Source: Pseudomonadota bacterium (lineage in GTDB: Bacteria; Desulfobacterota; Binatia; Binatales; Binataceae). Taken from it: a stretch of 48,074 bases of DNA. Every line of letters starts with the position of its first letter. The first letter of the stretch is position 1. The notes beneath the pieces were generated by a model. The model was not told where the DNA came from, searched no databases, and was given only the letters and a program-made list of their open reading frames with translations. Position numbers and translations under genes: made by a program. Location of the stretch: positions 1-48,074 of the forward strand of contig JAJPHI010000005.1 of the NCBI GenBank assembly GCA_021325355.1. The letters run 5' to 3'. Below, piece by piece: positions 1 through 48,074 of this stretch.

Positions 1-1192
1 CCCCGAGAGAGACCAGCACGAAGGCGAAGAGCGTGCCGATATTCGTCAGTTCAGCGATCTCCTTGATCGGCACCAGCGCCGCGGTGAGACCGACCGCGAG
101 TCCGGTCAAAATCGTGGGGACGGAAGGGGTTCTGAAGCGCGGATGGACCCGGCTGAACAGCGGCGGCAGGAGCCCGTCACGGGCGATCGCATAAAAGATA
201 CGCGACTGGCCAAGCAGCAGAACCAGCAGCACTGAGGTGAGACCGGCGACGGCGCCAACGGATATCACCCCGGCCACGAAATCGAGACCGCGCGAGACGA
301 AGGCTGCCGCAAGCGGCGCTTCAACATCGATCTTCGGCGTCGGCACCATCCCCGTCAGCACCAGCGCCACCGCGATATAGAGCAGGGTGCAGACGCCCAG
401 CGAAGCGAGGATTCCGATGGGCAGCGTGCGTTGCGGCGCGATCGCCTCCTCTGCCGCCGTCGAGACGGCGTCGAAGCCGATGTAGGCGAAAAAGATATAT
501 GCGGCGCCCTGCAGCACACCGCCCCATCCGCGCGGCAAGAACGGCGCCCAGTTGGTTGGGCGGATGAAAAAGATGCCGACGGCGACGACCAGCATCACTG
601 CCGCCAGCTTGACTGCCACGATAATCGCGTTGATACGCGCCGTTTCGTGGACGCCGATATAAAGAATGACCGTGACGAGCAGAACGATCAGCAGCGCCGG
701 CAGATTGATCACCGCCCCCGGCGCCGTCCCTGGCGAATGCACCACCGCCGGCGGGAGCGGCATCCCGAGTCCGTTCAGGATGACGCTAAGATAATGCGAC
801 CATCCGGAGGCCACGGCGGCCGCCGCAACCGCATATTCGAGCACCAGGTCCCATCCGATAACCCAGGCGATCAACTCGCCCATGGTCGCATAGGAATACG
901 AATAGGCGCTGCCGGCGATCGGAATCATCGCAGCGAACTCGGCGTAACAAAGGGCCGCCATCGAGCAGGCGAACCCCGCCATAATGAACGACAGCACCAG
1001 TCCCGGACCCGCGTATGAGGCACCGACCCCGGTCAGCACGAAGATCCCGGCGCCGATAATCGCGCCGATCCCCAGCATCGTGAGCTGCAGGGGACCGAGC
1101 ACGCGCTTGAGGCCGTGCCCATCCGCTCCCGCGTCGGCCAGCAGCGCCGTCGATGACTTACGTCGAAAAAGCTGTCCCGAAAGCCGCGCCAT
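1..1192 (-). CDS. APC-superfamily amino acid permease, 3' end outside the window
   Basis: This is an inner-membrane secondary transporter, probably of the cationic amino acid transporter (CAT) branch of the APC superfamily. The reading frame starts at ATG 1192, preceded closely by an in-frame stop, and is still open at base 1, so about 397 residues are visible and the C-terminus is missing. Residues 30-50 carry the family signature of helix 1, GIGAIIGAGIFVLTG, followed by ASYAGPGLVLSFIMAG. The stretch FFAYIGFDAVSTAAEEAIAP, conserved in this family, lies near residue 230, and at least ten hydrophobic segments are visible. I see no clear Shine-Dalgarno sequence. It is 49 bp downstream of an SDR gene on the same strand, but nothing else tells the substrate. 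Confidence 0.88.
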   Translation of the reverse strand, partial: MARLSGQLFRRKSSTALLADAGADGHGLKRVLGPLQLTMLGIGAIIGAGIFVLTGVGASYAGPGLVLSFIMAGFACSMAALCYAEFAAMIPIAGSAYSYSYATMGELIAWVIGWDLVLEYAVAAAAVASGWSHYLSVILNGLGMPLPPAVVHSPGTAPGAVINLPALLIVLLVTVILYIGVHETARINAIIVAVKLAAVMLVVAVGIFFIRPTNWAPFLPRGWGGVLQGAAYIFFAYIGFDAVSTAAEEAIAPQRTLPIGILASLGVCTLLYIAVALVLTGMVPTPKIDVEAPLAAAFVSRGLDFVAGVISVGAVAGLTSVLLVLLLGQSRIFYAIARDGLLPPLFSRVHPRFRTPSVPTILTGLAVGLTAALVPIKEIAELTNIGTLFAFVLVSLG

Positions 1193-1241
1193 CAGCGCAG
1201 TTTATCTGAAGCGGTTGGCTTCGACGATTCGTTCGGCCGCC

Positions 1242-2024
1242 TTACCAGGCGACATAACCGCCGTCCACCGAAAGCACCGTGCCGGTGACGTAACTCGAGG
1301 CCGGGCTGGCCAGGAAAATGATCGCCCCGCGCATCTCGGACGCGTCGCCGAGTCGGCCTAGCGGGGTCGCGCGCTCCATCCGCTCGCGGTTCTGACCCTT
1401 CGCGATACCGCCCTCGGTCGCTTCGGTGGGAATCCATCCGGGCGCGATCGCATTGACCAGAATTCCATAGGGCGCCCATTCGACCGCGAGCTGGCGCGTG
1501 AGATTAGTCAGTGCGCCCTTGGCCGCGACATACCCGCTCAGTCGATAGATCGAGCTGGCGACCAGTCCCAATACGGAACTTATATTGATGATTCGACCCG
1601 GCCGCTTGAGTTCGATAAGGCGGCGCGCGACGCGCTGGGCGAGCATCATCGGCGCGGTCAGATTGGTCGCAAGCACGGCGTCCCACGTCGCCCGGGGCAG
1701 TGTTTCCGCCCTGCCAGTCGGTGAGATTCCGGCATTGTTGACCAGGATATCGACCTCGCCGAGAGCGCCTCGACAGGTCTCGAGAAGCTGGTCGAGGTCG
1801 CTATCGTTGGTGACGTCGGCCTTGATACCGACGGCGCGGACCCCGTAGGCGCGCGTCAGCTCGGTGGCGAGCTGCTCGACACGTTCGACGCGCCGCGCCG
1901 CCAGCGCGACGTCGGCCCCGGCCAACGCGAGGGCGTGGGCGCATTCGACGCCGAGCCCCGAGGAGGCGCCGGTGACCAGTCCGATATGTCCTTTGAGGGA
2001 GAAGAGGGTTTCGAGCGAATCCAT
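1242..2024 (-). CDS. Short-chain dehydrogenase/reductase (SDR)
   Basis: A 260-residue classical SDR, an NAD(P)-dependent oxidoreductase of the cytoplasm. The dinucleotide motif TGASSGLG is at residues 18-25, NNAG at about 96-99, the catalytic Ser in NISS at about 139-140, and YVAAK gives Tyr155 and Lys159. The C-terminus GTVLSVDGGYVAW is typical of 3-oxoacyl reductase or gluconate 5-dehydrogenase-like SDRs. The frame could extend to a GTG at 2141, adding 39 residues that resemble no SDR N-terminus, so I chose ATG 2024. Neither start has a strong Shine-Dalgarno. The substrate cannot be told from sequence; neighbours are a permease downstream and threonine aldolase upstream. Confidence 0.88.
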   Translation of the reverse strand: MDSLETLFSLKGHIGLVTGASSGLGVECAHALALAGADVALAARRVERVEQLATELTRAYGVRAVGIKADVTNDSDLDQLLETCRGALGEVDILVNNAGISPTGRAETLPRATWDAVLATNLTAPMMLAQRVARRLIELKRPGRIINISSVLGLVASSIYRLSGYVAAKGALTNLTRQLAVEWAPYGILVNAIAPGWIPTEATEGGIAKGQNRERMERATPLGRLGDASEMRGAIIFLASPASSYVTGTVLSVDGGYVAW

Positions 2025-2174
2025 GCTGAGTTTATAGCCGGATAAGGAAGTGGGCTCTACCGTCGCATCTGTGGGAGCGGTGAGCGCGGCAGATGGTCCG
2101 CCGTGGACCTCCACCGGATGCGCTCCCGCGGGCTCGCTCACCCGCAGGAACCGCGAGGGGTCAAGCTGCCGCGA

Positions 2175-3224
2175 TCAGGAGTCGCCGAAGGCTTCGGCTG
2201 CGGCTTCGGAGGCCGCCGCGACGGCGCGATCGATCTGCTCGCGCGTGATGCCGTAATGGGTGACCGCTCGAAAAGTGGCGGGACCGCGCGCGCCGACCAG
2301 CACGTCGCGCTCCCGCAGAGCCGCAACGAACTTGGCCGCTTCCGCCGCACCGCCTTCAACTTCGAAGACGACCATATTGGTCCGGCGCTTGACCGGTCGC
2401 ACGTTGATGCCGGCCACCAGGCCCAGCCCCTGCGCCAGGGCGCGGGCATTCTGATGGTCCTCCGCCAGACGATCAACCATCGTTTCGAGCGCGACGAGGC
2501 CGGCACCAGCGATGATCCCGGCCTGGCGCATCCCACCGCCCAGCGCCTTGCGGATACGGCGCGCGCGGCCGATGAATTCCGCGCTGCCGCAGAGCAGTGA
2601 GCCAATCGGGCAGGCCAGCCCCTTCGAGAGGCAGAACGAAACCGAGTCCGCATACGAAGCGAGGCTCTTCACGTCGGTCTCGAGGGCCAGGGCGGCGTTG
2701 AAAATGCGCGCGCCGTCCAGATGGATCGGTACGGCATGGCGCCGTGCCGCTTCGGCGACGGCGGCCATGTGCGACAGCTCAATCGCCGCGCCGGCGCAGA
2801 GATTATGGGTATTTTCTAGCGCAATCAGGGCCGGCGGCGCGAAGTGCGGATCGGCCGGCCGTTCGAGCTCCTCGTGTAACTGCTCGAGATCAAGCTCGCC
2901 GTCGGCATTATTGGCAATCGGCGTCATCACGATTCCGCCCAGCGCCGCGGCACCCCCGCCCTCGTAAACGTAGGTATGCGCCGCGGCGCCGAGGAAAGCT
3001 TTGGTGCCGCGCGGGCAATGGGTCAGCATCGCGGCCAGATTAGCCATCGTGCCGCTCGGCACGAGCATCGCCGCCTCCTTGCCCATCAGATCCGCCGCGA
3101 CGCGCTCGAGGCGATTGACGGTCGGGTCCTCGCCATAAACGTCGTCGCCCAATTCAGCGCGGGCAATCGCCTCACGCATCGCCGGGGTCGGCAGGGTCAC
3201 GGTATCGCTGCGCAGATCGATCAT
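2175..3224 (-). CDS. ltaE: Low-specificity L-threonine aldolase
   Basis: A PLP-dependent fold-type I enzyme that cleaves L-threonine or L-allo-threonine into glycine and acetaldehyde. The 349-residue length fits the family. The N-terminus MIDLRSDTVTLPTPAMREA and GDDVYGEDPTVNRLE are hallmarks; ALENTHN and HLDGARIFNAA (Asp170) line the cofactor, and SFCLSKGLACPIGS holds the Schiff-base Lys at about 201. Translation starts at ATG 3224. The leader just upstream holds two tandem copies of a 14-bp unit, each carrying AGGAC, which may act as a weak Shine-Dalgarno. The dut gene lies downstream on other operon logic: it is upstream in transcription order by 65 bp. Confidence 0.93.
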   Translation of the reverse strand: MIDLRSDTVTLPTPAMREAIARAELGDDVYGEDPTVNRLERVAADLMGKEAAMLVPSGTMANLAAMLTHCPRGTKAFLGAAAHTYVYEGGGAAALGGIVMTPIANNADGELDLEQLHEELERPADPHFAPPALIALENTHNLCAGAAIELSHMAAVAEAARRHAVPIHLDGARIFNAALALETDVKSLASYADSVSFCLSKGLACPIGSLLCGSAEFIGRARRIRKALGGGMRQAGIIAGAGLVALETMVDRLAEDHQNARALAQGLGLVAGINVRPVKRRTNMVVFEVEGGAAEAAKFVAALRERDVLVGARGPATFRAVTHYGITREQIDRAVAAASEAAAEAFGDS

Positions 3225-3231
3225 GATTTGA

Positions 3232-3259
3232 ATTGTCGTCCTACTATTGTCGTCCTACT
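3232..3259 (-). repeat. Perfect 14-bp tandem duplication in the threonine aldolase leader
   Basis: ATTGTCGTCCTACT occurs twice back to back (3232-3245 and 3246-3259) with no mismatch. Read on the minus strand each copy gives AGTAGGACGACAAT, with an AGGAC that could serve as a distant Shine-Dalgarno for the gene starting at 3224. Confidence 0.9.
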
Positions 3260-3289
3260 GATGAAGCAGTTTCCATCGCGTGACAGCCG

Positions 3290-3733
3290 CTAACGACCGC
3301 TATGGCCGAAGCCGCCCTCGCCGCGGCCGGTCGGCGCCAGCGCCTCGACTTCGACCAGGTCGGCACGCGCGACCGGTGCGATCACCATCTGCGCAATCCG
3401 TTCGCCCGGATGAATAACGATAGGTTGCTGGCCCAGATTTATCACGATCACCTTGATCTCCCCACGATAGTCGGCATCGATCGTGCCCGGCGCGTTGACG
3501 AGGGCGAGGCCTTCACTCAATGCGCGTCCGCTGCGGGCCCGCACCTGGCCTTCGAAACCCGCGGGAATCTCGACCGCGATTCCGCTCGGCACCGCCTCGC
3601 GCATCCCGGGCGCCAGGACCAGCGGCGCGTTGAGATCGGCCGCGAGATCGAACCCGGCCGCGTGGTCAGATTGATAGCGCGGCATCGTCGCGTGCGGCCG
3701 GAGTCGCAAAACCTTGACGATCGGATGGGCCAT
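3290..3733 (-). CDS. dut: dUTP diphosphatase (dUTPase)
   Basis: Hydrolyses dUTP to dUMP and pyrophosphate, keeping uracil out of DNA and supplying dUMP for thymidylate synthesis; a cytoplasmic homotrimer. The 147-residue protein shows all five trimeric dUTPase motifs: AAGFDLAA (25-32), [10 protein letters not shown] (66-75, usually PRSGLA), GTIDADYRG (83-91, with the conserved Asp pair), [10 protein letters not shown] (112-121) and the flexible C-terminal [11 protein letters not shown], which departs slightly from the usual GGFGSTG ending. A longer frame to 3931 would run into the divergent gene at 3880, so the ATG at 3733 is the start. It is followed 65 bp later by threonine aldolase on the same strand. 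Confidence 0.95.
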
Positions 3734-3879
3734 GTCACCAGGATTCGTTCGGCTCCCCATTTCGGCAAAAAGTCCTTGACGGCGCAATCCAATCGCTACT
3801 GGAAGCGGCGGAGAGGCTGGCGTAACCTTAGCACCGCTACTCACACGCGTCCCGGGGATGCGGTGGCGGAGGTGATTCG

Positions 3880-4491
3880 ATGATCGCAGGACGCTGGAGA
3901 GCGGCGCTCGCTGCCGCCTGCATGGCCGCAACTGTCGCCGTGCCGTCGCCGGTCCGCGCCGGCGGGCCGAGCTCGTTGAAAGCCGGCAAATGCTGCCCGC
4001 TGATCGTGAAGAAGTCGGGAAGTTACGTCCTGAACGGCAATCTCCAGCCGAACGGCGCCAACGTTGACGCGATCGAAGTTGACGCTTCGAACGTGACCAT
4101 CGATCTCAATGGCTTTTCGATCATCGGACCGAGTAAGGCGGGCTCGGGTATCGGCGTGGATGCCGCCGCGCAGACCAATGTGACGATCAAAAACGGCTCG
4201 GTCTCGCAGATGGGCGGCAGCGGCATCGCCGTCGGCTCCTACGGCGTGGTCAGGAACGTGACCGCGACGGGCAACGGCGTGGGCGGCAGCGGCTCGGGCA
4301 TCCAATGCACCGGCGCAGCCTGTTTCGTCAGCAATTGCGTGACGGGCAGCAATGCGAGCCAGGGCCTGTCCTTCCTCGACGCCAGCAGCGGCTATCAGGA
4401 CAACGTTATCAACGGCAACCTCAATGGCACCGTGCTGCTGGGGACCGACATGGGCGGGAACGTCTGCAACGGCGTCCACGGCTGCCCCTAA
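3880..4491 (+). CDS. Secreted right-handed parallel beta-helix protein
   Basis: A 203-residue exported protein of unknown function. The N-terminus has a positively charged start, an Ala-rich hydrophobic core and a likely signal peptidase site after VRA at about residue 27. The rest is built of short repeats rich in N, G, V, I and T, such as [34 protein letters not shown] and [18 protein letters not shown], which is the pattern of pectate-lyase-like or right-handed beta-helix folds (Beta_helix/PbH1 type). Four to six coils are visible, fewer than in a full polysaccharide lyase. Two cysteine pairs (KCC near residue 38, and those at about 145-156) may form disulfides. No catalytic residues are recognisable. 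Confidence 0.8.
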
Positions 4492-4507
4492 GGCACGCCG
4501 CCCATCG

Positions 4508-5557
4508 CTAGGCCGCCTTCTTGCGCGCGCCGCGCCGCCGGCGGAAGTGTGGAATCACCTTGTCGGCGAAGAGCTTCATCGACGCGCGCACCTTCTTCGG
4601 ATCGATTCCCGGCAGCGCCAGTCCGAGGGCCAGATGCGTCGCGTACTTTTCGATCTCCTCGATCTGCGCGATCGCGTCGTCAGGGGTGCCGACCATATAG
4701 CCGTCGCCCAAGGCGCCCTCCTGGCTCGCGCGGCGTAATTCGCCGACTTTCGGCACCTGCGCAAACTTCTCGTCGCCGGGCACATCGTTGGCCTGCGCGA
4801 TCCATTCACCATAACGGGTCAACAGGTAGTGCAGGCCGGATTCGCATTCGTCCCACGCCTTGTCGCGTTTGGCGGCGACGTAGCCGAAGCGGAGCTGAGC
4901 GATATTGAAGTCGTCCGGATTGCGACCCGCGGCAACCAGCGCCTCGCGATAGACCCGGGCCTGCGCCGCACCGGTCCCCGCAAGGTGATAGCCGTTGCGC
5001 GCTGCTCGCTCGGTTGCGGGCCGCGAACGCGCACCGATCCAGATGGGCGGATGGGGCTTCTGCGTCGGACGCGGGTAGAGGGTCACGTTGCGGATCGTGT
5101 AGCATTGGCCCTCGTAGCTGACGTTTTCTTGGGTAAACAGTCGCCGCACGATCTCGACGCCCTCGCGGAAACGACGTGTGCGCTGCTCGCGCGGGATATT
5201 GAAGCCCTCGAATTCATGGGGCACGTAACCCTGCCCGACTCCCAGATCGAAGCGCCCGTTCGAGAGCGCATCAACGGTCGTCGCCTCCTCGGCGACATGA
5301 ATTGGATGGTGCAGCGGCATCAGCAGCACGAAGGTGCCGATACGGATCTTCCGGGTGCGTGCCGCGATCGCCGCGGCGAGCGGCATCATCATCGGCGAGT
5401 AGCCGTCGTCAACGAAGTGATGCTCGGTCAGCCAGATTGTATCGAAGCCAAGGTCTTCAGCTTCAACGCACAGGTCAACATGCTTGCGATAAAGGTCGGC
5501 ATATGAAAGCTCGTTGCGCGACGAGTTGCGGAACGAGACCAACAGTCCGAAATTCAT
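4508..5557 (-). CDS. LLM-class flavin-dependent monooxygenase (luciferase-like)
   Basis: A 349-residue TIM-barrel flavoprotein of the bacterial luciferase-like family, which uses FMNH2 or reduced F420. The N-terminus MNFGLLVSFRNS, the motif DTIWLTEHHFVDDGYSPMM and the stretch IRIGTFVLLMPLHHPIHVAE are diagnostic, with HHPIHVAEE and GRFDLGVGQGY near residues 100-125. The ATG at 5557 is preceded by GAGAGGG at a suitable distance; a 23-residue upstream extension lacks family similarity. It is the first of three such genes in the window and converges on the beta-helix gene with a 16-bp gap. The EHHF motif and long C-terminal region recall alkanal- or alkane-type monooxygenases, but the substrate is unknown. 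Confidence 0.9.
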   Translation of the reverse strand: MNFGLLVSFRNSSRNELSYADLYRKHVDLCVEAEDLGFDTIWLTEHHFVDDGYSPMMMPLAAAIAARTRKIRIGTFVLLMPLHHPIHVAEEATTVDALSNGRFDLGVGQGYVPHEFEGFNIPREQRTRRFREGVEIVRRLFTQENVSYEGQCYTIRNVTLYPRPTQKPHPPIWIGARSRPATERAARNGYHLAGTGAAQARVYREALVAAGRNPDDFNIAQLRFGYVAAKRDKAWDECESGLHYLLTRYGEWIAQANDVPGDEKFAQVPKVGELRRASQEGALGDGYMVGTPDDAIAQIEEIEKYATHLALGLALPGIDPKKVRASMKLFADKVIPHFRRRRGARKKAA

Positions 5558-5663
5558 AGCGGTGCCCTCTCTGCGCGTCTGATGGTCGCTATAGTTCGCG
5601 CACTTGCAGAAAAAGTCCAGCCTCACCGCGACCCGCCGGCAGCCGTGCTAGAATCTTCCGGTC

Positions 5664-7673
5664 GTGCCCGAAAACGTCATCCGGCTGAAGAAGCGACCGA
5701 CTGAAGCGTCGGACGAAAGCCGCTTCCGGATTCGCTATGCGGAGGTCCTAAACGCCCAACAATTCGCCGCCGTGACCCATCGCGAGGGGCCGCTGCTGGT
5801 GGTCGCCGGCGCCGGTTCCGGCAAGACGCGGACGCTTATCTACCGGGTCGCCCGCCTGATCGAAAGCGGCGTGCCGCCGGGCGCGATCCTGCTGCTGACC
5901 TTCACGCGGCGCGCGGCGCAGGAGATGCTGCGGCGGGTGGAACAACTGATCGGTGAACGCGGCTCGCAGGTCGCCGGCGGCACCTTCCATTCATTCGCGA
6001 ATCTGACCCTGCGCCGGATGGGCGGCGCCATCGGGCTCAAACCCAACTTCACCATCCTCGACCGCGGCGACATGGAAGATGCCATCAACTTCATCCGCGC
6101 GCAGCTCGACCTGGGCTCGAAGGATCGCCGCTTTCCGAAGAAGGGCACGATCGCCGAAGCGATCAGCATGGCGCGCAACAAGAGCCGTCCGTTGGCGGCC
6201 GAGCTCGAAGCTGATTTTCCCCATCTCTATGAGCATGCCGACGCGCTCGAAGCGATCGCCCGCCGCTATGCGGAATACAAGCGCGAGCGCGGACTGCTCG
6301 ATTATGACGATCTTCTCGAACGGCTGATCGAGCTGATGAAAACCGACCCCGCCGCGCGCGCGCGGCTCTCCGAGGCCTATCGCTACATCATGATCGATGA
6401 GTACCAGGACACCAACCTGGTGCAGGCCGAGGTCGTCGCCCTGCTCGCCGCGACTCATCAGAACGTGATGGCGGTGGGCGACGACGCGCAATCGATCTAT
6501 GCGTTTCGCGGCGCCAATTTCCGCAATATCCTGGATTTCCCCAAACTCTTTCCCGACTGCCGCATCATCAAGCTCGAAGAGAACTACCGCTCGCTGCAGG
6601 GCATCCTTGATGTTGCCAACGAGGTTATCGCGCGGGCCGGCGAGAAATACACCAAGGCGCTCTTTACCCAACGTCAGGGCGAGCTACGCCCGATCCTGGT
6701 GCGCGCCGCCGACGAACACATGCAGTCGCGCTTCGTCGCTCAGCGCATCCTCGAGCTCCGTGAAGAGGGCGTGGCGCTGGATGAGATCGCCGTGCTGTTC
6801 CGCTCGAGTTTCCATTCCTTTGATCTGGAACTGGAGCTGCAGCGGCGCGATATCCCCTTCGTCAAGCGCGGCGGCTTCAAGTTTATCGAGACCGCCCACA
6901 TCAAGGACGTCCTCGCCCATCTGCGGATTATCGCGAACCCCTCCGACGCGGTCTCCTGGATGCGCGCGCTGGTCCTGCTCGAAGGCATCGGCACCCGCCG
7001 CGCCCAGCGCCTGGCCGATGCCATCGTCGGCGATCCGACCGCGGAACCATTACTGACGAGAGTCGCGAGCGCCCTCGGTCCGCGCGCGACCGGCGCGCTC
7101 AAGGGATGCGAGCGGCTGGCGCAACTGCTGGCGAAACTGCGCGGCGACGACGCGCGGCCCGCGAATCAGCTCGCACAGGTAATCGCCTACTACCTGCCGA
7201 TCATGCGCGACGCCTACCCCGACGACTACCCGAAACGCGAACGCGATCTCGAGCATTTCCAGAATCTATCCGAGCGCTACCGCAGCCTCGAATCGATGCT
7301 CGCCGATATGGCGCTCGAACCGCCCAGCGATTCAATCGGCGACGTTCTTGCAGAAGAGCCGGAGGAAGGCCTCGTCACGCTCAGCACCATTCATTCGGCC
7401 AAGGGCCTCGAGTGGCGCGTCGTCTTCCTTATCTGGGCCGCGGACGGCCGTTTTCCCAGCCCGATGAGCGTGCGGCCCGAAGAACTCGAAGAGGAGCGCC
7501 GGCTGATGTACGTGGCGAGCACCCGCGCCCGCGATGAACTCTATATCAGCTACCCGATTTACATGTTCGACCGTCAGTACGGTCACGTCCTCGGGCGCGT
7601 CTCGCGTTTCCTCGAGGACCTCGACCCCAAGGTCCTGCCGACGGCGATGCTCGAAGAGGAGCCGAGCGATTAA
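5664..7673 (+). CDS. UvrD/Rep/PcrA-family ATP-dependent DNA helicase (SF1A)
   Basis: A 669-residue superfamily 1 3'-5' helicase. All motifs are visible: Q motif LNAQQFAAVTH (29-39), Walker A GAGSGKT (49-55), Ia LLLTFTRRAAQEM, GTFHSFA, Walker B IMIDEYQDTN (about 243-252), III VGDDAQSIYAFRGAN, V LVTLSTIHSAKGLEW and VI EERRLMYVASTRARDELY. The protein is somewhat shorter than E. coli UvrD (720) and lacks its C-terminal Tudor-like extension, so it could be a Rep/PcrA paralogue rather than the mismatch-repair helicase. The start is GTG 5664. Nothing in the immediate neighbourhood suggests a dedicated repair operon; it faces the flavoenzyme at 7688 with a 14-bp gap. Confidence 0.95.
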   Translation: MPENVIRLKKRPTEASDESRFRIRYAEVLNAQQFAAVTHREGPLLVVAGAGSGKTRTLIYRVARLIESGVPPGAILLLTFTRRAAQEMLRRVEQLIGERGSQVAGGTFHSFANLTLRRMGGAIGLKPNFTILDRGDMEDAINFIRAQLDLGSKDRRFPKKGTIAEAISMARNKSRPLAAELEADFPHLYEHADALEAIARRYAEYKRERGLLDYDDLLERLIELMKTDPAARARLSEAYRYIMIDEYQDTNLVQAEVVALLAATHQNVMAVGDDAQSIYAFRGANFRNILDFPKLFPDCRIIKLEENYRSLQGILDVANEVIARAGEKYTKALFTQRQGELRPILVRAADEHMQSRFVAQRILELREEGVALDEIAVLFRSSFHSFDLELELQRRDIPFVKRGGFKFIETAHIKDVLAHLRIIANPSDAVSWMRALVLLEGIGTRRAQRLADAIVGDPTAEPLLTRVASALGPRATGALKGCERLAQLLAKLRGDDARPANQLAQVIAYYLPIMRDAYPDDYPKRERDLEHFQNLSERYRSLESMLADMALEPPSDSIGDVLAEEPEEGLVTLSTIHSAKGLEWRVVFLIWAADGRFPSPMSVRPEELEEERRLMYVASTRARDELYISYPIYMFDRQYGHVLGRVSRFLEDLDPKVLPTAMLEEEPSD

Positions 7674-7687
7674 CCGCCCGCCAGAGC

Positions 7688-8638
7688 CTAGGCGGCTCGC
7701 GTGTAATGGGAAGCGACCTCGCGCCCGATAAGCTCGATCTGGCCGGCCCAGGCCTCCGGCTCGACGATCGGCCACAGGACAAACTTATCGAGGCCGCGCG
7801 CGATATAGGGTTCGAGCTGCTCGATGATATCGTCCGGCGATCCATAAACGGCGCGCTGCACGAAGCCCGAAGCGGCCGGACCCAGAGCGCGGATCGCCGG
7901 TTCCATCTCGGCCAACGCCTGTTCACGCGTGCGGCCGAGACGGCAGAAAAGGATGAGACCCGCTTCGATGCGGGCGTTCTCGCGCCCGAACTCCTTCGCA
8001 TAGCCGCGGATGGTCGCGAGGTTTCGGGCGAATTCGTCCGGGGTCTGAAACGAGGCGAAGTAACCGTCGGCGAAACGCGCCGTCCGCTTCAGCGCCGCAT
8101 CGGCGCGGCCGCCTACCCAGATATCAATCGTGCCGCTATCGTTATGCGGCCGCCGCTCCGGCCGCGGGAGTATCGAGACATTGTCGAAGTTGAAGTATTT
8201 CCCCCGGAAGCCAAACTTCTCTTCGGTCCACGCCTTGCGCAGAATTACAATCCCTTCGTCGAGCCGCCGACCGCGCCCTTCGGTCGGCAGGCCGCACGCC
8301 GCGTAGTCGGCGAGATTGGCCCCCGTGCCGACCGCCATCACGATCCGCCCGCGCGACAGATAGTCGAGCGTCGCGAAGGACTTCGCGGCAACCAACGGAT
8401 GGCGCAGATTCAACAGAAAGACGCTCGGCCCCAGCTTGATCTTTGAGGTATGCGAGGCGAGCAAAGCAAGCGTCGCGATTACATCGAGTTCGGCCGAGGG
8501 CGCCAACAGATGATCGGACAGCCAGAAGGAGTCGAGTCCCCACTCCTCGGCGCGCGCCGCCACCTTGATTATCGTGTCCGGCGACGGCAAACCAAGGCGA
8601 AAAAGACCAAACCCAACTCCAACTTTAGTCTGCTTCAT
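7688..8638 (-). CDS. LLM-class flavin-dependent oxidoreductase
   Basis: A 316-residue luciferase-like TIM-barrel enzyme, closer to the F420-dependent (methylene-tetrahydromethanopterin reductase/glucose-6-phosphate dehydrogenase-like) branch than to the first copy. Signatures are VGFGLFRLG at the N-terminus, WGLDSFWLSDHLLAP at about 33-47, KIKLGPSVFLLNLRHPLVAA and GRIVMAVGTGANL, and IDIWVGGRADAALKR. The start is ATG 8638; a plus-strand hydrolase diverges 50 bp away, so this short interval must hold both promoters. Substrate unknown. Confidence 0.9.
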   Translation of the reverse strand: MKQTKVGVGFGLFRLGLPSPDTIIKVAARAEEWGLDSFWLSDHLLAPSAELDVIATLALLASHTSKIKLGPSVFLLNLRHPLVAAKSFATLDYLSRGRIVMAVGTGANLADYAACGLPTEGRGRRLDEGIVILRKAWTEEKFGFRGKYFNFDNVSILPRPERRPHNDSGTIDIWVGGRADAALKRTARFADGYFASFQTPDEFARNLATIRGYAKEFGRENARIEAGLILFCRLGRTREQALAEMEPAIRALGPAASGFVQRAVYGSPDDIIEQLEPYIARGLDKFVLWPIVEPEAWAGQIELIGREVASHYTRAA

Positions 8639-8688
8639 TGGAAATGTTCTTGCTAGTTGTTGGCGCTTTGCAATGATATTAACCCATT

Positions 8689-9462
8689 ATGCCTAAGGCG
8701 CCGTCAACCGCCTCCTCTATCGACGTCAGCTTTCTCGGCACCGGCGACGCCTTTGCCAGCGGCGGTCGTCTACAGTCCGGGTATCTGCTGACCGCCAACA
8801 ATTACCGCGTCCTGATGGAAGCCGGGCCGACGGTGCTGCCGGCGCTGAAGCGCTCGCGTATCCCGCCCGAGGATATCGACCTGATTCTCATCAGCCATCT
8901 GCACGGCGACCATTTCGGCGGACTACCCTTTCTCATTCTCAACTATCTGTGGGAAAATCCGCCGTCCAAGCCTATTACAATCGCCGGACCGAAGCATCTC
9001 GAAGAGCGCACCTGGCGGCTCTTTCGCACGATGTTCCCCAATTCCGGCGCCGACGCGGAACGGGTGCGACGCCAATTGCGCTTCGTGGTGCTGGAACCGG
9101 GTGACAATCGGCGGCTGGGCAGGATTCGCGTCGCGGCTATCCGCACACCGCACATGCGGCGCGAAGCCTCGCTCGCTCTGAAGCTCACCTTCGACGGCAA
9201 GACCATCGTCTTCTCGGGCGACAGCGGATGGACCGAAGACCTGGTCGCGTTCGCCGCCGGCGCCGATCTTTTCATGTGCGAATGCACCTATTTCGAGAGC
9301 AGCCATCTCGACTTTCACATGAATTACCCCGAGCTTCAGCGTCAGCGATCGCGTTTTGACGTCGGGCGCATGATCCTCACCCACGTCGGGCGCGAGGTGC
9401 TCGGTCATCAGCACGAACTCAATATCGAGACGGCGAGCGATGGCATGACCCTGCAGGTCTGA
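8689..9462 (+). CDS. MBL-fold metallo-hydrolase, RNase Z-like
   Basis: A 257-residue metallo-beta-lactamase-fold hydrolase. The zinc motif SHLHGDHFGG places ligands at His70, His72, Asp74 and His75; further ligands are likely His in IRTPHM, Asp in FSGDSGW and His in LTHVGRE. The opening VSFLGTGDAFASGGR resembles RNase Z and other phosphodiesterase-type members, but the exosite flexible arm of tRNase Z is absent, so I call it only a ribonuclease Z-like hydrolase. Translation begins at ATG 8689 without a recognisable Shine-Dalgarno, which may mean a leaderless or very short leader transcript. It is followed 79 bp later by fabI on the same strand. Confidence 0.88.
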   Translation: MPKAPSTASSIDVSFLGTGDAFASGGRLQSGYLLTANNYRVLMEAGPTVLPALKRSRIPPEDIDLILISHLHGDHFGGLPFLILNYLWENPPSKPITIAGPKHLEERTWRLFRTMFPNSGADAERVRRQLRFVVLEPGDNRRLGRIRVAAIRTPHMRREASLALKLTFDGKTIVFSGDSGWTEDLVAFAAGADLFMCECTYFESSHLDFHMNYPELQRQRSRFDVGRMILTHVGREVLGHQHELNIETASDGMTLQV

Positions 9463-9541
9463 ACGGCGTGAGCGGGTAGCCCATCCACCCGCTTCCTGTC
9501 ACCATTAGCCATTGCATACCGCCGCGGGAGGAATGCTCCGG

Positions 9542-10315
9542 ATGGGAATCGCTGACGGCAAACGCGCCCTGATTGCAGGCGTCGCCAACGACAAAAGCCT
9601 GGCCTGGGCGATAGCCCAGGAACTGCACGCGCAGGGTGCCGAGATCGCGCTGACCTACCAGGGTGAGATACTCGAGAAGCGCGTGCGTCCGCTCGCCGAA
9701 CAGATCGGCGCCGAGGTCGTCGGCGAGCTCGACGTCGGCAACGACGCCCATATCGACGCGGTCTTCGCCAGGCTCAAGGAGAAGTGGGGCGGACTCGACC
9801 TGATGGTCCACGCGATCGCCTTCGCTGAACGCGAGGACCTCCGCGATCGTTTCTTGCGCGTGAGCCGCGCCAACTTTGCCAAAGCGCTCGATATCAGCGC
9901 CTACTCGCTGGTCGCGATGGCGCGGGCGGCGGAACCGCTGATGGAAGCGCGCGGCGGCGGCGCCATCGTCACCCTGAGCTACCTCGGATCCGTCCGCGCC
10001 ATCCCCAATTACAATGTAATGGGCGTCGCCAAGGCGGCGCTCGAAGCCTGCGTCCGCTACCTCGCGCTGGACCTCGGCCCAAAGAACATTCGCGTCAATG
10101 CGCTGAGCGCGGCGCCGGCACGGACCCTCGCCTCGTCCGCCATCGCCGGCTATCACTCGATGGCCCATTTGGTGGACGAACATGCGCCGCTCAAGCGCGC
10201 GATGCGCCCGGACGAAGTTGGCAAGATGGCGGCGGCGCTGCTGAGCGATCTCTCGTCCGGCGTAACGGGTCAGACGGTCTATGTGGATATGGGCTACAAT
10301 ATCGTCGGTTTGTGA
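9542..10315 (+). CDS. fabI: Enoyl-[acyl-carrier-protein] reductase, FabI type
   Basis: Catalyses the NADH-dependent last step of each fatty-acid elongation cycle. The 257-residue protein has the FabI-type nucleotide loop IAGVANDKSLAWAIAQ (residues 11-26) and the signature SYLGSVRAIPNYNVMGVAK with Tyr147, Tyr157 and Lys164, matching E. coli Tyr146, Tyr156 and Lys163. A Shine-Dalgarno GGGAGGA at 9526-9532 favours ATG 9542 over upstream starts. Odd point: the usual AGPIRTLA segment after the active site reads AAPARTLASS here, in the substrate-binding flap that also contacts triclosan-class ligands. It may therefore be a paralogue with changed substrate range; the gene stands alone, without other fab genes. 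Confidence 0.9.
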   Translation: MGIADGKRALIAGVANDKSLAWAIAQELHAQGAEIALTYQGEILEKRVRPLAEQIGAEVVGELDVGNDAHIDAVFARLKEKWGGLDLMVHAIAFAEREDLRDRFLRVSRANFAKALDISAYSLVAMARAAEPLMEARGGGAIVTLSYLGSVRAIPNYNVMGVAKAALEACVRYLALDLGPKNIRVNALSAAPARTLASSAIAGYHSMAHLVDEHAPLKRAMRPDEVGKMAAALLSDLSSGVTGQTVYVDMGYNIVGL

Positions 10316-10465
10316 GCAGATCCGGTCAGTTCGCGATGCGCCTTCAGCAACTGTAAATCGCCGCATCCGGGGCTGTCGTGACGGCTCGGGCGAGGGCGTG
10401 GTCCGCGGCCACTGATTTGACACTGCCGCCGTCAAGTGGTTGAAGCGAATCAAGGAGAGAACGCG

Positions 10466-11242
10466 ATGGCTATCATTCCGGTTCCCCAGCTATCCGATAA
10501 TTACGCCTATCTGGTGGTTGACGACGCGACCCGGGAATGCGGTGTCGTCGATTGCGCCGAAGCCGATAAGGTGCTGGCGGCCGTCCGTCAGCATGGTCTG
10601 AAACTCACGACGGTGCTGCCGACCCATTATCACTTCGATCATGTCGGCGGGAACGAAGATCTCGTGAAAGCGATCCCCGGCCTGCGGGTTTACGGCGCAC
10701 GCGGCGAGCATGGGCGCATTCCCGCACAGACCGATGAGGTTGATGACGGCGATACGGTCGCGGTCGGCACTTTGCGCGGACGGGTGATCGGTATCCCCGC
10801 GCATACCAACGGCCATATCGCCTATTACTTCCCGCAGCTCGAGGCCGTTTTCACCGGCGACACCCTGTTCATCGCGGGATGCGGCCGCGTGTTCGAGGGC
10901 AAGGCGCAGACGATGGTCGAATCGCTCGCCAAGCTGGCCGCTCTTCCGGATACGACGCAGGTGTATTGCGGCCACGAGTACACCGAGAAAAATCTACGTT
11001 TCGCGTTGACGCTCGAACCCTCAAACCAGGCCTTGAAGGATAAGTACGAATGGACGCGGCAGATTCGCGCCGAGGGTAAATACTCGATCCCTTCCACCAT
11101 CGGTCAGGAAAAGCAGTTCAACCCCTTCCTCCGCACCGATAGTCCCGAGCTTCGCGCGAGCCTTAAGAAACTTGATCCCGCGCTTGGCGACGACCGTGTC
11201 GCGATCTTCGCCAAGGCGCGCGAACTCAAGGATCGTTTCTGA
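10466..11242 (+). CDS. gloB: Hydroxyacylglutathione hydrolase (glyoxalase II)
   Basis: Hydrolyses S-lactoylglutathione to lactate and glutathione in methylglyoxal detoxification. The 258-residue protein carries the binuclear metal motif THYHFDHVGG (His54, His56, Asp58, His59), then the ligands in IPAHTNGHIAYY, FTGDTLFIAGCGRVFEG and YCGHEYTEKNLRFA, the last two being specific for glyoxalase II. The C-terminal helical domain with KQFNPFLRT is complete. ATG 10466 has a strong Shine-Dalgarno AAGGAGAG at 10452-10459. Presence of glutathione-type genes here and at 15155 and 18180 suggests the organism uses glutathione or a related thiol. Confidence 0.94.
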   Translation: MAIIPVPQLSDNYAYLVVDDATRECGVVDCAEADKVLAAVRQHGLKLTTVLPTHYHFDHVGGNEDLVKAIPGLRVYGARGEHGRIPAQTDEVDDGDTVAVGTLRGRVIGIPAHTNGHIAYYFPQLEAVFTGDTLFIAGCGRVFEGKAQTMVESLAKLAALPDTTQVYCGHEYTEKNLRFALTLEPSNQALKDKYEWTRQIRAEGKYSIPSTIGQEKQFNPFLRTDSPELRASLKKLDPALGDDRVAIFAKARELKDRF

Positions 11243-11276
11243 GAGCTTAAACGCGCGCGGGAAGCCTTATGCGGCG

Positions 11277-11302
11277 GGGCTGGGCAGCTCGATGCCCGGC
11301 CC
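11277..11302 (+). terminator. Strong hairpin downstream of gloB
   Basis: GGGCTGGGCA pairs with TGCCCGGCCC (10 bp including one U-G wobble) around a 6-base loop. No U-run follows, so this is a possible terminator or RNA-stabilising stem rather than a textbook intrinsic terminator. Confidence 0.4.
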
Positions 11303-11370
11303 TGACCTGCTCCGGCGCCGGCGCTGCCGTCGCGGCATCGGCCGCTTGACGCGATGCTTACATTAAGCTC

Positions 11371-12426
11371 ATGAAATCCCGACTGCGCTTGGTCAGCAAC
11401 TCCGTTGGCGCTTCGCAAGGCGTCCCGCCCGAACATCCGGACGACCGCGAAGAGGAAATCTTCGACGCTTACTCCCGCGCCGTCATCCGCGCCGCCGAGA
11501 CCATCAGTCCGGCAGTCGTTTATATAGAAGTGGCGCATCGCGCGGGCGCAGGACCCGCCGCCCGCGGCGGCAGCGGATCAGGCTTTATCTTCACGCCGGA
11601 CGGCTATGTTTTAACCAACAGCCACGTGGTTCACGGCGCCATCGCGATCCATGCGACACTCAACGACGGCCGTCGGTTCCCGGCTCAGTTGATCGGTGAT
11701 GATCCGGCGACGGATATCGCCGTGGTGCGGCTTACCGCCAATGGCCTTCCCGCGGCGCCACTTGGCGACTCGCAGAAGATTCGCGTTGGACAACTGGTCG
11801 TGGCGATTGGGAATCCTTACGGGTTCCAGTGCACGGTCACCGCCGGCGTGGTCAGTGCCCTTGGGCGCACGTTGCGCTCGGCTTCGGGCCGCCTTATCGA
11901 CAACGTGGTACAGACCGACGCATCGCTTAATCCCGGCAACTCCGGCGGGCCGCTGGTGGATTCTCGCGGACGCGTAATCGGCGTCAACACGGCAACGATC
12001 ATCCCGGCTCAGGGGCTCTGTTTCGCGATCGCGATCAACACAGCGAAACTGGTGGCCGCGCAATTGATGCGTGGCGGCCGCGTCGTCCGCGCCTATATCG
12101 GTATTGCGGGACAGAATACTCAACTGCCGCGCCGCGTGGCGCGTTTCCATGGACTGGCCACCGCCGCAGGCGTGATCGCCGTGAGCATCGAGCCGCATAG
12201 CCCTGCCGCTCGATGCGGTTTGCAGCCGGGCGACACGATCGTCGCGCTCGGTGCCACACCCATCACCGGCATCGATGATCTCCAGCGCATCCTGACCGGC
12301 GACTGCATCGGCACGACGGTCCCGATGACGGTCCTGCGCGGCGTCGAGAAATTGACGCTTTCAATCGTTCCCGCAGACTCGTCGCGCCAGGATGCGAACG
12401 AGACCGTGGAATCGTCGTACCGCTGA
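11371..12426 (+). CDS. HtrA/DegP-like trypsin-fold serine protease with one PDZ domain
   Basis: A 351-residue S1C serine protease. The catalytic triad is His85 in TNSHVV, Asp115 in ATDIAVVR and Ser191 in NPGNSGGPL. A single PDZ domain covers about 250-340, with the carboxylate-binding region near YIGIAGQ and GLQPGDTIVALG. Typical HtrA proteins are exported or anchored by an N-terminal helix, but here the first 45 residues are charged (for example HPDDREEEIFDAYSRA) and contain no signal peptide or membrane segment. It may act in the cytoplasm, or the true export signal may be missing. ATG 11371 directly follows TTAAGCTC, without a Shine-Dalgarno. Confidence 0.9.
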   Translation: MKSRLRLVSNSVGASQGVPPEHPDDREEEIFDAYSRAVIRAAETISPAVVYIEVAHRAGAGPAARGGSGSGFIFTPDGYVLTNSHVVHGAIAIHATLNDGRRFPAQLIGDDPATDIAVVRLTANGLPAAPLGDSQKIRVGQLVVAIGNPYGFQCTVTAGVVSALGRTLRSASGRLIDNVVQTDASLNPGNSGGPLVDSRGRVIGVNTATIIPAQGLCFAIAINTAKLVAAQLMRGGRVVRAYIGIAGQNTQLPRRVARFHGLATAAGVIAVSIEPHSPAARCGLQPGDTIVALGATPITGIDDLQRILTGDCIGTTVPMTVLRGVEKLTLSIVPADSSRQDANETVESSYR

Positions 12427-12499
12427 GAAGCTGATCGGCCGGCTCGGCGCGGCGTTCAGGGCAAAGGTTCGACCACGGCTGGCAATTCAATTGCCTTGG

Positions 12500-12528
12500 T
12501 TAAGTATTATGGAGAAGCGTGCTATAGT
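12500..12528 (+). promoter_or_regulatory. Candidate promoter of the NTF2-like gene
   Basis: TATAGT at 12523-12528 is a good -10 box in a high-GC context, with a poor -35 (TTAAGT, 12500-12505) at 17-bp spacing. The gene start follows 57 bp later. Confidence 0.35.
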
Positions 12529-12585
12529 CCGCTCGCCGTTACCGTCTGGCCGGCTTCGGCGAGATCACGACTGCAGGAGGACAAC

Positions 12586-13110
12586 ATGCGCAACATCTCG
12601 AACCGCTCACTTATCATCGGCATCGCGTTGAGTATCGCGCTGATAGCCTTTACTCAGGGACCTCGCGCTTACGCCGCGGCAAGCGCCAAAGACCAGATAA
12701 GCGACGTCGAACATAAGCTTATCGCCGCGACCAGCGCCGACGAAGCGATCAAATATTACGACGCGACCGACGCCGATGTGTTTGATTTTTCCGGCCCTCC
12801 GCTCGAGTACCAGGGCACCGACGCGGTCCATACCGACTTCAACAATTTCTTCAGCAACGCCAAGGACGTCAAAGGCGAGTTCAAGGAGTTGGTGATCGTT
12901 ACCGACGGTCGGATGGGCATGGCGCGCAGCCTGCAGCACTTCACCTGGACCGGCAAGGACGGCAAACCGGCTGAAGCCCTCATTCGCGTCACCGACGTGC
13001 TGAAGAAGGAACCGACCGGATGGAAGATCATTCACTCCCATATCTCGGTTCCGGTCGATCCCAAGACCGGTCAGGGCCTGCTGAACCTCAAGCCTGGACA
13101 GGGCGCTTAG
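12586..13110 (+). CDS. Exported NTF2-like (SnoaL-type) fold protein
   Basis: A 174-residue protein with a clear signal peptide: MRNISNRS, a hydrophobic core SLIIGIALSIALIAF and a likely cleavage site after AYA at about residue 27. The mature part follows the alpha+beta cone pattern of NTF2-like/SnoaL proteins: DAIKYYDA-like helices, a central DVFDFSGPPLEYQGTDAVHTDF, and final strands ALIRVTDVLKKEPTGWKIIHSHIS, the common ending of ketosteroid isomerase-like stress proteins. ATG 12586 has a perfect AGGAGG at 12575-12580. Enzymatic activity cannot be told. A strong hairpin follows the stop codon. Confidence 0.85.
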   Translation: MRNISNRSLIIGIALSIALIAFTQGPRAYAAASAKDQISDVEHKLIAATSADEAIKYYDATDADVFDFSGPPLEYQGTDAVHTDFNNFFSNAKDVKGEFKELVIVTDGRMGMARSLQHFTWTGKDGKPAEALIRVTDVLKKEPTGWKIIHSHISVPVDPKTGQGLLNLKPGQGA

Positions 13111-13123
13111 GGTAGATTCATAG

Positions 13124-13151
13124 CGCGCCCCTTCCGGCTGGAAGGGGCGCG
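13124..13151. terminator. Bidirectional hairpin terminator between convergent genes
   Basis: CGCGCCCCTTCC and GGAAGGGGCGCG form a perfect 12-bp stem with a 4-base loop GGCT, placed between the stops of the plus-strand NTF2-like gene and the minus-strand flavoenzyme. There is no T-run on either side, so its terminator role rests on position and stability. Confidence 0.65.
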
Positions 13152-13167
13152 ACCGCCGCTGTTCGCT

Positions 13168-14052
13168 TTACAGCGCAATCTTGCCGAGCCGCTCGAGCTT
13201 CGCGCGCCAGTCGCCGACGCCAAACAGCGGCTCGATCGCGCTTACCTCAACGATCCGTCCAACACCGAGTTCGTCCATCTGCCCGATCAGTTCCTGGACG
13301 CGCGCGCGGTCGTCCGGCAGCGAGACCATCGCCGTGACGTCGAGCTTGCTGAAATTGCGCCCGACCTTGTCGCATTCCTCCCGGAGTTCGGCCAGCTTGC
13401 GGCGCAGGTAATCAACGGCCTTGTCGGTTTCGAAGCAGACCGGATTGTAGCCGTCGCCCCATCGCGCGACCCAGCGGAGCGCGCGTTTGTCGGTGCTGCC
13501 GATAAGGATCGGCGGACCGGGTTGCTGCACCGGCTTCGGATTCACCACGATATCGTCGAAGTTGACCCACCTGCCGTGGAAGGAAGCGGCGGGCTTGCTC
13601 CACAGCTCGCGCATCGCCTGAACATGTTCCTCGGCCTGGCTCCAGCGATGGTCGAAATCTGACCCGAGGGGAATTGCCGCCTCGCGCAGCCATCCGGCAC
13701 CGACGCCCAGAATCACTCGACCGTTGGTCAGTCTATCGAGCGTCGCGACTCTTTTCGCCGTCGGCAGCGGCGGATGCTCGGGAGCGAGCAGCACCGACGT
13801 GCCGATCCGGAGTCGCTGCGTGGTGGCCGCAGCCATCGCGAGCACGATAAACGGCTCAGGAAAATGTGCGTAATGGTCCGGGATACGCCCGCTGCCGATG
13901 GGGAATTTGGTGGTCGGATGTCCATGAAACAGCATGTGATCGCCGACCCATACCGACTCGAGTCCCATCTGCTCGCATTCACGCGCGAAATCGCCGGGAT
14001 TCGGGGCGCTGTCATCGACACGTTTGTAGATCATCGAAATGCCGATTTTCAT
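13168..14052 (-). CDS. LLM-class F420-dependent-type oxidoreductase
   Basis: Third luciferase-like enzyme of the window, 294 residues. It opens with MKIGISMIYKRVDD, has LESVWVGDHMLFHG near residues 31-44, RLRIGTSVLLAPEHPPL near 80-96, GRVILGVGAGWLREA near 110-124 and PPILIGSTDKRALRW near 180. This layout fits the F420-dependent branch that includes many actinobacterial and uncultured-bacterial paralogues. ATG 14052 has a strong Shine-Dalgarno GGGAGGT. A plus-strand SDR diverges 133 bp upstream, so the pair may share regulation. The substrate is not evident; terpenes, hydrocarbons or xenobiotics are common for the family. Confidence 0.9.
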   Translation of the reverse strand: MKIGISMIYKRVDDSAPNPGDFARECEQMGLESVWVGDHMLFHGHPTTKFPIGSGRIPDHYAHFPEPFIVLAMAAATTQRLRIGTSVLLAPEHPPLPTAKRVATLDRLTNGRVILGVGAGWLREAAIPLGSDFDHRWSQAEEHVQAMRELWSKPAASFHGRWVNFDDIVVNPKPVQQPGPPILIGSTDKRALRWVARWGDGYNPVCFETDKAVDYLRRKLAELREECDKVGRNFSKLDVTAMVSLPDDRARVQELIGQMDELGVGRIVEVSAIEPLFGVGDWRAKLERLGKIAL

Positions 14053-14156
14053 GGTGAGACCTCCCGTGACCAGTCGCCGCCGATTCTGGCACGTCTCTCA
14101 AGAATCCGGCAAAGGAACGCGTTTTCGTGCAGTTTCCGTCGACTTGCGATATCTGT

Positions 14157-14168
14157 GGTGACATCACC
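14157..14168. promoter_or_regulatory. Short inverted repeat upstream of an SDR gene
   Basis: GGTGA-CA-TCACC is a perfect 5+5 inverted repeat between the divergent flavoenzyme and SDR genes, 17 bp before the SDR start and just ahead of its Shine-Dalgarno. It could be an operator half-site pair; no regulator gene is adjacent. Confidence 0.3.
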
Positions 14169-14185
14169 TGACGGAGGCAATCGCG

Positions 14186-14998
14186 ATGGGACGGCTCGAC
14201 GGCAAGATTGCTTTAATCATGGGCGGCGGTGCCAACGGTCCGCCCAATCACGGCGAAGAGCTTTCAATCGGCAACGGTCGCGCAACCGCCATCGTCTGCG
14301 CGCGTGAAGGCGCGACCGTGATGGTCGCTGATCTGAATCCGGTCCTGGCCCATGAAACCGCCGCGGCGATTCGTGCCGAGGAGGGCCGCGCGGATTCCAC
14401 GCACGCCGATGTCGCCAAAGAGGAGGATTGCCGGCGCGCCGTCGAGGAAACCGTGCGCCGTTTCGGCGCGATCCATCTGCTGGTCAACAATGTTGGTATC
14501 GCCATCGGCCGGTCGCTGTTGAACACCACGACCGACGAATTCAATACGATGTACGAAGTCAATCTGCGCAGCCATTTCCTGATGATGCGCCTGGCGGTGC
14601 CGGAGATGATCAAGTCCGGCGGCGGCGCGATCGTCAACATCTCTTCGGTCGCCGCCCTGCTTTCCGGCGGCGGGATTGCGTACGAGGCCACCAAGGCCGC
14701 GCTGCTCGGCCTGTCGCGATCGGTCGCGGTGCGCTACGCCCGCGACGGTATCCGCTGCAATACAGTGCTGCCCGGACTTATCAACTCCTCGATGGTGCGG
14801 CGCGAGATCGGCGATCGTGAAGCGCGTGTCGCCCCGCGGATCCCAATGGGCCGGCAGGGCACGCCCTGGGAGGTCGCCAAAGCCGTCGCCTTCCTGCTCT
14901 CCGACGACGCCTCGTACATCACCGGCACGACGCTTATCGTCGACGGCGGGTTGACCGGTGGCGAAGGTATCCGCCGCACGCGTACGCCGGCCGCGTGA
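14186..14998 (+). CDS. SDR oxidoreductase with enlarged glycine loop
   Basis: A 270-residue short-chain dehydrogenase. Catalytic residues are present: NNVG (101-104), Ser at 153-154, and YEATK with Tyr166 and Lys170; the C-terminus GTTLIVDGGLTGGEG is standard. The nucleotide-binding TGxxxGxG loop is unusual: GGGANGPPNHGEELSIGNG (residues 13-31) holds roughly ten extra residues before the final glycines and lacks the Thr. Similar GxxGN-type loops occur in one SDR branch, so this is likely a subfamily trait rather than damage. Start ATG 14186 follows GGAGG at 14173-14177. It is divergent from the flavoenzyme at 14052. Confidence 0.9.
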   Translation: MGRLDGKIALIMGGGANGPPNHGEELSIGNGRATAIVCAREGATVMVADLNPVLAHETAAAIRAEEGRADSTHADVAKEEDCRRAVEETVRRFGAIHLLVNNVGIAIGRSLLNTTTDEFNTMYEVNLRSHFLMMRLAVPEMIKSGGGAIVNISSVAALLSGGGIAYEATKAALLGLSRSVAVRYARDGIRCNTVLPGLINSSMVRREIGDREARVAPRIPMGRQGTPWEVAKAVAFLLSDDASYITGTTLIVDGGLTGGEGIRRTRTPAA

Positions 14999-15154
14999 CG
15001 CGACGCTGCGGTATCATCAAGTCCCAGGAGCGGCGACACCAACTTCTTTAATCCAGCGGGGCTGGAGTCGCGGCCGTCCGCCGCTTTCGCCCTCGACGCG
15101 CAAACCCGTTACTATCAGTCGCGTGTGGCAGCCGGTCCAAGGGGATCTCAAACC

Positions 15155-15931
15155 ATGATGCAACTGTTCAGCTTCGCGACCAGCCCTTATGCCCGCAAAG
15201 TGCGGATCGTCCTTGACTACAAAGGCGTGCCGTACGAGTCGTGCGAGCGATGCTACTCGCTCGACCGCAAACCGGATCTCAAGGACGCCAGCCGCCGCGC
15301 CGAAGTGCCGGTGCTCGTGCTCCCGGACCATCGCGTGATTTACGATTCCACCATCATCTGCGAATTCCTCGAACAGGTGTATCCGGATCCACCGGTGTTT
15401 CCCAAAGACGCGTTCGAGCGCGCCCGGACGCGCATGATCGAAGACCTCTGCGACCGCACCTTTGATGCGATCGGCTTCGGCTACTACTTCGCCATCCTGC
15501 GCAAGGACGCGCCCGAATCGAGCGCGATGCAGGAAGCGGCGAAGACCGAGTGCCGCGCCTTGGTCGAACGCCTCGAAGGCGAACTTGGTGAACGCGCGTT
15601 CTTTGGTGGTGACGCGCCCACGCTCGCGGACTTCGCAGCGATCACCCACGCCCCACTGGTGCGCGCGATGCGCCTCGACACCGCTAATCTGCCGGGTTTT
15701 AACGGTTGGCTCGATCGCATGCGCAAAATTCCGGCGGTGGCGGCGGACCACGATCGCGCGGCCAAAGCGTGGCAGGGCAAACATAACCTTGCCGCCGAGT
15801 TCGAAGGTCCCGACGGCCGCATCCATTGGCGCGACAGCCGCCTCGAATGGCCGATCCGTCAGGGTTTTATCGACCTGATCGCGCGCGAATATCACGCCGG
15901 CAGGATGATGTTTCCGCCTCAGGCCGCCTAG
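15155..15931 (+). CDS. Glutathione S-transferase family protein with C-terminal extension
   Basis: A 258-residue soluble GST. The thioredoxin-like N-domain starts QLFSFATSPYARKVRIVLDY (the S-P-x-A-R-K-V motif of theta/zeta/omega-like GSTs), with the glutathione-binding VPVLVLPDH and DSTIICEFLE near residues 50-75. The all-helical domain follows, with GGDAPTLADFAAI near 160. About 50 residues at the C-terminus (KAWQGKHNLAAEF to MFPPQAA) go beyond a normal GST; I do not recognise them. ATG 15155 follows a modest AAGGGG. The ArsB-type permease starts 10 bp after the stop, so the two are very likely one transcript. Confidence 0.88.
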   Translation: MMQLFSFATSPYARKVRIVLDYKGVPYESCERCYSLDRKPDLKDASRRAEVPVLVLPDHRVIYDSTIICEFLEQVYPDPPVFPKDAFERARTRMIEDLCDRTFDAIGFGYYFAILRKDAPESSAMQEAAKTECRALVERLEGELGERAFFGGDAPTLADFAAITHAPLVRAMRLDTANLPGFNGWLDRMRKIPAVAADHDRAAKAWQGKHNLAAEFEGPDGRIHWRDSRLEWPIRQGFIDLIAREYHAGRMMFPPQAA

Positions 15932-15940
15932 ATCCCCACG

Positions 15941-17197
15941 GTGATCGAGCCCACCGCGGGCATCTGGGCGCTAAGCGCGGCGGCCACCGCAGGAATCATC
16001 GTCCGTCCGTTCGCCTGGCCGGAGTGTATCTGGCCGCTGATCGCCGCCGTGGTGCTGGTGACGGGCGGCCTGCTCCCGCCGCACGCGGCCCTGCGCGGAA
16101 TCGCCAGGGGAGGCGATGTCTATGCCTTCCTGCTTGGCATGATGCTTCTTGCCGAGCTGGCGCGCGAGGAGGGCTTGTTCCACTGGCTCGCTGTGCATGC
16201 CACCAGACTGGCGAGAGGATCCCCGACACGTCTGTTTGCCTTGATTTTCGCCGTCGGCACGCTGGTCACGACCTTTCTCTCGAACGATGCGACGGCCGTG
16301 GTGCTGACGCCGGCGGTGGCGGCGGTGGTGCAGGTGGCTGAGGTGAGCCAGCCTTTGCCCTACCTCCTTATCTGTGCCTTCATCGCGAACGCCGCAAGTT
16401 TCCTCCTGCCCATCTCGAACCCCGCCAACCTGGTCATCTACGGCAGCCGCCTGCCGTCGCTGTTCGAGTGGCTGCCGCGCTACACGCTGGCGTCGGGGTT
16501 GGCGATCGCCGCAACCTATCTCGCGCTGCGCTTTACGCAAAGGAACGCGTTGCGCAACGCGGTCGCGATCGATCTCGAGCTGCCCGCGCTCCGCCCCGGC
16601 GCCGTACTGACGGCGGTCGGAATCACGGCGACGGCGGCGGTGCTGATGGTCGCCTCGGCGTATGGATCGCAACTGGGCCTGCCGACGCTTTTAGCGGGCC
16701 TCGCGACTTCTATCATGGTGCTGCCGCGTTCCGAGACAAACCTCGCCACCCTGCTGAAGGCGCTCTCGTGGAATGTCCTGCTCCTCGTGGCCGGCCTGTT
16801 CGTGATCGTCGAGGCGCTCGACCGCACCGGAATCACCGGCCATCTGGCGAGACTGCTCGGCAGTCTGGCGGCGCGTTCAGCGGCGCCAGCCGCGTGGGTT
16901 TCAGGCATAAGCCTCGCCCTGGGTTCGAACCTGGTTAACAATCTGCCAGCGGGCCTGTTCGCCGGACGCGTGGCGGCAGCCGCTCATGCTCCCGAGGTGG
17001 TTCGCTGCGCCATCCTGATTGGTGTCGATCTGGGGCCGAATCTGTCGGTCACCGGGTCGCTGGCCACGATCCTGTGGCTCGGCGCCCTGCGCCGCGACGG
17101 CTATTGCCTTGGCGCCTGGCAATTCCTGAAGCTCGGCGCAATAGTGATGCCGCCGGCTCTGTTGACGGCGCTGCTCGCCATACTGGCGATCGGGTAA
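15941..17197 (+). CDS. ArsB/NhaD-type ion-transporter permease
   Basis: A 418-residue inner-membrane permease with about 11-12 hydrophobic segments. It belongs to the ion-transporter superfamily: FLSNDATAVVLTPAV near residue 112, NAASFLLPISNPANLVIYG near 152, GSNLVNNLPAGLFAG near 325 and DLGPNLSVTGSLATILWL near 364 all match ArsB arsenite efflux pumps. No arsR, arsC or arsA is in the window, so arsenite as substrate is an inference from family similarity; Na+/H+ or dicarboxylate exchange is the alternative. The start is GTG 15941, 10 bp after the GST stop. The selenoprotein gene begins 64 bp downstream. Confidence 0.87.
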   Translation: MIEPTAGIWALSAAATAGIIVRPFAWPECIWPLIAAVVLVTGGLLPPHAALRGIARGGDVYAFLLGMMLLAELAREEGLFHWLAVHATRLARGSPTRLFALIFAVGTLVTTFLSNDATAVVLTPAVAAVVQVAEVSQPLPYLLICAFIANAASFLLPISNPANLVIYGSRLPSLFEWLPRYTLASGLAIAATYLALRFTQRNALRNAVAIDLELPALRPGAVLTAVGITATAAVLMVASAYGSQLGLPTLLAGLATSIMVLPRSETNLATLLKALSWNVLLLVAGLFVIVEALDRTGITGHLARLLGSLAARSAAPAAWVSGISLALGSNLVNNLPAGLFAGRVAAAAHAPEVVRCAILIGVDLGPNLSVTGSLATILWLGALRRDGYCLGAWQFLKLGAIVMPPALLTALLAILAIG

Positions 17198-17261
17198 GCA
17201 ATTCCCGAACTGCCGTCTGATAAGCTAGATTAGCGGTAACCTTCTTGGCGAGCTGCAAAAC

Positions 17262-18116
17262 ATGCCGGTCGAGTACATCCCGAGAACCCGCGAATTGTAC
17301 AGGGACTACGCGCCCTATCGATGGGTGGTGAACACGGATACGCCGCCGTGGACGCCGCTTACCAGGCCGATCAGCCAGTGCCGGGTCGCGCTCATCAGTT
17401 CCGGTGGAATTCTCTATCGCGACCAGCCGCGCTTCCATCGCGAAGACGCCACCTATCGGGAAATTCCGAAGGACGCAGTCCAGGCCGATCTCGATGTCTG
17501 GCACTTCGGCTACCGCACCGCAGACGCGCGCGCGGATCACAACTGCGTCTTTCCGCTGGCGCGGATGCGCGAGCTCGAGGCCGACGGCACCATTGGCGAA
17601 CTGGCTGATCCCGCTTACAGCTTCATGGGCGGGATCTATTCGGCGCGCAAAGTACGCGATGAGCTCGCTCCGCGGCTGGCCGACGAGTTGAAGCGACGGC
17701 GGATCGACGCCTTTTACCTGGTCCCTGCTTGACCCGTGTGTCATCAGTCCGTAGGACTGATCGCACGGGTGGTTGAGGCCGCCGGAATTCCGACTTTGTG
17801 TATGACGTCAGCGCTCGATATCACGCGCGCAGTGAACCCGCCCCGAGCCGTCTTCGTGAATTTTCCGCTCGGCCATCAGACCGGCAAACCGCATCAGCCG
17901 GATCTGCAGCGACAGATCGTTCGCGACGCGCTGCGGGCTTTTGAGACGATTCGCCAGCCCGGGACGATCGTCGAGTTGCCGTATGTCTGGGATCCGCAGG
18001 ATCGCACTTGGGAGGAGACCGACTATACCGGGAATTTCCTCCCGCCTCGCCCCGAGAAGGAGGACGCCGACCGCATCGAGGCGGAGCGGCGCGCGCGGTT
18101 CGCCGAGATCAAATGA
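17262..18116 (+). CDS. PrdB/GrdB-like reductase, probable selenoprotein with in-frame UGA at codon 157
   Basis: One 284-residue gene read through TGA at 17730-17732. The upstream part (residues 1-156) and the downstream part (158-284) are in the same frame, and both match the glycine/sarcosine/betaine and D-proline reductase selenoprotein B family: CRVALISSGGILYRDQPRFH at about 40-59, YSFMGGIYSARKV near 124, then Sec157-Pro-Val-Cys160-His-Gln-Ser-Val-Gly-Leu. The U/C-x-x-C pair is the family's redox centre. Related proteins often read CPVCHQ or UPVCHQ here. The size is near PrdB (about 240) rather than GrdB (about 430). In known family members the Sec attacks a substrate C-N bond with a partner subunit; no prdA, grdA or grdE is nearby, so the substrate is unknown. 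ArsB-type and GST genes lie upstream, MAPEG downstream. A nonsense mutation is the alternative, but 127 clean downstream codons argue against it. Confidence 0.87.
17733..17769 (+). promoter_or_regulatory. Bacterial SECIS-like hairpin directly after the UGA codon
   Basis: Starting on the base after UGA, CCCGTG (17733-17738) pairs with CACGGG (17764-17769); after a small internal loop (TGTC against CG), ATCAGTCC (17743-17750) pairs perfectly with GGACTGAT (17754-17761), leaving an apical loop GTA. The loop begins with G and lies 19 bases past UGA, inside the usual bSECIS window (apical loop about 16-37 nt from UGA, G among its first two bases). This is the element that SelB would bind to insert selenocysteine. 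Confidence 0.75.
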
Positions 18117-18139
18117 CCCTCGAGCCGATCGACGCTGAA

Positions 18140-18181
18140 CGGATTGGATTGAACGGATTGGGCTGAAAGGATTCGATTGAT
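18140..18181 (+). repeat. Three degenerate 14-bp tandem repeats before the MAPEG gene
   Basis: Units CGGATTGGATTGAA (18140-18153), CGGATTGGGCTGAA (18154-18167) and AGGATTCGATTGAT (18168-18181) follow each other without a gap. The last unit supplies the AAGGA-like Shine-Dalgarno and runs into the ATG at 18180, so copy number could alter the spacing or strength of translation initiation. Confidence 0.75.
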
Positions 18182-18563
18182 GCCTGGATTGGACGTGATC
18201 ACACTCCTTGCCGTCGCCGAGTACCTGGTGCTGGGCGTGATGGTGGGACAGGCCCGGGGGCGCTACGGCGTGGCCGCGCCGGCGACGACCGGGGATCCAA
18301 CTTTTGAACGCTACTTCCGCGCCCATCAGAATACGCTCGAGCAACTCGTGATCTTTATCCCGTCGCTGTGGATTTTTGCCCTATGGGTAAGTTTCTGGGC
18401 GGCCGTGATTCTCGGGCTGGCTTACGTTGCGGCGCGCGCGGAGTATGCCCGCGGCTATATTCGAGCGCCTGAACAACGTGCTATCGGCGCCCAGGTCTCA
18501 ATGGCGATCAATGCGATCCTGCTGATCGGCGGACTTATCTCGACCTTCATTCACGCCTTGTGA
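18180..18563 (+). CDS. MAPEG-family membrane protein
   Basis: A 127-residue integral membrane protein with four predicted helices. The MAPEG signature FERYFRAHQNTLEQ is at about residues 42-55, and the C-terminal YAARAEYARGYIRAPEQR-like helix fits microsomal glutathione S-transferase/leukotriene C4 synthase relatives. Such proteins conjugate or reduce substrates with glutathione at the membrane. I chose ATG 18180 over a TTG one codon earlier; AAAGGA lies 8 bp upstream, within a tandem repeat. The last 66 bp overlap the 3' end of the convergent LOG-family gene. With the GST at 15155 and the selenoprotein it forms a thiol-chemistry neighbourhood. Confidence 0.88.
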   Translation: MPGLDVITLLAVAEYLVLGVMVGQARGRYGVAAPATTGDPTFERYFRAHQNTLEQLVIFIPSLWIFALWVSFWAAVILGLAYVAARAEYARGYIRAPEQRAIGAQVSMAINAILLIGGLISTFIHAL

Positions 18564-19202
18564 CCCGCGCAGATGCTCGCGGAAATGCCGGCTGAGCAGG
18601 CGCGTCGCCTGCTCGGGCGTATCCACGAGTGCGATCGGCGCGAAGACGCCGGCCGTGGGCACGAGATTGCGGCGGAAGCAATCGAAGAGCTTGCGCCAGC
18701 GCGCGCCGATCAATACGAGAGGACGCGGCGACAGCATCCGCAAGTGCAGCTCCTGCCAGGTGAATGTGACTTCGGCTAGCGTGCCGATCCCGCCTTCCAT
18801 CGCGATATAGCCGTCGGCCCGATCCACCAGCCAACCAAAACGTTCGTAAAAATTCGCCGTGCGGATCTCATCCATCACGAAGCGGTTAACGTTGTCCTTG
18901 AACCGCCCCATCGTCACCCCAACCACATGCGCGCCGGTCTCATGCGCGCCGCGACTGACCGCCTCCATGACTCCCCGGTAACCGCCCGTCATCAGATTGA
19001 AGCCCGCATTGCCCAGCAGCCGGCCCAGTTCGAGCGCGTGCGCATAGAGCCGCCCGCCCGGACGCGCCTGCGAGCTCCCGAACACGGTCACCAGGGGACG
19101 AAAATGATAGCCCGCAACTTCCGGCAGCGTGCTCGATCCGGCGCCATTGCGCGCGAGCGAGCGACCAGTGGAAGCAACCACCACCCGCGAACGATTACCC
19201 AT
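18498..19202 (-). CDS. LOG-family (TIGR00730-like) nucleotide phosphoribohydrolase-related protein
   Basis: A 234-residue Rossmann-like protein related to lysine decarboxylase-like/LOG proteins, some of which release free cytokinin or hydrolyse nucleoside monophosphates. The two family motifs are altered: GGYRGVMEAVSRGA (73-86, usually GGGxxGLM) and MEGGIGTLAEV (135-145, usually PGGxGTxxE), with Gly, Thr and Glu retained. The Glu of the second motif and Arg of GYRG keep an active site possible. It is shorter in certainty at both ends: the N-terminal 30 residues are not conserved, and the C-terminal 22 residues overlap the MAPEG gene on the other strand. anmK lies 61 bp upstream on the same strand. 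Confidence 0.85.
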   Translation of the reverse strand: MGNRSRVVVASTGRSLARNGAGSSTLPEVAGYHFRPLVTVFGSSQARPGGRLYAHALELGRLLGNAGFNLMTGGYRGVMEAVSRGAHETGAHVVGVTMGRFKDNVNRFVMDEIRTANFYERFGWLVDRADGYIAMEGGIGTLAEVTFTWQELHLRMLSPRPLVLIGARWRKLFDCFRRNLVPTAGVFAPIALVDTPEQATRLLSRHFREHLRGSQGVNEGRDKSADQQDRIDRH

Positions 19203-19263
19203 AAGTGCTAACTGAGTTAATCCTACGTCGTTGGGGGCAAAAGGTCATCACGGTCGCTTCCGA

Positions 19264-20466
19264 TCATGGCGGCAACGTCAGCTTGCCGAGGATCGCGCTC
19301 TTCGAGGCGCCTGTCACCGACGGAATATTGCCCGCGAGCCCCCGCAGCATCTGATAGCCGAGAATGGCGAAGGCTGCAGCTTCAAGGGCGTCACCATTGA
19401 TGCCCAATTGCGCGGCCGTCAGAACCTCGATTCCCTTTAACTCGGCAGCGATCATCCGGAGCAGGGTCGGATTGTGGGCGCCGCCGCCCGTAACGATAAG
19501 CTCATCGACCGGACCCAACGGTACGACGAAGCGCCGAATTGCCTCCCCGATCGAGCGCGCGGTCAAGGCGCTCAGCGTCGCGACCAGATCCTCACCGGCG
19601 ACTCCGGAGGCCTCCGCATACTTCATCACGTCCGCAAGATAGGTCGGCCCGAATTCTTCCCGACCGGTTGACTTGGGCGGCCGCCGGCGGAAGTAGCGAT
19701 GACGCATCAGCCGGTCGAGCAGCGCCGGGTTCGCGATACCGCGTGCGGCCATGCGCCCGTTGCGATCCATGCGCGCGCGCCCGTCGGTAAGCCGGGCCGC
19801 AAGGGCGTCGATCAGACCATTGCCCGGGCCCGTATCAAACGCGATGATCCGCCGATCCCCCGGTGCGGCGCGCGGCGGCAGGTAGGTCGCGTTGCCGATT
19901 CCGCCGATATTCTGCACCACGCGCCCGCGGCGGCGATCGCCGAACAGCCACAAGTGCGCGAGCGGCGCGAGCGGCGCACCCTCGCCGCCCAGCGCGAGAT
20001 CCATCGGGCGAAAATCTGCGACTACCGGTACCCCCGTCAGTGCCGCGATTTCGGCCGCCTCGCCCAGTTGCAGGGTGGCGGGAGTTTCGCCGCGCCGCAC
20101 ACGGCCGGGCGGCAGATGGTAGAACGTATGGCCGTGCGATCCGACGAACGAAATTCGGTTCATCGGTACGTTCGCTGCCGCCGCGATCTTTATCGCACTC
20201 CGGGCGAACGCCCGTCCAAGCTCGACGTTCAATTGCGCGATCTCCGCGGTGCCGACCGCGTCCCCCGCTGACGCCCTCAAAAGACGCTCGCGCAGCGCGT
20301 GGGAATACGGAAAAGACTCATAGGCCTCCACCGCGAGCGGCGGCGTCCGCCGCTCGTCCAGCCTAACTATCGCGGCGCTGATCCCATCGTGCGAGGTTCC
20401 TGAAATGAGACCGATCGCGCGATAGGGCGGCGCTCCTTCAAGCCCCAGCCGAACAAGCTTCTTCAA
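19264..20466 (-). CDS. anmK: Anhydro-N-acetylmuramic acid kinase
   Basis: Phosphorylates and opens 1,6-anhydro-MurNAc to MurNAc-6-phosphate in peptidoglycan recycling. At 400 residues it is somewhat longer than E. coli AnmK (369). Motifs of the ASKHA fold are clear: GLISGTSHDGISAAI (GTSMDG in E. coli), GSHGHTFYH, ADFRPMDLALGGEGAPLAP with the catalytic Asp, NIGGIGNATY, FDTGPGN and IVTGGGAHNPTL. ATG 20466 overlaps the stop of the preceding gene in an ATGA arrangement, so translation is coupled. MurQ, the next enzyme, is not in the window, but nagA is in the same operon. Confidence 0.94.
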   Translation of the reverse strand: MKKLVRLGLEGAPPYRAIGLISGTSHDGISAAIVRLDERRTPPLAVEAYESFPYSHALRERLLRASAGDAVGTAEIAQLNVELGRAFARSAIKIAAAANVPMNRISFVGSHGHTFYHLPPGRVRRGETPATLQLGEAAEIAALTGVPVVADFRPMDLALGGEGAPLAPLAHLWLFGDRRRGRVVQNIGGIGNATYLPPRAAPGDRRIIAFDTGPGNGLIDALAARLTDGRARMDRNGRMAARGIANPALLDRLMRHRYFRRRPPKSTGREEFGPTYLADVMKYAEASGVAGEDLVATLSALTARSIGEAIRRFVVPLGPVDELIVTGGGAHNPTLLRMIAAELKGIEVLTAAQLGINGDALEAAAFAILGYQMLRGLAGNIPSVTGASKSAILGKLTLPP

Positions 20467-21674
20467 ACCTTGTCCTCGTCATCTGACCGCGCCCGATGAA
20501 GCCTGGCGTAGGCCTGCGCTGGGAAAAGCAATTGCCATGCGGACGGCAGCTCCAGATGCGCCTCAGCCTCCCCGAATTGCGGACGAATCAGTTCCTTGTG
20601 CCCGCGATGCCATTGCACCAGGAGCATCTGATGGCCGACCTGGCGCCCCGTCCGCGGGTCAACTGCGTAGTCACCGAAGAGCGTTCGGGTCTTAAGCCCG
20701 ACAAGCGCAGCCCTCAGCCGTGCGGATTCCAGCGATTCAGCCGCAGTCACGGCCGCAGTCACGATCAGTGCTGCGGCATAGCTTTGCGCAGCCGGATAAT
20801 CGCATTCGCCGACCAGACCGCGCAGGCGGCGGGCAAATTCCGCCGGCGCGGGGCCGAGCCCAGGCCGAATATCCGCCTCGGGTTCCCATTGGCTGGTCCC
20901 CACGATACCCTCGGCCGCCTCGCCCAGATCGGTGCGGAAGCGGGTGATGCCGGCGGCAACGCATCCCAATACGGGAATCGATAACTCCGCGCCCGTCGCC
21001 ACGCGCATCATCGCGAGATCATGTTCGTAGGAACCCGCGCTCACGAAAGCATTGATTCGGTTGCGGCGAAGCGTGCGCACCAGCAGTTCCGGGGTATGCT
21101 CGGCGTCAAATCGGCCGCGAAATTTCACGCGCAGCCGCACGCCGTGGAGCCGCATCCGGCGGCGCGTCGCCGCGGTTTCCGCACCGGCGGCGATCGCCTC
21201 AGCGAAGGCCGTGCCTGACGAGGCGATCGCGAGGCGCTTGCGCCAGAACTTGAGCGTCGCCAGCAGCTCGATGAACCTGACGAGGTAATCACTCGCCGGA
21301 CTGAGCACGCTGATCGTCATCGCCGACCCATCCTGCACGCGGTCGGCGGCGCCACCATGATTGAGCAGCGGCCGCTGCGCCTGCTCGGCGATCGTCGCAG
21401 CCGCGCGCGTGAGCGAGCTCGAATAGGGACCGAGCAGAAGGTCGGCGCGCCGGCCGAAGCATAACTCGCGGTAGATCTCGCGCACCCGCTCGACACGGCT
21501 TTCATCGTCGAAGCACTCGAGGATGACCCGTCGGGCGCCATCGGCGACACGGATACCGCCGTTGGCGTTAACCTCCTGAGCCCACAGGCGCAGCGCAGCT
21601 TCAGCCTGACGACCCATCGGCGCGTACCTGCCGCTGAGCGACAGCGAGAGACCGACGGTCAGATCGCGCTTCAT
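20463..21674 (-). CDS. Type-I periplasmic-binding-fold protein without signal peptide
   Basis: A 403-residue protein of the Leu/Ile/Val-binding (Peripla_BP_6) family. It starts directly at the first strand, LTVGLSLSLSGRYAPMGRQA, then NANGGIRVADGARRVIL, DLLLGPYSSSLTRAAATIAE, and has the two-lobe pattern with VLGCVAAGITRF and SYAAALIVTAA. Extracytoplasmic members carry a signal peptide; here there is none, so the protein should stay in the cytoplasm, as does the amide sensor AmiC, which has the same fold. It is coupled by ATGA overlaps to anmK downstream and to a MaoC-like gene upstream. No ABC permease is nearby. A ligand-sensing or regulatory role is an inference. Confidence 0.82.
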   Translation of the reverse strand: MKRDLTVGLSLSLSGRYAPMGRQAEAALRLWAQEVNANGGIRVADGARRVILECFDDESRVERVREIYRELCFGRRADLLLGPYSSSLTRAAATIAEQAQRPLLNHGGAADRVQDGSAMTISVLSPASDYLVRFIELLATLKFWRKRLAIASSGTAFAEAIAAGAETAATRRRMRLHGVRLRVKFRGRFDAEHTPELLVRTLRRNRINAFVSAGSYEHDLAMMRVATGAELSIPVLGCVAAGITRFRTDLGEAAEGIVGTSQWEPEADIRPGLGPAPAEFARRLRGLVGECDYPAAQSYAAALIVTAAVTAAESLESARLRAALVGLKTRTLFGDYAVDPRTGRQVGHQMLLVQWHRGHKELIRPQFGEAEAHLELPSAWQLLFPAQAYARLHRARSDDEDKV

Positions 21675-22528
21675 CGTGCTGCGTCCGCGATCTCAGCGAG
21701 GCCGTCGCGAATCACAACCAGGCCCTCACGGTTGGTGGTCGCGAAGGAATAGCGCCGTTTGCGCTCGGCGCCCTCGAGCGGCCAAATCGCGGTCGTCACC
21801 GTCTCACCGGGAAAGACCGGCCGCGCAAAGCGCGCTGCGACGCGTTCGAGCCGGGCCGGATCGCCGGCGCCGACATTATCGACGAGCGCCCGCACGGCAA
21901 ATGCCATCGTACAAAGTCCGTGAACGATAATTCCCGGCAAACCCGCCATCCGCGCCACGGCCGGATCGGTGTGAATCGGATTGCGGTCGCCGGAGGCCTC
22001 GGCATAGCGCAGCGTCTGATCCGGATCGATCACTTCGGTCACCTCGGCGATTGGCGCCGTGACCTGAACCGGCGCCGCGCTCTCTCTGCCGCGCCGCTCA
22101 CCCCCGCGCCGTCCGCGAATCAGCGCGCTGAACCATGACTGATTGAGCAGCTCGCCGCGCCGGTCCGACGCCGTCAATTCAACCGTCAGAGCCTCACCAC
22201 CAGCCGCTTTTTCGATCGCGGTTATCGTCGCCGCCGCGGTAATCTCATCGCCCGGTTGGATCGGACGGTAAAAGCGCATCTCCTGTCCGACGTGAAGCAG
22301 ACGCAGCAGGTCGGCGTGAAGCTCCGGATCGGTCAGGGCCGCGATCAGCGGCACCCAGGCAACCACCGCGGCGAACATCGGCGGCGCGATCGCGCGCGTG
22401 TCGCCCGTTGCAAAATAACGCGGATTCACGTCGTTGCAGGCCCGCGCATAGGCCGCTATCGCCTCGCTCGTGACCACCATATCGGGGCCGCGATACTGCC
22501 GGCCCACGCATGATCGGTTCAGCGACAT
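21671..22528 (-). CDS. MaoC-like double-hotdog dehydratase/hydratase
   Basis: A 285-residue fusion of two hotdog domains, as in eukaryotic-type hydratase 2 and mycobacterial HtdXYZ proteins. The N-terminal half (YARACNDVNPRYFATGDTRA) is the degenerate FAS1-like domain; the C-terminal half carries the hydratase-2 motif SGDRNPIHTDPAVARMAGLP followed by GIIVHGLCTMAF, with the catalytic Asp and His. It probably hydrates (R)-specific enoyl-CoA or acts on an acyl intermediate. Its stop overlaps the next start by 4 bp, and nagA ends 15 bp upstream, so it is embedded in an amino-sugar operon where its role is unclear. Start ATG 22528. Confidence 0.87.
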   Translation of the reverse strand: MSLNRSCVGRQYRGPDMVVTSEAIAAYARACNDVNPRYFATGDTRAIAPPMFAAVVAWVPLIAALTDPELHADLLRLLHVGQEMRFYRPIQPGDEITAAATITAIEKAAGGEALTVELTASDRRGELLNQSWFSALIRGRRGGERRGRESAAPVQVTAPIAEVTEVIDPDQTLRYAEASGDRNPIHTDPAVARMAGLPGIIVHGLCTMAFAVRALVDNVGAGDPARLERVAARFARPVFPGETVTTAIWPLEGAERKRRYSFATTNREGLVVIRDGLAEIADAAR

Positions 22529-22543
22529 CTGCGTTGCGGCCCT

Positions 22544-23596
22544 TCAGTCAACTTCGCAGCCACCGATAAACACCGCTTTCAACTCTAGTCGCCGACCGAG
22601 GAGGATCAAATCCGCGCGCGCACCGGGCGCTATCCGCCCCCGCTCCTTCCGGCCGAGAACCCACGCCGGCGACGCCGCCGCCATCGTGGCATAGGCGAAT
22701 TGATCGAAACCGGCGCCGCCGATCACCTTTGACAGAAAATGCAGTCCGTCCAGCATGTTGATGGTGCTGCCCGCGAGCGTGCCGTCGGCGAGCCGCGCAG
22801 CCCCGTCACGCGCCGTAACGCCATCGGCCGGCTGACCGAAGAGCATCGCCGTCGCGTTTGCGCCGCTCAGCGCTATGCGATCGGTCGTAACCACCAGCCC
22901 GCGCGGACCCCGGGCGCGATAAAGGAAGCCGTAAACACTCGGATGCAGATGCACGCCGTCGGGTATGAACGCCGCCCGGGCAGCCGCAGGACCCAGCGCT
23001 GCGCCCGCGATACCGGGATCGCGATGATGCAGCGGACGCATCGCGTTGAACGTATGGGTAAACATCCGCGCCCCCGCTTTCACCCCCGCCAGCGCTTCAT
23101 TATAACTCGCGTCGCTGTGGCCCAGGGAAACGGCAATCCCTCGCGCCCGGAGACGCCGGATGGTCGCGACCGCGCCGGGAACTTCGGGCGCGAGCGTAAT
23201 CAGGCGGAGCGTCTTGAGCCGCAGCACGCGCTCGACGGCTTCGCCCTGTGCGGCCATGGTCATGGGCGGATGCGCCCCGCGGCGCTGCGCCGAGATGAAC
23301 GGCCCTTCGAGATGCATCCCGAGAATCTCCGCGCCGGCCTCGCCGGGGCGCCGCGCGCGCCGCAATTCACGCTGCGCCTTCATCGCCGCCGCGATCCGCG
23401 TATCGCAGCTTTCGATCTTTTCGAGCGGTGCGGTAATCACCGTCGGCAGCCAACCCGTAACCCCCTCACCGGCGAGTCGTCGGGCGAGCTTCACCAAATC
23501 CTCGGCCGTCGCCGACATCACGTCGATCCCCCATCCGCCGTTGACCTGAAGGTCGATGAAGCCCGGGAGAATCGAATCGCCCCGACCGCGCCGCAC
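22544..23596 (-). CDS. nagA: N-acetylglucosamine-6-phosphate deacetylase, start codon uncertain
   Basis: Amidohydrolase that turns GlcNAc-6-phosphate into GlcN-6-phosphate and acetate. Motifs: LPGFIDLQVNGG, GMHLEGPFISAQRRGAH with the metal-binding Glu, SLGHSDASYNEA, FTHTFNAMRPLHHRDPG and VTTDRIALSGA with the catalytic Asp. The GTG at 23596 gives 350 residues, but the frame continues 34 codons further upstream in good family style (for example GDGLQVGVSFDRQIRAI, the N-terminal beta-sandwich strands) up to an in-frame TAG at 23699-23701, with no ATG, GTG or TTG. A near-cognate start such as ACG at 23678-23680 or ATT at 23654-23656, or a lost start codon, is possible. Full length would be about 380, as in the family. 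Confidence 0.9.
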   Translation of the reverse strand: MRRGRGDSILPGFIDLQVNGGWGIDVMSATAEDLVKLARRLAGEGVTGWLPTVITAPLEKIESCDTRIAAAMKAQRELRRARRPGEAGAEILGMHLEGPFISAQRRGAHPPMTMAAQGEAVERVLRLKTLRLITLAPEVPGAVATIRRLRARGIAVSLGHSDASYNEALAGVKAGARMFTHTFNAMRPLHHRDPGIAGAALGPAAARAAFIPDGVHLHPSVYGFLYRARGPRGLVVTTDRIALSGANATAMLFGQPADGVTARDGAARLADGTLAGSTINMLDGLHFLSKVIGGAGFDQFAYATMAAASPAWVLGRKERGRIAPGARADLILLGRRLELKAVFIGGCEVD

Positions 23597-23698
23597 GGAT
23601 TCAATCGCGCGGATCTGACGGTCAAAGCTGACGCCGACCTGCAGGCCGTCGCCAATTCCGCCTGAAAGTGTCCTTACCGTCGAAACGGCCCGCGTCGC

Positions 23699-23950
23699 CT
23701 AACTGGCGCGATACTTCTCGGCCAGCAGCCGCGAAAAGCGCGGCAGATAGATCAGATCGAACGTCTCGTCCTTGCCGGGAAACATCGCGAGCGCCGCCGC
23801 CTTCAGCCCGCGCACGTGCTCCCAGGCATCATCCAGCGTCATCGAATCATCCTGCGCGATAGTGGCGAAGATCAAATCGACCAGAAAGCGCAGGCGACGG
23901 ATCATCTTGTTCTCGTGCGCGATGCGCGCCGCCATCTCTTCATCGTGCAT
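23699..23950 (-). CDS. Small conserved protein of unknown function
   Basis: An 83-residue, mostly helical, charged protein: it begins MHDEEMAARIAHENKMIRR and ends FDLIYLPRFSRLLAEKYRAS. I do not recognise a domain. A longer reading frame to 24049 would overlap the divergent membrane-protein gene and add a cysteine-rich, unlikely N-terminus, so ATG 23950 is preferred. Its stop TAG directly precedes the nagA coding frame in the same phase, making it the first gene of the nagA-maoC-anmK transcript. The FPGKDETFDLIYLPRF ending looks conserved-protein-like, with Asp, Phe and Arg that could bind a partner; this is only impression. Confidence 0.65.
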   Translation of the reverse strand: MHDEEMAARIAHENKMIRRLRFLVDLIFATIAQDDSMTLDDAWEHVRGLKAAALAMFPGKDETFDLIYLPRFSRLLAEKYRAS

Positions 23951-24015
23951 GAAGGGCAATATACCGCAGCCGCACGGACCTGTCGCGCGAACCTTTTGTG
24001 CTAGAGTAACCCGCG

Positions 24016-24990
24016 ATGTCCGGCATGAGCAGCGTACCGCAGAATCCACTTCGCGGCAGTTTTATCTATCTGGCTAACGCCGTCGGGGATCTGCGCGGTC
24101 AGTGGCGGGTGTTGGCCGCCGTGCTGGCGCCGCTGGTGCTGCTCACGGCTCTCTGCTTCCTTCCCGACGCCTTGAACCTGCAGCATGCGCTCGCGCAGCA
24201 ATTCATCCCGGGCGCGCGTCATGTCGGCTATTTCTTCGCCCAGGACCCCTACACTCCCTCGGCCGCGGCATCCCGACCGCTGATTCCGTCGTGGGCGGTG
24301 CTAACGCTCGACCTGGTCGGTCTGCTCGGAGCGCTTGGCGGACATCTGCTGGTGCTCTGTTTGATTCGCCGACGCCGGAGTGGATCAACCGATCCGCAAA
24401 TCGCCAACGAGGCGCTGGCGACCTGGCGCGAAGCGTTGAAGATCACCCCGGCGTTCTTCTGGGTCGGCCTTCTCCAATTCGGCTTTCCGTTCCTCGCTCT
24501 GGCGTTGTGGCGCGCCGAGGTCGTGGTCGATTCATGGCGGCTCGCGCTGCTGGTCGATATCTTCGAGCTGGCGATGCTGATTTTGGGCGGTCTCCTCGTG
24601 CTGTGGCTGTTCTTCGCCGAATACGCCCTCGTCTTCGACGAGAAGCACAGCTTCCATGCCCTTCTGTTCAGCCGCGACCTGATGCGCAAGCGCTTTTTCC
24701 GCGTCGCGACGCGGATCGTGGTCTTCTCCGCCGTCTGGTCGGGTTACGAGTCCTGGGCCGCGGCGCTGTTCGCGATCGTGAGCCGAGTCGTGGGACCCGT
24801 CAGTTTTCTCACCGGCTACTTCTGGAGCTGCTTCTTCATCGTCGAGCTCGCCGCCGTCGCGGTCACCTATATGCTCGGCGCCTTCTTCGTGTTCGCCGGT
24901 GCGCGCCTTTATCGCGATCTGGTAGTCTCGGCCGAAGCGACGCCGATGACCTCGCCGAAGGAGCTGCCGACCGCACTCACGAGCGCCTGA
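24016..24990 (+). CDS. Integral membrane protein of unknown function
   Basis: A 324-residue protein with about six hydrophobic segments, at roughly residues 32-50, 95-116, 145-165, 180-208, 235-258 and 265-292. Between segments 1 and 2 lies a 40-residue extracytoplasmic-looking loop (LNLQHALAQQFIPG and FFAQDPYTP). No transport or enzyme motif is seen; the layout resembles DUF-type membrane proteins that bundle with lipid or cell-envelope genes. ATG 24016, with a second Met three codons later. It is divergent from the small gene at 23950 (65 bp) and its TGA stop is directly back-to-back with that of the glutamate dehydrogenase. Confidence 0.75.
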   Translation: MSGMSSVPQNPLRGSFIYLANAVGDLRGQWRVLAAVLAPLVLLTALCFLPDALNLQHALAQQFIPGARHVGYFFAQDPYTPSAAASRPLIPSWAVLTLDLVGLLGALGGHLLVLCLIRRRRSGSTDPQIANEALATWREALKITPAFFWVGLLQFGFPFLALALWRAEVVVDSWRLALLVDIFELAMLILGGLLVLWLFFAEYALVFDEKHSFHALLFSRDLMRKRFFRVATRIVVFSAVWSGYESWAAALFAIVSRVVGPVSFLTGYFWSCFFIVELAAVAVTYMLGAFFVFAGARLYRDLVVSAEATPMTSPKELPTALTSA

Positions 24991-24998
24991 TCAGGCGC
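24983..24998. terminator. Palindrome containing two back-to-back stop codons
   Basis: GCGCCTGATCAGGCGC is a perfect 16-bp palindrome whose centre TGATCA contains the stop of the plus-strand gene (24988-24990) and, on the other strand, the stop of the glutamate dehydrogenase (24991-24993). A second hairpin with 8-bp arms (24999-25019) follows. The pair may serve both transcripts as a terminator, though no T-run is present. Confidence 0.45.
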
Positions 24999-27900
24999 CG
25001 CTCGCCAGGCGGGCGAGCGCGCGCACCGTCACCTGCAGCGGCGGCAGACCGATCGCCGGCAGACTTCGCAAATCCCGCATCAGTTGGCTGATCTCGCCGG
25101 CGCGCCGCGCGCCGCGGGCGTCGGCCTCGCGATGGTCGGCCTCCCCCCGCTCCGCGAAGGCGGCGCAACAGAGCTGGCTGCGCGCCCAGGTGAGCTCCGC
25201 CCGCAGATCGCGGACCGCGCGCCGCTCCCAGCGGTCCTCGGTGCTGATCGCGTCGAGCGCATTTTCGATAAGGCTGAACTCGAACTTGCGCTCGAGGCCG
25301 AAGTAGATTTCGGCCATCGCCACCGGATTCGCGCCGCGCTCGAAAGCGAGACTCAGCACGTTCAGCAGATGACCGGCAAAGCTCAGCCGGGAGAGCTGCA
25401 GCGCGAGCTCCTCTTCATGGACGACGTTGCGCATCTCCCGGTACGCGAGCTCGAACCGTTCGCGTTCGCCATCCATCAGCGCGTGTTCAAAATGTCCCAC
25501 CAGATCATCGAAGGCGGGCTTGAAACGCGCGACCGTAGCACTGATTTCCGCCGCCGTCTCACCGCGGAACAGCGCCCACGCGCAGGCCTGGCGGGTCGGC
25601 CGCGCGAGACCGCGAAAAGCGCCGATCTCCTCGTCGGCGCCGAGCTTTTCGCTGCGATCATGCAGACTGCTGACCCGCGCGCGCAGATCCAGGATACCCG
25701 AGGCGATGAGCCATGAGCGGATCGCGTCTTCGATTTCCACGCCGAAGTCGCGCTCGAGGTTGAAGATGAACACTGAACCCATCAGGTCCACCAGCTCGTT
25801 GACCACGCGGGTCGCCACGAGCTCGCGCCGCAAACGATGATGCGGCAGATCGCCAGCAAAGGCGCGGGCGATCGCGAGCGGAAAGTAAGGATGCAAAAAG
25901 CGGCGATCGAGGTCGGGATCGTCAATCAGCCGCGAATTGAGCAGCCGATTGCTCAAATCGATCTTGGTGAAGGCCGTGACCAGCGCCAGTTCCGGGCGCG
26001 TCAGGCCGGGGAAATGCGCGCGCCGCTCCTGCAGCTCCGCCGCCGGCGGCACGATCGCCTCGGGCAAGCGGATCACGCCGCGCTGCTCGAGCGCGGTGAC
26101 GTGCTCCCGATAGACCATCAGCTCGGTCCGGCTCCGCCGCTCCTCCAGCGTCAGCAGGAGCGCCTGATCGCGATTATCGCGCAGCACGTCGGCCGCGACC
26201 TCGGCGCCGGCGTCGGCGAGGATCCGATTGCGTTTGGTCTCGCTGATCTCGCCGCGCGCCACGGCGGGCTGCAGCAGAATCTTGAGGTTGACCTCATGGT
26301 CGGACATATCGACGCCGGCCGAATTGTCGATCGCATCGGTGTTGATACGACCGCCGCCGAGGGCATATTCGATGCGCGCCTTCTGGGTGAAACCCAGGTT
26401 CCCGCCCTCGACCACAATCCGGCAGCGCAACTGCGCCGCCGCAATCCGACAGGGATCATTAGCGTGGTCGCCCACCTCGGCATCGGTCTCGTCGCTCGCC
26501 CGCACGTAGGTGCCGATTCCGCCGTTGTACAGCATATCCACCGGCGCGCGCAGGATCGCCTGCACCAGGTGTTCAGCATCCAGTTCGCTCTCGTTGCAGG
26601 CCAGCGCGCGCCGCGCCTCGACGCTCAGTTGGATGCGCTTCTGGCCGCGACGATAAACCCCACCGCCCGGGCTGATCAGCGCCGGATCATAGTCCGACCA
26701 CTGCGAGCGCGGCATCTCGAACAGGCGCTTGCGCTCGGCGAAACTGCGCTCCGGATCAGGATCCGGATCGATAAAGATGTGGCGATGATCGAACGCCGCG
26801 ATGAGCTTGATCCGGGTCGAGAGCAACAGGCCGTTGCCGAACACATCGCCCGACATGTCGCCGATCCCGATCATCGTAATCGGCGCGCCGCGATCGGGGT
26901 CCCGGCCGATCTCGCGCAGATGTCGTCGCGCCGACTCCCACGCACCGCGCGCGGTAATCCCCAGTTGCTTGTGGTCGTACCCATGCGCGCCGCCCGAAGC
27001 GAACGCGTCGCCGAGCCAGAACTCGCGCTGTTCGGCAATACTGTTGGCGAGGTCGGAAAAAGTCGCCGTCCCCTTGTCCGCCGCAACTACCAGATACGGT
27101 CCGTCATCGTCGTACACCTTGACCCGCGGCGGATGCACCACCTGGCCGTTGACGATATTATCGGTCAGATCAAGCATGCCGTTGATGAGCGTGGTGTAGG
27201 CCGACTGCGCCGCCTGCGCGTCGGGTGGGCGGCTGCCGCGCGGTTTGATGACGAACCCGCCTTTGGCGCCGGTCGGCACGATGATCGCGTTCTTGACCGT
27301 CTGGGTCTTCATCAGGTCGAGGATTTCGGTGCGATAATCGTCCAGCCGATCACTGTGGCGGATGCCGCCGCGCGCGATCCGTCCGCTCCGCAGATGGCAT
27401 CCCTCCATCGTCGGCGAGTCGACGTGAATCTCGAACAACGGCGGCACATCGGGCAGCCCGGTGATTTGCCCGCTGGCGAATTTCAACGCGATATACGGCG
27501 CGCCGTCATCACGGAAAAAATTGGTGCGCGTCGTCGCCATGACCATCGCGAGTAGTTGGCGGGCCACCCGGTCGTCGGCGATGTTCTCGATGCTGGCGAG
27601 ATGACCGAGATAGGCGCGGCGATGCTCTTCCACGGTTGCGGCGCTGCTTTCGCGGTCGGGATCGAAGCGCTCACGAAAAATCGCCACCAGATGCTGGGCC
27701 AGCGGCGGGCAAAGCAGCAGCGGTCGCCGCAGCGCCGGGCGCGCCGGCCCGAGCCGCATCTGGAACGCCGCCGCCAGATACGCACGCACCAGCGCCACCT
27801 CACGCCACGCCAGCGCGCCTTCGAGCACCAGCGCGTTCAGCACGTCATCTTCCGCGCGACCGGTACGAACCGCCACCAGAGCGTCGGCGATCAGGCCCGC

Positions 27901-29724
27901 GCCGGGCTTTCGGCTGAACGGCTGCCCATCCGTGGTGCTGATTTGAAACGACTGCACATGAGCGACCGACGGCGCCGCTTCACCACCCAGACGAAACTCG
28001 TGGGCCTCCTCCGAAATAACGCTGATGCCGAAGTTCTGCAGCATCGGAATCAGCTCCGAAAGGATCGGAGCTTCGCCCATCTCATACATGCGCAATTCGG
28101 CGCTTTGCCCATCGGCTGGCAGTCGCAGCTTCACGCTGAAGCGTTCCGGACCGCCGAGCCGCTCGATTTCCTCGATATCTTCGAGCGCCGTTTCCGCATC
28201 GACGCTCGAGCGATACTGCGGCGAGAAGGCCTTTTCCCAACGCGCGAACAATTCACGCCCGGCGACCGCCCCGTGACGCTCGAGCAGCCGTTCGCGCAGC
28301 AGCTCGTCCCAGCGCTGCGCCAGCCGCGCGACCTCGTTCTGCAGCCTTTCGACGGTCGCCGGCTCAGGCGGCGGCGCCGCGAAACTGAAGTGGAGTCGCG
28401 CCGTGTAGCCTTCGCCGAGCGCAAGATAGTAGTAAATCAGATTGCCGCCGAGCCCCTTACCCAGCGCCGCTTGGATCTTTTGCCGCACCTCGGCCGAGAA
28501 ACTGTCGCGCGGCATGATCACGAGCACGTTGACGCTGCCGCGCGCCGTGTCGGACTCGAGCGACAGCCGCACTTCGTCTTCGTTCTCGGTATCGAGCACG
28601 GTGCGCAGTTGCTGGCGCAATTCGGCCGTGCGCGCCCGAAACAATTCTTCCTTGGGAAAGGAGTTGAAGGCCGCAACCAACGCCTTGTAATCGTGAGTGC
28701 GCGGCTTAAGGCCTTCGGCCGCGATCAGGTCGCGCAGTTTCGCGCGCAACAGCGGAATATGTTCCGCCTCCTCCGCGTAAGCCTTCGAGGTAAACAGGCC
28801 GACGAAGCGATCGAAACCGATCGCGCGACCCTTCGCGTCGCCGCGCCGGATCGTGACATCGTCCATCGGCGCGCGCCGATGAACCTCGGAGAGCGCGTGG
28901 GTCTTGCCGACGATTAGCGCCGACCCTTCAAACAGCAGCCGGCGCAGCGCGTCGTCCAGTTGTGTAATCGGCGTGGGCCGCGCGAAACGCGAGTTCTGAT
29001 CCGCGCGCATCACGCCGAGGCCGGCACCGCTCTCGGTCGCGATTGCCGGTTGGCCGTCCAGCGGTTCGATCCGGTAGCGGCGGTAGCCGAGGAAAACAAA
29101 GCCGCCCTGCACCAGCCAGCGCAGGAAATCCCGCACTTCCACCAGTTCGCGCTGCGCCGCGGTCTCCTCGCAAATCTGCAGCGCGCGCGCCGTCATCGCC
29201 TCAAAATCGGCGGTTACCGCGATTACCTGACCGAGGATCCGCGCCAGGTCGCGCTCGATCTCCTGACAGGCCGCGTCGTCGGCCATCGCCTCCACCTCGG
29301 TATGCGTGAACGACTCGGCGTGCTCCGCCGCGCCGCCCTGCTCGAGCGTGAGCAACGCGCCGCTCGCGTCCCGACCCACATGAAACACCGGATGGAGCAG
29401 GACGCGCACGTCGAACTCGCGATGACGAAAATATTCGCGGATGCTGTCCACGATAAACGGACAATCCGCCATCATCGTCTCGACAATGATCAGGGCTTCC
29501 TCGCCGGGCGCCGCAAACGCGCGAACCTTCACCGGTTCGCTCCGCTGGCTGAAGAAATCGAAGGCATCGCCGGCAATTACCGCGCGCTTGGTTCGAGGGA
29601 ACGTACTCTCGAGGTCGCTCGGCAAGCGCGCGAACAGGCGCTCGGCAAACAGGCTCAGACTGCGCGTCCGTTCGGCGCCCGGATGATTTCCCTGAGCCTG
29701 CTCGACAGGTGCGTTGTTGCTCAC
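24991..29724 (-). CDS. gdhB: NAD-specific glutamate dehydrogenase, large (180-kDa) type
   Basis: Oxidises L-glutamate to 2-oxoglutarate and ammonia with NAD, mainly for amino acid catabolism; cytoplasmic oligomer, often activated by arginine or aspartate. The N-terminal 600 residues hold the ACT-like regulatory domains. The catalytic domain shows RIARGGIRHSDRLDDYRTEI at about 785, VPTGAKGGFVIKPRG near 825 with the catalytic Lys, GDMSGDVFGNGLLLS near 955 and VDMLYNGGIGTYV and DNSAGVDMSDHEVNLKI further on. Total 1577 residues, near the usual 1600. I chose GTG 29724 because GAAGGGAG lies 7 bp upstream; an ATG at 29754 would sit only five bases from a -10 box. The gene dominates the minus strand for 4.7 kb and is monocistronic. 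Confidence 0.96.
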   Translation of the reverse strand: MSNNAPVEQAQGNHPGAERTRSLSLFAERLFARLPSDLESTFPRTKRAVIAGDAFDFFSQRSEPVKVRAFAAPGEEALIIVETMMADCPFIVDSIREYFRHREFDVRVLLHPVFHVGRDASGALLTLEQGGAAEHAESFTHTEVEAMADDAACQEIERDLARILGQVIAVTADFEAMTARALQICEETAAQRELVEVRDFLRWLVQGGFVFLGYRRYRIEPLDGQPAIATESGAGLGVMRADQNSRFARPTPITQLDDALRRLLFEGSALIVGKTHALSEVHRRAPMDDVTIRRGDAKGRAIGFDRFVGLFTSKAYAEEAEHIPLLRAKLRDLIAAEGLKPRTHDYKALVAAFNSFPKEELFRARTAELRQQLRTVLDTENEDEVRLSLESDTARGSVNVLVIMPRDSFSAEVRQKIQAALGKGLGGNLIYYYLALGEGYTARLHFSFAAPPPEPATVERLQNEVARLAQRWDELLRERLLERHGAVAGRELFARWEKAFSPQYRSSVDAETALEDIEEIERLGGPERFSVKLRLPADGQSAELRMYEMGEAPILSELIPMLQNFGISVISEEAHEFRLGGEAAPSVAHVQSFQISTTDGQPFSRKPGAGLIADALVAVRTGRAEDDVLNALVLEGALAWREVALVRAYLAAAFQMRLGPARPALRRPLLLCPPLAQHLVAIFRERFDPDRESSAATVEEHRRAYLGHLASIENIADDRVARQLLAMVMATTRTNFFRDDGAPYIALKFASGQITGLPDVPPLFEIHVDSPTMEGCHLRSGRIARGGIRHSDRLDDYRTEILDLMKTQTVKNAIIVPTGAKGGFVIKPRGSRPPDAQAAQSAYTTLINGMLDLTDNIVNGQVVHPPRVKVYDDDGPYLVVAADKGTATFSDLANSIAEQREFWLGDAFASGGAHGYDHKQLGITARGAWESARRHLREIGRDPDRGAPITMIGIGDMSGDVFGNGLLLSTRIKLIAAFDHRHIFIDPDPDPERSFAERKRLFEMPRSQWSDYDPALISPGGGVYRRGQKRIQLSVEARRALACNESELDAEHLVQAILRAPVDMLYNGGIGTYVRASDETDAEVGDHANDPCRIAAAQLRCRIVVEGGNLGFTQKARIEYALGGGRINTDAIDNSAGVDMSDHEVNLKILLQPAVARGEISETKRNRILADAGAEVAADVLRDNRDQALLLTLEERRSRTELMVYREHVTALEQRGVIRLPEAIVPPAAELQERRAHFPGLTRPELALVTAFTKIDLSNRLLNSRLIDDPDLDRRFLHPYFPLAIARAFAGDLPHHRLRRELVATRVVNELVDLMGSVFIFNLERDFGVEIEDAIRSWLIASGILDLRARVSSLHDRSEKLGADEEIGAFRGLARPTRQACAWALFRGETAAEISATVARFKPAFDDLVGHFEHALMDGERERFELAYREMRNVVHEEELALQLSRLSFAGHLLNVLSLAFERGANPVAMAEIYFGLERKFEFSLIENALDAISTEDRWERRAVRDLRAELTWARSQLCCAAFAERGEADHREADARGARRAGEISQLMRDLRSLPAIGLPPLQVTVRALARLASGA

Positions 29725-29759
29725 GCGATCGCTCCCTTCAGGATCCGAAGCCATGACCA

Positions 29760-29767
29760 ATTATAAT
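29760..29767. promoter_or_regulatory. Shared divergent promoter core, palindromic ATTATAAT
   Basis: The palindrome ATTATAAT gives a TATAAT -10 box on both strands (plus 29762-29767, minus 29765-29760). It lies in a rare AT-rich patch between the glutamate dehydrogenase start (29724, minus) and the RlmD start (29786, plus). Expected transcript starts near 29753 (minus, leaving the AAGGGAG Shine-Dalgarno in a 30-nt leader) and near 29774 (plus, a 12-nt leader). No good -35 is seen. Confidence 0.6.
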
Positions 29768-29785
29768 AAAAAATCCGGTGCGCTG

Positions 29786-31039
29786 ATGGACCGCCTGCTG
29801 ATCGAAACCATGACGCTCGGCCCTTACGGGATCGCGCGACTCGACGGGAACACCGTGATGGTCCCGCGGGTCGCGCCCGGCGATCTCGTCGAGGTCGAGA
29901 TTGACGAGCTCAAGCGCTCGCATGCGCTTGCCCGGCTCGCACGAGTGGTTCAGCCGGGCCGCGATCGGCGCGCGGCACCCTGCCCCTATCAGGCGCAATG
30001 TGGCGGATGTGATTGGCAGCAGATCGCCTATGCCGCCCAGCTCGAATTGAAGAGTGCGCTGCTCGCCGCCGAGTTCCGCCGCGCCCTCGGTGTGCCGCTG
30101 CCGCGCGACGGACTCGTCCAGGCCGCGCCCGCCGAGTTCGGTTACCGCGCGCGCATCCGCCTCGGCGTCGGACGCAACGGCGAACTCGGCTATCACGAAC
30201 TCTCCGGCAGACATCTGGTGCCGATCGCGAGCTGTCTTATCAGCGAAGTCGAGCTCACCCCCGCCGTGCCTCTTGCGCGTTTACTGCGGGGCAGTTGCCG
30301 GGAAATCGAACTGGTCAAAAAATCCGCGCAGGTGGTGCTGATCGCACGTCTCGCCCGGGGCCTCAGCGCGTCCGACCGCGCGTCTATCCGCCGGATACTG
30401 GAACAGGACGCCAATCTCGCCGGTGTTATCTGTAGCGGCGCACACGGTCGCGAGCTTATCGGCGACTGCGCGATCACGTTCAGCCCCGAGCCCGGATGCG
30501 ACCTGACGATACCGGCCGATTGCTTCACCCAGGTGAACCGTCTGCAGAATCAACGCCTCGTCGCGACGGTAATGGAGCTCGCGCGTCCGGAAGCGGGTAT
30601 GACGGTGCTGGATCTGTATTGCGGCGTCGGCAATTTCACTTTTCCGGCTACGCGTCGCGGCGCCACCGTGCTCGGCGTTGACGCCGACCCGATCGCTATC
30701 AGCGCAGCTCGCGCCAACGCCACGAGAAGCGGTCTGCCGGCGGAGTTTATCGCGATGCCGGCCGATGAGACTGCCGAGTTTTTGAAGCGAGCCCACTATC
30801 GCCCGGATATCGTCCTGATGGATCCGCCGCGCGGCGGCGCGGCGAAACTGCTGGACGCGCTCGCGCAGCTTCGCCCGACGCGCATCTTCTACGTCTCCTG
30901 CGAACCGCACACGCTGATCCGCGATCTTGCCCGTCTGCAGGCCCGGCAATATCAGATCACCCGGGTACAGGCCTTTGACCTGTTTCCTAACACCCATCAC
31001 CTCGAGACAGTCGTCCAACTGGACCGCCTGTCCGCGTGA
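29786..31039 (+). CDS. rlmD: 23S rRNA (uracil-5-)-methyltransferase, RlmD/RumA type
   Basis: Transfers a methyl group from SAM to C5 of a uracil in 23S rRNA (U1939 in E. coli). The 417-residue protein has an N-terminal TRAM domain (1-58), a [4Fe-4S] site with Cys66, Cys72, Cys75 and Cys150 (spacing as in E. coli RumA), and the class I methyltransferase domain: FTQVNRLQNQ, VLDLYCGVGNFTFP, DPPRGG, and FYVSCEPHTLIRD with the catalytic Cys372. ATG 29786 is preferred over an upstream start that lies inside the promoter. It shares a palindromic -10 region with the divergent glutamate dehydrogenase. Some family members modify tRNA or other rRNA positions, so the exact target is unproven. Confidence 0.92.
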   Translation: MDRLLIETMTLGPYGIARLDGNTVMVPRVAPGDLVEVEIDELKRSHALARLARVVQPGRDRRAAPCPYQAQCGGCDWQQIAYAAQLELKSALLAAEFRRALGVPLPRDGLVQAAPAEFGYRARIRLGVGRNGELGYHELSGRHLVPIASCLISEVELTPAVPLARLLRGSCREIELVKKSAQVVLIARLARGLSASDRASIRRILEQDANLAGVICSGAHGRELIGDCAITFSPEPGCDLTIPADCFTQVNRLQNQRLVATVMELARPEAGMTVLDLYCGVGNFTFPATRRGATVLGVDADPIAISAARANATRSGLPAEFIAMPADETAEFLKRAHYRPDIVLMDPPRGGAAKLLDALAQLRPTRIFYVSCEPHTLIRDLARLQARQYQITRVQAFDLFPNTHHLETVVQLDRLSA

Positions 31040-31133
31040 TCGGCACCTTCGGCGGAGACGGCTTGACCTGCGACCCATCGTGTTTGATTGTGGTTTTCTG
31101 TCTAAAGAACTTTTTTCCCGCTTGAGCACGGTA

Positions 31134-31162
31134 TTGACAATTCGCGAGGCGGGCGATTAGAT
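31134..31162 (+). promoter_or_regulatory. Promoter of the SCP2 gene
   Basis: A perfect -35 TTGACA (31134-31139), 17-bp spacer, and TTAGAT (31157-31162) as a weak -10. The predicted leader to ATG 31205 is about 36 nt and contains AGAGGAA as Shine-Dalgarno. Confidence 0.55.
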
Positions 31163-31204
31163 GGCATCAGAATCCCGACCTTCCCATTCCCGCAGAGGAA
31201 TTCC

Positions 31205-31534
31205 ATGGCAGATCAGCCGAGCTCCTGCAAAGAAGTTTTTGAACAGATGCCGTCGCGACTCAACAAGGACGCGGCCAAAGGCCTCAACGCGGTCTACCAG
31301 TTTGACCTCTCCGGGGATGGCGGGGGCAAGTGGGCGGTCCTGATCAACAATGAGCAATGCCAGGTGCAGGAAGGCGCTCATCCGTCCCCCAACATTACTA
31401 TTTCGATGGCCGCCAAAGACTATCTCGATATGATAGCCGGCAAATTGAACGGTCAGATGGCCTTCATGACGGGCAAGCTCCGCATCGCCGGTGACATGGG
31501 CCTGGCCCTTAGATTGCAGAACCTGTTCGCGTAA
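31205..31534 (+). CDS. SCP2 sterol-binding-domain protein
   Basis: A 109-residue stand-alone SCP2 (sterol carrier protein 2) domain, which forms a hydrophobic tunnel for lipids or acyl-CoA. The pattern is clear: VFEQMPSRLNKDAAKGLNAV, VYQFDLSGDGGGKWAVLI, NITISMAAKDYLDMIAGKLN, GQMAFMTGKLRIAGDMGLAL. ATG 31205 has AGAGGAA upstream and its own promoter at 31134. Such proteins often go with acyl-CoA and CoA-transferase enzymes, several of which lie a few kilobases downstream; whether they share lipids is inference. Confidence 0.93.
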   Translation: MADQPSSCKEVFEQMPSRLNKDAAKGLNAVYQFDLSGDGGGKWAVLINNEQCQVQEGAHPSPNITISMAAKDYLDMIAGKLNGQMAFMTGKLRIAGDMGLALRLQNLFA

Positions 31535-31878
31535 TCTCAGACACTACCGCTACTTCCGACGTTTACCGCCGGTATCATGAACGCCCTCTCATCCACAGAC
31601 CCCGTCGACTTCACAAGGTTCCTTACGGATAACGGACCGCTGGCGATCGCGGAGTCGCTTTAATTGATCGGTGTGCTGCTCATTCTGATTTGGATGGCAT
31701 AAGCAAAGGGCTCGTTCCGATGTTCGCTTCCGGCGCTAGTGCCTGACTATGTCGTCCCCCTCTCTGCGCTATCGAGCGGGCAGCGCCCGGTCTTCTCAAC
31801 CAGTCATCTTTTTTGCATTCCACAGCATTTACAACTGACCCCAAATAAACATTTCCTCTGTCTGATTGAAGGAGAACG
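31535..31878. other. Gene-poor interval of 344 bp
   Basis: No convincing coding frame. A 28-codon frame at 31577-31663 lacks a Shine-Dalgarno. A short stem CGGGC-AGC-GCCCG is seen near 31778-31790, and the last 80 bp are AT-rich with a T6 run, probably holding the promoter for the gene at 31879; I cannot define its boxes. Confidence 0.5.
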
Positions 31879-32157
31879 ATGAGCTTGCAGGAAGAGAACG
31901 GCCACCCGGCCGACGCTGAGGTCAACCAGACGACCGCCCACCAGAACGACTCGGTCGCCAACAAGTTGAGTCGCGAGTTGAGCAACTGGCGCCGACGTCG
32001 CTCTCACGGCCGTCCGGGTCGCGGTGAACGGCCCTCGGTGAACTTTCAGGCCGAAGCGGCACGCACCATCAAAGTTCGCGGCCACGAGACCTTGGTCATC
32101 CGTAAGCCGAAGAGTGGACTCAAGGCGCCCGGCGGCAGCAACGAACCGAAACCCTGA
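31879..32157 (+). CDS. Small basic protein of unknown function
   Basis: A 92-residue hydrophilic protein with a strongly basic middle, LSNWRRRRSHGRPGRGERP at about 34-52, and a C-terminal Lys-rich tail. Start ATG 31879 has an excellent Shine-Dalgarno AAGGAG, which is the best evidence that it is translated. It has no cysteine, no signal peptide and looks disordered; nucleic-acid binding is plausible from charge alone. It converges on the lolC/E gene after a 99-bp gap. I do not recognise the family. Confidence 0.55.
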   Translation: MSLQEENGHPADAEVNQTTAHQNDSVANKLSRELSNWRRRRSHGRPGRGERPSVNFQAEAARTIKVRGHETLVIRKPKSGLKAPGGSNEPKP

Positions 32158-32256
32158 GACTCCCAGGCGACCACCAGGGGTCAGCCCGAGGAGGCGCTAT
32201 ACGGCCGTGGCGCGCAGCGCTTCGGCTCGGGTTGGCTAACGACGCTTTGGGCGAAT

Positions 32257-33483
32257 CTATGAACGAAAAATCGTCACCGGCAACTGATTTGCCGCCTGCC
32301 GCGCCGGGTACAATGCCGCCAATCCGCACAATGCGATCGAAGCTGCCGCCACGATGACAAAACTGGTGGCGTGCGCGTCCACCGGCAAGGTCGGAATTCC
32401 GTATATTTTTTTCTCGATATGAATAAAATGGTAGTGCGCCAGCAGGAAGCAGCCGAGCGCGCCCATCAACAGTCCGGCCGCCGTCCCCGCCGACCCCACG
32501 ATTAGCCCCTTGAGCACAAAGATCCGGCGGATGTCCGCGCGCCCCGCACCCATCGCCATCAGCACCGCGATATCCTTGCGCTTCTCCAGCACCACCATGA
32601 TCAGAGTGGCAATCAGGTTGAATGCCGCCACCGCGATAAGCATCAGCAAGACGATCGCATAAACCCGCTTGAGAAATGCGAACCCGGCGGCCGCCGCCTG
32701 GTCATAGTCCATCCACGTGGTGAGTCGGAAATCAGCGCCGAGCAGTTGACGCAGTTGGCGGCTGACCACGCCGGTATCATCGAGGTTGTCGAGCCGGACC
32801 TCGATTCCGTCAACCCGGCCGGGACGCCCGAAAAAATCCTGAGCCTGCCGCAGCCCCAGGAAGAGCACGTCGCGATCGACCAGTATCACTCCGGTTTCGA
32901 AAATCGCCGCGATCCGAAAATGCCCCGTGCGCGTCGTCAGCTCGAGGCCGCGTCCTGCCATCAGCGGAATCACCAGATTGATCTGGTCGCCGACCCGCGC
33001 GTTCAGCTTGTCCGCGAGCGTCGAGCCGATCGCGGCGGTGCCGTCGCCGCCGGCCGCGTTCCGCGCCAGGTCCGCCATTGAGCCCTGCTGGACGAAGCCG
33101 TGGAAGCGCGCGCGAATAATCGGGTTGGTCACGTCGACCCCGCGCACGATCACCCCGCTCAGCCCCCGCGCTGCCGACGCCATCCCCTGACCGACAATGA
33201 AGGGATCGGTTCCGGCCACTCCCGGGACCTGCGCGATACGCTTCTGCAGGTCGGCGTAATCAGCGATTCCGCCGGCGACACTCTCGACCTGGATCTGCGG
33301 CGTGAGACTTAGGATGCGATCGCGCAGGCTCTTCTCAAAGCCGCTCATCACCGCGAGCACGATGATGAGCGCCGCCACTCCCAGCATCACCCCCACTGCG
33401 GTGAACATCGTGGTGACGGAAATAAAGGCGTCGCGCCGCCGCGCCCGCAGGTAGCGCGCGGCGATTAAGAACTCGTAGCGCAC
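32257..33483 (-). CDS. lolC: Lipoprotein-releasing ABC transporter permease, LolC/LolE
   Basis: Inner-membrane permease that, with LolD ATPase, extracts outer-membrane lipoproteins for delivery to LolA. The 408 residues fit. The N-terminus RYEFLIAARYLRARRRDAFISV is typical, followed by one helix (about 20-50), a periplasmic MacB-like core domain (60-250) and three C-terminal helices with AVLMAMGAGRADIRRIFVLKG. Start GTG 33483 has GAGGG just upstream. Only one Lol permease and no lolD are here, so the partner lies elsewhere. It is 7 bp downstream of a CoA-transferase, perhaps cotranscribed. Its presence implies an outer membrane. Confidence 0.9.
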   Translation of the reverse strand: MRYEFLIAARYLRARRRDAFISVTTMFTAVGVMLGVAALIIVLAVMSGFEKSLRDRILSLTPQIQVESVAGGIADYADLQKRIAQVPGVAGTDPFIVGQGMASAARGLSGVIVRGVDVTNPIIRARFHGFVQQGSMADLARNAAGGDGTAAIGSTLADKLNARVGDQINLVIPLMAGRGLELTTRTGHFRIAAIFETGVILVDRDVLFLGLRQAQDFFGRPGRVDGIEVRLDNLDDTGVVSRQLRQLLGADFRLTTWMDYDQAAAAGFAFLKRVYAIVLLMLIAVAAFNLIATLIMVVLEKRKDIAVLMAMGAGRADIRRIFVLKGLIVGSAGTAAGLLMGALGCFLLAHYHFIHIEKKIYGIPTLPVDAHATSFVIVAAASIALCGLAALYPARQAANQLPVTIFRS

Positions 33484-33490
33484 CGCACCC

Positions 33491-34708
33491 TCAGAAGATG
33501 ACTTTTTGCTCGATCAATTCCGCGATTTCCGCCCGGCTCATGCCCAGCAATTCGCCGAATATTTCCTCGTTATGCTGCCCGAGCGTTGGCGCGGGCCAAC
33601 GCAGTTCCCCGGGGGTGCGGCTCAGGCGATGCTCGAGCCCTTCGTAGGGTGACGGTCCCATTTTCGCGTGATCGAGCCAGTGCCAAAAATCGAAGGCCTC
33701 GAGATTGGGGTCGTGATGAAGGTCCATGCAGTTCTGCACCGGATACGCCGCCACCCCAGCCTGCTGCAGCGCCGCAGTCAGCTCTTCGACCTGGCGGCCG
33801 CGCACCAGACCACCGACCAGATCATCCAGCGCCGACACGTTGGCAAAGCGCTCGGCCGCGCTTGCGAACGGGCGATCGCTCGCGCCCGGCCGCAGAATTT
33901 CGAGCATCGCGGTCCACTGCTCATCGGTCGCGACCGCGATCGCGATCCACCGCTCGTGCTCGCCCTCGTCCGCGCAGCGATACGCACCGTGCGGCGCGTA
34001 GCGCTCGGAGCGGTTGCCGCAGGGCTGCAGCACGCGGCCGCTGGCAAAATAATCGACCATCGCCGGCGCGAGGAAGTGCAGCGCCGCTTCATACTGCGAC
34101 ATATCGATATACTGCCCCTTGCCGGTGCGACGCTTGTAATCCAGCGCGGCGATTAAGGCGCAGGCCGAAAAACGCGGCGCGATGAAATCCGTATAGGCAC
34201 CATACGGCGGGCATAATTCATCGGGCGAATAACCGGCGATAGAATAAAACCCTGAAATCGCCGCCATCAGATTGCCGAATCCCGCGTAGTCGCGATGCGG
34301 CCCGGACTGACCCATCATGCAGGTCGAAAGCATGATCAGTTCCGGCTTGATCGCGCTCAGATGGGCGTAGTCGAGCTCCCAGTTACGCAGCGTTTTCGGG
34401 GTAAAGCTCTCGCTGACCACATCCGCCCACGGCAACAGGCGCAAGAAAAGCTCGCGCGCCTTCGGCTTGCTCATATCGAGCGTGATGCCTTTCTTCGAGG
34501 TGTTGTAACTGGCGAAGAACTGGCTGCCGTCGAGATCCGGTTTGCCGTCCTTCCAGGGCGGCGCCATCCGCAGGCCATCGACGCGCGTGCGCGATTCGAT
34601 GCGGATCACGTCGGCGCCATTGTCCGCCAGATACTTCGTCGTTACCGGTCCAACCCCGTACCAGGTGAAATCGAGGACGTGGATACCCTCAAAAGCGTAA
34701 CGTTTCAT
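33491..34708 (-). CDS. CaiB/BaiF family class III CoA-transferase, catalytic-type subunit
   Basis: A 405-residue formyl-CoA/carnitine-CoA transferase-family enzyme that moves CoA between carboxylates by a ping-pong acyl-enzyme mechanism. VLDFTWYGVGPVTTKYLADN and GADVIRIESRTR mark the N-terminus, LNPRTLRNWELDY-like segments follow, and the expected catalytic Asp is Asp174 in AYTDFIAPRF. The second CoA-transferase gene lies 18 bp upstream. ATG 34708 has GGAGA at 7 bp. Paired genes of this kind form heteromers such as BbsEF in benzylsuccinate degradation; here the acid substrate is unknown. Confidence 0.92.
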   Translation of the reverse strand: MKRYAFEGIHVLDFTWYGVGPVTTKYLADNGADVIRIESRTRVDGLRMAPPWKDGKPDLDGSQFFASYNTSKKGITLDMSKPKARELFLRLLPWADVVSESFTPKTLRNWELDYAHLSAIKPELIMLSTCMMGQSGPHRDYAGFGNLMAAISGFYSIAGYSPDELCPPYGAYTDFIAPRFSACALIAALDYKRRTGKGQYIDMSQYEAALHFLAPAMVDYFASGRVLQPCGNRSERYAPHGAYRCADEGEHERWIAIAVATDEQWTAMLEILRPGASDRPFASAAERFANVSALDDLVGGLVRGRQVEELTAALQQAGVAAYPVQNCMDLHHDPNLEAFDFWHWLDHAKMGPSPYEGLEHRLSRTPGELRWPAPTLGQHNEEIFGELLGMSRAEIAELIEQKVIF

Positions 34709-34726
34709 CGGTTGTCTCCGCGCCGC

Positions 34727-35983
34727 CTAGATCGTATGCGTGGCCCGCAACGCCTGGAGCTGTTCCGCATTCAGGCCCAGCAATTGCCCGTACACTTCCT
34801 CGTTATGCTCACCGATTCGCGGCGAAGGGCCGGCGGGACCCACCGGCGTCTGACTGAGCTTTGCGAAGGCGCCGGGTAGCACGATCTTGTGATCGGCGGC
34901 GGGGCCTTCGACCTCAACGAAATACTCGCGCGCCTTGAGTTGGGGATCGGCGGCGAGGTCGGCGACCGTAGCGACCGGCGCGGCCAGCAGCCGCCGTTTG
35001 AGAATGTTCTCCCATACCTCGGCCTTGGTCTTGGTCATGAGGAAGCGCTCGACCGCCTCTTCGGCCAGATCCAGTTCCTTGAGGTCCTCCGCCGTCGCCT
35101 TCATGAAACCGCTTGGGGTGAGCGACTTGAGCCCACCCTCCCTGAGCAGAAAGTCCGGCGCCGCGCCTTCCTCCTTCATCCATCCGATCAACGCGTTGGT
35201 TGACGGCAGATAGGCGCCGCCGGCGATCAATCCCGAGATGAATCCGTCCTTGCATCGAAAGACCGTTTTGCGACGGCCGCCGATCGCCCCGGTGAAGACG
35301 CCGCTCCGGCGCAGATAGTCGCCGTGCAGAAGCGGCATCGCCTGCTCGTTCATCAGCGTCCAGACGACGCAGGCCTGCAGGTCCACCACCACGTGTTGAC
35401 CACGACCGTCGGTTCCGCGCGCATAGTGGGCAATCAGCGACGACACCGCCGCCTCGGCGCCCGCATGCAGGCCCGCCTGCGGCTGCGCCATCTGCAGCGG
35501 CGGCCGCCCTTCCTCGCCCATCTGAAACATCATGCCTCCGGCCGCCCAACCGATGATGTCCGCCCATTGATAGTCCCGGCCCGGGCCTTTGTCGCCGAAC
35601 GGCGTGACCGAGGTATAGATGAGACGCGGGTTCACCTGCTCCATTCGGTCGTAGCCGAGACCCCGCGATTCGAGATAACCGCGCGGAAATGACTCGACAA
35701 GGAAGTCCGCCGTCTTCGCCAACTCGAGCAGCAGCTTCGGCCCCTCGGGCGAATCCAGATTCAACGAAACGGAACGCTTGCCGGCGTGATATGCCAGCGC
35801 ATAGCAACTGCGACGATCGGCGCCGTCGCCGAGGAAGGGCGGGATCCGGCGCGTCGAGCAGCCCTCCGGCGGCTCGACCTTGATAACGTCGGCGCCCATA
35901 TCGGCAAAGATCTTGCCGCACAGCGCGCCCTTCTCGTCGGCCAGATCCAACATCCGGTAGCCTTTCAGCAGCTCAGATCTCAT
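34727..35983 (-). CDS. CaiB/BaiF family CoA-transferase lacking the catalytic Asp
   Basis: A 418-residue paralogue of the neighbouring gene: MLDLADEKGALCGKIFADMG, GADVIKVEPPEG, SVSLNLDSPEGPKLLLELA and LIYTSVTPFGDKGPG are family hallmarks. Where class III transferases have the catalytic Asp, this protein reads QPQAGLHAGAEAAV; aligning with its partner puts Gly171 opposite Asp174. It is therefore probably the non-catalytic subunit of a heteromeric transferase. ATG 35983 follows GGAAGG. The gene is 18 bp upstream of the catalytic partner and 28 bp downstream of a pantothenate kinase, giving a CoA-centred operon. Confidence 0.92.
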   Translation of the reverse strand: MRSELLKGYRMLDLADEKGALCGKIFADMGADVIKVEPPEGCSTRRIPPFLGDGADRRSCYALAYHAGKRSVSLNLDSPEGPKLLLELAKTADFLVESFPRGYLESRGLGYDRMEQVNPRLIYTSVTPFGDKGPGRDYQWADIIGWAAGGMMFQMGEEGRPPLQMAQPQAGLHAGAEAAVSSLIAHYARGTDGRGQHVVVDLQACVVWTLMNEQAMPLLHGDYLRRSGVFTGAIGGRRKTVFRCKDGFISGLIAGGAYLPSTNALIGWMKEEGAAPDFLLREGGLKSLTPSGFMKATAEDLKELDLAEEAVERFLMTKTKAEVWENILKRRLLAAPVATVADLAADPQLKAREYFVEVEGPAADHKIVLPGAFAKLSQTPVGPAGPSPRIGEHNEEVYGQLLGLNAEQLQALRATHTI

Positions 35984-36010
35984 CGTGTGCCTTCCGCCCC
36001 AGCGCGATCG

Positions 36011-36835
36011 CTAATCCAGGCCGCGCGAGCTCAACGCGGCGCGCGCAGCGCCGATCGCGGTCGCATAATCGGCGTGATCGGGAATGATAAAGCCCCCGCC
36101 AAAAACGAAGTTAAGCCGCTTCATCTTCTGCATGAAGCGGAAGATGCGGGTCAGCTTGCCGGTCAGCACGATATCCTGTTGATTCGCCGCCCGCGCCGCC
36201 GCAATGCTGAGCACCGACACCACCTCGACGATCATGTTCATCAGAGCGAGCGCTTTGTCGTCGGAACTGGCGTCGGCGGCAAACTTGCCGAAGTTGGCCG
36301 CGGTGGTGCCCGGTGGCAGATCGCCAATGGCCCCGCCCGCAATATCGCGCACCGTCAGGTCCACCCGTGACAGATCCCCCCGCTCGGCCATCGACTCGAG
36401 CGTGCTCAGCGACGAGACGCCCAGCAGATGGCGCGCGAGGCCGCGCAAGGTGCCGCCGCCGAGTCCGGTCCCGCCGACGTGCGAAATCCTTTCGGGCGTG
36501 ACCGAAACGATCGCCGTGCCAGTGCCCAGCGACACTACCAGCGCCTTGTCCTTGCCCACCAGCGAGGTGCCGCCGATTCCGATCGCGTTGAACTCGTTGA
36601 CCTTCGTCACCGGCAATCCAAAGAGACGCTCGCCCAAAACCCGCGATCCCGCGCCGGTCGCCGCGACTTGGGTCAGCCGATCCAACGGAATGCCGCAGGT
36701 CTCGATCAATTTCCCCAGTGCGCCCGCCGCCGCGGCAACCGGATCATTCGCCTCGATCGTGACAACGTGTACCGAACCGTTGTCGAGGATCACCGCGTCG
36801 GTGGTCGAACCACCGATATCAATTCCCACAATCAT
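36011..36835 (-). CDS. coaW: Type II pantothenate kinase-like protein
   Basis: A 274-residue ASKHA kinase; in the family it phosphorylates pantothenate, the first step of CoA synthesis. IVGIDIGGSTTDAVILD is the first phosphate loop, VSLGTGTAIVSV the second, and HVGGTGLGGGTLRGLARHL is characteristic of type II enzymes (PanK4/CoaW-like). ATG 36835 has AGGAG 10 bp upstream, so a 41-residue upstream extension is rejected. The adjacent CoA-transferases support a CoA theme. An alternative reading is the BadF/BcrAD activator-ATPase family, but the cysteines of those activators are lacking. Confidence 0.85.
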   Translation of the reverse strand: MIVGIDIGGSTTDAVILDNGSVHVVTIEANDPVAAAAGALGKLIETCGIPLDRLTQVAATGAGSRVLGERLFGLPVTKVNEFNAIGIGGTSLVGKDKALVVSLGTGTAIVSVTPERISHVGGTGLGGGTLRGLARHLLGVSSLSTLESMAERGDLSRVDLTVRDIAGGAIGDLPPGTTAANFGKFAADASSDDKALALMNMIVEVVSVLSIAAARAANQQDIVLTGKLTRIFRFMQKMKRLNFVFGGGFIIPDHADYATAIGAARAALSSRGLD

Positions 36836-37005
36836 TGGTGCCGACTCCTGTCCGGCCCGTTCATTTGAATCTGCCGTCTCCTTTGGGCTTTCCCCCGCTC
36901 GCCGGTGGGATGCCGAGGCATTAGTATCGCAGAAGGCTAGAACATCGCTAATCCCCATGGCAATTGCCGCCTGACGGAGGAATTCTGCTGTGCTAGCTTC
37001 AGGCG

Positions 37006-38415
37006 ATGGCGCGCCGCGCTAATGATCGCGGGCCCGGACTGTTCCAGCCCAAACGCGGGAGCATCGCACCCCTCGCCGAACGGATGCGTCCGCGCACTCT
37101 CGATGAAGTGGTCGGCCAGGAACATGTGCTCGGACCGGGCAAGCTGCTCAATCGCATGGCATCGGCCGGTGCGCTCCATTCGCTCATTCTCTGGGGACCG
37201 CCCGGCAGCGGTAAGACCACCATCGCTCGTTTGCTGGCGGAGAAGTCCGGCGCCGCCTTCAGGATTATCGCTGCGGTCTCGGCCGGTATCGCCGACCTGC
37301 GCGACGCCGTCGTCGAGGCCCGCCGCGCCCTCGACTTCGAGGGGCGCCGCACGGCGGTTTTTATCGACGAGATCCATCGCTGGAATCGGGCCCAGCAGGA
37401 CGCCATCCTGCCGCACGTCGAAAGCGGCCTTATCACGCTAATCGGCGCCACCACGGAAAACCCCTCGTTCGAAGTTATCGCGCCGCTGCTCTCCCGCGCG
37501 CGCGTGGTCGTGCTGCATCCGCTCGGCGAGGACCAACTGGCAACCCTCGTCGCCCGCGCCCTCGTCGATAGCGAGCGCGGGCTCGGCAGCAGCGGGCTCG
37601 AAATTGAACCGAACGCGCGGGACGAGATCGTCCGCATCTGCGGCGGCGACGCTCGGCGCGCGCTCGGTACTCTCGAAGTCGCCGCCGAACTTGCCCTTGA
37701 CGCCGGCCGGCGCGCGATCACCCTCGGCGATGTAAGCGAGGCCGCCCAGCACCAGGCGCTGCGCTACGATCGCGCCGGCGAGGAGCACTACAACGTCATC
37801 TCCGCGTTCATCAAAAGCCTGCGCGGCAGCGATCCGGATGCCGCGCTCTACTGGCTGATGCGGATGGTCGAAGCGGGCGAAGAGCCGCTGTTCATCGCCC
37901 GCCGGATGGTTATCTTTGCCGCCGAGGATATCGGCAACGCCGACCCCCACGCGCTGCAGATGGCGCTGGCGGTCAAGGACGCCGTGGATTTCGTCGGTTT
38001 GCCCGAGGGCGTTATCCCGCTGGCGCAGGGCGTGACCTATCTCGCCACCGCGCCCAAATCCAATGCGTCGTATCGCGCGATGCTGGCGGCGCGGAGCGAT
38101 GTCCGCGAGTTTGGCCCGCTGCCAGTCCCGCTTCATCTGCGCAACGCCCCCACACCGCTGATGAAAGGACTCGGCTACGGCGCCGATTATCAGTATCCGC
38201 ACGACTATGACGGCGCGTTGGTCGATCAGGCCTATCGGCCGGATCGGCTCGAAGGCAAAACCTACTATTTTCCTTCGGATCGCGGCGAAGAATCGCGTAT
38301 CCGCGCATTTCTCGAGGACTTGCGCCGCCGGCGCCACGCCCTGAACGCTGCGACCGATCCCGCTATCCGAAGACACCAACCTGCAACCAAACCCGAGGAT
38401 GCTGGAGGGGATTGA
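37006..38415 (+). CDS. rarA: Replication-associated recombination protein RarA (MgsA)
   Basis: A 469-residue AAA+ ATPase of the clamp-loader clade, acting at stalled replication forks. ERMRPRTLDEVVGQEHVLGPG opens it, Walker A GPPGSGKT is 64-71, Walker B VFIDEIHRWN near 118-127 (Trp where Phe is usual), sensor-1 GATTENPSFEVI, Arg finger LLSRARV, and the C-terminal tetramer domain has YDRAGEEHYNVISAFIKSLR. ATG 37006 is the only in-frame start; an in-frame stop lies just upstream. It diverges from the pantothenate kinase with a 170-bp interval, and its stop is 2 bp before the next start, so it is coupled to the esterase. Confidence 0.95.
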   Translation: MARRANDRGPGLFQPKRGSIAPLAERMRPRTLDEVVGQEHVLGPGKLLNRMASAGALHSLILWGPPGSGKTTIARLLAEKSGAAFRIIAAVSAGIADLRDAVVEARRALDFEGRRTAVFIDEIHRWNRAQQDAILPHVESGLITLIGATTENPSFEVIAPLLSRARVVVLHPLGEDQLATLVARALVDSERGLGSSGLEIEPNARDEIVRICGGDARRALGTLEVAAELALDAGRRAITLGDVSEAAQHQALRYDRAGEEHYNVISAFIKSLRGSDPDAALYWLMRMVEAGEEPLFIARRMVIFAAEDIGNADPHALQMALAVKDAVDFVGLPEGVIPLAQGVTYLATAPKSNASYRAMLAARSDVREFGPLPVPLHLRNAPTPLMKGLGYGADYQYPHDYDGALVDQAYRPDRLEGKTYYFPSDRGEESRIRAFLEDLRRRRHALNAATDPAIRRHQPATKPEDAGGD

Positions 38416-38417
38416 AA

Positions 38418-39950
38418 ATGGATCACGTAATCGCCGAAACCCGCACCGGCAAAGTTCGCGGCATCACCCAGGACGGCGTGGCGATCTTCAAAGGTATCCC
38501 CTACGGCGGGCCGACCACCGACAGCCGCCGCTTCGCTCCGCCGACTCCGCCGCAAGCGTGGAGCGGCGTCCGCGACGCGATCGCCTTCGGCCCGCGCTCG
38601 TTTCAGGACGACAACGCCTTCGCGATGCCGCCCGAACTGCTGAAGCTGCTACCGCTTCGCGATCCCGAACCGATGAGCGAAGACTGCCTCGTGCTTAACG
38701 TCTGGACCCCCGCCGTGAATGACGGCCGGCGCCGCCCCGTGATGTTCTGGTGCCATGGCGGGGCATTTATCGTCGGCTCCGGCGCGTCACCCTGGTACGA
38801 CGGGGCCAACCTCGCGCGCAAAGGCGACGTTGTCGTTGTCACCATCAATCATCGCCTGAACGTCTTCGGCTTTCTCCATCTCGACGACCTCGGCGGCGGC
38901 GAAGAGTTCGCCGGCGCGGGCAACGCCGGCATGCTCGATATCGTCCTCGCTCTCGAATGGGTCCGCGACAATATCGCGAGCTTCGGCGGCGATCCCGCCA
39001 ACGTCACGATCTTCGGCGAGTCCGGCGGCGGCGCCAAAGTCTGCATCCTGATGGCGATGCCGGCGGCGCGCGGCCTGTTTCACAAGGCGATCGTGCAGAG
39101 CGGACCTGTCGTCCAGACCGCCACGCGCGAGGACGCGACCGCAACCGCCCGCGCGGTGCTCGAGGAACTCGGGCTCGGGGCCCTCCAGCTCCCCGAGTTG
39201 CGCCGCCTCCCCGCCGCAAAGCTCAACGACGCGCAGGCCGCAGTCGTCAGGAAGAACAATATGCTCTCCTTTGCCAACCGCCGCCGGCTCGGCTTCAATC
39301 CGGTCGCGGACGGCGTCACCGTCAGCGGTCCGTTCGCGCCGACCGCGCCCGCTCTCGCCAAAGACATCCCCCTCATGATCGGCACGACCAAAGACGAAAT
39401 GCATCTGTTCTTCGGGCTTCATCCGGCCTTCGCGCAGCTCGACGAGGCGGCGGCGCGGACTACCGTAAAAGCGCTCGCCGGCGAGCGCGCCGACCGGATT
39501 TTCGACCTCTATCGCCAGACGCGTCCGGCGGCTTCGCTCCGCGACATTGTCCTCGCGATCGCCACGGACTGCGCGATGCGAATACCGTCGTTGACCATCG
39601 CCGAGCGCAAAGTCGACCAGCACGGTGCGCCCGTATATGTCTATCTGTTCACGCGCGAGACGCCGGTCCTGAACGGCAAGCTCAAGTCGCCGCACGCACT
39701 GGATATTCCTTACGTCTTCGACAACGTGGCGGACGGCGGTTTCACCGGGGATTCCCCCGATCGCTTTGCGCTGGCTGATCGGATGAGTCGCACCTGGATG
39801 GCGTTCGCGCGCACCGGCAACCCCAACAACTCAACCATCCCGGATTGGCCGGCATACGATCGCGCCCGTCGCCCGACGTTTATCTGGGATAAGGAATGCC
39901 GCGTCGAGATGGACCCCTATCAGGCCGAACGCACCGCCTGGAATGACTAA
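38418..39950 (+). CDS. Type-B carboxylesterase/lipase
   Basis: A 510-residue alpha/beta-hydrolase of the carboxylesterase family that cleaves carboxylic esters. The nucleophile is Ser202 in FGESGGGAK, the acid Glu lies in GTTKDEMHLFF near 327, and the His in SPHALDIPYVF near 420. Oxyanion-hole HGGAFIVGS is at about 113-121, and EDCLVLNVWTP is the family signature 2. No signal peptide, so cytoplasmic. The ATG 38418 has GGAGGGG 7 bp upstream, inside the last codons of rarA. Nothing in context defines the natural ester. Confidence 0.93.
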   Translation: MDHVIAETRTGKVRGITQDGVAIFKGIPYGGPTTDSRRFAPPTPPQAWSGVRDAIAFGPRSFQDDNAFAMPPELLKLLPLRDPEPMSEDCLVLNVWTPAVNDGRRRPVMFWCHGGAFIVGSGASPWYDGANLARKGDVVVVTINHRLNVFGFLHLDDLGGGEEFAGAGNAGMLDIVLALEWVRDNIASFGGDPANVTIFGESGGGAKVCILMAMPAARGLFHKAIVQSGPVVQTATREDATATARAVLEELGLGALQLPELRRLPAAKLNDAQAAVVRKNNMLSFANRRRLGFNPVADGVTVSGPFAPTAPALAKDIPLMIGTTKDEMHLFFGLHPAFAQLDEAAARTTVKALAGERADRIFDLYRQTRPAASLRDIVLAIATDCAMRIPSLTIAERKVDQHGAPVYVYLFTRETPVLNGKLKSPHALDIPYVFDNVADGGFTGDSPDRFALADRMSRTWMAFARTGNPNNSTIPDWPAYDRARRPTFIWDKECRVEMDPYQAERTAWND

Positions 39951-40145
39951 CGCCTGATCTTCCGCGCCTCTCGGCTTTGCCGTCGAGCCCCGCCGACCAG
40001 TATCCGCCGCCGCACGACCACGGCCGATGGCCGATCTATGGGCCGGCACACGCCAAAAAATCTCGCAGCACGTGCTCGTTTGCGCTATTAATTGCCAACA
40101 ACAAGGCATCAAATCGCGCAATTCCGGCTTAAGGGGGGAAGTACG

Positions 40146-42116
40146 GTGCGAAGTTATCTGGTAACGGTCCTGGCGACGGTCACGGTAGCGATAGCCTCGA
40201 TCTTCCTCGCCACATGCACTTGGGCGCAAGACACCCGCGCCAACTCGGACTGGAATGCGAGCTCTCTCTGCGGGAGTTTCCCCTTTTTGTGTACCGACCC
40301 GGTCTATCTTGAGGGCGGTCCATCGTATGTCGGCCATGATGAGCCGGCGGTTCTGTTTTACTCAACCACTCCGGGGGCGGGGAACTCCTTCAAAGGCCTG
40401 ATCACGCTACCGAAGGACTCCAAGACCAAACCGAATCAGGCGGAGACCGGCGGGACCTGGAACTTCCAGCTCCATCCGGCGTTCTGGTTCGGGATGGCGA
40501 TGTGCGACACGCAATCGGCGCCCGAAACCGCTACGCCCTGTACCCCGGACAGCGATACGAACATTTACAACGATTCGTCCGGTTCGCGTTATATCGGGAA
40601 GCATCCCGGAACCGCGTTTATGGAGATGCAGTTCTATCCTCCCGGATGGGTGATCGCGCCCAACACGCAATCGTGCAGCGCGACCAAATGGTGCGCCGCG
40701 TTGACCATCGACAGTTATTCATACGATATGAACCACAATATCGAAAATAACTCAGCGTGTGTTTCTGGTGCGGTTGGAATCGAGCCGGTCAATTTTGCCT
40801 ACATAACCAAATCGGGCAACAGTGTTGTCCCGGCAAGTCCCTTGACCGGGTTTCAAAATCAACTCGTCGTCACCAAGGACGTTTTCCTGATGAGCCCGGG
40901 CGATACGATAGAAGTAAGGATGTTCGACAACACGGCGGCTGATCCGGCGGGCGGGTTTGAAGTCATCCTTACCGATCTGACCACGGGCAAGAGCGGTTCG
41001 ATGACCGCGAACATCAACAACGGCTTCGCTCAGGTTAATTTTCAGCCGTCGGCCGCCTCCTGTACAGCGACGCCGTACTCATTTCATCCGATGTATTCGA
41101 CTTCGACCCCCGATACCCGGGTGCCCTGGGCAGCACATTCCTATAACGTCGCCTATTCCGACGAGGTCGGACATTTCGAGTACTGCAATTCGGTAGATCC
41201 GAGTACTGGCGATTGCCTCGATAACAACGAGGGCATCGACGGCGATGACTTCGCCTGCTTTGACGCCAGCCAATCTTCAAAAATCAAGGTCGGCGGATGC
41301 CAGGGCGAAGATTTTGATTTCGATGGTCCGACCTACCTGCCGGACTGGCCAGGAACCGATCCGGATGCGAAGACTGACTCGAAGCTCCATGCGCGACCGG
41401 TCGTTTTCAATGGCTCGCTGATTGGCAGCGCCGACGGTGCCGGCCATCAGTTTGATTCGACCGCCTTTGAGGCTGACCTCCCGATCATTGAGAGCAACTT
41501 CGGTACGGGATGCAGCACGGTGACGGGTGATGGTTGCAGCAACCCGCCTCCGGGTGCGTCGTTCTATCCCTTTTTCTCGACTGGAACTGACGCCAACGGC
41601 GGCTGCGTGTGGCAGGAGGGCGGTGCGAATCTGCCCAACAGCAATTACTCATTCAATGGCATTACCTATGCCGACTCGACCGAATTCGGCACTTTTCCAG
41701 TGTCGCTGGTCTATCCGACCAACACTGGTCCGACGTCTTTGTTCGATGATTTTCAGCAGCCGGTTGCTTCCAATCCATGCCTCGCGGCATTGCCGAACCT
41801 GACGGCAAACACAACCGCGATCACCTTCAAGAATACCAAGGTGGGCAAAACGAGCGCCGCCAAGACCGTCAAACTAAGCAACTCGCTTACCGATAAGAAC
41901 GGGATGGGCTTGATTGTGTCGGCGAACCTCGACGATACCACCGACTTCACGATTGCCAAGAACACCTGCACCAAGGAGCTGTTGCCGAAGAAACACTGCA
42001 CGATTTCCGTCAAGGCGATACCGTCCTCGGCGACCACCCTGAGCGGCAATCTGACGATCCAGGCCGACAGCGCCAACGGTCCGTTGACGATCCCGCTCTC
42101 GGTGACCGGCGATTGA
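40146..42116 (+). CDS. Large secreted protein with C-terminal ASH-like Ig-fold domain
   Basis: A 656-residue exported protein. Signal peptide: MRSYLVTVLATVTVAIASIFLATC, with cleavage likely after TWA at about residue 28 (the LATC resembles but does not match a lipobox). The middle 500 residues are rich in Asn, Thr, Ser, Gly and acidic residues, with many Cys in pairs (DTQSAPETATPC, SCSATKWC), unlike intracellular neighbours; I know no domain for it. The last 100 residues, beginning near ITFKNTKVGKTSAAKTVKLS, follow the ASPM-SPD-2-Hydin/choice-of-anchor D pattern with CTKELLPKKHCTISVK. Start GTG 40146 has GGGGGGAAG upstream. Base composition is lower in GC than neighbouring genes. Confidence 0.82.
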   Translation: MRSYLVTVLATVTVAIASIFLATCTWAQDTRANSDWNASSLCGSFPFLCTDPVYLEGGPSYVGHDEPAVLFYSTTPGAGNSFKGLITLPKDSKTKPNQAETGGTWNFQLHPAFWFGMAMCDTQSAPETATPCTPDSDTNIYNDSSGSRYIGKHPGTAFMEMQFYPPGWVIAPNTQSCSATKWCAALTIDSYSYDMNHNIENNSACVSGAVGIEPVNFAYITKSGNSVVPASPLTGFQNQLVVTKDVFLMSPGDTIEVRMFDNTAADPAGGFEVILTDLTTGKSGSMTANINNGFAQVNFQPSAASCTATPYSFHPMYSTSTPDTRVPWAAHSYNVAYSDEVGHFEYCNSVDPSTGDCLDNNEGIDGDDFACFDASQSSKIKVGGCQGEDFDFDGPTYLPDWPGTDPDAKTDSKLHARPVVFNGSLIGSADGAGHQFDSTAFEADLPIIESNFGTGCSTVTGDGCSNPPPGASFYPFFSTGTDANGGCVWQEGGANLPNSNYSFNGITYADSTEFGTFPVSLVYPTNTGPTSLFDDFQQPVASNPCLAALPNLTANTTAITFKNTKVGKTSAAKTVKLSNSLTDKNGMGLIVSANLDDTTDFTIAKNTCTKELLPKKHCTISVKAIPSSATTLSGNLTIQADSANGPLTIPLSVTGD

Positions 42117-42267
42117 GAGGTCAGATGCGCGACCGTACGTAACCAGCGGTCCGCTAATCGCTCAGGATTGCAGCCACACCGGTCGGTAGGGACGGGCGCG
42201 TGACGCCGGAATAAACCCGGCGCTGCGGCGAATTGCCGGCCTGCGCTGTCGCTGACGAATCGCGACG

Positions 42268-42309
42268 GAACAGCGCGCCGCTCCTCGTCTCGGCGGCGCG
42301 CGCTTGTTC
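42268..42309. terminator. Long imperfect hairpin in the HU downstream region
   Basis: GAACA-GCGCGCCGC pairs with GCGGCGCGC-TGTTC over 14 bp with a 3-base bulge and an 11-base loop, about 95 bp beyond the HU stop. It may end the HU transcript; no T-run is seen. The rest of the 287-bp interval 42117-42403 holds no gene I can support. Confidence 0.35.
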
Positions 42310-42403
42310 AGCGGCCACGACTGGAAGCAGCGCGACGGCGAGTACTGGAAGGCGGACTGCGGAACTCGACGTTTGCAGCTCCACAGTCCCGCCGTGATCA
42401 ATC

Positions 42404-42685
42404 TCAGCGCGTGCCGAGAACCGCGTCCTTGAGCGCCTTCGCCGGCGTGATCCGCAGCCGCGTACGCGCGGGAATCTTGATCTCCTGACCCGTGGCGGGA
42501 TTCCGACCCATCCGCGCCTTGCTCCGACGCTTGGTGAAAATCCCCACTCCGGCGAGCCGCAGCTTGCCTTCCTTCTTCAACTGCTTGACGACCAGCGCAG
42601 CCAGTTCATCGAGAGTGCTCTTCGCCTGTTTCTTGCTGATCCCGACCTTTTCGGCCAGGTATGCGGAAATCTGGGTTTGCGTCAT
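42404..42685 (-). CDS. HU-family DNA-binding protein
   Basis: A 93-residue nucleoid protein that bends DNA as a dimer. MTQTQISAYLAEKVGISKKQA forms the helical body and GRNPATGQEIKIPART, followed by AKALKDAV, is the HU/IHF arm and C-terminal signature; the intercalating Pro of NPATG is present. The start ATG 42685 has a massive Shine-Dalgarno AAGGAGGAGGAGG, fitting high expression. Upstream lies an AT-rich stretch with an inverted repeat and a hairpin between it and truA. HU and IHF subunits are not always separable by sequence; no partner subunit is here. Confidence 0.95.
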   Translation of the reverse strand: MTQTQISAYLAEKVGISKKQAKSTLDELAALVVKQLKKEGKLRLAGVGIFTKRRSKARMGRNPATGQEIKIPARTRLRITPAKALKDAVLGTR

Positions 42686-42745
42686 CCTCCTCCTCCTTGC
42701 GATCGCTCAACGATCCCTGGGCTTCGAGCCTATTCACCGTTTCAC

Positions 42746-42764
42746 GATTTGCAAGTGGCAAATC
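42746..42764. promoter_or_regulatory. Perfect inverted repeat upstream of HU
   Basis: GATTTGC-AAGTG-GCAAATC, two 7-bp arms with a 5-bp spacer, in the AT-rich region 61 bp before the HU start. It could be an operator; no specific regulator is known. Confidence 0.4.
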
Positions 42765-42766
42765 AG

Positions 42767-42785
42767 GAAAAAATCGCTTTTTTTC
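42767..42785 (-). terminator. A/T-rich hairpin, possible truA terminator
   Basis: GAAAAAA (42767-42773) pairs with TTTTTTC (42779-42785) around a 5-base loop. On the minus strand this lies about 115 bp past the truA stop and ends in a T-run after a GC-containing stem CTCG/CGAG, so it may end truA transcription before the HU promoter. Confidence 0.4.
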
Positions 42786-42898
42786 TCGAAAACGCGAGGG
42801 TTTTGCACATGCGCGCGAAGTTTTCCACTGAGCCGGCGCGGTTGCGCGCTCGCGCCTGCGGATAACTCCGCTGCTTCAAGCCTTTCCGAGCTTCCATT

Positions 42899-43630
42899 TC
42901 AGTAGCGCACGGCGACGAGGAACAATCCGCACGCCGGTGCGGCGGCCGGCGCGGCGGCGCGATTCCCGCTCGCCAGCAGTGCGGGCACGACTTCCGGCGC
43001 CAGTCTGCCGCGGCCGACTTCGACCATCACGCCGACCATCGTTCGCACCATATGACGCAGAAAGGCGCTGCCCTCGACGCGATAGATCAGTTGATCCGCG
43101 AGCGGCTCCCATTCGCTCCGCATCACCCGCCGCATCGTCGTGCGTTCGGCGGAACCCACGGCGCGAAACGCCGCGAAGTCATGCTCACCGACAAAGGCGC
43201 GCGCGGCCAGGTTCATGCGGTCGGCGTCGAGGCGATCCTTTATCCACCACGCGTACCGACACGTGAAGGGCGATCGATATGGGCGGTTGAGGATGCGGTA
43301 TTCGTAAACTCGCGACCGCGCGTTGCGCCGCGGATGGAAATCGCTCGGCGCAACGGCGACTTCACTAACCGCGATCGCTCCCGGCAGCAGGGCGTTGAGC
43401 GCGCGATGAAGCTCGGCGGGCGCGATCACCCGCGGTGCATCGAAGGCCGCCACCTGACCGAGCGCATGCACGCCCGCATCGGTTCGGCCCGCGCCGTGGA
43501 CCCGCACGTGCACCCCGAAGAGCCGCGCCAGCGCCGCTTCGAGCTCGGCCTGGATCGAGCCCTGCCCGCGCTGGAGCTGCCATCCGGAATAGGTCGAACC
43601 ATCGTATTCGAGCGTCAACCGGAACCGCAT
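42899..43630 (-). CDS. truA: tRNA pseudouridine(38-40) synthase TruA
   Basis: Isomerises uridines 38-40 of tRNA anticodon arms. A 243-residue protein starting MRFRLTLEYDGSTYSGWQLQ; the catalytic Asp51 is in GAGRTDAGVHALGQ. FHPRRNARSRVYEYRI, HDFAAFRAVGS and FLRHMVRTMVG are family motifs. ATG 43630 excludes an 82-residue arginine-rich upstream extension that is out-of-frame coding of the neighbour. The order leuA-leuB-asd-truA is transcribed in one direction with short gaps (38 bp here), common in related bacteria; E. coli has usg directly before truA. Confidence 0.95.
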   Translation of the reverse strand: MRFRLTLEYDGSTYSGWQLQRGQGSIQAELEAALARLFGVHVRVHGAGRTDAGVHALGQVAAFDAPRVIAPAELHRALNALLPGAIAVSEVAVAPSDFHPRRNARSRVYEYRILNRPYRSPFTCRYAWWIKDRLDADRMNLAARAFVGEHDFAAFRAVGSAERTTMRRVMRSEWEPLADQLIYRVEGSAFLRHMVRTMVGVMVEVGRGRLAPEVVPALLASGNRAAAPAAAPACGLFLVAVRY

Positions 43631-43668
43631 CGACACGTCCCCGCTTCGATCCTGTCCGCCCGGATTTT

Positions 43669-44628
43669 TTACGCAGCGATTAGAGTTTCCGCGATCCAGA
43701 CTGCGGTCATCGCGGCCAGCCGCGACGGGTCGAACACCGCCCACAGCGTCGCGCCCGTGTCGCGCTGCGTGATCCGCACCACGGTCGCCTCCTGTCGCGC
43801 GCCGTCGACCAGCGTGGACGCTTCGCTGCCTTCGACGACGATCATCCCCGGTGCGACGCGCAGGCGCTCGGCCCATTCCGCAGCCTGGCTGTTCGGCGGA
43901 GCCAGCATCGCGACGCCCGCCCCATGAAACGCGGGCACCTGTACCGCCTGCAGCGCGAGCGGCGAGCGTGCGCCAAGCAGGACCTCGATCTGGGCGCCGA
44001 TCGCGCCTTCCAGATCGACCGGTGGCAAGAGCACGTTGAAGGCAATCTGCGGCTCGTCATCCTCCAGCGCCAGCCGCGCGTTCATCACGTCGGTCGATTG
44101 CGTGAACAGCCGCGAGATCATCTGATTGCCGAAGCTCGCCGCTCCCAGCATGATCGTCGCGCCGCCGAAGGTTGCGGCACCCTCGAGCGCGCGCAGCACC
44201 GACGCAATCACCTGGGCGGCCGGATGGGGCCCGCCGATTCTGCGCGCCGCGGCGCTCATCTCGCGGAGGCGGCTGCCCGAGACGAGGCCGGGCGCCGCCA
44301 GCGGTACCGCGGCCGGAGCGCGCATCGCCCAGCTCGAATCGATCAACAGCGGCCGTTTGGCGGTTGCAGCGATACGGTCGGCAACCGCGCTCGGGACCGC
44401 GAGAAAGACCAGATCCCGGTCGGCCAACGCCTCATCCGCAACGAGCGCTTCGACCGGCAGCGCGCGCTTACCGACCTGGATCGCATCGGCGCTGCCTTCC
44501 GCACTGAAGAGGCGCAGATCGGCGTAGTCCAGATCATGCTCGCCGAGCAGCTCCGCGATCTGGCCGCCGACCGTCCCGGTCGCGCCGACGATCGCGATCC
44601 GGGGCCGGTTTGCGCCGGTCGCCGCCAT
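43669..44628 (-). CDS. Aspartate-semialdehyde dehydrogenase-family protein without cysteine (USG-1-like)
   Basis: A 319-residue protein with the fold of aspartate-semialdehyde dehydrogenase (Asd): IAIVGATGTVGGQIAELL is the NADP loop (about 10-27), LLIDSSWAMR and VPLAAPGLVSG follow. In real Asd the nucleophile is the Cys of PNCST; here that region reads IGGPHPAAQVIASVL, and the whole protein contains no Cys. It is hence unlikely to catalyse the NADP-dependent reaction and resembles USG-1, the cysteine-less paralogue beside truA in E. coli. ATG 44628 overlaps the leuB stop by one base (TGATG), so translation is coupled. A GTG one codon earlier is possible. If no other asd exists in the genome, lysine, methionine and threonine synthesis need another explanation. 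Confidence 0.87.
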   Translation of the reverse strand: MAATGANRPRIAIVGATGTVGGQIAELLGEHDLDYADLRLFSAEGSADAIQVGKRALPVEALVADEALADRDLVFLAVPSAVADRIAATAKRPLLIDSSWAMRAPAAVPLAAPGLVSGSRLREMSAAARRIGGPHPAAQVIASVLRALEGAATFGGATIMLGAASFGNQMISRLFTQSTDVMNARLALEDDEPQIAFNVLLPPVDLEGAIGAQIEVLLGARSPLALQAVQVPAFHGAGVAMLAPPNSQAAEWAERLRVAPGMIVVEGSEASTLVDGARQEATVVRITQRDTGATLWAVFDPSRLAAMTAVWIAETLIAA

Positions 44629-45737
44629 CACTCAGCCTGCATCAGGTTTTCGAGATGATCGCGCACGAGCCGGCCCATCGCCTTGCAGCCGACGGCGCGC
44701 GGTCCGGCGCCGCCGAGATCGCGGGTGCGATGGCCATCGCGGATAACTGCCTCGACCGCGGCCTGAATCTGCTCAGCCTCGGCGCGCATCCCCAGCGAAT
44801 GTTCGAGCAGCATCGCCGCCGAAAGAATCGCCGCGAGCGGATTGGCCTCGTCGCGACCCGCAATATCCGGCGCGCTGCCGTGTATCGGTTCATAAAGACC
44901 GATACGAAAACCTGCGGAGTTGACCTCCTCGCCCAGCGAGGCGGAAGGCAACAGACCCATCGATCCGACCAGCACCGACGCCTCGTCGGTGAGGATATCG
45001 CCGAACATGTTCTCGGCGACGATCACGTCAAAATCGCGCGGGCGGCGAATCAGATGCATCGCCATCGAATCGACCAGTTGATTCTCGAAGTGGACGTCCT
45101 TGAACTCGGCGCTCAATCGGGTCGCGACTTCGCGCCACAGGCGCGAGGAGGACATGACGTTGGCCTTGTCGACCGAGGTCAGGCGCTTGCGCCGGGTTTG
45201 CGCGAGCTCAAAGCCGTAGCGCAGCACGCGCTCGATTTCCGCTTCGGTGTAAAGGCAGGTATCGACCGCTTCACGGCCACCCGGTCCCTGGCGCTGTTCG
45301 CTCGGCTTGCCGTAATAGATCCCGCCGGTCAGCTCGCGGATCACCACGAGATCCACGCCGTTGACGATCTCCGGCTTCAGCGGTGACGCCGCGAGCAGTT
45401 CCTTGACGCTTTTCACGGGGCGCAGATTGGCGAACAGACCCAGTTCCTTGCGCAGGGCAAGCAGGCCCCGCTCCGGTCGGTCCGAGGCCTGGGGATTGTC
45501 CCACTTGGGTCCGCCCACCGCCCCCATCAGAATCGCATCGGAGTCTTTGGCGAGTGCCAGCGTCGTTTCCGGCAACGACGTACCGAATTGATCGAGCGCG
45601 TGACCGCCGATGGGCGCGTCCTTGAACTCGAGGTCAACCGGCGCGTCGCGCACGACCAGCTTCAGCACCTGGAGCGCTTCGCCAACTACCTCCGGACCAA
45701 TCCCGTCTCCTCTGAGAACCAGAATCTTGTAGGCCAT
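44628..45737 (-). CDS. leuB: 3-isopropylmalate dehydrogenase
   Basis: Oxidises and decarboxylates 3-isopropylmalate to 2-oxoisocaproate in leucine synthesis. The 369-residue enzyme opens [20 protein letters not shown] and has [13 protein letters not shown], the catalytic Lys in [38 protein letters not shown] with the Mg-binding Asp residues, and [22 protein letters not shown] 45737 has no clear Shine-Dalgarno. It lies 134 bp downstream of leuA and is coupled to the asd-like gene. leuC and leuD are not in the window. Confidence 0.96.
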
Positions 45738-45871
45738 TAAGCACTTCGGTTAAACGTTGCGAGCGCGTCAGCGACTCGTCATTCAGAAACCGAATTTTAC
45801 TCCTGCACGTAGTAGGCCTAGCACTAGTCGAACCGCAACCATGCAGCAAGCCCCGCCCTCACGCACACCAT

Positions 45872-47440
45872 TTATGGGCCACCGAGCGGACGCGTTTCGA
45901 GCGAGCTGCGGCGCGCTTTCAGCCGATTGAGGGCATTCACCAGAGCGAGCGCACTGGCCATCACGATATCGCTATGCGCCCCCTGGCCCGCCACGGTCAT
46001 CCCGTTCTCGCGCAGCATGCAGGAGACTTCACCGAGCGCGTCGGTCCCGCCGGTGATCGCCTTCACCGCATAGCGCTCGAGCGCCGGCGTGAGACCGACG
46101 ATCCGGTAGATCGCCTTGTAACAGGCATCCACCATGCCGTCGCCGGTCGCCTCGGCCGTGTGGGTCTGCCCCTCGATGCGCAGGCTGACGCGAGCGCGCG
46201 GCTCGGTGCCGCTCGACGACCCCACCTCCAGATCAACGATTTCGAAAGCATCCGCGGTGCGGCGCTCCTCGTTCGCCAGCGCCAGGATGTCGTCGTCGTA
46301 AACCACCTTCTTCTTGTCGCAAAGCTCCTTGAAGGCCGCAAAGGCCTTCTGCACGTCGATCGTCGCCGGATCGATCCCCAACTCCCGCAGCCGATTGACG
46401 AAGGCGTGGCGGCCCGAATGCTTGCCCAACACCAGTTTGTTCGACGGAATCCCGATATCCTCGGGCCGCATGATTTCGTAGGTAAGCTTGTTCTTGAGGA
46501 CGCCATCCTGATGGATGCCGGCCTCGTGCGCAAAGGCGTTGTCGCCGACGATCGGCTTGTTGGCCGGGACCGGCTGCCCGATTATCTGGGCGAGCAGACG
46601 CGACGCCGGATAGATCTGCCGCGTATTGACCCGCGAATCGACCTTCATCAGGTCCCGCCGCGTCTTCAGAGCCATTACCACCTCTTCCATCGAGGTGTTT
46701 CCGGCGCGCTCGCCGATTCCGTTGAGCGTGCATTCAACCTGCCGCGCTCCATGACTGATCGCAGCGAGCGAATTGGCCACGGCCAGACCGAGATCGTTAT
46801 GACAATGGGCGCTCCAGATGACCTTTTCCGCCCCCTCAACATGCGCGCGCATGTAATCGAACATCTCGCCGTATTCACTGGGGATCGCGTGACCGGTCGT
46901 ATCCGGCAGATTGATGATGCGGGCGCCGGCCCGGATAACCTCGCTGCAGACCTTCGCCATAAAGCTCCAGTCGCTGCGCGAGGCGTCCTCGCACGAGAAC
47001 TCGATATAGTCGAGATGCTGTTTCGCGCGCCGCACCGCGACCGTCGCCGCGTCGAGCACGTCCTCGCGCGTCATGTTGAGCTTGTACTTCATGTGGATAT
47101 CCGAGGTCGCGATAAAGATATGAATCCCCGGTCGCTTCGACCTCTCGACCGCGCGCAGCGCGGCGTCAACGTCCTCGTCGCGCGTGCGCGAAAGGCTGAG
47201 AATCGTCGGGTTGGTCAACGCCTCGGCGATCCGTCGGACCGATTCGAAATCCCCCGGCGAAGAGGCCGCAAAACCCGCTTCGATGATATCCACGTTCAGC
47301 CGTTCAAGCTGCTGCGCGATCGCCACCTTCTCCTCGACATTCATCGTGCATCCGGGCGACTGCTCACCGTCGCGCAGAGTCGTGTCGAAGATCCGCACGT
47401 AATCGGCACTCATACCGGCATCGGACTCAGTAGCACTCAT
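45872..47440 (-). CDS. leuA: 2-isopropylmalate synthase
   Basis: Condenses acetyl-CoA with 2-oxoisovalerate, the committed step of leucine synthesis, feedback-inhibited by leucine. The 522-residue protein has the DRE-TIM barrel with FDTTLRDGEQSPGCTMN (metal Asp and catalytic Arg), SAHCHNDLGLAVANS, GIGERAGNTSMEEVVMALKT and AHEAGIHQDGVLKN; the C-terminal third is the LeuA allosteric domain. ATG 47440 has GGGAGAGAGGAT upstream. Expression is likely controlled by the attenuator at 47507-47654, which ends 67 bp before this start. Confidence in the start is high because the N-terminus SADYVRIFDTTLRDG fits the family. Confidence 0.96.
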   Translation of the reverse strand: MSATESDAGMSADYVRIFDTTLRDGEQSPGCTMNVEEKVAIAQQLERLNVDIIEAGFAASSPGDFESVRRIAEALTNPTILSLSRTRDEDVDAALRAVERSKRPGIHIFIATSDIHMKYKLNMTREDVLDAATVAVRRAKQHLDYIEFSCEDASRSDWSFMAKVCSEVIRAGARIINLPDTTGHAIPSEYGEMFDYMRAHVEGAEKVIWSAHCHNDLGLAVANSLAAISHGARQVECTLNGIGERAGNTSMEEVVMALKTRRDLMKVDSRVNTRQIYPASRLLAQIIGQPVPANKPIVGDNAFAHEAGIHQDGVLKNKLTYEIMRPEDIGIPSNKLVLGKHSGRHAFVNRLRELGIDPATIDVQKAFAAFKELCDKKKVVYDDDILALANEERRTADAFEIVDLEVGSSSGTEPRARVSLRIEGQTHTAEATGDGMVDACYKAIYRIVGLTPALERYAVKAITGGTDALGEVSCMLRENGMTVAGQGAHSDIVMASALALVNALNRLKARRSSLETRPLGGP

Positions 47441-47506
47441 ATCCCTCTCTCCCGGTTGTGACGTTCCCAAGGGAAGCCGGCTGCGCTGCGGGCTGACGCA
47501 AACAAA

Positions 47507-47547
47507 AACGCCCCAGGCGGCTCGCTCGGCCCTCCGCCTGGGGCGTT
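47507..47547 (-). terminator. leuA attenuator: intrinsic terminator
   Basis: On the minus strand AACGCCCCAGGCGG pairs with CCGCCTGGGGCGTT (perfect 14 bp) around a 13-base loop, followed by a T-rich tail TTTTTGTTTG. It stands between the leader peptide and leuA in the same direction, so it stops transcription before leuA unless antitermination occurs. The leader segment CGCCCTGGGCGT (plus coordinates 47587-47598) can pair with the near arm at 10 of 12 bases, giving the competing antiterminator. Confidence 0.85.
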
Positions 47548-47570
47548 CGTTTCAGTGTTTCAAGCCTTCC

Positions 47571-47654
47571 TCAGACCTGCACCTCGACGCCCAGGGCGTA
47601 GGGCCCGCTAAGGGCCAGAAGCAGCAACAGTGCGAAGTCAAGGACTGTGGACAT
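47571..47654 (-). CDS. leuL: leu operon leader peptide
   Basis: A 27-codon leader beginning MSTVLDF. Codons 9-13 are five consecutive leucines (CTG TTG CTG CTT CTG) and Leu also occurs at 5, 15 and 21; the stop TGA is at 47573-47571. AGGA lies 9 bases before the ATG. This is the expected design of translation-coupled attenuation: at low leucyl-tRNA the ribosome stalls on the Leu run, freeing the codon 19-23 region to pair with the terminator's near arm, so leuA is transcribed; at high leucine the ribosome reaches the stop and the terminator folds. I have not seen this gene annotated; too short for usual gene finders. Confidence 0.85.
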   Translation of the reverse strand: MSTVLDFALLLLLALSGPYALGVEVQV

Positions 47655-47662
47655 CGAGGAGA

Positions 47663-47692
47663 ATCCTAGTAAGCAGCGCGCGGTTTAGTCAA
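47663..47692 (-). promoter_or_regulatory. Candidate promoter of the leu leader
   Basis: On the minus strand TTGACT (47692-47687) and TAGGAT (47668-47663) are separated by 18 bp. The transcript would start at or just before the leader ATG (47654), so the leader may be nearly leaderless. Confidence 0.45.
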
Positions 47693-47708
47693 GCCGCGAG
47701 AGCGGCTT
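47691..47708. terminator. Hairpin between the truncated upstream gene and leuL
   Basis: AAGCCGC-GAGA-GCGGCTT: 7-bp stem with a 4-base loop, overlapping the -35 region of the leader promoter. It may end the transcript of the gene at 47736-48074. Confidence 0.4.
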
Positions 47709-47735
47709 CGCTTCTTCGTCGCCAATGGACGTCGG

Positions 47736-48074
47736 CTACTGCGAGGCCGAATCGGGGGAAGAGCCGCCGCCGAGGTCGCCGGCGCCACCGACGCCGCCGA
47801 CCACCGCAGCCCCGGCCACCGCACCGCCCAGCACTCCGCTCGCCGTGATGCCCGCCGGCGTCAGTCCGCCCACCGCCCCCGCATTCGCCGTCGTCAGCAT
47901 GCTCGACGACAACAGCGAACACGGCACCGCCAGCCGATGCCCCGGTCCCACCAGCACGCTCCCCGCTCCCGGATTGCCCGGATTCGAGACCGCCACCAAC
48001 CCCGCATATACCGCGACATCGGTGAATTCGCTGCACCCCGGATGCTCTTTGCGCGCCACTCCCTTCAGATAATC
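47736..48074 (-). CDS. 3' end of a Gly/Ala-rich protein, possibly FecR-like
   Basis: An open frame that enters from the window edge and stops at 47736, giving the last 112 residues. It contains DVAVYAGLVAVSNPGNPGAG and SVLVGPGHRLAVPCS, which resemble the strand pattern of FecR-type domains of secreted proteins, then a long Gly/Ala-rich tail (GVLGGAVAGAAVVGGVGGAG) that looks like a flexible linker or membrane-proximal helix. There is no start in the window: a GTG at 48059 is only an internal codon. Function unknown; coding is likely but not certain because the plus strand is also open here. Confidence 0.5.
   Translation of the reverse strand, partial: DYLKGVARKEHPGCSEFTDVAVYAGLVAVSNPGNPGAGSVLVGPGHRLAVPCSLLSSSMLTTANAGAVGGLTPAGITASGVLGGAVAGAAVVGGVGGAGDLGGGSSPDSASQ

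Follow-up and report, generated by a model that had tools for sequence, protein, structure and literature searches.

The DNA just upstream of leuA in this contig raises the question of whether the gene is controlled by a translated leader that senses leucine supply. Attenuation by Leu-rich leader peptides is classical. A preliminary description of the locus had proposed a 27-codon leader peptide with five consecutive Leu codons, a 14-bp terminator with a T-tail and an antiterminator pairing, all placed before leuA with the logic of enterobacterial leuL. We analysed the whole stretch of 48,074 nt (the window) together with the DNA upstream of leuA in other genomes. We favor, at a probability of about 0.92, the reading that the element in the window is a ribosome-mediated transcription attenuator that would sense charged tRNA-Leu, based on the sequence parts, their conservation, covariation and computed energetics. 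Such an attenuator would very probably turn leuA off when leucine is plentiful. We infer its start site, ribosome stalling, termination and the response to leucine.

Layout of the leuA leader region

The features of the locus, from the promoter side onward, are:

47663..47692, minus strand: predicted sigma-70-type promoter, TTGACT-18-TAGGAT (9 of 12 matches; 8 nt from the end of the -10 to the leader ATG)
47571..47654, minus strand: leuL leader peptide ORF, 27 codons plus TGA, predicted to be leaderless (from ORF reading and conservation)
47616..47630, minus strand: Leu control codons 9-13, five in a row (from position-specific conservation)
47612-47610, minus strand: sixth Leu codon, Leu15, CTT
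47602..47616, minus strand: small 1:2 hairpin, GGCCC-UUAGC-GGGCC, a candidate pause or protector hairpin (from folding)
47528..47609, minus strand: predicted antiterminator, a single extended hairpin that begins at the last Leu codon, takes in the terminator 5' strand and has the leader stop codon at its apex
47507..47547, minus strand: intrinsic terminator stem-loop, 14 bp
47500..47508, minus strand: terminator U-tract, TTTTTGTTT
45872..47440, minus strand: leuA, 2-isopropylmalate synthase (NCBIfam TIGR00973, 683 bits against a cut-off of 599)
44628..45737, minus strand: leuB, 3-isopropylmalate dehydrogenase, the next gene 3' of leuA (TIGR00169, 475 bits)

The product of the leader ORF is MSTVLDFALLLLLALSGPYALGVEVQV (27 codons, minus strand 47654-47571), and its codons 9-13 are CTG TTG CTG CTT CTG. 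The terminator stem is formed by AACGCCCCAGGCGG (47547-47534), which pairs perfectly with CCGCCTGGGGCGTT (47520-47507) over 14 bp around a loop of 13 nt, and the stem runs into the U-tract. Both the leader with its run of five Leu codons and the terminator with its T-tail were therefore borne out as first described. Immediately 5' of leuA there is a Shine-Dalgarno-like sequence, GGGAGAGAGGG, recognised by eye.

Directly after leuB lies a divergent gene resembling aspartate-semialdehyde dehydrogenase (43669-44631, minus strand), a near full-length match at 68.6 bits against a cut-off of 284, and it is followed by truA (in ORF 42899-43876). On the other side, 5' of the leader, ORF 47689-48072 (minus strand) is cut by the contig end; it is rich in Gly, Ala and Val at its end and gave no NCBIfam or Pfam match.

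Conservation of the leader and its predicted promoter

We searched for leuA in 57 genomes, including the source genome, and read the upstream DNA at 33 loci of family f1 (including the window) and at 18 loci from other families of the class. Four class genomes had no leuA above the cut-off (G036, G039, G045 and G048) and are outside the counts. The preliminary description had proposed to look for the Leu codons and the hairpin in relatives, and there the arrangement held up: a Leu-rich leader, an antiterminator and a terminator stand in the same order before leuA at all 33 f1 loci that were aligned, and a diverged Leu leader is found at 12 of the 18 other class loci. One f1 leader (L018) is without an LLL run and escapes stricter scans, and the leader was still read. 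One of the 12 class leaders (L007) is truncated by a contig end; it was recognised by eye and excluded from later counts. At the remaining 6 of the 18 class loci read (families f2, f6, f7 and f12), the Leu leader was absent.

We compared these loci to shuffled upstream regions using a fixed rule: an ORF beginning with ATG or GTG, of 12-40 residues, containing LLL, LxLL or LLxL, and ending at least 60 nt before leuA. Such an ORF was found at 32 of the 33 f1 loci and in 47 of 990 shuffled regions (about 5%). The other class loci gave 11 of 18 (28 of 540 shuffles). Outside the class, 1 of 29 loci from the phylum was positive compared to 59 of 870 shuffles (6.8%); this sample is biased, as it comprised the 30 genomes that scored best among 247. 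Named loci from mixed phyla were positive in 15 of 79 cases, compared to 149 of 2370 shuffles (6.3%). In an earlier and narrower scan, whose rule the short runs of the class would escape, 12 of 108 loci were positive, all of them among the named loci.

A covariance model, R1, was built from the 33 f1 leaders, so that its matches to those 33 are by construction. R1 matched 34 of 35 f1 genomes at 73-162 bits; the independent match was in G029, before a leuA fragment, and G006, the one genome that it did not match, has a completeness of 53% and no leuA either. There was no second strong R1 site in any f1 genome: under stricter search filters the next-best match scored 26 bits, and many next-best matches were the same terminator on the opposite strand. 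Outside f1 the best match was weak (31.5 bits), so the class leaders were identified by reading the sequence.

The distance from the control codons to the end of the ORF is nearly constant and the N-terminal part is variable. Twelve codons follow the last control Leu in 31 of the 33 f1 leaders, and nine in the other two; the tail in 11 class leaders is 10-12 codons. The two f1 leaders with nine (L038 and L043, from G028 and G018, of one genus) carry a 1-nt shift that puts the ORF stop upstream, and both the RNA pairing and the stop position of the family are kept.

The terminator before leuA is strongly indicated, by covariation, to be a conserved intrinsic terminator. In the alignment of the 33 leaders it comprises 13 pairs, with 96.9% of cells paired, and 8 pairs had changed on both sides compared to 2.6 in shuffles (0 of 500 as high). 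The fold of the whole 157-nt leader had z = -2.3, with 4 of 200 shuffles equally good.

Among the class loci, eight (L035, L036, L040, L047, L048, L050, L051 and L026) have two tandem hairpins between the leader and leuA, with the stronger U-tract on the second. Five that have no Leu leader (L003, L004, L034, L045 and L046) instead have a gene for a membrane-protein-like product, pssA-like by eye, that ends just before a terminator-like hairpin and leuA.

The position of the predicted promoter suggests that the leader ORF is probably leaderless, with its start at or near the 5' end of the transcript. In 29 of 33 f1 leaders, compared to 20 of 3300 shuffles (0.6%), the best promoter match has its -10 hexamer 6-11 nt 5' of the start that was assigned. 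This figure is partly chosen, because starts were picked by hand with the promoter list in view, usually as the ATG nearest after the predicted -10. In the list used for choosing, 28 of the 33 f1 leaders had this spacing, and 19 of those 28 offered a single start. The choice of start has no effect on the control codons or the tail. Among the class leaders, the same spacing was found in 4 of 11 and in 5 of 1100 shuffles. A -10 at this distance leaves little room for a Shine-Dalgarno sequence. In the window taken by itself, the 1 promoter match is close to what shuffles give (mean 0.6). A single match is weak evidence, and it is the regularity across leaders that makes the argument.

High-GC DNA is rich in chance ORFs, and the Leu-rich ORF could be one of these, with the terminator merely ending upstream transcription and the leuA promoter lying after it. 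This would leave unexpected both the Leu-run ORFs at nearly every f1 locus and the constant distance from promoter to start. In addition, a scan of 44500-48074 gave one promoter-like match only, and that match is 5' of the leader. We consider this explanation very improbable.

The antiterminator and the predicted switch

The attenuation reading calls for an RNA structure that competes with the terminator. We found that GGCCCTACGCCCTGGGCGT (codons 17-23) pairs with ACGCCCCAGGCGGAGGGCC (47546-47528) at 16 of 19 positions, counted by hand, and that the RNA from codon 16 to the end of the ACGCCCCAGGCGGAGGGCC strand folds as a single hairpin of 29 pairs at -43.1 kcal/mol. In the preliminary description this pairing was given as 10 of 12; the pairing itself stood, and its size did not. 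The apex in the window is closed by bases 47573 and 47567. The predicted antiterminator had z = -3.6 compared to dinucleotide shuffles (0 of 100 as good) and z = -2.4 compared to versions with a synonymously recoded leader tail (1 of 100 as good).

In the alignment of the 33 f1 leaders, the antiterminator has 15 pairs with 89.9% paired, in columns that are shared with the terminator. Its covariation score was 0.115 compared to 0.073 in shuffles (0 of 500 as high). By pair counts the covariation was weak: 4 pairs had changed on both sides compared to 2.0, and 26 of 500 shuffles reached 4.

We also compared the folds of 44 leaders (33 from f1 and 11 from the rest of the class) to two kinds of controls, dinucleotide shuffles and synonymous recodings; the latter leave peptide and downstream strand unchanged and are thus the strict control. 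In all 44, the RNA that starts at the last control Leu and ends with the terminator 5' strand folds as a single hairpin. In 42 of the 44, the apex falls at the stop codon and 18 pairs or more span it; the same held for 245 (14%) of the 1760 dinucleotide shuffles and for 990 (56%) of the 1760 synonymous recodings. The two exceptions are L038 and L043, in which the apex sits at the stop position of the family. Compared to dinucleotide shuffles, fold energy had a median z of -3.2, with 0 of 100 as good for 27 of the 44 leaders; compared to synonymous versions, the median z was -2.7, with at most 2 of 100 as good for 33 of the 44. Among the class leaders, L042 was at the level of shuffles, L026 was hardly better (8 of 100), and L024 was at the level of synonymous versions. 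In 20 of the 33 f1 leaders, the tail pairs with the terminator arm well enough to rank in the top 5 of 200 synonymous versions; the window ranked 6 of 200 and so is among the other 13.

These comparisons bear on a second alternative, in which the small ORF codes for a micropeptide that is secreted or sits in the membrane, similar to a signal peptide or lipoprotein, with the hairpin as its ordinary terminator. Leaders of the family do resemble signal peptides, with a hydrophobic core (for example, LLLSLALTGAHAGC in L006). However, neither the cysteine nor the AHA motif is conserved throughout the class (LLLRSPSVGSAVV, LLLRCPSGASAVV), the terminator 5' strand is complementary to the ORF, and the fold beats nearly all synonymous recodings of the same tail in most leaders, at the counts given above. 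In L038 and L043, moreover, the 1-nt shift alters the end of the peptide and yet the RNA pairing is kept. We give a micropeptide as little credence as a chance ORF.

The third alternative is a riboswitch for a ligand, a T-box or a leader bound by a protein, with an antiterminator that overlaps a small ORF by chance. It could account for the strong conserved RNA structure but seems less probable still, as no Rfam family matched at its gathering score in 42000-48074, or at E<=1 in 16 related loci, and both the fit of the tandem Leu codons to the ribosome footprint and a parallel Trp leader before trpE point to codon sensing.

For the attenuation reading, we modeled the effect of a ribosome by blocking bases to 12 nt past the first base of the A-site codon (an assumed footprint) and folding the RNA up to the terminator 5' strand. 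With the ribosome at Leu 9-13 of the window leader, 16 pairs were predicted between the leader and the terminator arm, at about -43 kcal/mol. There were 10 such pairs with the ribosome at Leu15 and none with the ribosome at the stop codon. The trend was the same in 32 relatives, some of which keep up to 6 pairs at the stop. In these computed folds the antiterminator would exclude the terminator and would be exposed by a stall at the control codons.

On the favored reading, the ribosome would load on the leader AUG, which the promoter position suggests is at the start of the nascent RNA or close to it. When Leu-tRNA is low, it would stall at Leu codons 9-13, with its assumed footprint reaching at most to the first base of codon 17. 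During the stall, the remainder of the ORF and the RNA after the stop codon would form the long antiterminator hairpin, taking up the terminator 5' strand, and RNA polymerase would continue into leuA and perhaps leuB. When Leu-tRNA is ample, the ribosome would reach the stop codon at the apex of the hairpin and open the hairpin's 5' strand. The 14-bp terminator could then form, and transcription would end before leuA.

A small 5-bp hairpin internal to the ORF (GGSCC-UUANNN-GGSCC) has all five pairs in 29 of the 33 f1 leaders, with two registers counted. The copy in the window has a loop that is 1 nt shorter and is outside those 29; it forms in the fold. E. coli leuL is described as having a "protector" hairpin 5' of a pause late in the leader, with a suggested role in helping the polymerase to pause (PMC9291695).

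The choice of control codons is also skewed. Of the 244 Leu codons in f1 leaders, 63 are CTT and 17 are CTC; of the 1139 in the leuA stretches of the same loci, 77 are CTT and 453 are CTC. CTT is followed by A in 54 of 63 cases in the f1 leaders and in 13 of 77 in leuA. All 11 class leaders end the run with CTT, and 10 of them have A next. In the window the first CTT (47621-47619) is followed by C and the second (47612-47610) by A, and in f1 leaders the small hairpin has the second UUA in its loop. As a rule, one tRNA reads both CTC and CTT, so the choice of isoacceptor alone does not explain the excess of CTT. A +1 frameshift at CUU-A onto UUA was considered and rejected, as there is no consistent stop in the +1 frame. 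Inspection by eye for pairing of CUUA with downstream bases revealed nothing consistent. For the leu operon of Salmonella, the control codons are described as CUA, and sensitivity as affected by codon choice (PMC1183508).

Known attenuators and other leaders in the lineage

The leader would work like leuL without being a member of RF00512 (Leu_leader), and has lineage-specific features. It shares with E. coli leuL a leader peptide with consecutive Leu codons before leuA, an antiterminator between the ORF and the terminator arm, and an intrinsic terminator. In the folds the switch is similar to that of E. coli, so the leuL logic of the preliminary description was upheld; the probable leaderless start, the longer antiterminator centred on the stop codon and the CUU-A codons had not been mentioned there. 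E. coli leuL has a 5' UTR with GGAG before the ATG, whereas the window leader is predicted to be leaderless. E. coli leuL has four CUA control codons with 15 codons after them, and its antiterminator stage folds at -19.9 kcal/mol compared to -43.1 kcal/mol for the window. In the fold of E. coli leuL, the stop codon is also in the apical loop at the antiterminator stage, and thus this trait is not private to the lineage. RF00512, which scored 145.8 bits on E. coli leuL as a positive control, gave no match in 42000-48074 up to E=10, nor in the 16 related loci up to E=1. Partial Rfam matches over the terminator (NsiR1, sX11, STnc310 and ar7) were far below gathering scores.

Leaderless Leu-rich leader peptides before leuA have been described in other high-GC bacteria. 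For the actinobacterial LEU element, the description is of a pseudoknot in which a base stem joins the Leu codons to the Shine-Dalgarno box of leuA (Seliverstov 2005, PMC1262725); LeuL1 before leuA of S. lividans is described as leaderless and without a typical terminator (PMC8079986). In contrast, the window has a strong intrinsic terminator and a predicted switch; the pseudoknot was compared by its description. Classical attenuators were described before Streptomyces leuS (PMC1262725). The S. lividans leaders of leuS (LeuL2) and trpE (TrpL1) are described as leaderless, with a hairpin and a U-rich stretch, and were read as Rho-independent attenuation (PMC8079986). Thus a leaderless leader with a terminator is an already known combination, including for Trp. 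LeuL2 precedes leuS and not leuA, and the LeuL2 and TrpL1 peptides are shorter (12 and 18 residues); their likeness to the window is one of architecture, by description. An ORF at or 1 nt from the 5' end together with a terminator/antiterminator switch is likewise described for the ilvBNC attenuator of C. glutamicum, with its leader ORF 1 nt from the transcript start (PMC11857589), and for trpL of S. meliloti, with a leaderless leader peptide (PMC7298713). These two differ in amino acid and operon, and their likeness to the window is by description. In the open literature, searched without the name of the lineage, we found no description of leucine attenuators in it; the subscription literature could hold cases.

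We found a second kind of leader in the same genomes. In the source genome, trpE (L171, G000:C19) is preceded by MNGCALILDLRAHWCWRRRAHARPRDW and a terminator-like hairpin. A trpE match was present in 51 of the 57 genomes, and 33 f1 loci and 17 other class loci were read (a partial match in G040 was omitted). The f1 Trp leaders are L171 plus its relatives L175-L201, L203, L205, L206, L208 and L216. A leader with WxW or WW precedes trpE at 31 of the 33 f1 loci by scan, and the other two have a looser Trp-containing ORF, recognised by eye. Exactly 11 codons follow the last control Trp in all 31 f1 Trp leaders measured. At the 17 other class loci, the scan gave two doubtful ORFs only (L219 and L221). 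The antiterminator fold of the Trp leaders is weak compared to shuffles (median z -0.95), and several have more than one hairpin, so the case for these leaders lies in the codons, the spacing and the terminator. The -10 spacing is scattered from 6 to 29 nt, with 15 of 31 within 6-11.

Together with the leucine leader, the trpE leader suggests that attenuation serves more than one pathway in this lineage. We tentatively raise a further possibility, which we think has somewhat less than an even chance of being right: leuA and trpE would share an attenuator chassis of the lineage's own, with a leaderless AUG, a fixed number of codons from the last control codon to the stop (12 for Leu and 11 for Trp), an antiterminator with the stop codon at its apex that is opened by the terminating ribosome, and CUU-A as the preferred last Leu codon. 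The leucine leader would extend codon-sensing attenuation of leucine synthesis to an uncultured lineage. It offers many natural variants with a nearly invariant geometry, with which the spacing rules of attenuation (the codons after the run, the stop apex and the control codon) are testable, and the leaders, which match no Rfam family, would be easy to annotate.

The scan for leaders in the source genome found none before leuC or ilvB, and by eye none was seen before hisG. An ORF containing Ile, Val and Leu codons before a second LeuA-like gene was taken, by eye, to be the end of an upstream coding frame. In a Syntrophaceae MAG (L085), we found a different Leu-rich leader, MKKALVNLNGNATLLLLALLGLLPNGRRPSFLGNP, followed by a terminator-like hairpin before leuA. 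This is probably another leucine attenuator in the former Deltaproteobacteria.
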